A DNA stretch of 64,000 nt. It comes from Sisyra terminalis (taxonomy: Eukaryota; Arthropoda; Insecta; Neuroptera; Sisyridae). Position 1 is the stretch's first letter; each line of letters opens with the position of its first letter. The DNA is taken from assembly GCA_958496175.1 (NCBI GenBank), contig OY292280.1, positions 2,604,001-2,668,000 on the forward strand. Direction: 5' to 3'. Under the pieces are notes generated by a model. The model was not told where the DNA came from, did not search any database, and saw only the letters and a list, made by a program, of their open reading frames with translations. The position numbers and the translations under genes were made by a program. Positions 1-64,000 of the stretch are shown here, one piece after another.

Positions 1-788
1 AAACGAAGTGTGAGCTTTCAATCAATCATACTAGTAAAAAGCTCTTCTTTTATTATCAAAATCAAATGGTTGGTCAAAACAAAAAGCTTTCAGTGGAGCT
101 TTCTTTAGGTATTTATCAGTAGGTATGTACCTAAAGAAATTGGGAAATCGATAAATTGTGCTGTATGAAAAAAAAAATCCCGAAAACCAAGGGAATAAAA
201 TAATAATGCTACTTTAAATGGAGTTCGAGCTTTCATTGTATTGTAATAGTAAAAAGCTCATTCTTTTATTTTAGAGACAATTAAGAATATTTTGATTTTA
301 AATTTTCCGTAAAAAAATTTTCAAAATCAAATGGTCGAAACAAAAAATGTTTACTAGAGCTTTTTGATTCTGTAATATGAAGCTTTACCGGTTAAATATT
401 TTTTAAATGGAGTTCGAGCTTTCATTGTATCGTAATAGTAAAAAGCTCATTCTTTTATTTTAGAGACAATTAAGAATATTTTGATTTTAAATTTTCCGTT
501 AAAATTTTTTCAAAATCAAATGGTCGAAACAAAAAATGTTTACTAGAGCTTTTTGATTCTGTAATGTGAAGCTTTAACGGTTGAATATTTTTTAAATAGA
601 GTTCGAGCTTTCATTGTATCGTAATAGTAAAAAGCTCATTCTTTTATTTTAGAGACAATTAAGCACATTTTGATTTTAAATTTTCCTTTAAAAAATTTTC
701 AAAATCAAATGGTCGAAACAAAAGACACTAGAGCTTTTTGATTCTGTAGTATGAAGCTTTACCGGTTGAATATTTTTGGTGGGATACC
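1..788. repeat. 189-bp tandem repeat, about three good copies plus a diverged one
   Basis: Units begin with GAGTTCGAGCTTTCATTG at 221, 410 and 599, a constant spacing of 189 bp. A more diverged copy of the same sequence lies in the first 130 bases. Each unit holds several GAGCTTT or AAAAGCTC motifs and the string AAAATCAAATGGTCGAAAC. No open frame runs through the units. The array enters from the left edge, so its full length is unknown. Confidence 0.85.
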
Positions 789-3379
789 AATTCGAAAAAA
801 GCAGCAATCGTTTGTGGAATTAACGACAAAAAGCTCATTTTTGTCGGGAGTGGGGAAATGATTGGGTTTTATTTCTATTGAAAGACTTACCGTTGAAAAA
901 GGTGCGGAAAATTCGAGTAAGTAGTGTTTAAGAAAAGTTGTGCTTTGAGCATTGAGCTTTTCGTATAGACGCAAGTAAAAGCTCCAACACATACACATTC
1001 ACACATACATAGCGAAGCTAGTTGAGGAAAACCCTGATTAAATAAGAGAAACCACTAACCAACCGAAAGTGTGGAATCGCGGGCGTTGAGGTGCCGCATC
1101 CCCATTTTCTGGGGGTGAAAATACGATCCCTACAACCACGTATCTATCTACAACAACAGTCATCTCTCGTTATTCGTATACATGGAAAAGGAACAACATT
1201 TCCGATTGTCTGCGTAGACGATTTTCCGAGACGAGGAGAATTTTTTTTCTTTTTAATTTTTCATCCCTTAAGTATATCGAACCGATTCACGTGAAATCCA
1301 AAATGCAACTAAATCGATCCAAAACCGGGAATCGTTACAAAACTGACCGTTAACTCTTGACCCCTTTCCCATTAATCCCGACGTGTCCATTCGGGCCATT
1401 TGGAGAATCCCAAAAAAGAATTGAGAACAACAACAAAAAAATGTCAATTGAAAAAGCCGGCAACCCTTTAAAAATTACCATGACCAGTCTAACCGGTTTC
1501 CTGAAAATCTGTTCCGAATTACATTTAAAACTGGCCAGGGGTCAACCGGGGCACCGTTCATCCCTCCATCCCTCTGTTTACGTATAATATTTTACCAATT
1601 ATCCGCTAAAAAAAGATAACCGAATGGCATCTCATTGGAGGGTCCTTTTTCAGTGACATGGGGTTGAAGAAAAAATACGAGACGAAACGCTTTATCGGTT
1701 TCGTACCTTATGCAAATATTGTTGGATCTTTCTGTAATAGAATTTTAAACTGACCCTTCCTTAGGCTCTTTGGGGTTGCATCGACTACCCGCGGGGTGGT
1801 CGAGGGATGGCGGAAGAGCGCTATTATAATTCATCATTTGTTCGAGAACCTTTTTTAAAACGATGGACATATGGAAAGGATTTTTTCTTTTTTAATATTT
1901 AAATCACGTATTTCGTTTGAATTTTTAATTTAACTACCCCTAATGCATATTTGTATCACTTACGCGTCCGAAATTTCACGGGTACGACTTGAAATTTAAA
2001 AAATTAAATCTTTTTAGCTATCAATTTATCATCGTGAACGATTTGCACGGGAATTTTCCCCAACATTTATTTCATAAGCATTTTAAGTGGTTAAGGGATG
2101 AAATTTTGTACTATATCAAGCTCTATAAAAATGTGCTTTATTTTTCTGTTCATTTACGATTCGATCAATTGAAATTTACTAGACTGATTTTGATGATTTT
2201 TGATTAAAAAAATATTTCCATGTTTTGTTAGCAACTATAATTTTGGAGAATTTTTAGAAAATTTTAGGCAAATCGATAAAGCTTGAATCATGATTTTTTT
2301 CAATTTTTTTTTTACATTTTGAACCATTAGGGATGAAACAAGGGGTTTAAATTTTTTACCATCAAATTTTCTCTAAATAACGCATATTTTTAAAAAAAAA
2401 AAATCAACCATTTTCCCAATAGTGACTGATAATTCAAATTTTCCACTATCAAGTTGCCTACCCCCTGATAGAAATGATGAAAATTTTCCTTAAAAATCAA
2501 AGTCAAAGTTTTCAACATAAATCACCCATAACAACAAGGTCATCTTACCACCAAACGTTTGATTTTGGAGACCCAAAAATGATTAAAGAACATCCTAGTT
2601 ATTATCCATGTAACAAATTTTGTATAGTGGGAATAATTGGGTAATACTTCTTAGTAAACAGAAATTTTGTTACTGTAAATGAAATTCGATATTGTAAAAT
2701 TATTTCCAATTTTTAAAAGTCCAAAATTTATGATTTGAATATAGATGAAATGTGGTTTCAACAAAACAGTGCAACATGCCAACTTCTAAAACTATGCCGT
2801 TATGACCAAAAATATTTAATGGTCGTTATTTCTCAGCAACGTATTGTAAATTTTTGCATTAAGGATTGTTTTAAGTAGAAAATTTTAATTAAAAAACCTA
2901 AAACAATTGACGATCGTAAAGTTGAAATTAGTCACAGCATTGGATATATGTCCATGACATTATGCCAATATGTTTCCAAAATTTCATTGAAAGCGTAAAA
3001 ATGTGTTTCAAAAGTAAGGGAAATTATTTATCAAATGTTTCATTCTACACTAATTTGTTTGGGAAGTTTTATTGTCCGGGGAACTTTTAAACTTGATAAA
3101 TTTTGGGGATAATTTTTTATCGAAAATCAAAAGCTTACGTAGATAAATCTAAAGTCCTGTTTTTTTGAAAACCAAATTGTATCATAGTGATTTAGTCCAA
3201 GTATCGATGTTTTTGAATTTGGACCGGTTTTAGACCAAAAAATATTCAGTAGTCATATTTATCATCGCTATGTAGCTTCTAAAGTTTTAAGGGGTCGTTG
3301 GTTCTATAAAAATATGTTAACCGGGAAATATTAGGAAACTTATTAGTTGATGAAATTTAAACATCTAGTTTTGAAATTA
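789..3379. other. No gene seen
   Basis: AT-rich DNA with short, unconvincing frames. A mixed-composition patch at about 1020-1830 has more G+C than its surroundings, but no frame in it looks like protein. I see no repeat family in it that recurs elsewhere in the window. Confidence 0.5.
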
Positions 3380-3427
3380 ATATTACCATCTAGTTTTGGA
3401 GTGGCCACCTTGGTCACTCGTCCTTTC
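3380..3427 (-). repeat. tRNA-derived SINE, head fragment
   Basis: Read on the minus strand, this matches the head of the SINE family described at 8471: a GAGTGACCAAGGTGGCCACTC core followed by CAAAACTAG. Only the tRNA-like head is present; the body is missing. Confidence 0.55.
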
Positions 3428-3760
3428 TATTAAGCTTTGGATTATTTTATTTTTTTTGGTGATTAATTACCGTCGTTGTACAACTTAGATTTTTAGTTAC
3501 TCTAGAGTTGATAATATTTGTAACTTTGGTCTTAAGCGATTCTAGACCCTATAATATCTATAAATCGGAAAAATATCAAAAAATCGGTTATAACAAAATT
3601 CGTACCCTTGACAGACCAGTTTCAGAGCGCCTATTTTGACCACTCGTAACCACTATTTTATTGGAGTGACATAGACTAAGTTTTCAAAAAATAGGTTTTA
3701 ATTATAAAAAAAATGTTTAACAAAAAATTAAAAATTTAACCACAATTTTTTTTTACTATT

Positions 3761-3921
3761 GGTGGCCGAGTGGTCAAGATGGTCGCTTCAAAACCGGTAA
3801 GTGTTGGGTTTGATCATTCATTGGAACAAATTTTTGATATTTCTCGAATATGAGTTTTCATTTACGCCAGAGTCGCTAAGGAATATTGTAGTTATATAAC
3901 GACGATAAATTACAAATAAAA
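3761..3921 (+). repeat. tRNA-derived SINE, near full length
   Basis: The head has an exact RNA polymerase III A box, TGGCCGAGTGG, as in serine and leucine tRNAs. A degenerate B box (GGGTTTGATC) lies about 45 bases further on. The body carries the family's conserved strings around TTTTTGATATTTCTCGA and AGAGTCGCTAA and ends in an A-rich tail near ACGATAAATTAC. The tRNA cloverleaf itself cannot form, so this is a SINE and not a tRNA gene. Confidence 0.75.
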
Positions 3922-3929
3922 TTTTTTTT

Positions 3930-6738
3930 TTTAGTAATCTGGTCAGATTTTGGTCAAAATTTTTGATCAGACCTGATACCTAGTAAAGGTTTGATCAAAA
4001 TAAGGATTTTTCATTCGATTAAGGGAGGAAAAAGTCCGAGGATTTTCTATGATCAAAAATGGGGTGGAATTGATTGTCTTTTGTTTAAAGTATTAAGGAG
4101 GGATCAAAATTTTTAATGATTAAAAAAATATGGGAATTTACTAAAAAACCGTGGTTATTTAAATAGTGGAGTTTTGAAATTTGTTATTTAATTGTTTGGG
4201 TCCCCTTTTATTAGTTCGGAAGCCGAAAGTAAATAAAATTGGAATAAATTTGAACGGACAACAAATATTGACGGGAACAAAATCAGTGGCATTCTTAGAA
4301 TGTTGGGGTTCAAATTTCAAAACGCGGTGACCAAGGGCTAGTTCCGGATAAACAGAATTGGGTGGTTGGAAAAAAACCCTACGATACATGGACATCGATG
4401 ACGACGATACGCCGAAACTGGACGAGACAGGACTAGCGGACAGATGTTCACATTATTATGGTCAATATTTCTGGATCAAAAGTCCAGTGGTCAAACAAGT
4501 TTCCAACAACTTACCCTCATCCCTTTTGTTGTCACTTCACACCCGTTCCGTCATCATTCAACTCGATCCTCTAATCCCGATAGTCCTGAGATTTGAAAAT
4601 CGAATGCTTTATGAATGATATTATGAAATGTGCACCCCAATTACACCCCGAGACCGCGGTGGTGTACCTAGAACGCAACACGGGTTCCACGTTTCAAAAA
4701 TAATGCCCCCGGCTAATTTGCGAATAATGCGGTTATCCTCACAAAGAAGGCGCCAATTAAAATACTTTACCTCATCCACTATACTTTCAATACTTTTCAT
4801 TCTCCAATTATTCAATTAAACATTTCAATTCACCCCAACTTGCATTGCATCCCCTCAAAGAAATCAATTTGACATGCAAATAACAAAAAACACAAATCTA
4901 TGAATTTCAATAAATTGGTAACGTAGAAGCAAAAACCTTAGTTTATAAATTAAATTCTACACATATGTACACCACATGCCTTACTTCAAACATTCAAATC
5001 CCTAGGAGTTGAACTATACTTGTATATGCTTGACTCCGGAGTCAATTATTTGGACCAAATATTTGGTAAAATTTTCAAGGTTTCAAAAGCTTCGTTAGGA
5101 TTTACAGTACTGTATAAAACATAAGATTTATAATAGCCGAAACCAACAATAATTTTACTCCAACTCCAACTTTGGCTCCTCAAAAACCATTATTTTTGGC
5201 TCCAGCTCCTTCAATACCATCCAACCCCATTGTGCCAAACTCCAACTCGCCAGCCCTGGTTTTTGCAGTGTAACTAAAAAAAACTGATATTTATTAGACA
5301 AGGCTGAAAAAACCGATTTTTTTTATAAAAAATATAGCAAAAATATTTTTAAGGACGAAAAAACCATTTGCTACACTTTGAGCCCTAAATATTGATATTT
5401 AAAGGTGGCAATTTTTGATTTTTCTCCCAAAAATTTTGAACCGTCACACTAAAAAATTAAATTTTATAAATTCGTAAAGAAAATTAAATGTTCTACAAAA
5501 AAGGCCTGATTATAAATTTTCGTCAGACCAACCGTTCTTTTATAATCGAGCCATATTGGTGCATTAAAATATTGTTATATTCTTAAAGAAAATTAAATGT
5601 TCTACAAAATAGGTCTCTTAGCAATATCACCTTACAAAAAATTTTCTTAATAGCCATTATTTTTTTTTTTTTTGGGAACTAACAGCTGAACTGTTCTGAA
5701 CTAGTACAAAATGTTCCTCTTCCATAATTTACAAAACATCAAATATATAAAATAACAATTAATTTATCCTACTAAAATTTTTTGAAAGGGGATTGCCAGG
5801 GATTCTTGATTCCCAATTTGGTGATAACGAGAGAATTGTCAGAAAAAAAAAATTTAAGGGCGTTGATTATAATGCCCTCTATTGAAAATAAAGAAAGAAC
5901 GAATAAAATTGTATTTTCTGAAAATATCATAGAATAATTATCAAGCTGTTGTTTAGGAACCTTTTGATAACTTTTTTTCTCAGATTTTTTATATAAAATA
6001 TACAAAAAATTGAAACGTAAATTGAAAAACCGGCTGTCATATGTTCATTGATTGATTTTGTAGCAATTGTTAAAACGAACCCTTTGAAATAAAAAAAAAT
6101 TCAAATTTGTTTTACTTTGTTTTTTATTTCTCTGAACTACTGATTGGTTTATATAATGATAAATAACCTTTTAAAAAATTTGAATATCATAGTTTAAAAT
6201 TTTTAAAATGGGAAAAAAATATTCAACAATAGTGATTCAGCACTGTACAGAACTGTATTGGACAGTACTACGATAGTACTAATAATCGGCTACAGTGGGC
6301 AGTAGTCGAAAGATACACATTTCAAGTTATGTCCATGAAAAATAAGATAAACAGAGATAGAATTTCCGAATTTGGATGAGAAATATTGGGTCATGAAGAA
6401 AGAATGGATTTTATACAACATTAACACTCTATATGGTATCTCTATGGTTTTAAATAGAAAAAGAATTTCAATGGAAAAAGGAACAATATTTCAATGATGT
6501 TCAATAAATGGAACAAATTTTCATTTTTTCAAGAAGTATAGGCTAATTAATTTAATTAATTGCTATTTATTAGTAGTGTTTTTCTTAATAAACGAAATCC
6601 TAAGCTGATGATATATTAAAATCTTATAATTTAAAAATAGAGCTTTGAAAAACCTCAAATAAAAACCAATTATAAAGTATCCTTATTGAGATTGTCAATT
6701 TGGGAAAATAATTTTGGATGATAGTTATTTAGCATAAA
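3930..6738. other. No gene seen; repeat scraps
   Basis: AT-rich. Two recognisable pieces lie inside. Around 5155-5260 is a run of CTCCAACTCC/GGCTCC-type repeats that recurs at 19.24-19.31 and 19.98-20.05 kb. Around 5440-5640 are two copies of a motif including AAATGTTCTACAAAA, which recurs in the inverted repeat at 28.4-29.1 kb. The frames at 4159-4819 run on both strands and have no protein-like pattern. Confidence 0.5.
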
Positions 6739-6739
6739 T

Positions 6740-7204
6740 AGTGTTCGACCGAAACTAGTTTTTACAGCCGAAACTGAAACTTTTTTTTATAAGGTCATGT
6801 TTTTGTAGAAAAAATAGTTAATCAAAATTGGTCTTTACTTTTGAATTATATAGGTATTAATTTATCAACTAATCTCTAATATTTGAGTTAATCATTAATA
6901 TAGCGTATAATTATCAGTTCTTATTTCAAATTAATTATTTATGCTGAAATAAGGGGTTGATTTGAAAGAAGTGCACCTAATATTTCTTTATAATATTAAT
7001 TACGAATAACATAAAATAATAAAAAAGTTAATAACAAAATTAATTTTTATCTAATATGTTAAGGTACCCAAAAAAGAAAGTAATTTTTTAACATTTTTAT
7101 TTCACGAGGTCAGTTTTGGTTTCGGTCGTAGTTTCGGCTGGACGACAGCCGAAACACGTTTTTTGGCCGAAACTAGGCCGAAACCGAAAGTTCGGTGGGA
7201 CACT
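6740..7204 (+). mobile_element. MITE-A, complete 465-bp inverted-repeat element
   Basis: The left end begins AGTGTTCGACCGAAACTAG and the right end is the reverse complement, finishing TTCGGTGGGACACT. Both ends contain several alternating GGCCGAAAC and GTTTCGGCC blocks, so they fold on themselves as well as on each other. The interior is AT-rich and does not code. At least six relatives lie in the window (15417, 17536, 29201, 39506, 43396, 44010). It is probably a non-autonomous DNA transposon; I could not assign a superfamily because no clean target-site duplication is visible. Confidence 0.75.
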
Positions 7205-8299
7205 TATCATAAAATTATAGTTTTTTGCCTAAATAAGAAACATATGGTCTATTAGTATAATAGTTGGTTTAAGACTTTTAGTGTAAATACTCATAAGTAG
7301 TAGAGTGTAAATAAATAACGTAAATAAATGTCCGTAAAAACAAGTATGTGACTTTTCGTGATTTGATCTACAAAATGGAAAAAGTAACAATATTTTCAAT
7401 CCCAAAAAAAAATCAATTATATAAAATTAATTGAAAAGTGTATGAGACCATAAAATTTGTTAATTATTGTTTCAATTATCGGGGATGATCATCTAAAATT
7501 AGATTGATGCGTTTATGGATCAAAATTGGTTTTTGGTTGACCTTTGGCGATTTCATCAGAATTTACTCTAGTTGAAATATTTTAATGTGGGGTTACCATA
7601 TAGGGGATGCAACCCTCAACTGAACTAAACGGAAAATTTTGATGTGAAAAACATGATATGTTATTAAGGGCGGGAGGGGTGAATTATAAAATGCTAAAGA
7701 AATATCACTTGCAATTTGCTGAAGCATTAACTGATGTCGTATTAGACGTGAGTTGAAGTGATTTTGTTTTTCTTTTGGGGATGAACGGTGAAAACGTAGA
7801 TTTTTCCTCGTCAGGGAATCAATATTGTTAATATGATTTTCCGATGACTGGTTATCATTTTCATTGGCAGTATTGAACATTTTCACAATGTGAAAATAAA
7901 TTCATGTAAATTTCCACAATGATAATTGTGAGCATCCGTCCCGTATGCATCGATTTGATTCAATGCCGGTACTAATTTCCCATCAACCCTTCCATTGAGC
8001 ACGTGTTAAATACCTTTAGGGTGAATTAATGTCGATTACAAAATTTGTATCAATCGTCACCCCTTGTTGATTTGACTTGGAAACAAAAAAAAAATGTTTG
8101 ATTTTCCCTAAAATTTTCTTTAGCTTTCCAACTTCTGTACATCAAACAATTGCACCCTTAAATTTTTGGTTTTAGGTAATAAAAATATCTCAAATATCAC
8201 CTAAACGGTGTGGTGAAGTATTTACTTATGCAGTTTTGGTTGAAAACTAAAATTAAAACCTAATTTATTGAAAAAGAAAAATTAAACAAAAAAAGCCTA
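7205..8299. other. No gene seen
   Basis: Mostly unique AT-rich sequence. A 97-codon frame on the minus strand (7593-7886) has no domain-like pattern and is probably chance. Confidence 0.5.
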
Positions 8300-8457
8300 C
8301 TGCTGGCCGAGTGGCCGAAGTGACCACTCCAAAACTGGTAGGTTTTGGGTACGATCTTTGTATCGAGCAAGTTTTTGATTACGGATTTTCATTAATTCTA
8401 AAGTCCCTAAAGACCATTGCAATTAATAAAGCGACGCTAAATAACAGTTAAAAAAAT
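8300..8457 (+). repeat. tRNA-derived SINE, copy 1 of a tandem trio
   Basis: A box TGGCCGAGTGG at 8303, B-box-like GGGTACGATC about 45 bases later, then the body TTTTTGATTACGGATT, the AAAGTCCCTAAAGACC block and an AACAGTTAAAAAAA tail. The next copy starts only about 14 bases after the tail. Confidence 0.8.
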
Positions 8458-8470
8458 CGGCCCTACCCTT

Positions 8471-8627
8471 GGTGGCCGAGTGGTCAAGGTGACCACTCCA
8501 AAACTGGTGGGTTTTGGGTTCGAGTTTTGTATTGAGCAAATTTTTGATTACGGATTATCATTAATTCTAAAGTCGCTAAACACCACTGTAATTAATAATG
8601 CGACGCTAAATAACAGTTAAAAAAAAT
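8471..8627 (+). repeat. tRNA-derived SINE, copy 2, best-preserved RNA polymerase III boxes
   Basis: This is the best copy for promoter sequence. The A box TGGCCGAGTGG starts at 8472 and the B box GGGTTCGAG is near 8517. The body matches copy 1 almost base for base and ends in the same A-rich tail. The A-to-B distance of roughly 46 bases fits a tRNA-Ser/Leu-type internal promoter. SINEs of this kind are copied by the reverse transcriptase of a partner non-LTR element; the partner here is unknown. Confidence 0.85.
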
Positions 8628-8636
8628 CGGCCCTAC

Positions 8637-8712
8637 CCTTGATGGCCGAATGGTCAAGGTGGCCGCTTCAAAACTGGTTGATTTTCGATTCGATCCTCGT
8701 TTCAAGTAATGT
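8637..8712 (+). repeat. tRNA-derived SINE, copy 3, truncated
   Basis: Head only: TGGCCGAATGG at 8643 and a B-box-like GATTCGATCC near 8688. The body of the other copies is replaced by unrelated sequence after about 8705. It starts about 170 bases after copy 2, the same step as between copies 1 and 2. Confidence 0.7.
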
Positions 8713-8929
8713 ACTTAGCCGGATCACTATGACGAGTAGACCCAAGTCGATACTTATGTTAAAATATCGATTTGATGTAAAACCACATTCTAGGTAAATT
8801 TCGCGACCAAATTTTTCTTTGACCTTGAGATATGGACATAACGTAACATTTACTGTTACATTATTGTAACCAAATAAGAAAACAATTCAGATTGCTTAAG
8901 ATCGGTTTTTTTATTTAATATTTTTTAAT

Positions 8930-8983
8930 ATTCAAATTAGCTACGTTTCGTTACGTATCGTAACTTCTTCAGGCTTCTTGAAT
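8930..8983 (-). ncRNA. Hammerhead ribozyme motif, family HH-A
   Basis: Read on the minus strand. Stem I is ATTCAA with TTGAAT, plus an inner GC/GC separated by a small internal loop. The core box is CTGAAGA (position 7, which is variable in hammerheads, is A), followed by one extra A. Stem II is GTTACG-ATA-CGTAAC, fully paired, then GAAA. Stem III is only the self-complementary ACGT. The predicted cleavage triplet is GTA, next to the inner GC of stem I. Type I topology. The compensating base change in stem II relative to the copy at 9424 (G-C where that copy has T-G) supports a real structure. Confidence 0.85.
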
Positions 8984-9032
8984 CACAAAAAAATATTAAA
9001 TAAATTATTTAAATAAACTTTTAAATTATTTC

Positions 9033-9312
9033 AATAGAGTCCATCCAAATATCCAATTTACTTTGGAATTGAATGAGGGGTGGTAGTATCACATGTTTAG
9101 ATACTTTGGTATTGAGGTTACCTGAAGGTAAATTAATTACGGATTGGTACCAAAAATCTACATCAACTGGAAGACTTCTAAATTTCTGGTCACATCATTT
9201 GAAATTGAGCCATGAGTCATTCCATGACAAAAATAGGATGAAAGTGATTAACTTACTTAAATTAAATAATTACCCAAGATTTTTTATCATCCAATATATT
9301 GCAAAATTTTAG
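9033..9312 (+). pseudogene. Penelope-like element reverse transcriptase, C-terminal fragment
   Basis: The translation contains the series VHPNIQFTLEL, then after a one-base frameshift near 9073 LDTLVLRLPEGKLITDWYQK, STSTGRLLNFWSHH and LLKLNNYPRFFI. This order, with the K/Q-[ST]-x-S/T-GR-x-LNF-x-SHH block, is characteristic of the end of the Penelope-clade reverse transcriptase, just past the palm. The second part reads from an ATG at 9073 to a stop at 9310-9312, about 79 codons against several hundred in an intact enzyme. The catalytic YxDD region and any GIY-YIG nuclease are missing. It sits between inverted hammerhead-bearing arms, which fixes its identity. It is non-functional. Confidence 0.85.
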
Positions 9313-9423
9313 CTTATACATCTAAATGAGGAAGAAATAATTTTGAAAAAGGACAATTAAAATAATAATAGCAATACTATCATAAAAAAGAAGACAATCG
9401 GTTCAGGTTCCCGTTCCTGAAAA

Positions 9424-9477
9424 ATTCAAAAAGCCTGATGAAGTTATGATACGTAACGAAACGTAGCTAATTTGAAT
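9424..9477 (+). ncRNA. Hammerhead ribozyme motif, family HH-A
   Basis: Stem I ATTCAA with TTGAAT plus inner GC/GC; core CTGATGA followed by an extra A; stem II GTTATG-ATA-CGTAAC (one T-G wobble); then GAAA; stem III ACGT, self-complementary; predicted cleavage after GTA. It lies just 3' of the Penelope reverse transcriptase fragment on the same strand, where a PLE pseudo-LTR would be expected. Stem III is too short to be stable alone, so cleavage would be expected mainly from a dimer or tandem transcript. Confidence 0.88.
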
Positions 9478-9560
9478 ATTAAATAATATTTAATAAAAAA
9501 ACCGATCTTAAATAATCTGAATTGTCTTCTTATTTAATAAAAGCTGAGGTCAGAATTTTA

Positions 9561-10361
9561 TCATCTATTATTTTAACCTTTGATATGTTTATGAATAGTT
9601 TAACAATTTTTTCAATATTTTTTGATATTTAAGATGATTAAAGTGTAATACTCAAATGATTCCCCCCCCCCAATTTAGAGGGGTAACTAAGCAGAATATA
9701 TTCAGAGTTTTGTTTTTTTTATGTCTAAGTCATTTAATGATTACAAAAATAAAATTTCTGAATAGGGGTATTTCACCATTAATAAGGGTTGAAGTCTTTA
9801 TTGTGGTTAGTATCTTGCAAATGTTTATTGTTTGTTTTGATATTGAAAAATGGAGGTAGAGAGAGGTAATCGAAAAGTAAATGAATAGAAATAGTATCCT
9901 CTTGCTCATATATGGTACGTGTAATTGAAAGGCTATGATTTTTGAAATGATACAAAAAATGCAATTTTTGGAGATTATTCAAAAATCAATACAAAAGTTT
10001 ATTTATATATATTTGAGTATAAGGAGTTCATGTGGTGTCCACATCGAAATTTTTTGGTGGTGGTGAAACATTCAAAAAACATGATTAAGGGTGGTTTGTT
10101 GAAGAAAATAGAATTGTGTGACAGGGTGGTTTTATTTCTCCGGATGTGTGTCTACGTGTGTGAATATGGGATGAATAGAGATGTCTTCCGTAGGATGCAG
10201 CATCCAGGATCTTGAATCTAGAATCTGAATACGTACGGGAACGGCTGCAAGTGGAATGGGATCAAATGGGAACGCAGTGTGGGGGATGAGAGGTGGAAGA
10301 CTACCAAGGGATAACAGAGTATAGAATAGACATTGCAGCCACTCGGTTTTAAGGGAGTTTC
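9561..10361. other. No gene seen
   Basis: AT-rich DNA with a poly-C run at about 9662-9671. Overlapping short frames occur on both strands with no domain-like pattern. Confidence 0.5.
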
Positions 10362-10530
10362 GCACACGAAGACAAATGGACGTTTAAGCTGTACTAAAAA
10401 CTCAATCTCGGAACAATATTTCTCTGTTACTTCCACAGCCCGTGTGAGATTTATCACAGCTTCTTCCAGCTTCTGCTCCAGACATACGATGCGCCCTTGT
10501 CCCGTCCAACCCCAAAGCTCACAGAGAGCT
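10362..10530 (-). CDS. Possible internal exon, unrecognised protein with a coiled-coil-like helix
   Basis: On the minus strand one frame reads CLEQKLEEAVINLTRAVEV and then about twenty more residues rich in E, K and hydrophobics (EKYCSEIEFLVQLKR). The spacing of L, I and V fits an amphipathic or coiled-coil helix. The base composition is more balanced than the flanks. Downstream on that strand the frame continues into sequence that no longer looks like protein, so a splice donor would have to lie near 10362-10390. I see no strong acceptor or donor. I do not recognise the protein, and chance is a serious alternative. Confidence 0.22.
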
Positions 10531-10599
10531 TTTCAAAATTCACGTTTTCCCAATATCAATCAAATATCATATCAAAAGATTAAAAAAAAATCGTTTTTA

Positions 10600-10893
10600 A
10601 AATGCCATCCATTTTCCAAAATGATTTTGTATCACTTTTGGAGTTCCAAAAGTAATACCACAAAGCTTTCAATATTATTATTTCATTATATCGACGGTGG
10701 AAAGTTGCAAAAAAAAAATCAAGAAAAGCTTTTTTAAATTTCAATCCGTTTTCCTAATGATTTTGTATCACTTTTGGAATACCAAAAGTGATAGAAATTT
10801 TGGTATCACTACAAAGTTTTCTATATTATTATTTTATTATATCGATGGTGGGAAAATTGCTAAGAAAAAACTCAATAGCTTCCAATAGAATGA
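10600..10893 (+). repeat. Left arm of a distant inverted repeat, internally duplicated
   Basis: Two tandem copies of about 140 bp (10600-10735 and 10736-10893). Each contains a palindrome of the type ATCACTTTTGG-AAT-ACCAAAAGTGAT, then ATTATATCGA(C/T)GGTGG. The second copy matches the reverse complement of 12683-12850 over about 160 bp. The pair may be the terminal repeats of an element of about 2.1 kb, or two separate insertions. Confidence 0.7.
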
Positions 10894-11942
10894 TTTTGCC
10901 AGACATTAAGCTGCTCGATTACTTTTAATGGTTGTAGTTTTCATCAGAGCTTGGCGTAAATGATTGAAAAAAGCTCATGCGAGCTTTAATGGGGCAAGTG
11001 AAAAATTTATCACGATGTAGCAAACATTTTATTCCTTGTGGCCAAGAGCCCGATGTGAGCACATAAATGTGTTGCGATATATGTGACGAAGGGAGAAGCT
11101 TGCGAGCTTTATACGGTATACGGTATATGAGACGAAAGCTTGCCGTGTCATTAGCTTCCATAATATAGTCCCCATAGTGTGATATAAGAAACTGGAGAAT
11201 TCATAAAACGTATCTGTTAAGCTGACAAACTCTGCCATCTATGCCGCAGTGACAGCCAAACACGACCGTTGATAAAGCTCGAAAAAAGCTCTCGCGAAAA
11301 TAGTCATTAACAAACCGAGTGTACCACGCACCGCTTTTTTTTCCACATCCACAGTTTTGAGACGGGCGAATCTTTTGCCACTGAGCTTTTTTCGTTGGGA
11401 GCTTTCGGGTCTAAAAACTTCTCGTACGACACTGTTAAGACAAAATGATGGTCTCAGCCTCATTTCGTATGCAATAGAAGAGGCGACATATGTAATTAGT
11501 CTGCGTGCAAGTGAGACGCCGTCATTTTTGCTTTTAATGACATTTTCATATTAATGAAGCATAACACACACATAGATATTCTCTAACTTTTTCTAACAAA
11601 CTCCTCATCCTTACCTCTATATTATCCTCTTTTCAAAAGCTACCCTGTTCTTGTTTCTTCCCACATAAACCCCTGAGAGTCCATGAACCGGGCGATAGAA
11701 AATCCACTACGCCCCTGTAATTATATAGAACGATCTCACTTTAATGTATTGAGACGGGGTGAGGTGTTTCGGATGTCTCGCAAGACTTGTACGAGATTCT
11801 TAGAGGACGGAAATTTTAATAAAAAAATCTACTTTGGACAACACATAACTTCCTTGAAATAGGTTACCTCAATTTATTAAACCTCACCTACAAATTGGCA
11901 ATTTTTTCCAATATATTACAATTAATGAACTTCAACCAAAAT
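10894..11942. other. No gene seen; AAGCTT-motif cluster
   Basis: From 10920 to 11420 the sequence is dense in GAGCTTT, AAAGCTC and AAGCTTGCGAGCTTT-type strings. The frames in it (for example 11239-11463 minus) are not protein-like. 11420-11940 is plain AT-rich DNA. Confidence 0.5.
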
Positions 11943-12139
11943 AAGATTTTTTCGATGACTTTGAACAGTTATACCATTGAGAAAGATTCCTTGGCAATCG
12001 AAATACGTATCTGGACAATACATCACAAATATTTTTGTTTGAACTTCTGTTCAAATTTGTGGTTTTACTATGATTTTAATATATTATTATATTAAATTAT
12101 ACTACATAAATTGGACTGCAATATATTCTATATATTGTA
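11943..12139 (+). mobile_element. HH-C repeat: decayed hammerhead plus conserved 3' tail
   Basis: Contains a decayed hammerhead core (about 11973-12015): the first box is TTGAGAA instead of CTGAGGA and stem II has a mismatch, but GCAATC, GAAA and the self-complementary ATACGTAT stem III are kept. The following ~125 bp match 40807-40940 closely, including TACTACATAAATTGGAC and GCAATATATTCTATATATTG. It is probably the terminal part of a Penelope-like element or retrozyme. Confidence 0.65.
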
Positions 12140-12660
12140 TAGGGGAGACCAGGTACAAAAGTAACAATTTGTACTTTTACCTTGATTTCTGGCTGGGTGT
12201 TATTATTGCCATTAAATGAATATTAACCAAATATAAATTTAGTTTATGTTCTTCACAATAGTAACTTGATTTATTAAATTATGATGTGTTTTATATAAAT
12301 AACATAAAGTCAAAAAAAAAATTGTCAGTTGTTACTTTCGACCACGTAGGCGGGTCGAAAGTAACAAGACAAATGGGTTGCTAATGAAAACAATAGTATA
12401 AGTTAAATCAACAAATTACTTATTTAAAGATTTTATATTAATGATATAAACCAAATTCAGCATTTTAAATACTCAAAAAATATTTATTTTAAGGAAATGA
12501 ATCAATAGAATGCCGCGACAACGCATAAGAACTACTGCATGAAGAACTACCGACACGGGAATGTATCGAAAACCATTCTATTGAAGTAAATATCCATAAA
12601 AATATGATGTTAATAATAAATTCATTACGAGGACAAAAGTAACATGTTAATTTTATACCC
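12140..12660 (+). mobile_element. Possible transposon piece with GTTACTTTCGACC hairpin
   Basis: Begins GGGGAGACCAGGTACAAAAG, which looks like a transposon end, and has further AAAAGTAACA blocks near 12633. At 12331-12365 is a perfect 13-bp stem, GTTACTTTCGACC with GGTCGAAAGTAAC. No coding frame. The class is unknown and the right boundary is not defined. Confidence 0.35.
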
Positions 12661-12682
12661 TAAGGGGCTTCTATTGGAATTT

Positions 12683-12850
12683 CAATTCATTCATTCTATT
12701 GGAAGCTATTGAATTTTTTCTTTGCAATTTTCCCACCATCGATATAATAATATTAAAAGCTTTGTAGCGATACCAAAATTTCTATCACTTTTGGAATACC
12801 AAAAGTGATACAAAATCATGTAGGAAAACGTATGGAATTTTAAAAAGGTT
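12683..12850 (-). repeat. Right arm of the inverted repeat with 10736-10893
   Basis: Reverse-complement match to the second copy at 10736-10893, including the ATCACTTTTGG palindrome (12784-12809), CCACCATCGATATAAT and CTATTGGAAGCTATTGA. It ends just before the BEL/Pao integrase fragment. Confidence 0.7.
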
Positions 12851-12870
12851 TTTTTTATTATTTACCAGGT

Positions 12871-13075
12871 ACCAAAACCAGGTATGCAAAACGTGCTGAA
12901 CAACTCATGGAGCAGTTACCAGAAAAAACAACGCAACCCGCAAACCCTTTTGAGTACGTAGGTGTAGATTACGCTGGGTCAATCACACTTAAGGCTTTCA
13001 AAATCCCTGGAACCGCTTCATATAAAGCCTGAATCGCTGTTTTTGTGTTTTACTACTCCCGCTATGCATCTTAAA
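12871..13075 (+). pseudogene. BEL/Pao retrotransposon integrase fragment
   Basis: The plus frame reads QLMEQLPEKTTQPANPFEYV, then GVDYAGSITLKAF, then SYKA-stop-IAVFVFYYSRYA. In BEL/Pao integrases a block of the form MGQLP...PF...GVDYAGP...YKAWIALFVCF carries the first catalytic aspartate (the D of VDYAG). Here the conserved tryptophan of YKAW is a TGA stop at about 13030, and a TAA follows about 40 bases later. Only about 65 codons remain, with no reverse transcriptase, protease or LTR nearby. It is a dead fragment. It runs head-on into the minus-strand integrase piece that starts five bases away. Confidence 0.82.
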
Positions 13076-13079
13076 GACG

Positions 13080-13368
13080 TCACCAATTTTCAGTTAGTAG
13101 TAACATTATGCCAACTTTAATATCGTGATTGGCATAGTACCATTTGAAGTTTCTGAAGATATTTGGTGGACCATTTCTCCCAGAACTGTATGAGCTGGAA
13201 TTGCATATGTTTCCTAGTTTTAAGGACGGGAAGATGCACCCTATCGAGTGTTGGATCTGGAGTGGTTTTGAGTGATCTTTCAGCGATAAAATGTCCTGGA
13301 GTAAGCGGATGGCGAGCGGTGCATCCAAGGAAGCGATGGTACAATTTTTTTGAACAAAGTTCAAACAT
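13080..13368 (-). pseudogene. BEL/Pao retrotransposon integrase C-terminal fragment
   Basis: The minus strand carries RHPLTPGHFIAERSL, then QFQLIQFWEKWSTKYLQKLQ, then, after a frame change near 13130, NHDIKVGIMLLLTENW. This is the order of the C-terminal part of BEL/Pao integrases: LTPGHFLIG, W..(V/I)Q..W.RWS.EYL..LQ.R, and a final small domain with ...GD/GTLVL(I/L).(E/D)(D/N). The frameshift and the missing catalytic core make it non-functional. It lies tail to tail with the plus-strand fragment at 12871-13075, so the locus is a rearranged or doubly inserted element. Confidence 0.82.
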
Positions 13369-13479
13369 TGGTCAAATACCCAAAAGTATTCAAAAACAGT
13401 TTACAGATAAAATTCAATGCTGTAACCCGGTAATGCAAGATTCCTATACAGAAGAAAAGCCCTGGAAAAACTAATTGAT

Positions 13480-15416
13480 TAAGGGGTAGGTGATATTTTC
13501 GTACCTTCTAAAATCTTCTGGATTTCTAAATAATCAATCGTTATAACATTTATTAAGTGGTACAAAAATTAAAAGCAAAAGTGATGTTCAAAAATGTAAT
13601 TTTTTGATATTGTCCTTAGTAATCAATTGATTTTTACTAATATGGCATTAAAAATTTACACCTTGAATGTCAAATCGTTGATACTATTGAGACTGATTAT
13701 ATTATTGATTTAAAATCAATAGTTGTAACAAAATTTTGGGTTTTAATTTTATTTTGAAAAAACGACATTCTTTTCCGGTAAGATGTCTCCTTTCTATGTA
13801 TAAAAACAGTTAATACAGGAATGTTGAAAACGGGAATTTTCGTAGAAATCTTATCTTTTTCCTGGACTGATATTGCAACGGAGTAAGACTCGTTGGTGTC
13901 TTTTCGGGAATTAATCGGGAATGAACGAGAATTTTTCGGGAGATTAAATTTAAATCATCGGTTGGGACGTTCGGATTTGTTCCCGTGGTAAATGGGCTCA
14001 GCTCCCTGAGGCAACCGGGCTCCCTGCGTCCCATTTCCAGCTACATGGAACTCCTTTAAGCACACAATGTGTGGGCAGCGTCTCCCAAGTTCCGGCTTAT
14101 CCACCGCGTAGAAAATAACAAGCCGTAGACAGCAATTTTCTCGAAACAAAAGGCGTCCGTGAAGAATGGTTTTTCGGGAACGGGAACGGGAATGGGAACG
14201 TGGTACGATATGAAGCGGGTGTCGTACACATGCGAGATGATGAGGGCCCGGCCGGGAACGCTTCCCAATCCCCACGACGAAAAACGCCACCAGTCTCCTC
14301 ATCATCCCAGAGGAAAGTCTATTGTTAAACGTAAATAGTACATGTGTTGGTGAAAACTCAACACATACACACCGTTATTGTATTGTTCCATTTTATATTC
14401 CTTGAGGATCGGGTTTTTGAGGAATTTTCCAGCTGTACGATTGGCAAAAAAAGTAGCGCAGTGCAACAAGTTTTATCTGTTGAGAGCTTTCCGGGAGATT
14501 AACAAGAACCGCTCGTTTCGAAGGGGTGAAACTCAAAATTATCACCGTAACGGTTATGTCTTTGTTAGAAGTCCCGACTTCTAGGTCCATCGAGTATTTT
14601 GTCCCACATTCCCTTTTTAGATATCTCTTCGTAGATGGGGTGGATAAGTGATGAAACTGAGAGAATACAAAAGTAAGTTATAATGTTATCTTTAGAAAGG
14701 CGCGTGTTGTATCGGTGCTAGCTGGTTTGGGGTTTCCAGAGGGTGGTTTGGGGTGGTTTGGGGTAGTTTGGTAGTTGGGGCGTTTTGGCGCGGCGACTCG
14801 CGTCGGTTGAAGTCTAGAGGCGGTAACAAGCAATAGTTTTAAGTTGGAGGTCGTTGTAAACGGAAGAGTGGTATAAAACCGTAGAATGGAGATGGCAAGT
14901 AGCTATCTCGTGGCCAACTACGATTTATCAATGTCAAGAAAAGATAAGAGAAACAATGCACAGACCCCGAGCGTTACCTAAATAAACTGTATATCTACCA
15001 CCGCGGAGACTGGGAACCATCCCCGTCCATGCGCTTCATCCCTATCATCCCCATCATCCCCACAGAACACACACATGCCCAATTCTATACCAACTACAAC
15101 TACACCGTATCACTAGTGGTTGCTAGTGGCGGGTAATTCTATCTAAGTATCATAGCCGACATTACATATACAGTCTAACACAATCATCCCTCAACCCCCA
15201 TTTTTGAACACATTTCTACCAAACAAGTAAACACTAAGATCTTTCATCGCAACGAAAAAATCCACTTGAAACAATTAAGATAAAAAGCTCATTCCTGTGA
15301 TTTGCAACCCTTACCCCAAATTTCTATCGACATTCTACTCAACCATCTCCAACGACTTTTTACCCCCAAAACCAACAAAACCCTCCATTTCTTCAAAGAA
15401 TACATGTACATTTTCC
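13480..15416. other. No gene seen; G+C-richer patch at 13.9-14.9 kb
   Basis: 13.9-14.35 kb is clearly richer in G+C than its surroundings, with GGGAACGGGAACGGGAATGG near 14177. Long frames there (13955-14305 minus) occur on overlapping frames and lack protein-like patterns, so composition explains them. The G-quadruplex motif at 14729 is listed separately. Confidence 0.5.
14729..14780 (+). other. G-quadruplex-type sequence
   Basis: Runs of three or four G occur at 14729, 14741, 14750, 14760 and 14777, separated by loops of mostly TTT-type sequence (two loops are TGGTTT). Four consecutive runs have loops of at most eight bases, which meets the usual definition of an intramolecular quadruplex on the plus strand. 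Confidence 0.7.
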
Positions 15417-15736
15417 ATATGTTTAGGAACCCAAACTAGAAAGTACTCTTTCTTATACGATAAAAACAAAACAATTTATTTTAAACTTCGATCAGTTTTT
15501 TTTCTAACTGAAAAAAAAAATATTAAATATAAAATTTAACAAAATTTTAATGACTGATAGTTATCAGTATTCATAGTAGAAGAATCAAATAACAATTGAA
15601 AAACTATTTTTTTTTCACATTTTTATCTCACGAATTCAGTTCCGGTTTCGGTTGTAGTTTCGGCTTGACGATAGCCGAAACCGAAACTTGTTTTTTAGCT
15701 GAAACTAGGCCGAAATCGGAAGTTCGGTCGGACACT
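15417..15736 (+). mobile_element. MITE-A, 5'-truncated
   Basis: Right two-thirds of the long form seen at 29201-29917: shared AGTACTCTTTCTTATAC, GATAGTTATCAGTATTCATA and the terminal block of alternating GTTTCGG and CCGAAAC, ending GGTCGGACACT. The left terminus is missing. Confidence 0.75.
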
Positions 15737-17535
15737 AATTATTATACAATCAACTCTTATAATACTAATATCTTATATAATATTATACAATCGATTTTTT
15801 CTCAAACAATTGTATGTTGAGTCTAATAATGGCATTTTGAGGACTACACTTTTATTCTTAAAGAAGTAAATGACTTGTCAATAAATTTTTTCGATTTTTT
15901 TTTGCAACAGCGCTCATTTATTTTGATACTTTGAATGTATGATGCAAGTTCAAAAACTTGCGGTTTTTTAACCAAAAATCTAACTTTTTTTTATTTCTTT
16001 TTTCAATGAACCACTTTTATACTGTTTTACTTAAAGTATAAATATAACTTTACTTAATTAGTAAAGTGAATTGAATCGCATAAATACTGTCACTTTTATA
16101 TACAATATATAAAGAAATCTAAGTTTAATACAGAAAAACAATTGAATTTTGTTATTCAGAATTGGCCATATTGACTAGACGAGTCACGTGACTTATTCTA
16201 TTGCGGCTACGGAGCGATCTAATACTACTTGATGCCCACTAAGCAAGGTTGTATGGCAATCGAAATACGTATCTGAGAAATACGTTGAAAATATACTTTT
16301 GAAAATTGGGACGTAAGTTATTTCTGCTATAGAAGTCTAAAAGGCATTTTTAAGGTGTGAATAAAATTCTTGCACCACAAAAGCCTTAACTGATGAGGGA
16401 ACCATTTTTTTTTAATTTTTTGCCAAAAGGGATGAAAAAGTGGTTGAAAACTTTTTTTAAAATTTTCACTAAATTAGTTATAATTTTTAAAAAATTGACC
16501 TAGATATTTGTCCAATTAGATAAAAATTCCAACTTATTTTTGTTTTGGTCTACTATCTTAAATTGACGAAAAAAACGATTGCATATAGATGATTTATAAG
16601 TCTCTAGATGAGTTTTAATCAACTGGTTAGAGTAAATTGTAATTGGTATGTATTTCTAGTAATATCAACCGTTCATATTATCAACGTTTTTATGCCACAC
16701 CGACGAAGTAGCGGGTATTGGCTTGATTTAGATAAACATTCAAACCTTTCTATCTAGCAAGCTTTTAAATAAACCCTTAAATTTTATTTAAATATTTCTG
16801 TGGTATTGCCGATTAGTAAAAGCCCAGCAAAAAAAAATTTTTTTTTTTTTGCAGAAACTACCCTTAAAATGTTTTCCTTAAAAATAGTTGCATTAGGCTA
16901 AGTATTAGAGTTTTTTTTTTTGGGGTAAATAAATTCGTGAAACTCACACATGGGGCATTTCACGTGAATCGGACAGCGAAAAAAAGTGATGTTCTGAAAT
17001 TTGTTCATATTTGGCATAATTGTACTTTTAGTAAGTATGAATGTGGACACAAAATATTTTTTCGAATGATGATTATTTGCCAAGTTATACGCTTCTAAAG
17101 AATTGTCGTTTTTGAAATTCGTATTTTTTGAAAAAATTTTTTCGTCTTAAAAATTGTTTTTTAAAAATATTATATACGGCGGTTTAAGTAGAAAATTAAC
17201 TGTTCTTTCTAAATAAAAAATAAAACTGGACATTTTTATTTTTTTCAATACACAAAACCGGAAGTAAACTTTTCGAATCAGAATTTTAGTAAGTTCGACC
17301 ATGTTGATTTTTGATTTTTTTATTTCAAAAAAATAGCCTAAAGTACATTTATAGTACACCAAAAGTTTCATAATGGGATCTGCAATATTTTAGGAGATTG
17401 ATGAATTAAAGTACATAAGTGTCGTACTATAGCTTCTTTAGGTCAACTGGCTTACGCTATATAACACTAAAACGTTGCAATGTTTATATTTACTATCCTA
17501 CTTAAGCGTATTTAAACCTCTAACAATTTTGTGGG
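15737..17535. other. No gene; one decayed hammerhead repeat inside
   Basis: AT-rich. A decayed HH-C repeat lies at 16205-16290: CTAAGCA in place of CTGAGGA, a weakened stem II, but GGCAATCGAAATACGTATCT intact. Poly-T/poly-A tracts lie near 16830 and 16910. The frames at 16898-17371 (minus) are AT-rich chance frames. Confidence 0.5.
16236..16278 (+). ncRNA. Decayed hammerhead motif, family HH-C
   Basis: GAAA and the self-complementary stem III ATACGTAT are kept, but the CUGANGA box has become CTAAGCA and stem II is interrupted. Not expected to cleave. Confidence 0.5.
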
Positions 17536-17786
17536 GTAATTATTATTCAAATTAAAATAGTACTTATTATTAATGTTATATTAATGCTTAGCTCAAATAT
17601 TAGGGACTAAAGATTAATGTATAACTATAGGATTTAAAAGTAAGGACTGACTTATTATGATGATTTTTTTTTCTACGAAAACAGGACCTTGCATGGAAGT
17701 TTTAGTTTCGGTTTCGGCCGAAACTGAGACTGATGCCAAAATTCGGTTTCAGTTTCGGCCGTAAAAACTAGTTTCGGTCGGACACT
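17536..17786 (-). mobile_element. MITE-A, minus orientation, truncated
   Basis: The element's left terminus lies at the right side here: GTTTCGGCCGTAAAAACTAG then GGTCGGACACT. The interior AAATATTAGGGACTAAA and TTTAAAAGTAAGGAC match the reverse complement of 29300-29380. The other terminus is absent. Confidence 0.75.
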
Positions 17787-19149
17787 TATAATAATAGATT
17801 TACATATTAGTATCAAAAAATTTAATATTTGGCTAATTTTATAAGTTTTGAGAAATAAACAAACGATTTTTGTATTAACTGAAGTGGTTTTTACATGGGC
17901 TTTTGTTGGACTTAAAAAAAAACAACTGCCACTTAAGTGCCTGAATTCGTAGTAGAAAAGAAGCGCTATCGCGCTGCATGGCACTATTGGACATTTTTTT
18001 TTTAATTTTTAAAGTTTAAAAATCAAAAGAAAGTGATAAGCGATATATTAAACAAAAAACAATTGTCAGTGTAAATTTTTACAAGACCTAAACAAACCTT
18101 AATTTCCCACACTTGAAAGGAGCTTTTAAAGCTCCCACTTAAACTTGTTAATATCTATACAACTTTGTCAAAAGTGAAACGAGACGACTTTAATTGTTCG
18201 CAACTTCAGTAGATGGCAGATAGGTAAATTAACCCTAACGCAGCCCAGATTAAAATTAAAAGATTTGCATTTAAGTTTTGAGCTTTCATTTGATAATCTC
18301 AAATTCCATCCTGCCATAATATATAGCTATTAAAAAAAAAAAAAACTTTTAATTTTTTGTCCTAAAAAACATGTTGAAAAATCCATTAGGGTTTTTTCAA
18401 CCCTTATTGATCAAAAGTAGAGGAGAAAAGTATTGAAACTGTGGCAGGTAGATTTTTTAGATGGATCATGTGGTTCATCAGGTATTAGCGGGTGATTTGG
18501 TTTCTATAAGGGTTGAAAACCCTTTATATCACCTGTGGTCAAATTTCGTGTTTGATTTTAAATTACAGTAGCGAGAAGAAAACAGAAGCCATATCAAATG
18601 ATCGTAATTACCTGTATTAACCCCAAATTATTCTCATTTTTTTTACACAAATATTTTCATCCCTTAATATTTTAAAAATTCTCTTTTGCCGACCATTTTT
18701 GCCAGAAGGCTTGGTTTCGAACACGTAAATGTTTGCAATGATTTCAACCATGTACCAATCGATCAGCAAAATCATCCCTCAATATTCAACCCTTAATAGT
18801 TTTGACAGGTCAATATTGAAATTTTTCCTATTGGAACCCTACTAATTGGAAATTAAACACCTCTGCTCTATTGGAATTAATTTCACCCATCAAGAGTTTA
18901 ATTTCAATTTGAAATGCTCCGGGCAATGTTACTATTTGCAACCCCTAACCAAACATTCAAAATATGTTTTCGAAAAAAAATAATACTGCAACTATATTTA
19001 TTGAACATAAATATTAATGGTGAAAATTTTTTTCCCCCTATCTCAATCCACCACAAGATTAAGTAAGAAATCACACGTGAAATCCACATGATTTCTTGGT
19101 TTCCTAGTTATTTTTTTTAAAATTTTATTCCAAGTATAAATGGTTAGGG
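17787..19149. other. No gene seen
   Basis: AT-rich DNA, with several dispersed CCCTTAA/TTAAGGG-type strings and no recurring family I could define. Confidence 0.5.
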
Positions 19150-20490
19150 TTATTTTATTTGCCGATATTAACTATTAAGGTTTGTCAAGACATAACATGT
19201 CAAAACAGAACAATCACAAAACAGATCAAAACTGTGCCCGAATCATGGTTGGGACTCCAGCTCCAGATGCAATCTTTGACTCTAGTTTCGACTCCGGCTC
19301 CAACTCCTGTAAAAAATTTCTGGATAAAATCTGCAATGGTTTGATTAACGAATTTTTCCAAACCATTATTGTGTTATCAAATCAAATTAACCGTTTTTCT
19401 TTTATTTTTCTGCGGAAAATTTGTAACCAAAATAATATTGTTGGATAACAATTATTTTCACTAGCCAATGTAACTCAACAAAAATTCATTTATTAAAGAA
19501 GTTCAGAGGGAAATCAGAAAATTTCTGGAATAGATTTGAGAAAATTAAATGGATTGACATATTGAGAAACCTAAGGGAAATAAGGAAGAAGCAGAATTAG
19601 AATATTGGATTTGTTTAAAAGAAAAAGAAATTATTTCAACCTGAAGGACCTTGCCAGGAATAGACAGTGAAAAACAAATGAAACTTTTCTTTTTCGTTCA
19701 TACCACATAGTTGCCGGATTTCCTTTATTTGGATATTTTCGTTAAACTCATAAAAATATTTTTTATGAGTTGAAATTTTTCCTTTGCAGTAGCGAAAATT
19801 TACCGGGAATACTTTATTGCATAGTCAGGATTATTTTGTTCGTGAGTATTACCATTTGTCATGATAAGACAAAACAACACATGCCAGAACAGAACAATCA
19901 CAAAACATAACAAGGCTAGAAAAAAAAACGGTAAATCAGAACTATGTCGGAATTATGGCAGGAGAGCTGGACTCAAATAGTTGGGGCTCCGGCTTCAGAT
20001 TCAATCTTTGACTATAGCTTCGACTCCGGCTCCAATTCATATAAAAAATTCTGGATTAAATATTCAATGTTTTGGTTAACCAAGTGATATCAAATCAAAT
20101 GAACCGATTTTCTTTTATTTTTCTGCGTAAACTACGGAAAATTTGCAACCATAATATATGGTATATACATAATATATTATAGTTTGATATTTATTTATGA
20201 AACCCATAGTTTTTCTTCTTTGGACTATGTAACCCAATTCAAGTTCATTTGTCATAAAAATATGAGGAAAATTGGTGGAAACTCATAGAGAAAGTTTAAT
20301 GAATTGAAATATTTAGAGACTTAGGAAAACAAACGACTGAATTTGAAAGAAAATTCATGGTTCTAGGAAAAAAGGAAGAAGAAGAATAGGATTCATGGAC
20401 TTGGTTAAAAGAAAAATATGATATTTAGATCTAAAGTAACTTGCCAGGGGTAGACAGTGGAAAAAAACAAATAAAATATTATTCTGATTT
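19150..20490. repeat. Large direct duplication, period about 0.7-0.8 kb
   Basis: 19150-19690 and 19850-20490 share the same sequence of blocks: AGAACAATCACAAAAC, then CTTTGACT.TAG(T/C)TTCGACTC, CCGGCTCCAA, then TTTATTTTTCTGCG, then GGAAGAAG, then CCTTGCCAGG(A/G)(A/G)TAGACAG. The second copy is followed directly by the ~280-bp array, whose unit is the end of this larger unit. Confidence 0.75.
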
Positions 20491-21250
20491 CCCTTCAGAA
20501 ATCTGGAGGGAAATCGAAAAATTGCTGGAAAAGGTTAGAGAAAATCAAACATATGTTATGAGGAATTCAGAAGAGACTGAGGAAATGGTTGGATAACAGG
20601 AATAATTAATGTAGATATGACTCATTTAAAAAAAGATAGATCTAAGAAAAAAGGAAGAAGAAGAATTAGAATCTTGGACATGGTTAAAAGAAAAATAGAT
20701 AATTCCGATTTGAAGTACCTTGCCAGCGGTAGACAGTGGGAAATAACAAACAAAATATTATTCCGATTTCCCTTCAGAAATTTGGAGAGAAATCGGAAAA
20801 TTGCTGGAAAAGGTTAGAGAAAATCAAACTTATGTTAAGAGGAATTCAGAAGAGACTGGGGGAATAAATGGGTACAAGGAATAATTAATGTAGATGTGAC
20901 TCATTTAAACATAGGATAGATCTTAGAAAAAAGGAAGAAGAAGAATTAGAATCTTGAACTTGGTTAAAAGAAAAATAGGGTACTTAGATCTGAAGTACCT
21001 TGCCAGGGGTAGACAGTGGAAATAGTCAAACAAAATATTCCAATTTCCCTCCAGAAATCTGGAGGGAAATAAGAAAATTGCTGGAAAAGGTTAGAGAAAA
21101 TCAAACTTATTAAGAATTGAGAAGAGAATGAGGGAATAAATGGGTACAAGGAATAATTATAGTAGATGTGACTCATTTAAACATAGGATTGATCTTAGAA
21201 AAAAGGAAGAAGAAGAATTAGAATCTGGGACTTGGTTAAAAGAAAAATTG
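20374..21250. repeat. Tandem repeat, period about 280 bp, three to four copies
   Basis: GGAAGAAGAAGAA recurs at 20374, 20653, 20933 and 21205 (steps of 279, 280 and 272). Each unit also has ACCTTGCCAG.GGTAGACAG, a TCCCTYCAGAAATCTGGAGGG hairpin-like block and TGCTGGAAAAGGTTAGAG. The units are highly alike, which suggests recent amplification. No long frame is conserved across units. Confidence 0.85.
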
Positions 21251-21779
21251 GTTATTTTGAGCAAAAGTGGCTTGCTAAGGGTAGAGAGTGAAAAATGATT
21301 ATTTTGTTTAATAATTTGTGCAGGCAATTTTCATGTGTAACTAGTAGGGTTGTGAAGGGGTGGATTTGATGGAGATGATGAAAATTTTGTATGAATTCTC
21401 GTGCCTTTTGTGTGAATAATTTTGTATTGAGACGTAATGTATAATATCGGGTGGAACGTTGACGAAAATAAAACGAAAGCTCGTGGAAGTTTTTGTGTGT
21501 GAAATAAAATGGAAGTAATTCAATGGTCGAGAGAAAATTCAGCCGGGGGCTGTTTTTAAGGTGGAGTTTACGTACATTTGTGTGCAAGATTTCCAGAAGA
21601 AAAGTCGTGAAAATAATGTAATATTAAGGGGGTGAAGGCGGCTCGGGACGTTCGTTCTAATGATATACAGTGGAATAAAGGGGACGAAGAAAAGCCAACA
21701 TGAAAAAGCTTTGTCAATTAAAATTTGAGAAGGCGGGTGGCACAACGGAGCCAATGGGGCACTGCCACTCGAGCCGGTC
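21251..21779. other. No gene seen
   Basis: Transition from the tandem array to the CpG-rich patch. Overlapping minus-strand frames exist but look like chance. Confidence 0.45.
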
Positions 21780-22170
21780 GTCGCTATAAGCCTCGACTTT
21801 GAATTATTGATCCAAGTTTTTGAAAGCTTTTCACTAAGGAACAATTGTCTCCGCGGGAAAAACTCCCAACCGCAACAGAGAGCAACCGATGCGGGCGCAC
21901 GTGGAAATTCGCGGCCGTTTCGCTTTATCACCGACATTTTAATCGTCACGCCACTTTTTCCGCACACCGCCGTCACTGGACATAAGACCGAGAGAGTTGC
22001 CGATAAGTTTCGAATTTCGCGCGCAACAGAGACGCAACGATAGCGCTGCGCCGTTCTAACCAAGACGCCACCATTGCACGAGCCGCACGCAAAAGCGAGA
22101 CGCACGTAGTGCGCACGACAGAGACGACAACGACACGTGGAGCGTGCGTCCCGACCAACGCACGTGCAAC
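21780..22170. promoter_or_regulatory. CpG-rich patch with three CACGTG sites, candidate promoter or 5' exon
   Basis: About 390 bp of clearly higher G+C with many CpG dinucleotides, in DNA that is otherwise very AT-rich. CACGTG E-box palindromes lie at 21898-21903, 22134-22139 and 22161-22166. The 214-codon minus frame here owes its length to the low frequency of stop codons in G+C-rich sequence; its translation is not protein-like. A regulatory or transcription-start region is plausible, but direction and gene are unknown. Confidence 0.35.
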
Positions 22171-23039
22171 AAAGATGCATCAATTTTTATACCTAAGATC
22201 ATCAACAACCCCAAAATGCTATAATGCAATTTTCTTTATTCTTCTACCAATCCCCAACGCTTTCGATCATATTTCATCCCTTTACTACCCATTTTATTTC
22301 GGTGTTTCACATCCACATCAACCACCCCCAACCCCAACTACCCTCACACCTTCAACTCATCCCCCAACGCTTTTCATTCGCGATCCTTTCGCTTCTTATT
22401 TCATCCTTCATTCCTTAATTGGAAAATACTGCCAATTTATATACTCGCTTCAACATTCCCTCATTCTCGCCCTATAACTTCCACCCTCAACACCTCTTTC
22501 AAAAATTTTAAAAATAGAAACAAAATCCTGTACTTTCTTGAAAGAACAACTTTTTTTATTCGCTGGGGTTTGACTCCAAAAAAAAAATATTCCCCCCTTT
22601 CTATTTTCAATATAGTTGTTTTTCACCCTTAATATTTTTAAAGTTATACATCTTTACCGGCGTTTCAAAAAAATGTTAATCAGACTGAACTGTTAAAAAA
22701 ATGATGCTTTAAAATAACAATATGAAGTTACTCGCCAACGATTAGCGGACGAAATTTGGCCGATTTTTGGGAGCGATATGCATAATAGTAAAACGACTAA
22801 AACATTATCGCCAGTACAATAGTACAAATCAGATTCGCACTTGTTTTTCGTTTATCGTTTACTCGAACAATCGCGAATGAGATACGAAGTTATAGCTAGC
22901 AAACAATCAAGAAATATATACACTGTCATATACACTTGACAGTTTATTTCTTCTTTAAAACGGTTAGAGCCTTTAGAACATGGATCATTAAACTAAATAT
23001 TTTCGAATTTTACAGTCTATACAATAACCATATTGAAAC
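22171..23039. other. No gene seen
   Basis: A C-rich, T-rich strand (22200-22480), then AT-rich sequence. The frames at 22109-22477 follow the pyrimidine-rich composition. Confidence 0.45.
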
Positions 23040-23280
23040 ACCACTAGTAATTTTTCCGTGAAATATTTACCGCCTAATACTGGACTCAACTAACTAATGG
23101 TAAAAGTTAGCAATTGATTGAATGAAATCAAAATGACTGTTGAAACCAATGACAACAAGTAAGTTCAAAATTGAATCAATGATTGTATTTCACTCACACG
23201 TATGTGCTTACAATATTAATCTACCTTTGCCGAAATTAATACATGTATATTATTTGGGTTCACCTATTATTATTATAATA
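23040..23280 (+). repeat. Dispersed repeat, copy 1
   Basis: Shares GAAATATTTACCG, TTAGCAATTGA.TGAA, AAATGACTGTTGAAAC and an ACTCACA..TATGT end with 23690-23870, and in reverse with 53080-53260. Family unknown; no coding frame. Confidence 0.6.
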
Positions 23281-23689
23281 AGATTTAAAATGCATTTATA
23301 AGAAGTTATTCAATGTAATATTTAAAATAATGTATTCTAAGTCGATTAATACATTATATTTTTCTATATTTGATATAAAAATCTGTTTCAATACATAAAT
23401 ATAAATGGATTAACAAATATACAATTACTTTTGTATTAATATCATTGTTAGGGCGTTGCTATTTAAGATTGTTTATACATATCTATACATGATATTTAAT
23501 GAGAACAATCTACTTCTATATGGTAAATGTTTTCAATAAGTATTTTTCGAACAAGTGACCCAAGCTAATAATTCGGTTAAACGGTTAATCCATATAATAT
23601 GTATTGTACATTTTATATATGTAACCAAATATATAAGCATATAGTATCTAAGTAAAAATAGTCAATTTTATCTTTTATTTGAAAACCAG

Positions 23690-23870
23690 TAATTTGTCGT
23701 AAAATTTTCACAGCCCAGCACTGACACAACTGACAAATGGCTAAAATTAGCAATTGAATGAAGTCGAAATGACAGTTGAAACTAATGACATGGTAGTTCA
23801 AATTTGAGCCAATAATTAATATATTTGTTTTCCACTAACATGGATGTATTTAAAATTGTATCATATTTTA
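23690..23870 (+). repeat. Dispersed repeat, copy 2
   Basis: Same blocks as at 23040: TTAGCAATTGAATGAA, AAATGACAGTTGAAAC, AGTTCAAATTTGAGCC. Preceded by CAGCCCAGCACTGACAC, which corresponds to a more diverged block in copy 1. Confidence 0.6.
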
Positions 23871-24149
23871 GTAACCACAAATCTTATAACTGGTGTGCCA
23901 GTTCAGGCACTACCGGAAGAGGGTAGGGTAGTGGATTAAAAACCTATTTTTAACTATTCCAAAGAAGTATAACTTCTCACGAGCGGACTCAAGTATATAA
24001 ATTGTTTTTGGTAAACAATCTTGGTATCTATTCCTCTATGAAATATTTCTGATCTGAAAAATGAATATCATAGAACTAAGCATTCCACGTAGGAGCCAGT
24101 AAACCAAATCATAAAAACTTAGAGCTTAAGAAAGCTTTACACCAAAATT

Positions 24150-24995
24150 ATAGAGTCTTATGGAAAATTAAAAAATCCAGAATACCAGATAATTTTAATA
24201 TTGTATTTGGATATTTGATTCTTCCAGGTTTCAATATGGATCGTAGTAACAACACTGAAATTAATCAAAACAGGAGCTCCTCAAGGTATAGTACTGGTCC
24301 CATAGAACATACAACTTACATGCCAGGATGACGTCTTAGCTGGTACTGAAGAAATTCCAGAAGAACAGAAGATCAGCAAAACACCTAAAATGCCTTTACA
24401 AAATTATGGTAGATCTCATACTTGGGTTAATCACATAAAGTTAATACAAATACGAGACCACTTAAATAGGAAATTCAGAAGGATATATTTGTTGTTCGAG
24501 GAGTCATCTAATCTTTCTCTGGAAAAAGAAACTCCTGATCAATAACATTTTCTTAAAGCTGGTTTGAACAAATGGGAAATACATCCAATTTTAACATAGA
24601 AATACTCCAAAGGTTCCGGTTAAAAACACTACGGCAAATTATCAATGCCCCCTGCAATGTTAACATCACCAAAATACTTGGGAACACAAATGGTAAAACA
24701 GGAGATAAAAAGGTTCAGCGAAAGATACCTAGAAAGACTGGATGATCATTCGAATAACTAACTGGACTACAATGAGACTAAAAGACTTCAAAGTACTTAA
24801 TTAATAGTATGGACTAGTCTGCGGGGATAACTACTATATTTATGAGATATTTTAGAATCAATGCACTTATTGTACCACCGGTTTGGACATACGGAATCCA
24901 ACTATGGAGAACTGCAATTCCAATATAGAAATACTCCAGTGATTCCAGTCAACATTATTTTGATAAATCATTAAGAAGCATCCTCATGTATAAAT
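24150..24995 (+). pseudogene. Jockey-clade non-LTR retrotransposon, badly broken
   Basis: Several in-order Jockey-type blocks survive in shifting frames: LWKIKKSRIPDNFNIVFGYL (about 24158-24215); KTGAPQGIVLVP (about 24266-24302), the GVPQGSVLGP motif of the reverse transcriptase; WVNHIKLIQIRDHLNRKFRR (about 24424-24480); NFNIEILQRFRLKTLRQII (about 24587-24643); and VKQEIKRFSERYLERLDDH (about 24692-24750), the typical C-terminal tail. A second scrap, WTYGIQLWRTAI (about 24883-24920), then follows out of order, so at least two copies or a duplication are present. The FADD active-site region is not recognisable and there are many stops. Non-functional. Confidence 0.85.
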
Positions 24996-25000
24996 AAGAA

Positions 25001-25496
25001 TCTAATTGAGTCACTTATTCAGATGGTTTCAGAGAAACATAACATTCTTTAAATTTTCTGGATCCCCTGGAATTAGTACCAATCCAAAATGGTTTCAAAA
25101 GATCTCTAGATGACAGTTATAATTTGTTGGAAGACCTATCAGTATAAATCAAGAATAAGAAACTTACCACAAATATTGACATACAAGTTAAGTGTATCTA
25201 TAAATATATATTTTTGTCGTGCTTCTTATACATGAGGACAGAATTCAATAACGGTAAAGCGACAGATACAAAAGTCCAACAAAAAATATATATTTATAGA
25301 TACACTTAACTTGTATGTCAATATCTGTGGTAAGTTTCTTATTCTTGATTTATACTGATAGGTCTTCCAACAAATTATAACTGTCATCTAGAGAACTTTT
25401 GAAACCATTTTGGATTGAAACTAATTCCAGAGGATCCAGAAAATTTAAAGAATGTTATGTTTCTTTGAAACCATCTGAATAAGTGACTCAATTAGA
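25001..25496. repeat. Foldback: inverted repeat with ~216-bp arms
   Basis: 25001-25216 pairs with 25280-25496 with only scattered mismatches, around a spacer of about 63 bp. Matching pieces include TCTAATTGAGTCACTTATTC, ACTGTCATCTAGAGA, GATAGGTCTTCCAACAAA and AAGTGTATCTATAAATATAT with their complements. RNA from either strand would form a hairpin of about 500 nt. It lies directly after the Jockey remnant; the arms contain no recognisable coding. Confidence 0.9.
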
Positions 25497-25591
25497 TACC
25501 TAAGATTTACTTTAGGAGTACCAAAATATGTAAGGTACTTCAAGGTTTTGCGGATCTCAAAATAAAGCTTCCCAAAAGTAAGTTAGAAGCC

Positions 25592-25745
25592 TGGTGGCCG
25601 AGTGGTCGAAGTGATCACTCCAAAGCTGGAATGTATTTCGTATCGAGCAAATTTTTGATATTTTTCGATTTATAGATTTTGTTAATTCTAGAGTCTCTAA
25701 AGATTTTCGTGGATATTAAGCGGCGGTGTATAACGAAAAAAAATG
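25592..25745 (+). repeat. tRNA-derived SINE
   Basis: A box TGGCCGAGTGG at 25594, GTATCGAGCAAATTTTTGAT body, AGAGTCTCTAAAGA block and AAAAAAA tail near 25742. The B box is degenerate. Full length by comparison with 8471-8627. Confidence 0.75.
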
Positions 25746-28248
25746 AATTAAATTAATTTTATATTGATATACCAGAAGGATTTTTTTAAGGGAAGGTTTG
25801 TTGGTGTGAATAAAAATAAAAGGATTTTTTTATTTATTTTTTGTTGGGGGTTAATTAGGGAAGTATGTCAGATGTGAGTAATAATTTTTTATTTTAGAGA
25901 GCCTAATAAATATTTATAGGGTTGAAAAAAAAATCCCTTACAATTCAATCACAGGTTTTTAGCAAGTGCCAAATATTCATTGCAACAACTTAACAAGATA
26001 AATATTGGTGGTGGTAATTGTTAGTGGTTAATTCACCCTAGAATACCACCTCACGAAAAGTATTATGCTGAAAGCGATGTTCATACAGGAAAAAAGGTTA
26101 ACCCACCCTTATTCTGTGGCATTTAACCCACATATACATACATGTTTTTTTTATGAATGAACTCCGCTAAGGGTAGTTTTTTCGACGAGTTTTTTTTCAA
26201 TGGTAGAAAAAACATCTCACCCCTAACACATTACATGCGATATTTACTATACGTGTTCGGTGTATATACACAAAACATTATTATATTATTAAGTGCCAGA
26301 GCTAAGGGTAGTTTTTTTTTTCACATGTGCCGACACATTCAACTTTTTACAACCCTAATTAAAAAGTGATGTAAATATTTTTTTAAAGGTATATCATACG
26401 TTTTGTTGTTTGTATGGATAAGTGTGCGACACGTGGTTGAATGTTTTTTATCAACACAAAAACAACCCTTAGTGATAAAAAATTTTTTTTTTGTTAAATC
26501 ACCCATTACTACCCTCATTTCACTTGAAGGGATCAACACTAACTTTTTTTTTCGTACTAAATTAAAGCAATTCAATTGAAAATTTATAATAATGCAGAAA
26601 ATATAAATTACTGCTTTTAAAAGAAAAATATATGTATGCGATTCGTGGAAAATGGTATGTGTCTCGGATAAGTTCTGATAGGAAAGTATGGTTACACGTT
26701 TCGGTAAGAGATGTCGCGCCAAGCGCGACTGGTTGCTGCTACGCGTTGCATGAAAAACGGAAAATTTCTTTTTCTTTTTAACGATACTAGTTTTTCTTTT
26801 TATTATACATGAAAATATAAATAAGTATTACATGTGAAAACTAACAAAGAAATTTTCCAAACATATTTTACGAGAGAAAAACGATTTATGACGACGCGCA
26901 TTGAGGCAATAAAATAAATTTTCAACGCAATGCAATTTTCATTGGTGGCAAAGTTGAAAAGAAAATTTCAAACCATTAATTTGATAGAATTTCATTTCAG
27001 TTTTTCACCGCTTTTTTTTGCGATTTCTATCGTCCATTTCTTCATTCTGTTTTTGAGTCAATAACCTCTTCATCCCTTTTACCCTCCAAGACCATAAATT
27101 ACAATTATGATAATAAAAATCAATAGATTTATTAAATCCTTCGAATCCTTTCCATTCGGCTGGACTAGCATTAGTTAATCTCCCATTTAAAAACGTACCA
27201 TCCCCTTGAGACATCCCCCTCGGGAAAAAATTCGTTTCGACGTGAATTTTCTTCGATTTTCTTTGCTTTGATTTCTAATGGAAGCCATAATAATAACAAT
27301 TATTCAAATTATTTGATGCAAACAATAAACGAGACTTGTCTCGTAAATAAATGAGACGCGCATGGTTTCATTAGTTTCACCTTTACTTGACCCCTATGTA
27401 CCCCTTCCCAAGCCAAGACGCGAATTTACTATACACTAAAGGATTCAATGAGAAAAAATCAATCCCAACTATAAATTAATATCCTTTAGATTTGATCAAA
27501 TAATTTTATGGCAAATTATAGTCGATTAAATTCGCACATCAAAATACGTGGAAATCACCAACAAAAGCCAAAAAAAAAAAATTGCATTTTTAATGGAATT
27601 TTCATTATTTGCACACCTATTAAATGACTTCAGAAAATTCAATTAAATTTTCACCGAAAATCAAAAAATAATTCCGTTTTATTACTGAAAATAACAATAG
27701 TTAAAAAAAAATTCTTTAAGTTACAACAAAAAAAAATTAATATCGCAATGATAGTGTGGCGAAAGTAGGCACTTTCCACACGCTAACTATATTCATTACT
27801 TATTGAATAACAGTAATCCAAAAAAATATACTTTTTGTTCGAAAAAAAAAGTGTTAAATAAATCATATTTTTTGGCTACAATTTTACATTTGTATAAATA
27901 TATCTCATATAACAACCCTAAAATCAAAAGTAATTATTCCCCCCTTCACCTTTATAATAGAATTGGCTGAAAAAGTTAAATTAAAAAAAATTTTTTTTTT
28001 TTACTTCTAAAAATGCATAATAACTCTTTTCAATAGCAAATAAAGTGCATATACACTTCAGTACCAACAACTGGAATTTCAGAACACTTCAGAATACATC
28101 CATACTTTTAGATGATAGTGGAAATTGATCCTCAGATGTCTTTATTGAAAACTTACAATTTATACAATATATAAATTATATTTTCGCACTATTTATGTAA
28201 TATAACTTACAAAAGTCAACCAAATACCTAAATTGATACATCTTTTAA
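25746..28248. other. No gene seen
   Basis: AT-rich. A small CpG-rich island, TGTCGCGCCAAGCGCGAC, lies near 26711. The 127-codon minus frame 26339-26722 ends in it but shows no domain-like pattern. The remaining frames are short. Confidence 0.45.
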
Positions 28249-28292
28249 CGGATACGTATTTCGATTGTCAAGCAACTTCCTCAGTTGCCACT
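28249..28292 (-). ncRNA. Hammerhead motif, family HH-C, partly decayed
   Basis: On the minus strand both core boxes are kept: CTGAGGA at 28278-28284 (with the extra A) and GAAA at 28259-28262, and stem III ATACGTAT is perfect. Stem II is weakened (GTTGC against GACAAT), and the bases next to the cleavage site no longer pair well in stem I. Activity is doubtful. Confidence 0.6.
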
Positions 28293-28429
28293 GACTAGAA
28301 TTGGATTGCCCCGTACCTGCGTAACTCCGTTACTGAGTCACCAGGAAAAGTTAACATTTTCTCGTTTTCTTTTCTCTTCAGAGTGAAAAAAATCACTTCT
28401 TGCTTATAACTTGATCGTTTTGCCCAATT

Positions 28430-29130
28430 TTGTAAGAAATTAAATGCACTACAAAAAAGGTTGGGTATATTTTCACCGTCAATTTCACCATTAAGAAGAT
28501 ATTGACGATTGAAGTGTGATAATTTTAAGAAAAAAATATTTTTTGCTCTTGAATTTTTAAGTTGCAAACCAATATGAACTATGAAATGTGCAATATATAA
28601 TTCTGTAGGAAATTTTATGCTCTACAAAAATATTTTCGATTTTCGAAAAAATAACGATTTTTGGTCAATAATTATCTCTCAACAATAAATAAAGCAAAAA
28701 TTTTCTTTTTCAATATAGCCAAACATAGTTACGTCTAAAATATAATTAAAATATCAGTAGTAGTATTTTTTTATTGATACAAATTAAAGTTCTTAAGAAA
28801 GTCTCAAATTTCATGAATTAAATTGAAACTTTTCAAATTACTTATCCTAAACTGCTAAGATTGGTAATTATTAAAATTTGATGGCAAATATCTCTTAAAC
28901 GCTTAATTTTATCGATTAAGCAAGTGTTTTTTTTTTTTTTTTGTAGAGCATTACATTTCCTACAAAATTATGTATTGCACATTTCAAAACTCATAAGCAA
29001 AAAATAAATTTTTCTTAAAATATTCAAACTTAAATCGACAATATCTTATTTAATGGTAAAATTAGCGACAAATGTATAAGCAACCTTTTTTGTAGAGTAT
29101 TAAATATCCTATAAAATTATATGTAAAATT
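28430..29130. repeat. Inverted repeat of a dispersed family
   Basis: 28430-28640 on the minus strand and 28940-29130 on the plus strand share TTTTTTGTAGAGCATTA, TCCTACAAAATTAT, TGCACATTTC and the AATATCTT end. Shorter relatives lie at 5440-5640 and 41220-41290. Direct copies of AATTATTAAAATTTGATG lie at about 28866 and 29161. Non-coding. Confidence 0.6.
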
Positions 29131-29200
29131 TTGCAAATTGGTTTCATTTTAGGATTGGAAATTATTAAAATTTGATGATTATCTCTTAAACGTTTCATTT

Positions 29201-29917
29201 TCGACCGAAACTAGTTTTTACGGCCGAAACTGAATTTCAGCATCAGTTTTAGTTTCGGCCGAAACCGAAACTTCCATATAAGGTAATTTTTTCGTAGAAA
29301 AAAAGTTAATCAAAGTTATTCTGTCTTTACTTTTAAATCCTATAGGTATTCCTTAATCATTTAGTCCCTAATATTTGAGCTAATCATTAATATAGCCTAT
29401 TATTACCATTTCTTATTTCAAATAAATTATTTATACTGAAGTAAGGGGTTGATTTGAAAGAAATGCACCTAATATTTCTTTTTTTTTTTTTAGTTATGAA
29501 TTAGTAAGAAGAAGTTAGTTAGTAGAAAGTTAGTTACGAATAACAAAATAATTAAAAAAAAGTTACAAAACAAAATTACTTTTAATCTAATACGTTTAGG
29601 GATATAAAATATATAGTACTCTTTCTTATACCATAAAACAAAATAAATTATTTTAAACTTTGATCAGTTTTCTTTCGAATTGAAAAAAAAATTAATGATA
29701 ATATTAATGAGCTGATAGTCATCAGTATTAATAGTAGAAGAATCAAATAATAAGTGAAAAACAATAATTTTTTTCACATTTTTATTTCACAACTTCATTT
29801 TCGGTTTCGGTCGTAGTTTCGGCTTGATGACTGCCGAAACCGAAATTAAGCTGCAACTCGTTTTTTTAGGCGAAACTAGACTGAAACCGAAACCAAAACG
29901 AAAGTTTGGTCGGACAC
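29201..29917 (+). mobile_element. MITE-A, longest copy (about 717 bp)
   Basis: Starts TCGACCGAAACTAG (the first few bases of the terminus are lost) and ends TTTGGTCGGACAC. It contains both the left interior seen at 6740 and 44010 and the right interior seen at 15417, so it is the best guide to the full element. No transposase frame is present. Confidence 0.8.
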
Positions 29918-31153
29918 CAAAATCAGGTGATTATTTTGATTAAGACCATGTATAATTCGCGGGGGTATAGTAATTTATTCGCGAGGGTTTCCATAGTGTA
30001 CGTATCTATGAGTGCAAATCTCGTATGGTAGTTAATTTTTTGTAAATTATATTAGTTTTGGAAGCTTATTATTTTTGCAGTCTTATAGATTTTAATTGGA
30101 AGTCAAAATTCGTTTTTGAAATTTCGCTGAAATTCGTTTGGCGTTGTTTACTTTGCAGGGTTGCAATGGGGTGGTCAAGTTGTAAAAGATGAAATGTGGT
30201 AGTCTGGATCGAGTTTTTGGCTTGTAAAAGAGCTGAGCTCAAAGATGGATTGATATAAATTTTGTTGCGAAAGGGTGTTGGAACTGACCCCTTTGGATGG
30301 GTGAAAAAAGATGCTAGAAAGAGAAGATAGGTGCTAGGAGCGGCTTGGAGTGGGACAGACGATGTGAACGACTGCAATTGAGATTTTTATTAATTTTTCA
30401 AACAAGGGATGCTGTGAAGGGTTGATTATGGTAGGTAAAGTCTAGACCAGGTACAAGTTTTTTGCATTGATCATCTTTTTTTCGCCACGCACATTGATGC
30501 ATTCAGGTGAAATTTTTATTTTCTATTTGGACACAATGGGGATGGTTTTTTCGATTGTGCTCGGCCTAGCAACCCCAACGGATTTGATCCAAATGGCGAG
30601 GTGGGTTTTTCAGTTGCTCTGGAACTTTGGAATCGCGTGTTCGCCTGTTTTTTTTTGGGTCCGCGCTTTTTGGTTAAGGAAAAATTTTTGTGAAAATTTA
30701 AGATTTTTTTTTTGTATCGTGATTCCAATTGGGAAATTTTTGGAACCAGATTTTGGAACTTATTTTGGCAATCTAAAAATTGTTTGTGTAACTCAGTTTG
30801 GACAAGAGTCGAAATTTAGCAACTCATTTTTGGGATTTTTTTTTCGTTTTGGAGAAAATCAAAATTTTCAGCAAATCTAAACGGTATTAGTTGGGCATAG
30901 GGAAAAATATTTCCGGAGTTAATATGCATTCGTGGGCAGTGTGTGTGTTCGCTCTGGAAAAGTGGAAAATTCTCAGGGATTAGATTTAAGCTCAGTTTTT
31001 ATTTAATTTAATTGATTCGCTTGGGATATTCTTTGCACATTTTCCGACGTAGACGAGAAAAATAAAGGTTCGTATATGAAAATTTTTCTTTTTATTTTTT
31101 GTTCCCACAAGGATTCTTTCGTCGCATATTTTTAGCCAAGTAGCCTTGACCGA
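29918..31153. other. No gene seen
   Basis: T-rich plus strand around 30460-30860; the 137-codon frame there is rich in F, L and W because of that composition. Nothing repeat-like was recognised. Confidence 0.45.
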
Positions 31154-31335
31154 TTTGATCGAGTCTCATATGGTTGAATTGTATAAAAAAAGGTTTTCCT
31201 CCAAAAAAAAAATATGAAAAAATCCCCTCCTCCCCCTCACCCCACCTTCTGCCGCAAGATTGGTGGGTTTGGGAAATTTTTTCGGGCCATGTTTTTCGCG
31301 TGTGTGTTTACATAGTGAGGCTCTACATGCGTTTC
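31154..31335 (+). repeat. Direct repeat, copy 1 of two
   Basis: About 182 bp nearly identical to 32796-32976: TGATCGAGTCTCATATGGTT, a C-rich block (CCCTCCTCCCCCTCACCCC), GGTGGGTTTGGGAA and CATAGTGAGGCTCTACATGC. The copies are 1.64 kb apart and bracket a Penelope terminus. Confidence 0.85.
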
Positions 31336-32447
31336 TCACTTCCTGACAAAATCGTTTGGCTTATTTAAAATGTGTTTCGTTTCAAGCGATGCACTTTTTG
31401 CGTCGTTTTGTATTTGAAAAACTGGCTATTTTTAAACTATTCGTATGTGCAGATTTTTGCATAGATATATTTATACATTAGCCGAACAAAAACCTCCACA
31501 AATCCATCTGAATTCAAAAAATGTTTCGAAAATATCCAAAATCGATCGATTTTTTGTATCACCTTCTACAATAAATCGATATTTAATCACCAAAAATCGA
31601 TCATTTACCCTTACCGAACCAAAAAACGTAATTCTAAGTGAAATCCTCAAAAATTTTCAATCCAATTTTTGGGGATTTTTTAACAAAACCACCCAAATCT
31701 ACTGATCATAAGCCAGAAAAATCCAAAATTTTTGATAAAAAAAAATATTTTTTTTTTCAATTTTTCCGAATTTCATTTTGATTCGGTGGTAACCTCAAAC
31801 AAAAACACCATCTAAAAATATATGAATTTTCCCGTTTCTTTCTACGTTAACTCTGGGGTCTGCTGCTGGGCAAAATATTTATAGTTATAAAATTGGCACA
31901 CACGAGAAAACGGGGGGAAGAAAATACATCATCGAAGCGCATTTTCCTCGATGTCATGTTTGGAAAACATGAAGGAAATCATCAATTCGACGCCGGCGAG
32001 AAAAAACCACGCTCCCCCCGAAAAATGCCACCCTCACCCCGCGCCAACACCCAACACCGACGCCCAATCAATCGTAATGCTTCAAACGTTCGCGAAAAAT
32101 TCGCAAAAGAATGTGTCGTCTATTTGGAAATCACGAATTTTCCCACATTACCGTCTCACAACGAAACAACGCCTACTTCAATAAATTGAACCAATATTTT
32201 CCCTCTGCACCCTTATAATTATCTTTTAGCTCCCCTAAATTGAAACTTAATACGGAAAATGAAAGAAGCACGTTCTTAAACACACTCAATTTAAAAAAAA
32301 ATGAATGCAAGAAAATGACAAGAAAATTGAAAAATTAATTTTCCCTGTCTTTTTCGTATTTTCCATCAAGTTGTACTCAGAATATCAAATTAGAAATCCA
32401 CCCTTAAAAATATTCAAAATTCACATGTTTAAATGTATAAAATTATA
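31336..32447. other. No gene seen
   Basis: Mixed sequence between the two direct repeats. Two overlapping plus frames at 31893-32189 have no domain-like pattern. Confidence 0.45.
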
Positions 32448-32668
32448 AATTGATGATAAAATTCAGATCTCAGCTTTTATTACTATTATTTATTTCTTGA
32501 ATTCAATATTTTTTTTATATATTTAACTAATATATTTTTTGTGATTCAAGAAGCCTGATGAAGTTATGATACGCAACGAAACGTTGCTAATTTGAATATT
32601 AAAAAACCGTAAATAAAAAAACCGATCTTAAACAATCTGAATTGTTTTCTTATTTAAAATTATAAACC
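32448..32668 (+). mobile_element. Penelope-like terminus (pseudo-LTR piece)
   Basis: Holds an HH-A ribozyme motif and the same 3' sequence as 9424-9545 (AAAAAAACCGATCTTAAA, AATCTGAATTG, TCTTATTTA). Just upstream, ATAAAATTCAGATCTCAGC is the reverse complement of sequence that follows the element ends at 9550 and 60250. So two opposed ends of the element are joined with nothing coding between them. Confidence 0.75.
32544..32597 (+). ncRNA. Hammerhead ribozyme motif, family HH-A
   Basis: Stem I ATTCAA/TTGAAT with inner GC/GC; CTGATGA plus extra A; stem II GTTATG-ATA-CGCAAC with one A-C mismatch; GAAA; stem III ACGT; cleavage triplet GTT, allowed because position 17 may be A, C or U. Same 54-nt length as the other three copies. 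Confidence 0.82.
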
Positions 32669-32795
32669 TAATCAAAAATAATTTATTAAAAATTGCTCAC
32701 CCCTCCCTTATTAATTTGCAATCTAATGGGAAAAAAAAAATCCTTCTTTTGTTGTTTCAATTAAGTTTCAATCTGTAAAAGAGTTTTAAAAATTT

Positions 32796-32976
32796 TTGAT
32801 CGAGTCTCATATGGTTGAATTGTATAAAAAAAGGTTTTCTTCTAAAAAAAATTATATGAAAAAATCCCACCCCTCCCCTCCCCCATCTTATGCTGCAAAA
32901 TTGGTGGGTTTGGGAATTTTTTTTGGGCCATGTTTTTCGCGTATGTGTTTACATAGTGAGGCTCTACATGCGTTTA
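32796..32976 (+). repeat. Direct repeat, copy 2 of two
   Basis: Counterpart of 31154-31335 with a few substitutions and small length changes in its A and T runs. The repeats do not begin TG and end CA and no retroviral-type genes lie between them, so they are not LTRs. Confidence 0.85.
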
Positions 32977-33029
32977 CTTTTTTTAATGTATTTTAATAAA
33001 ATTAACTTTTTAATTTTTTTTACCCCCCA

Positions 33030-33350
33030 CCATTTAGAGTTTCACAGGTGATTTAAAAAATTCAATACTTTTATAACCCAAATATTTTTCAGCTGAGACG
33101 TTTACTTTCGTATGTTTTTTTTTTTTGTAATTTAAAAAACTAGAAAATTCTTTCGTATTGAGATTTGAATCCGTTATCTACCTGTTTAGGAGTGGCCACC
33201 TTGATCACTCGTCCTCAAATATCGTAAAATTAAGTCATAATTTTTACATTTTCCGAAGGTTACTTGCCTTGGATTTTGGTTACCAAAGTTTAGTTCGAAA
33301 TCAAAACAAAAATACGCGGGTATGACGCATATATTTAAAATTCACACCCT
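33030..33350 (-). repeat. 270-bp satellite unit, inverted, with SINE-head motif
   Basis: The minus-strand reading matches one unit of the array at 33750-35080: GACGAGTGATCAAGGTGGCC (33193-33215 region), CCAAGGCAAGTAACCTTC, and AAGGGTGTGAATTTTAAATA. So one unit stands inverted relative to the main array, about 0.5 kb away. Confidence 0.6.
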
Positions 33351-33482
33351 TATATGTACCAAGTTGAAAATTTTTTAGAAACCTGTAAATTTGTAGACAC
33401 CTACAGAAGTGTAGGTTTTTATTATGTATTAAGTGTTGATTTTTTTTATATTTTTCTTAAAAATCTTTCAAAGCCGAGTGGC

Positions 33483-33651
33483 TTAGTGGCCGAGTGGTCT
33501 AGATGGTCCACTTCAAAACTGATATGTGTTGGATTCGATCCTCGTATCGAGCAAATTTTCCATATTTCTCGATTATGAAATTTTATAAGCCCTAGAGTCG
33601 CTAAAGATCTTAGTAGTTATAAAGCGACGATAAATAACAATTAAAAAAAAA
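33483..33651 (+). repeat. tRNA-derived SINE, near full length
   Basis: A box TGGCCGAGTGG at 33487 and a good B box, GGATTCGATCC, about 45 bases later. Body with GTATCGAGCAAATTTTC, AGAGTCGCTAAAGA, AAGCGACGATAAATAAC and an A tail. Together with 8471 this is one of the two copies with both promoter boxes well preserved. Confidence 0.82.
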
Positions 33652-33749
33652 CTTTAAGTATTAAACTATTACCCTAGTTAAATACCCTTCTTTTTCATCT
33701 ATACAATATTGTTCTCAATTAATATGGTATCAAGGAAAAAAAAATTAAT

Positions 33750-35080
33750 TCAAATCTCGTAACGGGCAAATTTTCATTATTTTTCAGCTTACGGATTTTT
33801 ATAAACCCTAGAACTGATAAAGACCTGAGTAGTTAAAAGGCGACAATTATTAACAGAGTAGATACCGGATTCACCTCTTATGACAAAAAAAATTTCTAAT
33901 TTTGTGGGCAACAAAAAAAAAAAATATTGATACATAAATAAACGTCTCAGCCAAAAAATATTTGGTTATAAAAGTCTCGAATTTTTGCCATAAAAGTGTG
34001 AATTAAATATATGCATATTTTGGTTTTAAATTTGAACTAAATTGCCGAAAATCCAAGGGAAGTAATCTTCTGAAATCAAAACTTAATTTAAGGGTTTTGA
34101 AGGACGAGTAATCAAGGTGGCCTCTCTCTATGTGGTAAATGTCGGATTCAAGTCTTATGAAGACTGAATTATATAATTTTTTGGATTAAAAAATATAAAA
34201 CATAGATACTAAAGTTAACATCTTAGCCGAAATTTATTTGGTTATAAAAGTTTTGGATTTTTGCCTTAAGGGTGTGAATTTTTTACACGCATTTTTGTTT
34301 AAATTTCGATCTTAATTTTGGAGTCGAAAACCCAAAGGAAATAACCTAAATTAAAAGTTTAAATAAGGCAATTGGAGGACGAGTGATCAAGGTGGCCTCT
34401 CCGGAATTGGTTGATTCCGAATTCAAATCTTATGACGAAAAAATTTTATAATTTTTTTGTACTACCACAGCCGAAAAATATTTAGGTACTTAAGGTTTGG
34501 ATTTTTTCCTTAGGGGTGTTAATTTAATATATGCGTTATATACGCATACTTTTGTTTTAATTTCGACCAAAATTTTGGTGCCGAAAATCCAAGGGAAGTA
34601 ATTTTTGAAAATTGAAAAAATCAAAACTTAATTTATGGCTTTTGGAGGACGAATGGCCAAGGTGGCCTCCTCGAAAATAATAGATACCGGATTCAAGACT
34701 TATGACGAAAGAATTTTCTTTACTTTTGGACTATAGAAAAAATATTGATCTAAAAGAAACGTCTCCGCCCAAAAATATTTGGTTACAAAGGTCTTGAATT
34801 TTTGCCATAAGAGTGTGAATTTAATGTATGTATATTTCTGAACTAAATTGCTGAAAATCCAAGAGAAGTAATCTCCTAAAATTCAAAAAATCAAAATTTC
34901 ATTTTAGGCTAATGGAGGACGAGTAGTTAAGGTGGCCACTCCTAAATTGGTAGATTCCGATTTTAAGTCTTATGATGAAAGAATTTTTTAATATCTTGGA
35001 TAACTTAAAAAAAGCATTGATACTAAAGTCTTAGCCGAAAAATATTTAGTTTCAAAAGTTGGGGATTTTTGAACTCGCAT
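33750..35080 (+). repeat. Satellite, period about 270 bp, with a SINE-head-like motif in each unit
   Basis: AAGGTGG inside a GACGAGTGGTCAAGGTGGCC-like block recurs at about 34114, 34389, 34659 and 34929 (steps 275, 270, 270). Each unit also has CCGAAAAATATTTGGTTA, TTTTTGCC.TAA..GTGTGAAT, AAAATCCAAGGGAAGTAA and GATTCAAGTCTTATGACGAA. The block resembles the SINE head, with GGACGAGTGG where the SINE has GGCCGAGTGG. The units have diverged by point changes and small indels, so the array is not very young. Confidence 0.8.
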
Positions 35081-37329
35081 CTTGTACTAGTCTATAACTG
35101 GTAAAAGGTATGCATCTTTTTCTCAGATTGTAATTGAATAAAAAGAAACAAAAGGAGGAAAAATTTATTTTTCCTAGAAAATTAAGAAGATATAGATATG
35201 ATTTTGGGTAAGGTTTATAATTTTAAACACTTTTGTAAGCGATTTTTGAAAAAAATCGATTATCTAATATCGATGTTTTTCTGAGCAATGTTGCATCCTT
35301 ATTCATAGTCGATTGGAGTCAGTGACCTAAATCTTTCGGAGAGGCTGAATATAATGAGGACCTTTTTTTTTGGACAAAAAATCCAAACAACGGCCAGAAC
35401 AGCTGTCCCGCGAAGGGATACTATCCAAACAAGAGGCCAACCCGAACTCTCCCCTCGTCCAAAATCCACGAATATCAATCACGGCCACTGTACCTTTCGG
35501 CTTTTGGGCTTACCTTGACCCAACTTCCCGGCAGTGTTTAGCCCAAAAAAATGCCAACAATAGCCAAACAGATGTTCTCCAACCGGACAATCAACCCTTT
35601 TTCGGATACGTTTGTGAATCATTTTACGAACTCGAAAAATGTTCAGTTTTTGTTTGGAATTGGATTGGATAAGTTGGGGTAATTGGGAAATTCTTGTAAA
35701 TATCAATTATTCAATTAGGCGCCGGTGAAAATAATTAACGAAAATTACCAGTTCTGGATATTGTTTGGCGAATTTTCCTCGACATTTGTGTCGTGCGTTT
35801 TTTGTTTCGAAAGCTCACTGGGCTTTTTCTGCTTCTGGTTATGGTTAAGTGTTTTAAGTCGAGTTAAACAAGTTAGTGACTTTAAAATTTCATAAATTAC
35901 GAAACTATTTTGTCTGAGTGGTTGGGATGAAGCGGCCACATTGTGTGGATAATGGGGAACGTCAAACGGGAAGATTCGGGAACGGCGGAATGAGTGGGTG
36001 GTTGGGTGTAGCAGATAGGGTTGCGATAAACGAGCCGAGTATTGTGCTAAGGACAATCCAGGATGTGTCCCGCTCCTATCCCGAAACATGTAACCTGCAT
36101 TTCGTGATAAAACACAGACCAAACACTTGAACATAAATATGTGGTGGATATCGGAAATTTATGAAAATGATTTTTCCGACATTTTTTCCAGCCCGGAAAA
36201 AAATGGCCAAACGGGAAGATAACACGGCAACACCAAAATCGATGGGACGAGCGCTAGCATTTAAACAAGTGCTTTACATTTTTCAATTAAAATATTTTTG
36301 TTGGAAAATTAATTTTTCCATCGCCCTTTACATCAGTGGAAAATTAATTAAGTAGAAATGGAAATGTATACATTACTAATTGGTACTTTGAAAGAAAAAC
36401 TGTGGAAAGTGTTTTTCTTTCAATTAGTAGGCATTTTCTTTTAATTTTCTTTTCACTTGCCTACACATTTTCGTTTGGGAAAACTTTAAAACGAAAAGAA
36501 AATTTTTCACGATTCGGTTATATTTATTATTGCCATTGTTATCGCAACAACATTACAGACAAATGATGAAAACTCTCACGGAAAAACTTTTTTTCCTTCA
36601 CGTTACAATCATTCCGAAATTCGTGTTTACCTAATAAACGCACCCCATCCATCAACCCACCACCACCCACATCCCACCCCACACGACTGTCAAATGTCAT
36701 ATTTTCCCATCGAATTTTTCCGGTTTGTCACAATTCTGACGCAATATCGATAACATTTAATTAAAAAAAATATTTTTCCACCGTTTGCACAAAAGAAACG
36801 CGTCTTCAAATCAGCCATTAAAATTCACCCCCGGAAAAAAAATGGCGGCCAAGCTTCACAGCTTTTTTTTTTTTGGGGACACTAATTTTCAAGGAACAAA
36901 GACAACAAGTTGTACGGATATATGCCGGCAATGATTTGTTCTTTTTCTATTAGTGCGTCGTGGGATTTGGAAAGGGGGTGTCCAGTACACCCTCGATGGG
37001 GGTGAAAAACTACATCATTTTAGACAATCAAGGGTGGAACCCTGGCTTTTTTTAATCAAAGCTCAATGATGGGGAGACCGTGAATGTAGCGAAAGGAAAA
37101 AAAATCCTTTATCTGAAAGCTCAATTTTCTTAAACGGGAAAACTTGTGAAGACTAATTTGTAAAGTGGAATTTTTCCAAGAAAATGGGAAATTAGCTCTT
37201 TACAAACCAACTTTGCTCATCTTTTTTTTTTGTAAAGCAAAAAGAAACTTTCATTCACTAACAAATCCAAAAGCTTTTTTTAAAAATTCAATAACTCATT
37301 TTACCAACTTAATACCAATTAATCTTTAA
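35081..37329. other. No gene supported; higher-complexity stretch at 35.3-36.2 kb
   Basis: 35280-36140 is less AT-rich and has frames of 100 (plus, 35370-35672) and 129 codons (minus, 35745-36134). Neither translation shows a pattern I recognise. An unrecognised exon cannot be excluded. The rest is AT-rich; near 36840 is AAAATGGCGGCC. Confidence 0.4.
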
Positions 37330-39080
37330 ACTTGTGTTTTTCGGGAATCTCTGTACCGATTTTGATGAAATCTAATATATTTTACATACTTTTAAATTAT
37401 AGGAAAAAACTAGAACCAATTAATCTTTCCCGAATAAGAAATGTGAGAAAAAATTAATGACACATTGGTTATTTTTAATTTTTTTTAAACAAATGCCAAT
37501 TTAAATATAATCAAAATTTTTACTTACACAAGATCACACTTTTATTCAGTGTCAAATACCAAAAAATATATTTTTTTTAATATCAGTTAATACAATTTAA
37601 GAATTTAATACCAAAAACTCTATAAATTTACTTGTTTCAAAATAGGGGGCACCTTTTTTGGGAATCACTGCACCGATTTTGATGAAATCTTATACATTTT
37701 ACATACCATGAAACTTTTTGAGGAATAAACTAGAATTTTTAGGGCTTAAAATTTCCGGGAGAAAAAAAATAATGAAAATTAGGCCTTTTTTTTTTTAACT
37801 CATTCCATTTTAAAAATTATCAAAATTTTAACTTAAAAATTATCATAAGTAAGTGCATCAAATTTCATTAAAATCTGTAAAGTGATTTTCAGTTTTGATC
37901 GTTTTTGTTTTAAGTGCGATATAGTGCTTCAGTAAAAATGATCAAAAATAAGAATCAAAAAAATTATGCTTGTAGAGCAAAAAACTCGATTTTTTTGTAT
38001 TGTATCTAATGTAAAAAATGGCGACGTCTTAATCGCCAGCGACGAGTAAGAAATAAAATCTCCTAGCACTTTCAATTTGGAACTAAAACAATTGATTCTT
38101 TTTAAAATTAATTGATACATATGAAGAATTTAACTCCAAAAATTCTATTAACTAATTTATTTCAAAACATGAGGCCACTTTTTCGGGAATCACTGAACCG
38201 ATTTTGTCGAAATCGGCATTTTACGTTCTATGAAATTTTAAGGCTCAATTTTTTTCAAAAGAAGAAGAGGGAGATAGAATGAAAGAAAGTTAGGCCATTT
38301 TTGGTATTTTTTTTAATAAGAGCCATTTTTAAATATTCATAATTAGAACGTAAAAAATATCATAATAAGAAAAATGCATCAAATTTTATCAAAATCAGCT
38401 AAGTAATTTCTAGTTTTGATCGTTTTTTTTAAGTGCGTCGTTTGGTTTACACAAAAATTTTCATTAATAAAATAATCTTGTGTAAAAAAATGGCGACGTT
38501 TTTAAGAGTGAAAAAAAAAAAACTAGCTTTTGCATTGAGAAACAGTACAATACATTTTTTTCAATATTAATTGATATAGTTGAAGATTTTAATTCCAAAA
38601 ATTTTTTTAACTTGTATATTTCAATACATGAGGCCACTTTTTCGGGAATTACTGAATCGATTTTGTTGAAATCAAACGCATTTTAGGTTCAATGAAATTT
38701 TTTGAGAAAACTAGAACTTTTATGAATTAATTTTTTCAAATGGAGAACTGGGAGAAAGAATGAAATAAAATAAAGTCATTTTTGGTGTTTTTTTTTTAAA
38801 TCGTTCTATTGTAAAAATATTCAAAATTTTAACTCAAAAATTATCATAATACGTAAATTGAATAAAATATCATCATCTGTGAAGTGATTTCTAGTTTTAA
38901 TCGTATTTTTTTAAGTTTTTAAGTGCATTTTTTGCTTCTACAAAAGTGGTCAAAAATAAGATTCCAAAAAAATATGCTTGTAGAACTAAAAACTCGATTT
39001 TTCGTATTGCATCTAGTGTAAAAAATGGCGACGTTTTAATCGCTGGAGATGAGACAGAAAAAAATTTTCTAGCCTGTCTC
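37330..39080 (+). repeat. Diverged tandem repeat, period about 0.3-0.5 kb
   Basis: CGGGAATCACTG..CCGATTTTG.TGAAATC recurs at about 37341, 37659, 38184 and 38643. AAAAAATGGCGACGT recurs at about 38014, 38486 and 39020, closing three of the units. Each unit also has CTAGTTTTGATCGT and a poly-T run. Divergence between units is substantial, and the first unit is short. Confidence 0.75.
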
Positions 39081-39505
39081 ATAGTTGAGGAAAAGCTCGC
39101 ACTTGCAAACCAGCCCCTTCCACGGGGGTGTTGGGGCCAACCCTTACCGGTTGGGGTTGCCCGTTTCGGGACAATCTCCCGCGAAAAATGATAAATGTGT
39201 GTCAGAAAGAAAACACAAAAGATCGTCGGTTTTTATTCGAGTTTTCTCGACTATAAAAGATAAAATTACGTTGGCATGTGCACGAAAATGAAAAGAAAAT
39301 TCCCGTCGTCCAGAAGAAAAGTTCTCCATCGTAAAGTTTACACAAGAAGCAACCCCTGCGCTTAGTGACAGTGAAAAAAATCGAAAAAATTTCAATAGGC
39401 CACCACATAACTTCCTTGAATTGGCTGTCCCTTATTTAAAGTTTATTTTCCTTCTTTTGTCATTGCTACCGTTAAAAAATTACTATCCATTCATTGCTTA
39501 TATCT
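39081..39505. other. No gene seen
   Basis: Short G+C-richer piece (39110-39190, CCACGGGGGTGTTGGGG) after the array, then AT-rich DNA. Overlapping frames on both strands, none protein-like. Confidence 0.45.
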
Positions 39506-39621
39506 AGTGTCCGACCACAACTGGTTTTTACGGCCGAAACCAAATTTCGGCATCAGTCGCGGCTTGACGACAGCCGAAACTAACCCGAAACTAGGCCGAA
39601 CTGAAAGCTCGATCGGATACT
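39506..39621 (+). mobile_element. MITE-A, minimal 116-bp copy
   Basis: Left end AGTGTCCGACC, GTTTTTACGGCCGAAAC, then directly the right-end blocks (GACGACAGCCGAAAC, ACTAGGCCGAA) and GATCGGATACT. Essentially two ends joined after a large internal deletion, which shows that the ends define the family. Confidence 0.75.
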
Positions 39622-40140
39622 TATTATTGATTAGTAATAAACGTCTTGTATACCAGTGAAAATGACAATGTTTTCTTCATCTACTACCCAATTCTCTTTC
39701 TCTGTCACAATTTTACCTAACACTTAACCTTAGACCATTGAAATATACTATCAGCTAAAATTTATAAGACCATAAATCTAAAGCCAAAGAAAATTTATGT
39801 TATTCAATAACGGTTTTCAAAATCAGCTGAGAAAAACTTCTTTTGTGGGTTAATTTTCCAACGAGTATACGTAAGTAGACCTCAAAAGGTTTCAACCCTA
39901 ATAAAAGGTGTACAACTAAATACCATATCTACAAATTGAGATGAAAAATAAATGGATATTAGAGGATTCATCAAAATTTTACAAACCCTTAAATGATTTT
40001 TCTTTATCCAAATAAAAGATCTACAAAAGAGGGAGGGAAGATAATTGTTAGCTAAAATGGAACCAAATTTTTGTTAATTACACTTTTAATTAATTAAAAG
40101 TAGGTCCAAAATCAGCACTAACCAAAAAATAATGGCCTAC
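39622..40140. other. No gene seen
   Basis: Unique-looking AT-rich DNA. Confidence 0.45.
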
Positions 40141-40294
40141 TGGTGAACGAGTGGTCATGGTGGCCGCTCCAAAACTAGTTGGGTTTGAATCGAGAAATGT
40201 TTCGATATTTCACGGTTATGGATTTTTAATTAACTCTAGAGTCTCCAGATAAAGACCATAGCAGTAATAAAGCACAGATAAATTACTATTAAAG
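40141..40294 (+). repeat. tRNA-derived SINE, diverged
   Basis: GAACGAGTGGTCATGGTGGCC replaces the usual head, so the A box is mutated. GGGTTTGAATCGAG, ATTAACTCTAGAGTCTC and AGCACAGATAAATTAC mark the rest of the family sequence. Confidence 0.65.
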
Positions 40295-40739
40295 ATCTCG
40301 TATTAAATATATTGCTTATGAACGTTTAAGGGTCGATATTCACATATTTAAATAGTAACAGTTATCACCCAGACAAAATTGTATCCGTAGGATAGAAAAA
40401 TCATTAGTTTTTTCTCCCAAAAATATGAAAGATTTATCTGACTGATAACCTGATGAAAATTTGATATTCAATGATTTTTTGATTCTTTATCCATCCACCA
40501 ATCTTATAGCGATGCAAAACATCGCTTACAAAACATCGATATAGACTAATCTAAGCCTCACTTCTGGAGGGCGAATTCCACTAGATAAGTAGATAAGGGT
40601 GTCCGTTATTTCCCAAATTGTTTTTTTTTACAGCGATCTCCCCCTGAATTTTTAGTTTAAGATAAAAAAAAAATATCCAATTAAGCTCTTGTCATCAAAT
40701 AGTTTGGACCACTCTTTTCACATGAATCATCACAAAGCA

Positions 40740-40940
40740 GTTACAAAGTGTTTCAAACTACTTGATGACCACTGAGGAAGATTGCTTGGCAATCGAAATA
40801 CGTATCTGGGTAATACGTCACGAATATTTTTGTTTGAAGTTTTACTCAATTTTATGTTTATGGTATGATTTTTATATATTATTATATTAAATTATACTAC
40901 ATAAATTGGACCGCAATATATTCTATATATTGTATAACTG
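40740..40940 (+). mobile_element. HH-C repeat, best copy, nested in the inverted-repeat element
   Basis: Contains the intact HH-C hammerhead followed by the tail shared with 12015-12139 (TACTACATAAATTGGAC, GCAATATATTCTATATATTG). Just downstream, TATAACTGTTCAAAGTCA is the reverse complement of the sequence just upstream of the copy at 11943. This again hints at opposed copies or ends. Confidence 0.7.
40762..40815 (+). ncRNA. Hammerhead ribozyme motif, family HH-C, intact core
   Basis: Core box CTGAGGA (G at the variable position 7) plus an extra A; stem II GATTGC-TTG-GCAATC, six perfect pairs; GAAA; stem III ATACGTAT, self-complementary; cleavage after C of ATC. Stem I begins CCA/TGG and continues with weaker pairs. 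The core matches CUGANGA...GAAA...UH. Stem I beyond three pairs is not convincing, so this call is less sure than HH-A. Confidence 0.7.
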
Positions 40941-41946
40941 TAGTATAACTGTTCAAAGTCAGCAAAAAAATGATATTTTGATTATCCAGGGTAAATTTTC
41001 GTACTTTAATCAATATTTTGTACCTACGAAGTGAATTTCACACTAATTAATGAGACTATCGACAAAAGTTCAATTAAAATTCGAATTTTTACCATTTCGC
41101 CTGACACAATCTAGAAGAAATTTCTTAGAACTTGTAGTCAACATCATTTTTATTGAGCCTATAGTCGATTAATTGGTCGTTAAGAAGTTAAATGTTGAAT
41201 AACTTTTAATGGAGTGATTTAATCGAAAATTCATAAGAAACCTTTTTTGTAGAGCGTTAAATTTTACGTCAGAATTATTTGACCTTAAACCTTTTCATCC
41301 ATTTGTGTCTGAGAAAAAAAATGAAATGGTAAAAAGTCAAATAATCCCATGTTTTAATCCCGGTTTAATTAAGAAATTAACAGCTTAATTGTATTGGATA
41401 AATTTTTTTATACCTTAAACTAAAAATTCAGGGGGCGATCGCTGTAAAAAAAACAATTTGGGAAATAACGGACACCCTACAATACATATTATCTCATAAT
41501 TTTGGATTCTTCAGTCTAAGGCAATCATATTGTGAGCCATTACCCAATTAATAAAATTTTGTTGCACTTATTTTTCTTGAATCAATCCTTAATTTTGAGC
41601 TATAGTCTTCTGAGGGTTGAAAAACAAAATTCTAGTGTTTTGAAAAAAATTATTAATTTTTATAATAAATGCATACAACCAAACAATTTTTATTCATACT
41701 ATAAAAAAAAATACTTTTTGATAAGGTTAAGGGATGTAAATCCAAAAGCGTTAATAGAAGGTTAATACCTACGAAATTAAGAGATCAAACATTAAATTTC
41801 TTAAAAAATTCGACAAAATTGGTATTAATTCGAAAAATGGTAATTTGCTACCCTTGGAAGAGTTGAAGCTATAGAAGTAATGAGTATAAATAGGACACAT
41901 TCTATATCCAAAACTAACGAAAAAAATATTTAGAATACAAAATTTG

Positions 41947-42169
41947 GCTCATATGTACTTTAACACACCCACAATCTGGCAATGTTGCATTTTCGACTTT
42001 GTTTTTAATTTAATTCGCGATTAAATCGGCTCATAATAGAAATTTAGCCACAAAAGAGAGAATTATATCATATTAGAATTGAATAAATAAAAATATCGCG
42101 ATTTAAATTAAAACAAAGTCGAAAATGCAACGTTGCCAGATTGTGGGTGTGCTAAAGTACACTTGAGCC
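41947..42169. mobile_element. Foldback element, ~75-bp arms
   Basis: 41947-42024 and 42095-42169 are near-perfect inverted copies: CACACCCACAATCTGGCAA, TTGCATTTTCGACTTTG, TTTAATTTAA and CGCGATT with their complements, around a spacer of about 70 bp. Non-coding, so a MITE-like or foldback element. Confidence 0.85.
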
Positions 42170-43395
42170 CAAAATTTTTGGATAATTTTTTTAATTAGGA
42201 AAGCTTTTGATACTTTTATTCAATAAAACAAATGATTAATTCATTGTGGGATTAAAAAAAACAAAAGAAATGAAATGAAATGAAATGAAATGAAATTACC
42301 CTATTTTTGTAAGTGTACAAAGCTTTTTTTTACATAATTCAAGTAATTATCGTAAGCTCGACTTATGAGATTAAATTTTCTTAATTATATTCAACAAGAA
42401 TAATTTAAAATCACGGAAAATGATTGTGAGAAAAATCAACGAGTTTTCCCTTTGAATTATCTTTTGCATTCGTTGCTCCATTGTTTGCAAGTAAAAGCTT
42501 TTTCCAAAAGCTTTAATTTCTTATTAATATCTTAATCAATAATTAATTTTAAATAAATTTACTCATTGTGATAATGATCTTTTTGAGACCGAGACGATAG
42601 TCGATTCGGTGTTTTACTTTTTTTTTTTGTCCTTTTTATTTCGGATGGGAAAAATGCGCGACAGGAAGCCGGAAGAGGGATGAATGTCGAGAAGGGTTGA
42701 ATGGGGGTTAAGAAAGATAGGGTTAAGTAACGCGATTCGCGAGTGGCTTGTCATAGGAAATTGCCAGAGGGCAGCTGATATTTGACCCTTCACGTGTTAA
42801 TTTATGCACAAAAGGGCACAAATGCAGTGTCCTTTCTTCTATTTAATTTAACCCTTTACGCGCACTGAATTGATCGTTACGTTACCTGAGTTCTGGATCG
42901 CAAAAAATTTCGTTTAAATAGCGAAAGGGGTTGTCTACTTATTAAATTAAAAATGACCAATATTTCAGCCCTTTTTCACGGATCTATTGTCTCAAAAAAA
43001 GATCTAATTCGACCGCAACGGTTATTAATTGTTTGGCCGGGAAAGGGTGCAACATTGTGTGAAACGCTTAGGGTTTTTGTCTCTGGAAAAAGCCGGTTTG
43101 GAGTGATCACATTTTTTTGCTCCTCTTGTCGCTCCTCCTTTCTCCAATGGCATCAAACTACACCTTTCTTCTTCACTTCCTTATAGTACATTTCATACAT
43201 GGAAGTATTTCAATCTCAACAATTTTCGGTTATTAAAATTTCATCATTTTAGTATCCCTTACAGCATTTCAAATGTGTACCACCATTAACTTTATTCTCA
43301 TCTTCCAAAAAGAATCAAAAAAAAAAATTAGATATAAAGAAACTTAAGTTAAATCTTCACATCTCCATACTAACATAAAGATATTACATATTCCT
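42170..43395. other. No gene seen
   Basis: AT-rich, with a mixed patch at 42.6-43.2 kb. The 77-codon plus frame at 42953-43186 is not recognisable. Confidence 0.45.
42267..42296 (+). repeat. (GAAAT)6 microsatellite
   Basis: Six perfect copies of the pentamer GAAAT. Confidence 0.95.
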
Positions 43396-43655
43396 AGTGT
43401 CCGACCAAACTTTCGGTTTCGGCCTAGTTTCGGCCAAAAAACGAGTTTCGGCTTAATTTTGGTTTCGACTGTCCCCAAGCCGAATATACGACCGAAACCA
43501 AAACTGAATTCGTAAAATAAACACTTATTATTTGATTCTTGAATTATAAATACTGATAACTATCAGTTCATTATTATCTTGAATATTTTTTTGTTTTTAA
43601 GAAATTATTTTATTTTTAAGATATAAGAAAGAATATTCCTGTTTTCTTGTATCGT
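43396..43655 (-). mobile_element. MITE-A, minus orientation, truncated
   Basis: AGTGTCCGACCAAACTTTCGG is the element's right end in reverse. The interior ATACTGATAACTATCAG matches the reverse complement of 15540-15570. The other end is missing. Confidence 0.75.
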
Positions 43656-44009
43656 TTTTTCAATGGTTTGATTAAAAAAAGTTGGTACTCATATCGAATA
43701 TGGGTTCCAGATTTAAATACATCGACTAGGACTTGAATTCATGAATTCATTTTTGTATGTCGTAAGTTAATATTTATTTCAATGTCACTTTCGTTTGTGT
43801 ACTAGAAAATTGCATGTGATTGAAACTTGAATAATTTTTGAACAAACGAACTTAAAAAAAATAAACAAAAATAAATGAACCCGACTTTTTTTGTAGATCA
43901 TTGATTTTTCTACAAAAATATTTTTGTATGTCTATTATAAATCAAATTCTGAAGAATGAAAATAATTTCACTTTGTTGCATTAATAGATTATTTGAAAAT
44001 CGAATTTGT

Positions 44010-44255
44010 AGTGTCCGACCGAAACTTGTTTTTACGGCCGAAACTTTCATATAAGGTTATGTTTTCTTAGAAAAATAAGTTAATCATAATTCGTCTGTCC
44101 TTACTTTTAAATCCTATAGGTACTCATTAATCATTTAGTCCCTAATATTTGAGCTATTCATTAACATAACATATTACAATAATTTTTTATTTCAAATAAA
44201 TTATTTTTGTTAAAATAAGGGGTTAATTTGAAAGAAATTAACCTAATATAGATGA
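44010..44255 (+). mobile_element. MITE-A, 3'-truncated
   Basis: Intact left end AGTGTCCGACCGAAACTTG then GGCCGAAACTTTCATATAAG. The interior TAATCATTTAGTCCCTAATA and AATAAGGGGTTAATTTGAA follow the copies at 6740 and 29201. It breaks off before the right end. Confidence 0.75.
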
Positions 44256-46534
44256 ATTCTCAATAGATGAATTCCCAGTCAATAAGTAAATTCGAATTCT
44301 TTTCTGCATAAATATACAAAAAAGATGAATTAGAGAATTCAAAATCACTTTTACGGAAATAAACTTATAAAAAAATAAAAATTGCCTTTTTTGCTGAACT
44401 GAGATTTTCGACAAAAGTTTTGGTGAAATTTCATGACATTAAATGTCAAGGGGCACCTTGGTACCCAATAGGCAAATTTGTACAGTTTTTCGATGTTCAA
44501 TTAGTGAAGCGGAGATTCCAGGAATTCAAGTATTCTAATATCAACTATCCTGAAACTATTGACCCATGATCTTTATTTGGGAATTTAGACTCTTTCTTAA
44601 AAAAAAAAATATGGGGGTCTACAGAAACTATCAAAATTCGTCCTCCTTAAGCATCATTGTAATTAAAATATATCCGTTACACAAATTGTGAATCCAGAAT
44701 CATTCCCAAATTAAAACATTCAGGAAAAATAGGATCCCAAAATGATGTATTTTTTTTTGAAAAAATGAAGTTTTTTATTCCAAAAATGTCAACGAATAAT
44801 TTTTTTTAGTAATTTAATGAAACTTTTTGGATGTACTGAAAGCCAAAATGGACAATATTTGTAAAGGTTATGGACCCAGTTATAATAGTGTGATAGAGGT
44901 ATGAAAGATAATAGGTGATAGGTAAACAGATTTCCCCAAAAAAAAAAAAAGAAAATTTGGGTAAATTTCAGTAGTTAACTCTTGTGGGCTTACAAAATTA
45001 TAGAAGTTGTCCATTTTAGGAATTATACAAAAAAAAAAAAGGAAAATCGAAACTATATTCTTCTCAATTTTTCAAAAAATAAGTCCAGGATGGATTTAAA
45101 CAGAACCATTGCTAACAATCGCTATGGTGCTAACCATTGCTAAGATTACTTTTGTAAAAAACTTTATCTAGGTATGATTTTTTACTATCGATTCAGAGAT
45201 GAGCTTTTCAATTGAAAGCTCATCCCTTATTTTTCTTTTTTTTAGGTCATTCCGTATTTTTCTTTTTTTTGTTAATAATATCAACTCAAGTTGAAAACTA
45301 TGTTTTTTTTTTATATTTAATGCATACGTCAAATATTTAAAGCTCACAGAGCTTTTAAAGCTCGTTCCAAAACCCCAATATATGTTTACTGGTGGAAAAT
45401 GGACGTGGAATATTTTTCAGAAAAATAACGTCGCAATGGAACGAGTTAACAATTTTTTTTGTAAATTCGCCGCTTTGGTGGTGAAGCTTTCAAAAATGTT
45501 CAAAATGGCTGCTGTTTGGAACAGTTTAATAATTCTGCCAATGTCTGTTTGTTTTATAATTGGTCGATGTTTCCGAAAAAAAATATTGACGAGAAAAAAA
45601 TTTATTGTAGCGAATGTTTATTTTACGTTGTGTTGTGCCACGCCAATATGAAAAATCGGAGCTTTTGCGTCGCACTAGCGTCGGAGCTTTTGACAACCGC
45701 CCTTTAAACCGGCCCTCGAATATTCTACCCTACACATATACATAGTCACAACCGTTCACATATGTCTAGATAGATTGGACAAACATTTTATGTAAATCTA
45801 GTGATATGCATGTGTATGTGTATAAAATGGGGAGTTGGGAAGCTTTTGTCCAGAAATGGGGATAAAATGGGGAACATTATATACAATGCCTGAACATTAT
45901 ACATATATATATGTGCCCTTTACATAAACATGTATAAATATATATATTTGTATGGAAGGCCCGATCACTACCGAGTTGCTCATACTACTTGATTAAGCTC
46001 ATACAATGCGGGGGATACGGGGTGTGGACGATCAGGAGGGGGTGGCTTGCGACAGGGATACATATAATAATTGCACAAGTGCACCATTAACAATGCAAAA
46101 GGCCTATAAGGTATGAACAATTTAGAAATTTCAATTTAACAATTATAGGTAATTAACAATTAAAGAGCGAAGTGTCACTGAAAAAAGCTTGAAAGCTCAA
46201 AAAAATTCAGCAAAAATTTTCCCAGCACTAAAAAAAGTTTGTTACATTTGCCCAATCGGCAATCGGACGTGAGCTTTTTATTTTAATTATCCATCGTGAT
46301 CCTTTTGTGTTACGCGCTTGCAAACATGCATGAGCTTTATGTGATGAGCTTTTGTATAAAAACGGGCTCGTATTATAATTTGCAATGAAATCAATAATTT
46401 CGATAATTATAATATATAGTTTTGCTGTATTTGATTCGACCATATCAATATTTTGAACTGTATGTGCCGAGCTTTCGGAGCTTTTTCGCCGATGGCCGGC
46501 CCGTTTTGTGCAAGTGAGAAAGCATGCGTGTGCA

Positions 46535-46557
46535 AGAGAGGGAGAGAGAGAGAGAGA
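46535..46557 (+). repeat. (GA)n microsatellite
   Basis: GA dinucleotide run with one interruption (AGAGAGGGAGAG). Confidence 0.9.
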
Positions 46558-47091
46558 CGGGGGGAGAGATGCTCGTGAGAGAGCCGTAAATAAATGAATA
46601 TTTTATTCAATTCAAATATTATTGAAAATATGGCCGATATGTATTAAACATTTATCGCAATCGATATGAAAAGCTCGAGCTTTTTCGAAAAAAAACTGCA
46701 TCAATGAAAAAAACAAGCAGCCAATATAAATTAAACAAATATATTGGCAGGAATTTTCCGATCGTTTGCAATAGCTGGGTGGTAAATTAGTTAAATTACA
46801 TGGGAAGCTTTTAAGGGATGTGAGCTTTTTTGATTGAACTAGAATTTCTTGAAAGGAAAAAGTGGTTAAAATAAACAAATATTTGTAAAATCAATATGAG
46901 GGATTTGTGTAATAAAAAAAAAACGAGTCCCTCGTGAAAAAAGTGCATTTTTCCGTGTACTTCTGTTTACTGATGAGTGACGTGAATAAGAACTTAAGTG
47001 GGGGAGTAAATGCTAGTTAGCACCCCATCGGCACTGGCATCACACCCCCGTCAATGATATTGAGACGGACAAATCCCAATGACGTACAAAT

Positions 47092-47113
47092 AGACAGACA
47101 GACAGACAGACAG
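47092..47113 (+). repeat. (AGAC)n microsatellite
   Basis: Five and a half perfect AGAC units. Confidence 0.95.
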
Positions 47114-47802
47114 TGGTTGTTCTGCGAGGAAGAAAATAAAAGAACGTGCCAGTCGCATCCTACCCCCTAGTCCACCCTTAAAAGAAATCACGCTTTAAAA
47201 AACCATTTTAAAAAGATAGGCGCACGAAAAGAAACACGAGGGGTTGGCGAATATGACGATTGGGATGCCAAAATGCGGAGTGCAATTCCCGAAGAGACGA
47301 GATACTCATCCCCATTGCAAACACCACCCCAATTAAAGGGGATGATGAATGTTTTTATTTTTCTGTCTTACGCTCTCGCGCTTGTCTTAAATCAAACGCA
47401 ACCCTTGTTTGTAAAAAACTTGCACTCGAAACCAATTTGGAATTTTTTCCACAAGCAATATGCATAAAAGCCCGGTTTTCCTTTGGCTATATACGAACTA
47501 TTTTCAATCATCAACCCTTAACGGGTTTTCAATGATTTTGGTCAAATAGAAAAATTTATTTTAGTGATTACAAGAAACCCTTAGTTGGTTAGTCATAAAA
47601 CCCCTTAAGTTATCCCAAAGTATATTAAAATAAAATACATTCACAAAAAAAAAGGATTTTTTTATATATATTATATTCTGTGAAGGGATGAATAGGGTAG
47701 AAATTTAAATTATGTGGGTATTTCTTTAAATTATGAAAAACATGTACTCTAAACATACTAACTGCATAAAATTTAGAAAATCAATGAAACGCTTTAGTTA
47801 AT

Positions 47803-47942
47803 TGGAGGCCAAGTGATTAAAGTGGCCACTCAAAAACTAGTCGTTTTACATACTAAGATCTTTTGCGACTCTAGTGTTAATAAAAATCCATAAATCGAGA
47901 AATATTGAAAATTTGCTCGATACGAGATTCAAAATCCAACAG
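47803..47942. repeat. SINE head (plus) joined to SINE body (minus)
   Basis: 47803-47845 is a plus-strand head (GGAGGCCAAGTGATTAAAG, CCACTCAAAAACTAG). 47867-47942 is a minus-strand body (TTGCGACTCTAGTGTTAA, AATCGAGAAATATTGAAAA, TTGCTCGATACGA). The two halves of the family therefore lie in opposite directions, either from two insertions or from an inversion. Confidence 0.65.
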
Positions 47943-48347
47943 AGAGTCTTATTAATTAATACACATTAATAATTCTCATTTTCTGGATACTAGAGTTTTT
48001 TCTAGTTTAGGATCACTATAGCAAGTTTATCACAAAAATGTGGTCTCAATATTTGTTATATTTAATTGCTCTACATGGATCAGTAGTATTGAGAGAATAT
48101 ATCTGGAATTAGTCAAAAAGATTACTAGTTGTCATTAGTAGTAGAGTTCTTTAGTTGGAGATTGCTGAAGAAAACAAAGCAAAAATATTTTTAGACGGTT
48201 GTAAGTTGAGATCATTTAATAATATCGTAAGGGTTGATTGAGGAATAGTTTGAAGAGTGAAAGTAAAGAAGGGGTAGCAAAATGATTTCTTTTACTGGTC
48301 AATATAGAAATGTAATCATGGAATATCTATATGGTTTAAGCTGTAGC

Positions 48348-49330
48348 TTTTTTTTTGGATTTTTTTTAAAATTAGCAATCAGTTAGTGCAAACTATGGGC
48401 TAAGGTGTGGTCTTGGCTGGAGCTCTTGAACTCCAAATGGCTTGATGAAGAAGTTCCCAGTGGAACATCTTCCTGCTATTTTGATGTCAGCTCATATGGA
48501 GTTCTTTTTGATTTCAGTCTTCTAATGGTTGAGTGCTTTTAAAGTGGTCCCATCAACGGATTTGTGTGGTCCATCAGTCTTATAAAGTGGGCTTCATTTC
48601 TTTGTTTGACCATTTCTGAGATCGGACATATGCGCAGGTCTTTATGCAGCATATTGTTGGTGACATACCATGGCACATCCGGGATCGCTCGTAAAATTTT
48701 TGACTGACATCTTTGGATCATTTTGGTGCTTGATTTGCTGGCACAAGCCCATAATTCAATCTCATAGCTCCATATCGGAACTATTATGGCCTAGTATAGG
48801 AGCAGTTTAAGTCCAAAGACATTATGGATTTCCTTCCCATAAGCCAGTATAGCTGTTTGAACCTCTGCTTGGTTTGGGTTCTCTTTTTTGCTATGTGGGT
48901 TCTCCAGGTAAGTCTTTTATTAAGGTAAAGTCCGAGATATTTCACCGAACTCGATTCTGAAATACCCAACCCCTTGACATAAACGGTGGGGCAGGTGCCT
49001 CTTCTGAGAGTGAAGTTGACCAGTTTTATTTTCCACTGGTCCGTCCAAGCTTCAATTAGGGCAATGTGGTGCTGGAGATGAGCTACTGCAACCACAGGAT
49101 CCTCATCGCTAGCCATTATGGCTATATCGTCAGCAAATGTCCCAATAAAGGTATTGGTGGTTGTTGGTAAATTGGCAGTGTACAGAAGGTAAAGAATGGG
49201 ACCTAGTACACTGCCTTGGGGAACTCCTGATTTGATTTGGCAATAGCTAGAAGTTTTGTCATTTACTTGTGTTCGGAATTGTCGGTTTTGCAGGTAAGAT
49301 GATAAAAGTTTGTGATATGTGGGCACATTA
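48348..49330 (-). pseudogene. Jockey-clade non-LTR retrotransposon, 5'-truncated, frameshifted
   Basis: On the minus strand a 180-codon frame (49326-48784) covers the second half of a Jockey-type reverse transcriptase: SSYLQNRQFRTQV, GVPQGSVLGP at residues 34-43, the catalytic FADD at 64-67, VKYLGLYLNKRLTWRTHI and QLYWLMGRKS. A frameshift near 48820 moves the reading to VPIWSYEIELWA (with one stop) and then to QSKILRAIPDVPWYVTNNML, the typical C-terminal block, ending at a stop at 48539. A T-run at 48348-48367 is probably the poly(A) tail read on the plus strand. The endonuclease, ORF1 and the first half of the reverse transcriptase are missing, as expected from 5' truncation during target-primed reverse transcription. 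Non-functional, but much fresher than the copy at 24.2 kb. Confidence 0.92.
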
Positions 49331-49368
49331 GTCGGTCTTTTATTAGACCTTCATCAGGCTTCTAAAAT
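49331..49368 (-). ncRNA. Truncated hammerhead motif, family HH-B
   Basis: On the minus strand: ATTTT-AGAA-GC, CTGATGA plus extra A, and stem II GGTCT/AGACC, as in 49484-49535. After the first GA of GAAA the sequence changes to that of the Jockey element. The last part of the core, stem III and the 3' side of stem I are therefore missing, and it cannot cleave. Confidence 0.75.
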
Positions 49369-49483
49369 CATACAAAAACTTGTACAGAATCCTTCAAACT
49401 TTGCTAATTGTTAAATTACCTTAATATGAAGTACACAACATTACACAACATACATTACAATTGTGTTACAAAGTGTTTGTATG

Positions 49484-49535
49484 ATTTTAGAAGCCTGATG
49501 AAGGTTTAATAAAAGACCGAAACATGTCGCAAAAT
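49484..49535 (+). ncRNA. Hammerhead ribozyme motif, family HH-B
   Basis: Stem I ATTTT/AAAAT plus inner GC/GC with an AGAA bulge; core CTGATGA plus an extra A; stem II GGTTT-AATAAA-AGACC (one T-G wobble); GAAA; stem III ACATGT, self-complementary; cleavage after the C of GTC, the triplet most common in natural hammerheads. The stems differ in sequence from HH-A while the core is the same, as expected for related ribozymes under structural constraint. Confidence 0.82.
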
Positions 49536-49599
49536 TAATAATTAGTGCATGGATCTACATCCTTTCTTGTCCACTATCCTACTAAAAATAAATAAAATT

Positions 49600-49720
49600 A
49601 AATAAGAATCATCAGTCCCGAAATCGTTAAATTCGCTGACAACGTGGTACTGAAAACAAAGTTAGAAAATGAACTACAAATGCTATTTGATCAATATTCG
49701 CTCAAGTATTAATTAATATT
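49600..49720 (+). pseudogene. Non-LTR reverse transcriptase scrap (FADN motif)
   Basis: One frame reads ISPEIVKFADNVVLKTKLEN and continues ELQMLFDQYS to a stop at about 49710. KFADDVVL followed by an acidic helix is the active-site block of CR1/RTE/Jockey-type reverse transcriptases; here the second catalytic aspartate is N. The block is also present inverted at 50228-50266. Confidence 0.6.
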
Positions 49721-49760
49721 GCTGGTATTTTTATACATGGTTATTATACCCAAATGATTC

Positions 49761-49843
49761 TCGGTCTTCCTAGACATAAGTCAGGCTTTCGATAAAGTTT
49801 GGCATGACAGTCTACTATACAAAACAAAAAGGTATATGCCCTA
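49761..49843 (+). pseudogene. Jockey-type reverse transcriptase scrap (SQAFDKVWH motif)
   Basis: The frame reads SVFLDISQAFDKVWHDSLLY and then KTKRYMP-stop. FLDxSQAFDxVWHxGLLYKL is the first catalytic aspartate block of Jockey-type reverse transcriptases, upstream of FADD. It is on the opposite strand from the large fragment at 48348-49330 and covers a part that fragment lacks. Confidence 0.8.
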
Positions 49844-50227
49844 GCGGGGGTTAAAAAAATCGATTATTTTTTTTTTACAAGTTCGGAATAGTTCTCTTCA
49901 GTTCTGAAAATCTCGACGTTCCTGATCCAAGCTTATACCAATAAAATTATGTAAAATATGGACACAACCAATTTAATATTAACATTAGCAGGTGTTAATC
50001 AGATTTTTGATTATTTTTTTTTCACTGTCTTATTAAAATACATTACCTAAATATCTTCACTAACAAAATAGTGAACTAAGCACAATAATTTAACGTTAAT
50101 GTATAACTATAATGTTAACATACATTGATTTTGTATTAAAAATAATTGAATTAAGTATTTTTTATATGCGTCCCATTAATTGTTACGATAGCAATTATTG
50201 ATTCAATGGCGATTTAAGCTTATTTTC

Positions 50228-50266
50228 TAACTTTGTTAACAGTACCACGTTGTCAGCGAATTTAAT
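50228..50266 (-). repeat. Inverted copy of the 49620-49665 block
   Basis: TTTGTTAACAGTACCACGTT and GTCAGCGAATTTA are the reverse complement, with minor changes, of the FADN-encoding piece at 49629-49670. Confidence 0.75.
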
Positions 50267-52329
50267 AACTACGTAATTTTCTTGATTTTAACGTGTATTT
50301 TCCTAATATTCCAAAGGAATTAGTAGATGATAAACAGTATTCTTATTTTTTTTTTATAGTCTTATGAAAATACAGTGCAAAATTATCTTCACTGTCAATA
50401 ATTGGAAATCAAAACGCTAATTAGATAAAAATTCGGAAAAAATTTATTTTTTGACTACCGGATGATGTCAGGGCAAAAAATAAGGAATACTAATAAAAAA
50501 AAATGACCAATTACAATTGATTTACCTAATGGAGAATATCGTATCTACGTAAAGGGATTAAAAGGGTGAAAGGGTTAAAAAAAATTTTGTGAAAATCTTA
50601 AATAAATTCTGAATAAAAAAGTAAGTAAAAAAATGAGGTAATGTTTACAAAAAGTACACTACTTCTTTATACCAATGGTTTATGATAATTTATTCGTTGA
50701 AGATCAATTCATCCCTTAAAATAGGTTTATGTTTACCTCAGATAAGGTACATAAACAACATATTGTTTTAATGGAAGAACATTAAAGCTGCAACTGTCAA
50801 TTTTATGCAGCACAAATGGCCTGCTTTTCCTGATTTGATTTTCCAGCAATAGGGTAAAATGTGTGAGTTGATAATCTCAATTTGGTTCACTTACCCTTAT
50901 CCTATTATCTTGAAATTTTGCTCAAATCGGTAGCGCGATGATGACAATACAAGAATGGGAACACCTTGAATTGAATCTGTGGTTAGGAAAATCAGGATTT
51001 GATGAAAATTATTATCGAAGTTCAATTAGTATGTTGTGTTCGAGTCCGAGGCAGTGTCCATCCCCTTACCCCCTATCGCTCCTTGGCTAAATGGGTGGCA
51101 AAAAATTTAATCAAACTTGAAATGGAAAAATTTGGAAAAGGTTATGGAGACTTTGAAATGAATAAATGGGAAATCAAAGGGAAAATTGGACAGGAATGGG
51201 AATGGGAGTGGGGGTTGGTTTTTTATTTGATTTGATTTTTTTTTTGGGGAAAAATCAACAGTCGTAGTGGATGTTAAAAATGAAATAACATAATAAAATT
51301 TAAACTAAACTACTGCATATTCGACACCCTGTCCCGCCACCACCCTCTTTTATGGTCCGTCATAGTAGGCCTGCATTGACCCCTTCTCATCCCTTAATCG
51401 TATATCCATGGCAACGAACAGTTGGAATAATGTGAACGAGAGAATTTACGGGTTCGATGGGGAAAACGCATCGTAAAATTTTCCCATTTTTTTTACAATG
51501 AAATTTTCGAAATTTACATTCCCGACGAAAGGGGTGGACGTTTCCAGCCATAAAATAAGAGCAGTTTTTTTTGTGAGGTAAGGGTGGACGGTTTTGTAAG
51601 ATGATGAATTATAAATGGGAACATCAATCTGGTGGTTCCTTGAGGAGTTGAGGCTGTTTTGATAGTAGGAGCTAGTTGGTCCTGAAGTATGCTGGAAGGA
51701 TCCGGGAGGGTGGTGGAGATGGACGACGACAATACAACTGTCATGGCAGCCAAAGCTTTGTTCAAGGGTTGGCCAGAAGAGGCAACGAGGGTTAGTTGAC
51801 ATGCACACTTGCATACATGCACAATGCATCCAAACTCCCCTCACCCATCACGTCCCACCTCAAATACATTGCACTGCTACAACCCCTAAATGCATTGCGT
51901 ACATGTCGACAATTCATGCTGGCCAACTAGATAAAATATAGCACGATATGTGGACGATTTTCATGGGCCATATTCACATTTCATGATAATATCAAATGAG
52001 CGATACACAATCAATACTTTTAGATAGAATCCAATAGAACACATTCTATCCACCCAACCCCACTTTCACCCCCCATTCACCCACACCTATCCCATTGCCC
52101 CATTCACCATCACCCCCTCCTCCCGTGACAGCCTATCAAATCCCCTATCCAATTTTCCATATAAAATAAATGCATTAGATATATAAAACGGGGTGTAAAA
52201 TATTTTTCCTGATGAAAATTCCAATTTATATTTCCAATTTAAATTACCACGCCTGTGACGTCATAAAAGCATTACTTTTTAAAAACACAAACCATCAATA
52301 TTGGTAAATTAAATATAATGAGCATTTTT
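50267..52329. other. No gene seen
   Basis: AT-rich, with a less AT-rich part at 51.3-52.2 kb containing runs of ACCCC/CACCCC. Two overlapping minus frames (51446-51844) have no domain-like pattern. Confidence 0.45.
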
Positions 52330-52572
52330 GCCAAATTTTGATTATTCAAATCGGCCTAAATTTGAGCCTAAGCTCTAACCCCGAGTTACGTATCGCAATC
52401 CTGTGCCACCATTCCTAAATGTTTCCAAAGTATAAACAGAAAACAAGAAAAAATCCTCGATGTAATGAAATTTTAACAAAACACTAAATTTGACATTATC
52501 ATTGGTAAAATTTTGATTATTTCAATTGGTCTAAATTTGATCCTAAGCTCTAACCCCGAGTTACGTATCACA
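52330..52572 (+). repeat. Direct repeat pair, about 70 bp each
   Basis: 52330-52397 and 52504-52572 share AAATTTTGATTATT, CTAAATTTGA.CCTAAG and CTCTAACCCCGAGTTACGTA, about 175 bp apart. Confidence 0.8.
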
Positions 52573-53079
52573 AATATTTAAAATTTAAACTTTTAACTAA
52601 TTGTCTTTCAAATTTCTTTATTTATTTCTCTTGCATTCTTCAAGTAATGGGAACATAGAACATGGCTATTTTTTTATATACTTTCTTAATTCGCTGGGGT
52701 TAGGATATTCTATCTCACGTAATTGTAAAAGAAATATAAATATAAAAGAGGCAATATTTGCTTGTAAATTTAGTAAAGGAGTATTTATATGAGTATAGTA
52801 TAATAATTAGATGATATCAACGTTGATACGTTGATTTTAATGTAGCAAATTCAACTTTCACCTTAGGGTTGCACAAAACTGAGTAATCTGTGGCCAAAAT
52901 TTTTAAACAAAATTGATTTTATTCTTAATAAAAAAGGGTTAATATTTACCCAAAACTTGACTACTTGGGTAAGAGTTGGGAAAATTTTAAAAGATTTAAA
53001 TAGGTTTCTTGTATAAATATGCACTTATCACTTGGCACTATAACAAGGCTATCATTTTAGTATTGGCAAATTATTGGAT

Positions 53080-53260
53080 ATATATCAACAAAGACAGAGA
53101 ACAAATATCGTAAAAACATTAGTGTGAGTGGAAACCAAAAATAGTAATCCTTATCTCAAATTTGAATAAGGTTGTCATTTGTTTCAACTGCCAATTCAAT
53201 TTCATTCAATTGATATATTTCAATGATGGCAGTAAATACTTCACGGGTAGCTACTACCAT
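53080..53260 (-). repeat. Dispersed repeat, minus copy of the 23.0/23.7-kb family
   Basis: Reverse-complement blocks of 23040-23280: GTTTCAACTGCCAATTCAAT, TTCATTCAATTGA, CAGTAAATACTTCACGG. Non-coding. Confidence 0.6.
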
Positions 53261-53969
53261 CACTATATTTGTTAGTAATTTGCACAAAATTTGAATTATT
53301 CTTAAAAATTACTTTATAAGAGTCCAGTAACCACTTACTAATCTACCGATATCTTCTATTGTTATCTTCACTATTTTTGAAAACTTTTATCGATTTTTGG
53401 TCATTTTTTTGTTGAGTCGCCTGGTCCATCTTTAACAGAAATCTACTACAATATTAAATTTAGAATAAACTCTAAGGTGTCAAAACTATTGAGATTATAC
53501 CATGAATAAGAAAAAAACACAGGAATATATCCATTCTTCCCATATTCTCTACAATTTCTGGAATTCATAATCATAAGAATAAGCAACGAATTGGTACTAA
53601 TAAAATTTTTATATAAAAAAAGTAAACAATAATTACTAGGTTTCATACAAAGTATGCTCATTTTTTTTTCGAAGAATTTGAGCTTTTAGGTGGGAGCTTT
53701 CGAAACAAAAAGTTTTCATTTGACCTTTTAACCATCGCAATCTTCAAGAAGTTCATAATTAATACGAAAATATCAAACTTAACAATTAAAAATTAAAATG
53801 AGTAAAGTTCAATAAATCAGAATGCTTTATCAAGCTTTAAAAACTTTATTTATATGAAATGAAGAAAGCTTTTGAAAAAATATTTATTGCAAGTGAAATA
53901 TTTTCATGCAAAAGTTTTTACTTGTAAGTAAAAGCAAACTTTATTCATTGACTTTTTAGGAGAAAAAAA

Positions 53970-54335
53970 AAGTAGAGCTTTAAAGCTTTACACATATCAA
54001 ATTTTGTAGATGAGTTTGAAAACAAAAATTATTGGTATAGATTCATTTGTTTAAAAAATTAAACTAGAACTTGAAATCGCTTTAAAGCTTTAAAGCTTTA
54101 CACATATCAAATTTTGTAGGTGAGCTTGAAAACAAAAATTGTTGGTATAGATTCATTTGCTTAAAAAATGATACTAGAACTTGAAGTCGTATGGAAATCT
54201 ATTGAATTTTTAGGAAAAAAAAAGTAGAGCTTTAAAGCTTTGCACATATCAAATTTTGTAGATGAGTTTGAAAACAAAAATTGTTGGTATAGATTCATTT
54301 GTTTAAAAAATTATACTAGCACTTGAAATCGTATG
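53970..54335 (+). repeat. Tandem repeat, three copies, period about 110-140 bp
   Basis: CACATATCAAATTTTGTAG recurs at 53991, 54101 and 54243. Each copy is preceded by GAGCTTTAAAGCTTT (or a close form) and followed by GAAAACAAAAATTGTTGGTA, TAGATTCATTTG and ACTTGAAATCGTATGG. Confidence 0.85.
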
Positions 54336-54719
54336 GAGCGAGGAACAGTGACAGAGCTTTAATGGCTAAATGGAAGCTTTAAGCTTTATGCATCAACCAT
54401 AACAAAATCGATCCCTCTAATGAGCGATTCATTGTGAAAACGATGTTTGAAAATGACCTTTGAGGGTCCGTTAGATAAATCTACAGATGTTATACCATTT
54501 TCCACTTACTCTCCAATATTACACCAAGAGCTTTCACATCAAGCTCGCTTGCTATTCTTTTCTATTTCTCGACACTTTTAAACATTCGTTTTCTACAATT
54601 TGCAAGTCGGAGCTTTTAATAATTTGTTTTAACAAATCCACTTTAAGTTGACTTTTGTATAGTTGTTCAGCAGCTTTAGAGCTTTTTAATGGTGGATTGT
54701 GAAAAAAAAGGTATTTATC

Positions 54720-57599
54720 TATCTATTATTATAAAGAGGACAGATTTAATTGTTTGTTTGCTTTGAATAGGCTCCGAAACTACTTGACCGATTTAAAAAA
54801 CTATTTCACTGTTGGGAAGCTACACTATTTCCGGTGAACATAGGCTATATTAAATTTTCAAAAAAGTTAGGGATCCATACTAAAACTCCAATAATGTAAC
54901 CCAAGGTCTGAAAAAATTACCAAAAAACATTCTTCCATCGCGTGCGCTGCGAAAACTATCGGTTATAAAACAAAATAATGTAGTACGATTTTGTAGAACA
55001 TATCATTATCTACAAAAAATAGAGCGACAGCATATGTCTAACTATTATAGTTATGTCACAATAAGTGTTTTTTTTTCATTTTAAAAAAATATATATAAAT
55101 GCCACCGCTATAAAAGCTCTTTTATTCATACTTTGGGATCAATCGTTATCAAAATAAATGACTTCATATTTTAGTTTGCTTCAATACCATTATATAACTT
55201 TTTGAGTTATTCAATTTGAACATTCCATTCGAAAGATATCACAAGTTTAAAAATGTAAGTTATTTGAAAAATGTCGCACGGTCACCGCTCGGTTAGACGG
55301 CACTATAGTAAAAAACGGAACATCCGACTTTAATGAAACTTGATATTAAGATACAACACAATTACCCACACACGTTAGACTACTTATCATTTCTTAAAAA
55401 TAATAAGGGCATGTATCCCTTACGTAAAAACTGAGGGATGAAAAAAAATATTTTACTTTAGACAGGCGAGTTATATATCATTGCTTAAAAATTTAAACAG
55501 ATAAATATATCTGCAAAAGGGTAAGTTAAGTTTATAAGTGAGCTTTAAGTTTTTTGGTTTTCACATATTGTAAACCTGAAAATCTGAAATAATTACATTA
55601 GTGAGCGAGTACCCTTTGAAATTCGGCAAACTAAAAGAAAATACCGACATTTTTACGGTAAGACATAATGATAAAAGAAATTTAAAATGCTCTTCTAGAG
55701 CAAAAGGCATACGCCAAATCGTGTTTGGTGAACTCGAGACTATCCAATATGGTTTAATTATATAGTTGAAGTTCATATATTTTAACGTTTATAGATACAT
55801 AATGGTTATACTTCATTATGGAAGAAACTGGGTTTCGTGTAATTGAACAAATTTCAATTTCGCGGTTATGTTGTACATTGTAATAGTGTAATAGTTTTTG
55901 GAAAAAAGATCGTTCGGGAATCGAAACAGTGAGATGGGATTCCTAATAATGTTCAAAAATCTAGATCCTTAACTTCTGTTATGTAAAAATTTTCAGATAC
56001 CACTACAAATAACTAGTTTGAAAAGAAAACATAATCTACACCTACGTTACGCAGACGAAGTTGCGGGGATCTGCTTGTTTGCTATATAGATATTTTGGTT
56101 ATAGGTTTTAAAAAATCGTGGCATTTTTTCGCAGCTTTTCAGCGAAAACATGTATTTGCAATCAAGTGAAATAATACGATTATGGTAATTTTGATTTTTT
56201 TTTTTGGTTTGAGGAAAATTGGTTGAAAATTAAAAAAAATGGGGGTTGGGGTTATGGGAAGGGATGGAATGGTGGGTGTTTTTCACTTTATTTTATTTTT
56301 TTTGGGATTTTGACGTGATGGATATGTAATTTAAGGCTAAGGGTGAATTTGACGTTGTAGGTTTGTGTTTGGCAAGGGATGGAGGGTGAATTTTTCTATG
56401 GTTCATATTAAAATCAAATAATTTGATTTTGGTGGTACAGACATACGCGAATGCGATGGAGGACTGATGGAAAAGCAATGTTTGTGTAAATGGGTAAAAT
56501 GGGAAAAAATTGCCACCCCCCGCCACCCGGCCCCATGCCATTGGGCTGTGTTGAGCTCTTCCTGTTTTCCTGTTTTCCCGTTTCCACATTTTGTTTTTCA
56601 GCCGACCAAAAATGTCGGCGTCATCCCTTTTCTCTATCAATGCTCATAATTCCCGATGCCGCGGACAAGTCGTTGTACTGCGACACCCATCACGGTACCC
56701 CCCGCCCGAACCACCCCTCTTCCCTTTGGCCGTCATGCACCCCACATTCCGAATGCATTCATAATGCAATTGTTAAAAATGCATGCCAAACTCGAATGGT
56801 TCTCTCTCTCAAACCAAACGCAAATATCAAAACTGGCAATTGCAAACCAGGCCAATGTGAGCAGGAACAAACGGGAGCGAAAGCTGCTATTCCATATGCT
56901 CGAAATGGTTCGTTATATTTTCGGGATGGAAAGTTTGAGGGATGCATTGCACATAGTGCGCGGATGCACTGGGGAAGAGTGCATTTTTGGATCGGCTGAA
57001 GGGTTCGTTTTGGGGCTTTGCATGGGGGAGCTTAATGGCCGCGACAGAGATAGTAGATGGGAAAACAAAGTCCAAAGCTCGGCGGGAAGGCTTTTTTGCG
57101 AGGCGACCGAACTGAAGTGAGATGGGACGACTGGAAATGATGCTAGCAGAAATGATCCACGTTCGATCTAAACAGAAATGCATATCGTCGGGTGCATTTA
57201 TATGGATAGGCGATATTGAGGGAATGGGAGGCCAATACGCCTCGTATGTGTTGCACCACAATGCATCGTATCCCTCATCAATAGGGGAAACAGGTAGTGG
57301 TTATATATTCTGAAAGCTCAGCCGGTTTCGACCACCCACACAAAACCGCTCCTGTCCACTAGAATGACGCCTATGTGCCGTATATGCCGAGCTTTCCATC
57401 TCCTGGAAAAGCTCCCATCCCCCGAGCTTTCACATAGGCCGTACAGGCATGTACAGGAACTGCAAGTAAATAAGGCTTATGTAAAACCGAGCTGGCATGT
57501 ACCTACTTTTCGATCAAAACCAAAATGGACCCTTAGTCGTACTTCTAAATGCAGAGCTAACGGGCGTTTACTAAGCGACTAAGCTTACATATAATAATT
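54720..57599. other. No gene supported; G+C-richer patch at 56.5-57.3 kb
   Basis: 54.72-56.45 kb is AT-rich. 56.5-57.3 kb has balanced composition and several long overlapping frames on both strands (up to 169 codons at 56490-56999). They overlap one another and show no domain pattern, so they look like a by-product of composition. An unrecognised exon cannot be excluded. 57.3-57.6 kb opens the AAGCTT-rich zone. Confidence 0.4.
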
Positions 57600-59640
57600 T
57601 TTTAAAATACAAACCCCCTAAACCCTTACGTCTCCTACAGTTTAAAAAAAAATAAAAAAAAATAAAAATTTTACAGTTAAAATTTCATTGCTTGAAAAAA
57701 AAATAAAATTTTAACTGAAAATTAAACCAGTTTCTGTTTTTATGAAAAATTTTTGTTTGTAAAAATTAAAAGCTCTAAATTCAAAACCACAAAATTCAAA
57801 AAAACGTCTAAAAAAAATACAACAAAAAGTAAATCCCCCAAGTTCGAAAAGTTCAAAATTACGCACTCCTAAACGTGAAAAAAATTTAATACAAGTTCGG
57901 CTAAACAATCCCTCGTGAAATTTAAAATACGTTTAAACTTAATTGTGCTAATCGTATTTGCAAAGGTTTCAAATTGAAATTAAAACGTAAGTATTTGTGT
58001 TCGGTAGTGGGGGGTGCTTAAACGCGCGAGTGGGACGTGGAAAACGCGGCGCCTTAGGCGAAGGCGAAGGCTTCTTCCAAGGAGCTTTTTCCCAAGCCAC
58101 GCCATCTACCGAGCGGCACTCGAAAAAAAACGAAGCCAACCTCTTAAAGCTCCACCGTTCAAGCACCTACCACACCACACTCAAGTCTCGCTCACTAAAT
58201 GATCACAAATAATCACATGGCCCCCCATTCTCTTTTTGTTGCAGATTTTTGGAAATTTTTAAAAAACAAAAAAAGCAATCATTTCGACTCAAAAAAGTAC
58301 AAAATTGAAAAAAATTATACCCCCCTCAAGTTCTGACATACAAAACACAAAAATTTATAAATCCTAGTTGTATAAGAAAATATAAATTCAGGGCCTTAAT
58401 ACAAAATTTTAAAAGGAAAAATAAACTATTTCGTATAAAGTATCTTTTTTAAAAAAAAAAAAGGAAATCTCGCGACTTTAATAATTTTTTTGGGAAAAAA
58501 AATTACCAAAAATTTATTTTATAAAACAAAACTTATTTTTAAAAGAACATTTTTCGGAATAAGACATTTTCTAAATTAAAGTTCCTATTTGAAAGTTTAA
58601 AGTTTGAAAGTTTTTCCCTTATTGTCCTGTTATTATTCCCGTGGTCCCCTCCCATAAATCCCTTGTTTATCCCAACCCTTACACGTACATTTTGAAAACC
58701 CTAAAGAAAAGTTGTTTTTTTTTTTTGGTGAGATTTACAAATCTCCATCCCTGAACTACCTCCTTAATATCCCTTACTACCCTTAGCTAATAGTTGTTAG
58801 AGTTTGTGTCGTTGTTACGAAAAACTTTAAAGCAAATAATCTATATAAAATACTCGCAAATACTGATTTTTGATTTGCAATTTCGGGCATAAGATCATCA
58901 CTATTGCAAATTTGAAAAATCACTATTGAATTCATTGGATAAATCAAAAACGGGCTTAAAAATCCAAACCAAACATCGAGAAAATATCAACCCAAAAAAT
59001 AATCGAGAACATCAAGTTGAATTAAAATTGTGATAAAAATTTATAAACTTTTGGCCTGATCGTTAAAATTTAACACTTAAAAAAAATTGTGATTTTTGTA
59101 TGGTAAAAATTAAAAATTAAAAAAAAACAAATTAAAGAGAAAAGAAAAATATTTACAATCAAAAAATTAACCAAAAATTTAGGATAAACAATTATATTTA
59201 AACAAAAATAATAAAAAAATTAAAAAAAAAAATTTTTGAAAAATGTACACAAAAATCTACGTTTGATTACTCACAAGAAAAGGTGCCTTAATATAAAAAT
59301 TATATTTGGGCCTTAACTCGAATTTTGAAACTCAAAAAATTTATACGTTTTGTTAAAAAAAAAATCCTAAAAAAAAAACTATAAAACCAAAAAAAAAAAT
59401 TTTTAATACTTTAATAATAAAACAACGTTGCAATCCTTATTGAACCAATTAAAAAATTTATATATATTTAAAACAAAATCGTGGCTTAACAGTAGTTTTA
59501 GACAACAAAAAAAAAAAATTCACAAAATTCTGCCAACCAAAGTACAAAATTAACTAAAAAAAAACCCAAATCATTTTCCACCAAACCAAAGTGAATTTCG
59601 AAGAACCTAATACCCCTTTTTTCATCGCTCGACTGTGACC
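57600..59640 (+). other. Strongly A-rich strand, no gene
   Basis: About 2 kb in which the plus strand carries many A runs and few T runs (for example around 57.65, 58.45, 59.1-59.5 kb). A more balanced piece at 58.0-58.2 kb has overlapping plus and minus frames, none recognisable. Confidence 0.6.
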
Positions 59641-60061
59641 ATAATCAAAAAAGCTCTGAAAGACTTTCCACGTAAGCGCCGAGCTTTACTCAACCGACTT
59701 TACTTAAACAAATTGTGACTCCACGTTGGAACATAAAATATTCCAACGCAAACATTGGAAAACTACTAACCGTCTATCTTTCAGGTAAGTGCCTTGAAAG
59801 CTCTTCTCCTAACAAAAAGCTCCACACAACACAACTATATCCCGACCAAAAAAAAAATGGTCACATTCTAACTGGTGCAAAAACAATGAACATCGCAAAG
59901 CCAAGCTTCAAAAGCTCAACGATTATTTGCCACAAAAAAAGCTCTCAGACATCAACGAAAGCTCCCCAAAAATCAATTGAACTCCTCTTTCAAACTAATA
60001 TTTAAATCTAAACGAAAATTTTAAAAGGTCATTCAAAAACTATAGATATCAAAAAATCAGA

Positions 60062-60275
60062 AGTCAATTCAGATTGTTTAAGATCGGTTTTTTTATTTAA
60101 TGTTTTTTAAAATTCAAATTAGTTACGTTTCGTTACGTATCGTAACTTCATCAGGCTTCTTGAATCACAAAAATATAATATTTTCAATTTAAATTCAATA
60201 AAAAACCAATCTTACACAACCTGAATTCTTTTCTTATTTAAAAGCTGGGATCTGAATTTTATCATCTATATCAAA
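60062..60275 (-). mobile_element. Penelope-like terminus (pseudo-LTR piece) with opposed ends
   Basis: A minus-oriented arm (60066-60170) with an HH-A ribozyme. It is followed after a short AT stretch by a plus-oriented piece (AAAAAACCAATCTTACACAA, CTGAATTCTTTTCTTATTTA, AAAAGCTGGGATCTGAATTT). It is the mirror image of the arrangement at 32448-32668. Confidence 0.75.
60112..60165 (-). ncRNA. Hammerhead ribozyme motif, family HH-A
   Basis: Minus strand: stem I ATTCAA/TTGAAT; CTGATGA plus extra A; stem II GTTACG-ATA-CGTAAC, fully paired; GAAA; stem III ACGT; cleavage triplet GTA. One base of the inner GC/GC pair of stem I has changed (AC on the 3' side), which weakens but does not abolish the fold. 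Confidence 0.83.
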
Positions 60276-60524
60276 CAATTATAAAATATTGACATTACTC
60301 CTTTTCCCTATATTTACTCACAAAAAGGATACAAATTCGTCCCGTTTTAGAAGAAGAAAAATGGGAGGAAAGGGAGGGTTTGTAAAGTAAAAATGGAGAA
60401 ATGAAACGTTTGAAATATAAATTAAAAAAAAAATATTTTTTGGAAAGCCAGTATCAAAAGCGCTATGCCAAACTGAATTTAAGCTCTTAACTATGAATTA
60501 TCGAACACTGAAGTTCTTTTACGT

Positions 60525-60988
60525 AGGTCATTCACGCTCCGACTTGCAGTCCAACTTGTGGTCCGATTTTCGAAGTTGGATCTAAAGTCAACTCGGGAAT
60601 GGTGTTGGAAGTTGGATGTCTAGTCGGATTAGTCGGATCATTTAGGCGATCCAACTAGTAATCCGACTAGTTAGACTGCAAGTCGGAACGTGAATGGTCT
60701 GCATTATATTGGAAAAAAAGCCTAAATTTTTATTTTCCAAAAAATTATTATAAACTGGCAAACTTTACTAGCCATTGATCGATGTACGATAGTCAAACTA
60801 TGATCAAAAGCTTCTGAATAAACTCAAAGCTTGCAGTCCAACTTGTGGTCCAATTTCCGAAGTTGGATCCAAAGTCAAACCGGGAATGGTGTTGGAAGTT
60901 GGATATCTAGTCGGATTAGTTGGATCATTTAGACGATCCAACGAGTAATCCAACTAGTTGGACTGCAAGTCGGAACGTGAATGGCCTG
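60525..60988. mobile_element. Short inverted-repeat element (MITE-B), duplicated in tandem
   Basis: 60525-60698 starts AGGTCATTCACGCTCCGACT and ends with its near reverse complement (AGTCGGAACGTGAATGGTCT), with ends of about 40 bp that pair. The middle holds GGATCATTTAGGCGATCC. The same unit recurs 287 bp further on (60830-60985), its left end partly replaced. The spacer (ACTAGCCATTGATCGATGTA) is duplicated too, so the element was copied together with its flank. Confidence 0.8.
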
Positions 60989-61109
60989 CTTTATCTTGGA
61001 AAAGAAGCTAAAATTTTTATTTCCAAAAAAATTTTTATGAACTGGCCAATTTTACTAGCCATTGATCGATGTACAATAGTCAAACTGCGATCAAAAGCTT
61101 CAGCTAAAT

Positions 61110-63180
61110 AAACTCAAAGCTCAAAAGCTCCAAATTTTCTTCACCCTTTAATGACACCTTTTATTTGATATTTTTCATAATTTTCAACCAAAGAGATGAT
61201 ATTTTTCACAACTTAATCATTAAACTCAAAAAATTTCTACCATAAAGCTTTAATCAAATGAAAAGCTTTCAAAGCTCATTATTACTAAATTGCTTTTACC
61301 TTGAAAAAAGATTCAAAAAAATAAATGTTCACATAGCCGTTGAACTTACAAGAGTTATAAGTTCAAAGTTTGACAAACAACAACTCTAGGAAATCAGAAA
61401 TTAAAACTTTCGATCAAAGCTTATCATTAAGTTCAGAAACAACTACAAAAATATAAAAAGCTTTATTCCTCTTATTAACACAATAGTTATATTTCAGGAT
61501 AAACTATTAATTTCGATTTCAGATTATCAAACATTGCATTTATTTTAGTTCTGTTTCACATCTTTAAAAAACGCTCAACAATTTTAGTAATTCAAAAACA
61601 AAATTCGTGAAAACTCCCAAATATAACATATAATAGATCGATCTTCTTATGGTTAAAGATCTAACAAAAAGCTTCAGTCTGAAGCAGTTTTAAAGCTTTA
61701 AAGCTTCGCATTTTGATATTTTTGTGCTTGCTACATAAATTGCAATCAAATAATAAAACACCAAATTCAAGAAATATGGTCTATGAAAGCTTTAATGATA
61801 TCCAAAGAATTAAAGCTCTTACTAACTAAATAGTAATATTTCGAAATTAAATGTGCATTCCTTGAAAAAAGCTCCAAAAATTTATGATGCAAACAGCGAT
61901 AGAATTAACAATAGCTAAAAGTCCAAAGTTGGACCAACTGCAGATTAAAGAAATCAAAAATTTAAACTCTGAGGATCAAAGATTGTGCTTAAAAAATAAG
62001 CAAAGCTTTCAAGTTCTTAATAAACTAATAGTACTATTTCATGCCTACTGCTTAATCAACTCTTATCTTATTCGTGCTTTTGAACGTTGAAAATATCCCA
62101 AAGTGTTAATTTTGCTCATTCCTCCAGAAAAAGCTCCAAAAACAAAGAACCAGATAATCAGTAGAACTTACTGGACTTAAAGGTTAAAAGCTCGTCAAAT
62201 TATAACTTAATGAATTTAAAATTTAAAAGCTTTGGTTCATTAAAATTAGTTTATGGAATTGGTTTTTGTTGAAAAGAATGTGTATTTTTAGTGCTTAAGA
62301 GCTTTTTTGTAAATTTTATAAATTTAATACTTTGAAGTTTATGTTTTCAAATCTTTGAACCCAAAAAAAAGACAAAATTTCCAAATTGTGGACAGATGAA
62401 ACTTTATTTAATTGTAAAAAGAGCTTTTTCGATGGAATCTTTTTTAGTCGTTACTTATTCATCTTAGGTACTGTAAGTTTCAATTACGGTTAATGACCTT
62501 TGCACCACATGATACAAGGGTACTCCATTATAGTTAAGCATTTTTAAATGTATTCAAAAGCTTTGGACTTTTACTTAGCTCAGCTCATGATTTCATCAAA
62601 TAGATTACTAAAATTTTCATTGAATGAACTTGGAATTTTCAAAAAATTAGAAATTGTAGCTTTCAGGTGATTTAAGGCTCAATGTGTCTGAAGTGATATA
62701 AGCTTTGCTAAATTTGTTATGTTGAAAGCTGAGAATTTTGATGATTTTTAAACAGTAAATTTAAGGAAGATTACTAAAAACGTTAAATAGAAATCTGATT
62801 CTGGGAGCTTTTTTTAAAAGCTTTTGTTGCTTAAAGCAAAAGTTAAAATTTTCATTCGATATTTGCGACTCAAGTTAAAATGGTTATGCAAAACCTTTTA
62901 GAATTTAGTCTAACTGAGGAATAGAGCTTTTGTAGAAAGCTTTTTAGATTCTTTTTTTTTTTTGATTGTCCGACTTAAAGTAAAAGTTCAAATTTTTGTT
63001 TGGTATTAGTGATTTGAGCTGAAAAGTTCTAGTAAAACTCGAAGAATTTGGTGACGCTGAGCTTTCGAGCTTTTGTATGAAGCTTTTTGGGTTAACATGA
63101 AAACTATTTGGTTTTTTATGGATCGAAATGAATTTTTTGGGTATGCTGTTTTGATTGGAGCGATTGAAAATTTTTTTAAC
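61110..63180. other. No gene; very high density of AAAGCT/AGCTTT
   Basis: Roughly thirty AAAGCT or AGCTTT hexamers by eye in 2 kb. Mostly AAAAGCTC on the plus strand up to about 62.25 kb and mostly GAGCTTT after it. No frame above 70 codons looks like protein. Confidence 0.6.
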
Positions 63181-63641
63181 ATCCCATAGTCAAATTTGCA
63201 TTGAACGTTCGTGGGGATGGTGGTGCGGGGATGTTTTCGGTGGGTTTGAGTGATAACATAGAGGCAGCCAATGAGCTCTAATTACCCGATTAATATGCAT
63301 GTATAAGGCCATAAAACAAAATTTTAGTTGAGCGACCATTAAAAGCATTTAGTTTTGAAACCTGGAAAACTGCTATATCATCCCATTCCCAAATTGCACC
63401 GTATCCCGTTACCCCCTTCCCCTTTTCCCCCCACCACCACTACCACGTCACGTTTATGGTATCCGCTGCGCGCATTTCGCATCGTAGCATCACCGGTCAC
63501 TGGAACAGTGCGCATGTCAAAAGCACTAAACCTAGCGGTGGCTCAGAGCGGGAACTTGTTAGTTACTACATAATGTACCAAAATAATGGGTAGCGAAAGG
63601 GATGAGAGGTCGCTAGGGGCGGACTGTACATGCATGGTCAA

Positions 63642-63702
63642 CATCATCATCATTGATGATGATGATGATCATCATCATTGCACCGTCATCATCATCGTCG
63701 TC
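63642..63702. repeat. (CAT)n/(GAT)n microsatellite, palindromic
   Basis: CATCATCATCAT is followed by TGATGATGATGATGAT and again by CATCATCAT and GTCATCATCATCGTCGTC. Adjacent runs are reverse complements, so the block can fold into a hairpin. Confidence 0.9.
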
Positions 63703-63787
63703 CCCCCACCCCTCCGTCGCCTCAACCTCGTATGGCGCCCTCGTTGAGCAAACCAACCCTGACTAAACACCCCATCATCATCCCTCC

Positions 63788-63965
63788 AGCTATATATATA
63801 GTGTATATAAGAGAAATCATTAAACAAATTCAAAATGGCCGACTCTCTTCGAGCCAATGATTTCAAATCATCCACCGTGACGTCAGAATGATTCTATATA
63901 CATTTTGAGCCAATCAGAGCGCGCGTTTTGTTGCAGCAATTAAAAAATATGAGCCAATCAACACA
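63788..63965. promoter_or_regulatory. Promoter-like cluster: TATA, CRE, three CCAAT boxes
   Basis: CTATATATATAG lies near 63790. The CRE palindrome TGACGTCA is at 63878-63885, TATATA at 63895-63900, and GAGCCAAT at 63851, 63907 and 63951, the last two as GAGCCAATCA. CCAAT boxes and CREs within about 100 bp are typical of RNA polymerase II promoters. A gene beyond the right edge of the window is possible. Direction is not certain. Confidence 0.4.
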
Positions 63966-64000
63966 AGCCTTTTAAACAAATAGTCATATAGAGAATTTTA

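What the first reader, a model, noticed from the sequence alone, without database searches (positions are those of the whole stretch)
8873..9560. Penelope-like remnant flanked by inverted hammerhead ribozymes
A Penelope-type reverse transcriptase piece (9033-9312) sits between two opposed arms, each with a 54-nt hammerhead motif (8930-8983 minus, 9424-9477 plus). All key core elements are present. The two stem II helices differ by a change that keeps the pair (T-G against G-C). Hammerheads in PLE pseudo-LTRs are known; this family and its inverted arrangement seem worth describing.
Basis: partly seen in the sequence, partly recalled or inferred. Interest (0 to 1): 0.9.

Follow-up and report, generated by a model that had tools for sequence, protein, structure and literature searches.

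The report
Retrotransposon remnant with paired inverted ribozymes
It is a decayed copy of an abundant insect Penelope-like retrotransposon carrying two outward-facing hammerhead-type ribozyme sequences; both features are known in this element class, but comparing copies suggests that its two ends come from two separate reverse-transcription starts, which bears on how these elements insert.

Summary
Two hammerhead-type motifs (8930-8983 minus, 9424-9477 plus) flank a broken Penelope-like reverse transcriptase piece. The insert is 8872-9567, with an 11-bp target-site duplication (one mismatch). Minimal hammerheads in Penelope pseudo-LTRs, and inverted pseudo-LTRs, are in print, so the object is a new member of a known kind. 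Rfam's hammerhead models do not match: the motif has one extra nucleotide after CUGANGA, and helix III is a loop-less palindrome (ACGU), so cleavage would need two RNAs.

The genome (377 Mb; host unnamed, an insect by its RT relatives) holds 4517 near-matches to a 19-nt core string. 84 of 103 sampled cores lie in divergent pairs. The fresh result concerns the ends: 49 of 52 sampled insertions (48 after inspection) carry a 30-40 nt 3' tail on exactly one of two arms, and 31 have exact target repeats of 8-17 bp. The two both-tailed exceptions have flanks that are inverted copies of each other. One insertion each of three other hammerhead families looks the same. One insertion has arms of two subfamilies. 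This argues against simple fold-back copying and for two-ended target-primed reverse transcription, one start site per end. Self-cleavage was not tested.

The parts
8861..8871 (.). left target-site duplication, TTATTGTAACC
   Evidence: read; 10 of 11 bases as in 9568-9578; the exact-match finder gave only 6 bp here
8872..8983 (-). left inverted pseudo-LTR arm, short 3' end (no tail), outer end at 8872
8930..8983 (-). hammerhead-type motif, core 8937-8972
9012..9422 (+). broken Penelope-like RT piece up to the RFRFPFL motif, with frameshifts and stops; endonuclease part missing
   Evidence: 9073-9396, E 1.3e-33, 72%, one TAG and one TAA inside; 9012-9077, 9085-9261, 9253-9393, 9384-9422
9424..9477 (+). 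hammerhead-type motif, core 9435-9470; predicted cleavage between 9465 and 9466 (GUA^GCU)
   Evidence: the cleavage site is inferred from the hammerhead fold
9424..9535 (+). right pseudo-LTR arm up to the short-end position
9536..9567 (+). 3' tail (extension beyond the short end)
9568..9578 (.). right target-site duplication, TTATTTTAACC
   Evidence: read
32450..32657 (.). second insertion of the family: left arm tailed with its hammerhead lost, right arm short with hammerhead 32555-32590 plus; AATTATAAA at 32441-32449 and 32658-32666
   Evidence: (blastn hits; ends and repeat read by eye); not among the 52
60054..60268 (.). third insertion of the family: left arm short with hammerhead 60119-60154 minus, right arm tailed with its hammerhead lost; 8-bp repeat ATATCAAA
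49495..49523 (+). hammerhead-type motif of another family (F7), helix III ACAUGU
40772..40798 (+). hammerhead-type motif of another family (F8), helix III AUACGUAU

Best explanation
The window holds a truncated, internally deleted insertion of a Penelope-like retrotransposon whose pseudo-LTRs carry a dimer-type hammerhead motif. Shown: RT homology, motif architecture, divergent arms, target repeats, one tail per insertion in the sample. Inferred: the element RNP (RT plus GIY-YIG endonuclease) makes a staggered cut; the two DNA ends each prime reverse transcription on element RNA, one at the distal start site (tail kept) and one at the proximal site (no tail); the two antisense cDNAs meet at their AT-rich, near-palindromic 5' parts and are joined there, which gives head-to-head arms with 3' ends outward. 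The hammerhead, with a loop-less palindromic helix III, would cut only when two element RNAs pair; it may process tandem transcripts or hold two RNAs together.
For: RT: 188 homologues, best 57% identity to a Cotesia congregata protein; RVT_1 at 1.2e-08 in family copy L028. Orientation: neighbouring cores within 3 kb were 42 minus/plus, 1 plus/minus, 1 plus/plus. Ends: 49 of 52 insertions have exactly one tailed arm (p about 5e-12 against independent ends); after inspection 48 of 52 (p about 7e-11). The tail is on the left in 28 and on the right in 21. Exact repeats of 8 bp or more at the two ends in 31 of 52 against 118 of 2652 mismatched pairings, 10 bp or more in 20 of 52 against 18 of 2652; of the 31, 30 are one-tailed. 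Twenty stretches fetched afterwards gave 6 of 6 fully classified pairs one-tailed; these are also among the 52. One insertion each of families F4, F5 and F6 has one arm extended beyond the other. L056 has one arm of each subfamily and a 12-bp repeat. In vitro, the Anolis Penelope enzyme cuts and extends both strands and starts at two RNA sites between which the tail lies (PMC11167929, parts 1-2 of 4 read).
Against: Arms are more alike within than between insertions (0.055 against 0.129 in 10 class a pairs, 0.080 against 0.121 in 23 class b pairs), although the partner arm is the nearest one in only 16 of 36. One RNA used twice, or two RNAs of one locus, would fit as well as two unlike templates; arms with conflicting subfamily labels were seen in 1 of 42 pairs. 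The Anolis enzyme showed no start-site difference between strands; its hammerhead was not needed for insertion, did not cut without protein, and no RNA reads ended at the cut site. PMC3846280 prefers self-priming on an antisense template. One one-tailed copy, L069, also has outward flanks scoring 22.5, above the null maximum of 19 in the inverted-flank test. The drawn two-strand hammerhead of F1 and F8 is less stable than the best duplex. Extra core nucleotides at other positions lower hammerhead activity (PMC3088659, passages).
Confidence: 0.7

Rival explanations
1. Fold-back (self-priming): one cDNA or its complement snaps back at the 5' end and is copied outward, giving the inverted second arm, as proposed in print for Penelope elements.
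For: Interiors of short copies are near-palindromic, for example 0.99 in L058. The printed interpretation is self-priming (PMC3846280, passages). Arms are more alike within than between insertions.
Against: Simple fold-back copies the same end twice and can run into the flank. The two copies that look like that, L063 and L076, are the two tail/tail cases, with flanks in inverted copy; for L076 this rests on 24 identical bases next to the ends, since the wider test gave 19, equal to the null maximum. The one-tailed majority does not fit. RT-bearing copies are very unequal on the two sides.
Confidence: 0.2
2. The inverted pair is a mobile unit as such (MITE-like), moved as a palindrome by an enzyme that recognises the inverted ends, not re-made at each insertion.
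For: Copies are short (median 345.5 bp; 42 of 52 at most 500 bp), palindromic and often flanked by target repeats.
Against: A cut-and-paste unit would keep one fixed end structure and centre. Here the tail side varies (28 to 21), centres carry variable filler, and RT-bearing copies share the structure.
Confidence: 0.07
3. The motif is a look-alike without ribozyme activity; conservation reflects only recent ancestry of the repeat.
For: No Rfam hammerhead match; one extra core nucleotide in 84 of 84 distinct motifs found; activity not tested; copies were gathered by the core itself, so its conservation is biased; some decayed copies break the helix III palindrome (L035, L063 F3, L083, L097).
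Against: Seven unlike families in the fetched sequence (F1, F3-F8) share the register with different complementary stem II sequences, and helix III is self-complementary, in F7 copy L043 only with G-U pairs. Chance expectation is 0.073 per window. Minimal hammerheads that may act as dimers are reported for Penelope elements (PMC7761336, passages).
Confidence: 0.12

Closest known systems
Penelope-like elements with inverted pseudo-LTRs and tail (bdelloid Pen2a in PMC3846280; Anolis PAc in PMC11167929)
   Same: RT with GIY-YIG relatives, head-to-head pseudo-LTRs, short target duplications (8-10 bp in the bdelloid passages), a 30-40 nt 3' tail, AT-rich targets
   Different: Here the tail is on exactly one arm in 49 of 52 sampled insertions, where print calls it optional on one of the inverted repeats. 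Exact target repeats are 8-17 bp, a length that can take in bases of the element end. Most sampled copies are short palindromic inserts.
Minimal type I hammerheads of Penelope elements, which may cleave as dimers (Cervera and de la Pena 2014; Lunse et al. 2017; seen only as citations in review passages; further details recalled)
   Same: Core CUGANGA ... GAAA, diminished helix III, location in the pseudo-LTR
   Different: The loop-less palindrome of 4, 6 or 8 nt and the single extra nucleotide before stem II are seen here across families of one genome. Whether those papers already state this could not be checked (not held).
[quoted passage not shown] Aedes aegypti (PMC3088659, passages)
   Same: Self-complementary helix III that would allow a dimeric form, so the palindrome as such is not new
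   Different: There stem and loop III together are palindromic (10 bp in Aedes); here there is no loop. Core insertions described in those passages are at other positions.
Metazoan retrozymes (PMC7229834, passages)
   Same: Non-autonomous repeats with type I hammerheads, suggested to be moved by Penelope enzymes
   Different: Retrozymes are direct tandem repeats; these are single inverted pairs with target repeats.

Membership tests
Penelope-like element | Penelope-type RT, defined in PMC11167929 by a telomerase-like RT with a GIY-YIG endonuclease in one ORF | tested here: met
   No call names the RT 'Penelope'. The assignment rests on RT homology, on RVT_1 in longer family copies and on relatives joining RVT_1 with GIY-YIG (P0024, P0030, P0084; L089, where GIY-YIG is below its cut-off).
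Penelope-like element | GIY-YIG endonuclease after the RT | tested here: inconclusive
   Absent from the window copy (internal deletion). Family pieces L028:903-1544, L022 and L010:4600-4968 give no GIY-YIG match in Pfam; the related L043 protein gives 2.9e-05.
Penelope-like element | pseudo-LTRs in direct and/or inverted arrangement | tested here: met
   inverted pairs; plus/plus neighbours seen once and once
Penelope-like element | 3' tail of 30-40 bp | tested here: met
Penelope-like element | target-site duplication | tested here: met
   31 of 52 with 8 bp or more against 118 of 2652 by chance; window copy 11 bp with one mismatch
Hammerhead ribozyme | core CUGANGA ... GAAA ... UH with stems I and II (core recalled) | tested here: met
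   one extra nucleotide between A9 and stem II
Hammerhead ribozyme | helix III closed by its own loop | tested here: not met
   ACGU without a loop. A two-strand form can be drawn, -10.9 and -14.5 kcal/mol for the two window copies with a 3-bp stem I only; the best unconstrained two-strand folds are -23.8 and -26.8.
Hammerhead ribozyme | match to an Rfam hammerhead model | tested here: not met
Hammerhead ribozyme | self-cleavage | not testable with these tools
   needs an in vitro assay
[quoted passage not shown]
   divergent pairs

The most novel reading that the evidence does not exclude
The 'optional' tail of Penelope elements is not optional but obligatory once per insertion. Each insertion is a two-primer product in which the two reverse-transcription start sites at the borders of the tail are used once each, one per DNA end, by a dimeric RNP. 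Inverted pseudo-LTRs are then the normal product of two-ended target-primed reverse transcription, and the palindromic hammerhead helix III is the device that brings two template RNAs together.
Probability: 0.3. Interest if true: 0.75.

Novelty: new member of a known kind. Interest (0 to 1): 0.47.

Why it matters
How Penelope-like elements insert, and why their pseudo-LTRs are so often inverted, is open: a recent in vitro study found two RNA start sites and extension of both target strands, and left the later steps to be validated (PMC11167929). A genome with thousands of short copies turns this into a counting problem, since the one-tail rule separates fold-back from two-ended priming. The hammerheads give a set of unlike families with self-complementary helix III on which dimer cleavage can be tested.

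Tried and rejected
Rfam scans gave no hammerhead; other hits were all below gathering score and were left. A first end classifier by local alignment was too lenient in AT-rich sequence, and the fuzzy one called false tails; both were discarded for the scored one. A hairpin formed by the tail was considered: three tail stretches folded no better than shuffles, and a fourth stretch (L049) was mis-aimed at the arm's upstream side; no hairpin is claimed. Host: TTAGG x5 gave no match, though that tool warns that it skips simple repeats; of four contig ends fetched, three are minisatellite and one is not; a receptor-like ORF gave no homologue. The named RT relatives include braconid wasps, other Hymenoptera, beetles, moths and flies, so an insect, perhaps a parasitoid wasp; not settled. 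A viral-contig scan for the core found nothing. No solved structure matched the L028 RT piece. The genome-wide ratio of tailed to all ends was not obtained: the genome search did not answer from then on.

Selection and dropped rows: loci came mostly from the first 15 Mb of contig C1 through the exact-first list (100 of 4517 places shown), plus the 30 best RT loci. One search left out L001-L008, L014-L018 and L033 as overlapping copies; one search left out L001-L008 and L033 and removed repeated records. L055 duplicates L054. One search dropped L055, L063, L064, L066, L067 and L076. In one search (42 pairs): 29 short/tail, 6 tail/unclear, 2 tail/tail, 1 short/short, 2 unclear/unclear, 1 short/unclear, 1 tail/cut. 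In one search (52): 49 short/tail, 2 short/short (L042, L065), 1 tail/tail (L063). By eye L076 is tail/tail, because the search took an inner decoy for its right end; that makes 48, 2 and 2. L065's right arm has a tail with an internal gap, and L042 is a decayed RT piece; neither was moved. L053's unclear left arm is cut by a nested F5 copy and is scored short/tail in L014.

Full report
What is there. Window 8872-9567 is one insertion. From left to right it has an 11-bp target duplication (8861-8871, TTATTGTAACC), a minus-strand pseudo-LTR arm with a hammerhead-type motif (8930-8983), a broken reverse transcriptase piece on the plus strand, a plus-strand arm with the second motif (9424-9477), a 32-nt tail (9536-9567) and the other duplication (9568-9578, TTATTTTAACC) (the duplication is read by eye). 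The arms are 112 nt, 93% complementary. The motif matches four places in the window and none in 100 shuffles. A search that fixes only core and pairing finds five in the window (three of these four, one F7, one F8) against 0.073 expected.

The protein. The piece matches family copy L010 at E 1.3e-33, 72% identity, with two stops. Alone it has no Pfam RT match, and neither have the L010 and L011 pieces. Longer family copies carry RVT_1 (L028, 1.2e-08; L021, 2.5e-07). The L028 protein has 188 homologues, best in Cotesia congregata (57%), with others in Bombyx, Polistes, Coccinella and Diachasma (best 120 listed). No call names it Penelope. That rests on relatives that join RVT_1 with GIY-YIG (L089 and L043), the combination that defines these elements in PMC11167929. 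The window copy runs to the RFRFPFL motif and then straight into the arm; the endonuclease part is missing.

The ribozyme motif. Both window copies fold with stem I of 3+7 bp and stem II of 6 bp closed by AUA. Compared with the textbook core (recalled) there are two departures. One nucleotide sits between CUGANGA and stem II in 84 of 84 distinct motifs found in the fetched sequence, although 0 and 2 were allowed. Helix III is ACGU with no loop, self-complementary between two molecules. Other families in the fetched sequence (my labels F3-F8) have other stem II sequences but the same register, with helix III ACGU, ACGCGU, ACAUGU or AUACGUAU, and ACGUGU (with G-U pairs) in L043; some decayed copies break it (read by eye). 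Palindromic helix III as such is in print (PMC3088659, passages). For F4 the drawn two-strand hammerhead (-23.3 kcal/mol) is as stable as the best two-strand fold (-23.4). For F1 (-10.9 against -23.8; -14.5 against -26.8) and F8 (-20.9 against -32.6) it is less stable than the best duplex, which is against it as drawn, with stem I cut to 3 bp. Stem II differs between the window copies by one side only (C-G, U-G); one arm, L084 plus, has a two-sided change to U-A. Rfam's models give no hammerhead hit. Activity is untested.

Copies in the genome. The 19-nt core string has 2254 plus 2263 matches with at most one mismatch, and none when read backwards. Of 103 cores in the sample, 84 form 42 minus/plus pairs and 19 are unpaired, some of them because the stretch ends or the partner core is lost. 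Neighbours within 3 kb were 42 minus/plus, 1 plus/minus, 1 plus/plus; one search adds 8 minus/plus and 1 plus/plus. Two upstream sequence classes occur, a (with the RT-bearing copies of the pair table) and b (most short copies); the window copy is b on its left arm. Both arms have the same class in 37 of 42 pairs, and in the other five at least one arm is unassignable.

The ends. Arms end either at the short site or about 30-40 nt further on (tail). With a scored classifier, thresholds set on shuffled flanks, 29 of the 32 pairs with both ends classified have one tailed and one short arm; 10 further pairs were not fully classified. A search by end sequence, independent of the hammerhead core, gives 49 of 52, or 48 of 52 after inspection of L076 (p about 7e-11). 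On 20 stretches fetched afterwards, with score limits 13 for the tail and 12 for the short end, 6 of 6 fully classified pairs agree; 12 stretches held no complete pair in view, one pair was unclear and one was cut. These stretches are part of the 52. Exact end repeats of at least 8 bp occur in 31 of 52 against 118 of 2652 mismatched pairings; 30 of those 31 are one-tailed, and the other, L063, shows only the palindrome CAAATTTG. The two tail/tail copies, L063 and L076, have flanking DNA in inverted copy, so they look like local fold-back events and not ordinary insertions. In L063 the flank score is 158 against a null maximum of 19. In L076 there are 24 identical bases next to the ends, but the wider test gives 19. 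One one-tailed copy, L069, gives 22.5. In the window all three insertions are one-tailed, the one at 32450-32657 by eye.

Other families. One insertion each of F4 (L010), F5 (L014) and F6 (L030) has one arm extended beyond the other, the extension being followed, at 43, 22 and 28 nt, by an 8-, 8- or 13-bp repeat of the other border, of which 4 nt lie inside the arm. The two 8-bp cases are weak taken alone. For F4 a second copy, L072, has much the same extension; for F5 and F6 no second copy was at hand.

Mechanism. The printed view of the head-to-head arrangement is self-priming on an antisense template (PMC3846280, passages), and that paper calls the tail optional at one of the inverted repeats. 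The purified Anolis enzyme cuts and extends both strands and starts at two RNA sites between which the tail lies, with no start-site difference between strands (PMC11167929, parts 1-2 of 4). The one-tail rule fits two separate starts, one at each site, at the two ends of one cut, with the antisense cDNAs meeting in the AT-rich centre, where variable filler is seen. One insertion, L056, has a b1-like left arm and a b2-like right arm and a 12-bp repeat, which needs two templates or later conversion. It is the only one of 42 pairs with conflicting labels (the 19 reference insertions were chosen as concordant). Arms are more alike within than between insertions, so a single RNA used twice, or two RNAs of one source, is the usual case.

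What is new and what is not. Hammerheads in Penelope pseudo-LTRs, their weak helix III and probable dimer action, inverted pseudo-LTRs, tails and target duplications are known. New here, as far as the listings show (open-licence papers only; Cervera 2014, Lunse 2017 and Craig 2021 are not held), is the near-exact once-per-insertion rule and its use against fold-back. I score the object as a new member of a known kind of moderate interest.

Noticed in passing
window 40772-40798 and 49495-49523; L010:8151-8432; L014 near 1946-2119; L030 near 1077-1383: Several unlike hammerhead families (F3-F8) with one extra nucleotide before stem II and self-complementary helix III; some copies are nested inside copies of the main family.
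   Followed up: partly
window 8281-8693: Three tRNA-like repeats (GGCCGAGTGGTCAAGGTG...) at about 169-bp spacing, perhaps a tRNA-derived SINE array or satellite.
   Followed up: no
G000 C1 and C3 ends (L090, L092, L093): Three of four contig ends fetched are minisatellite arrays of unlike units; no TTAGG x5 match, with the tool's warning that it skips simple repeats.
   Followed up: partly
L089 (C1:23627500-23633500): Two near-identical Penelope-like reading frames in opposite orientation, the minus-strand one 854 aa, the other cut by the end of the stretch; an F8 hammerhead lies just past the 3' end of the first.
   Followed up: no
L063:692-1061 and L076:921-1302: Both-tailed copies whose flanks are inverted copies of each other; L076 also carries a piece of the 3' end sequence in its centre. 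Real fold-back events and chimeric assembly were not told apart.
   Followed up: partly
L009:3054-5058: A 2-kb copy with 98% alike inner arms (87 nt) but no RT reading frame seen inside; the interior may be captured DNA.
   Followed up: no
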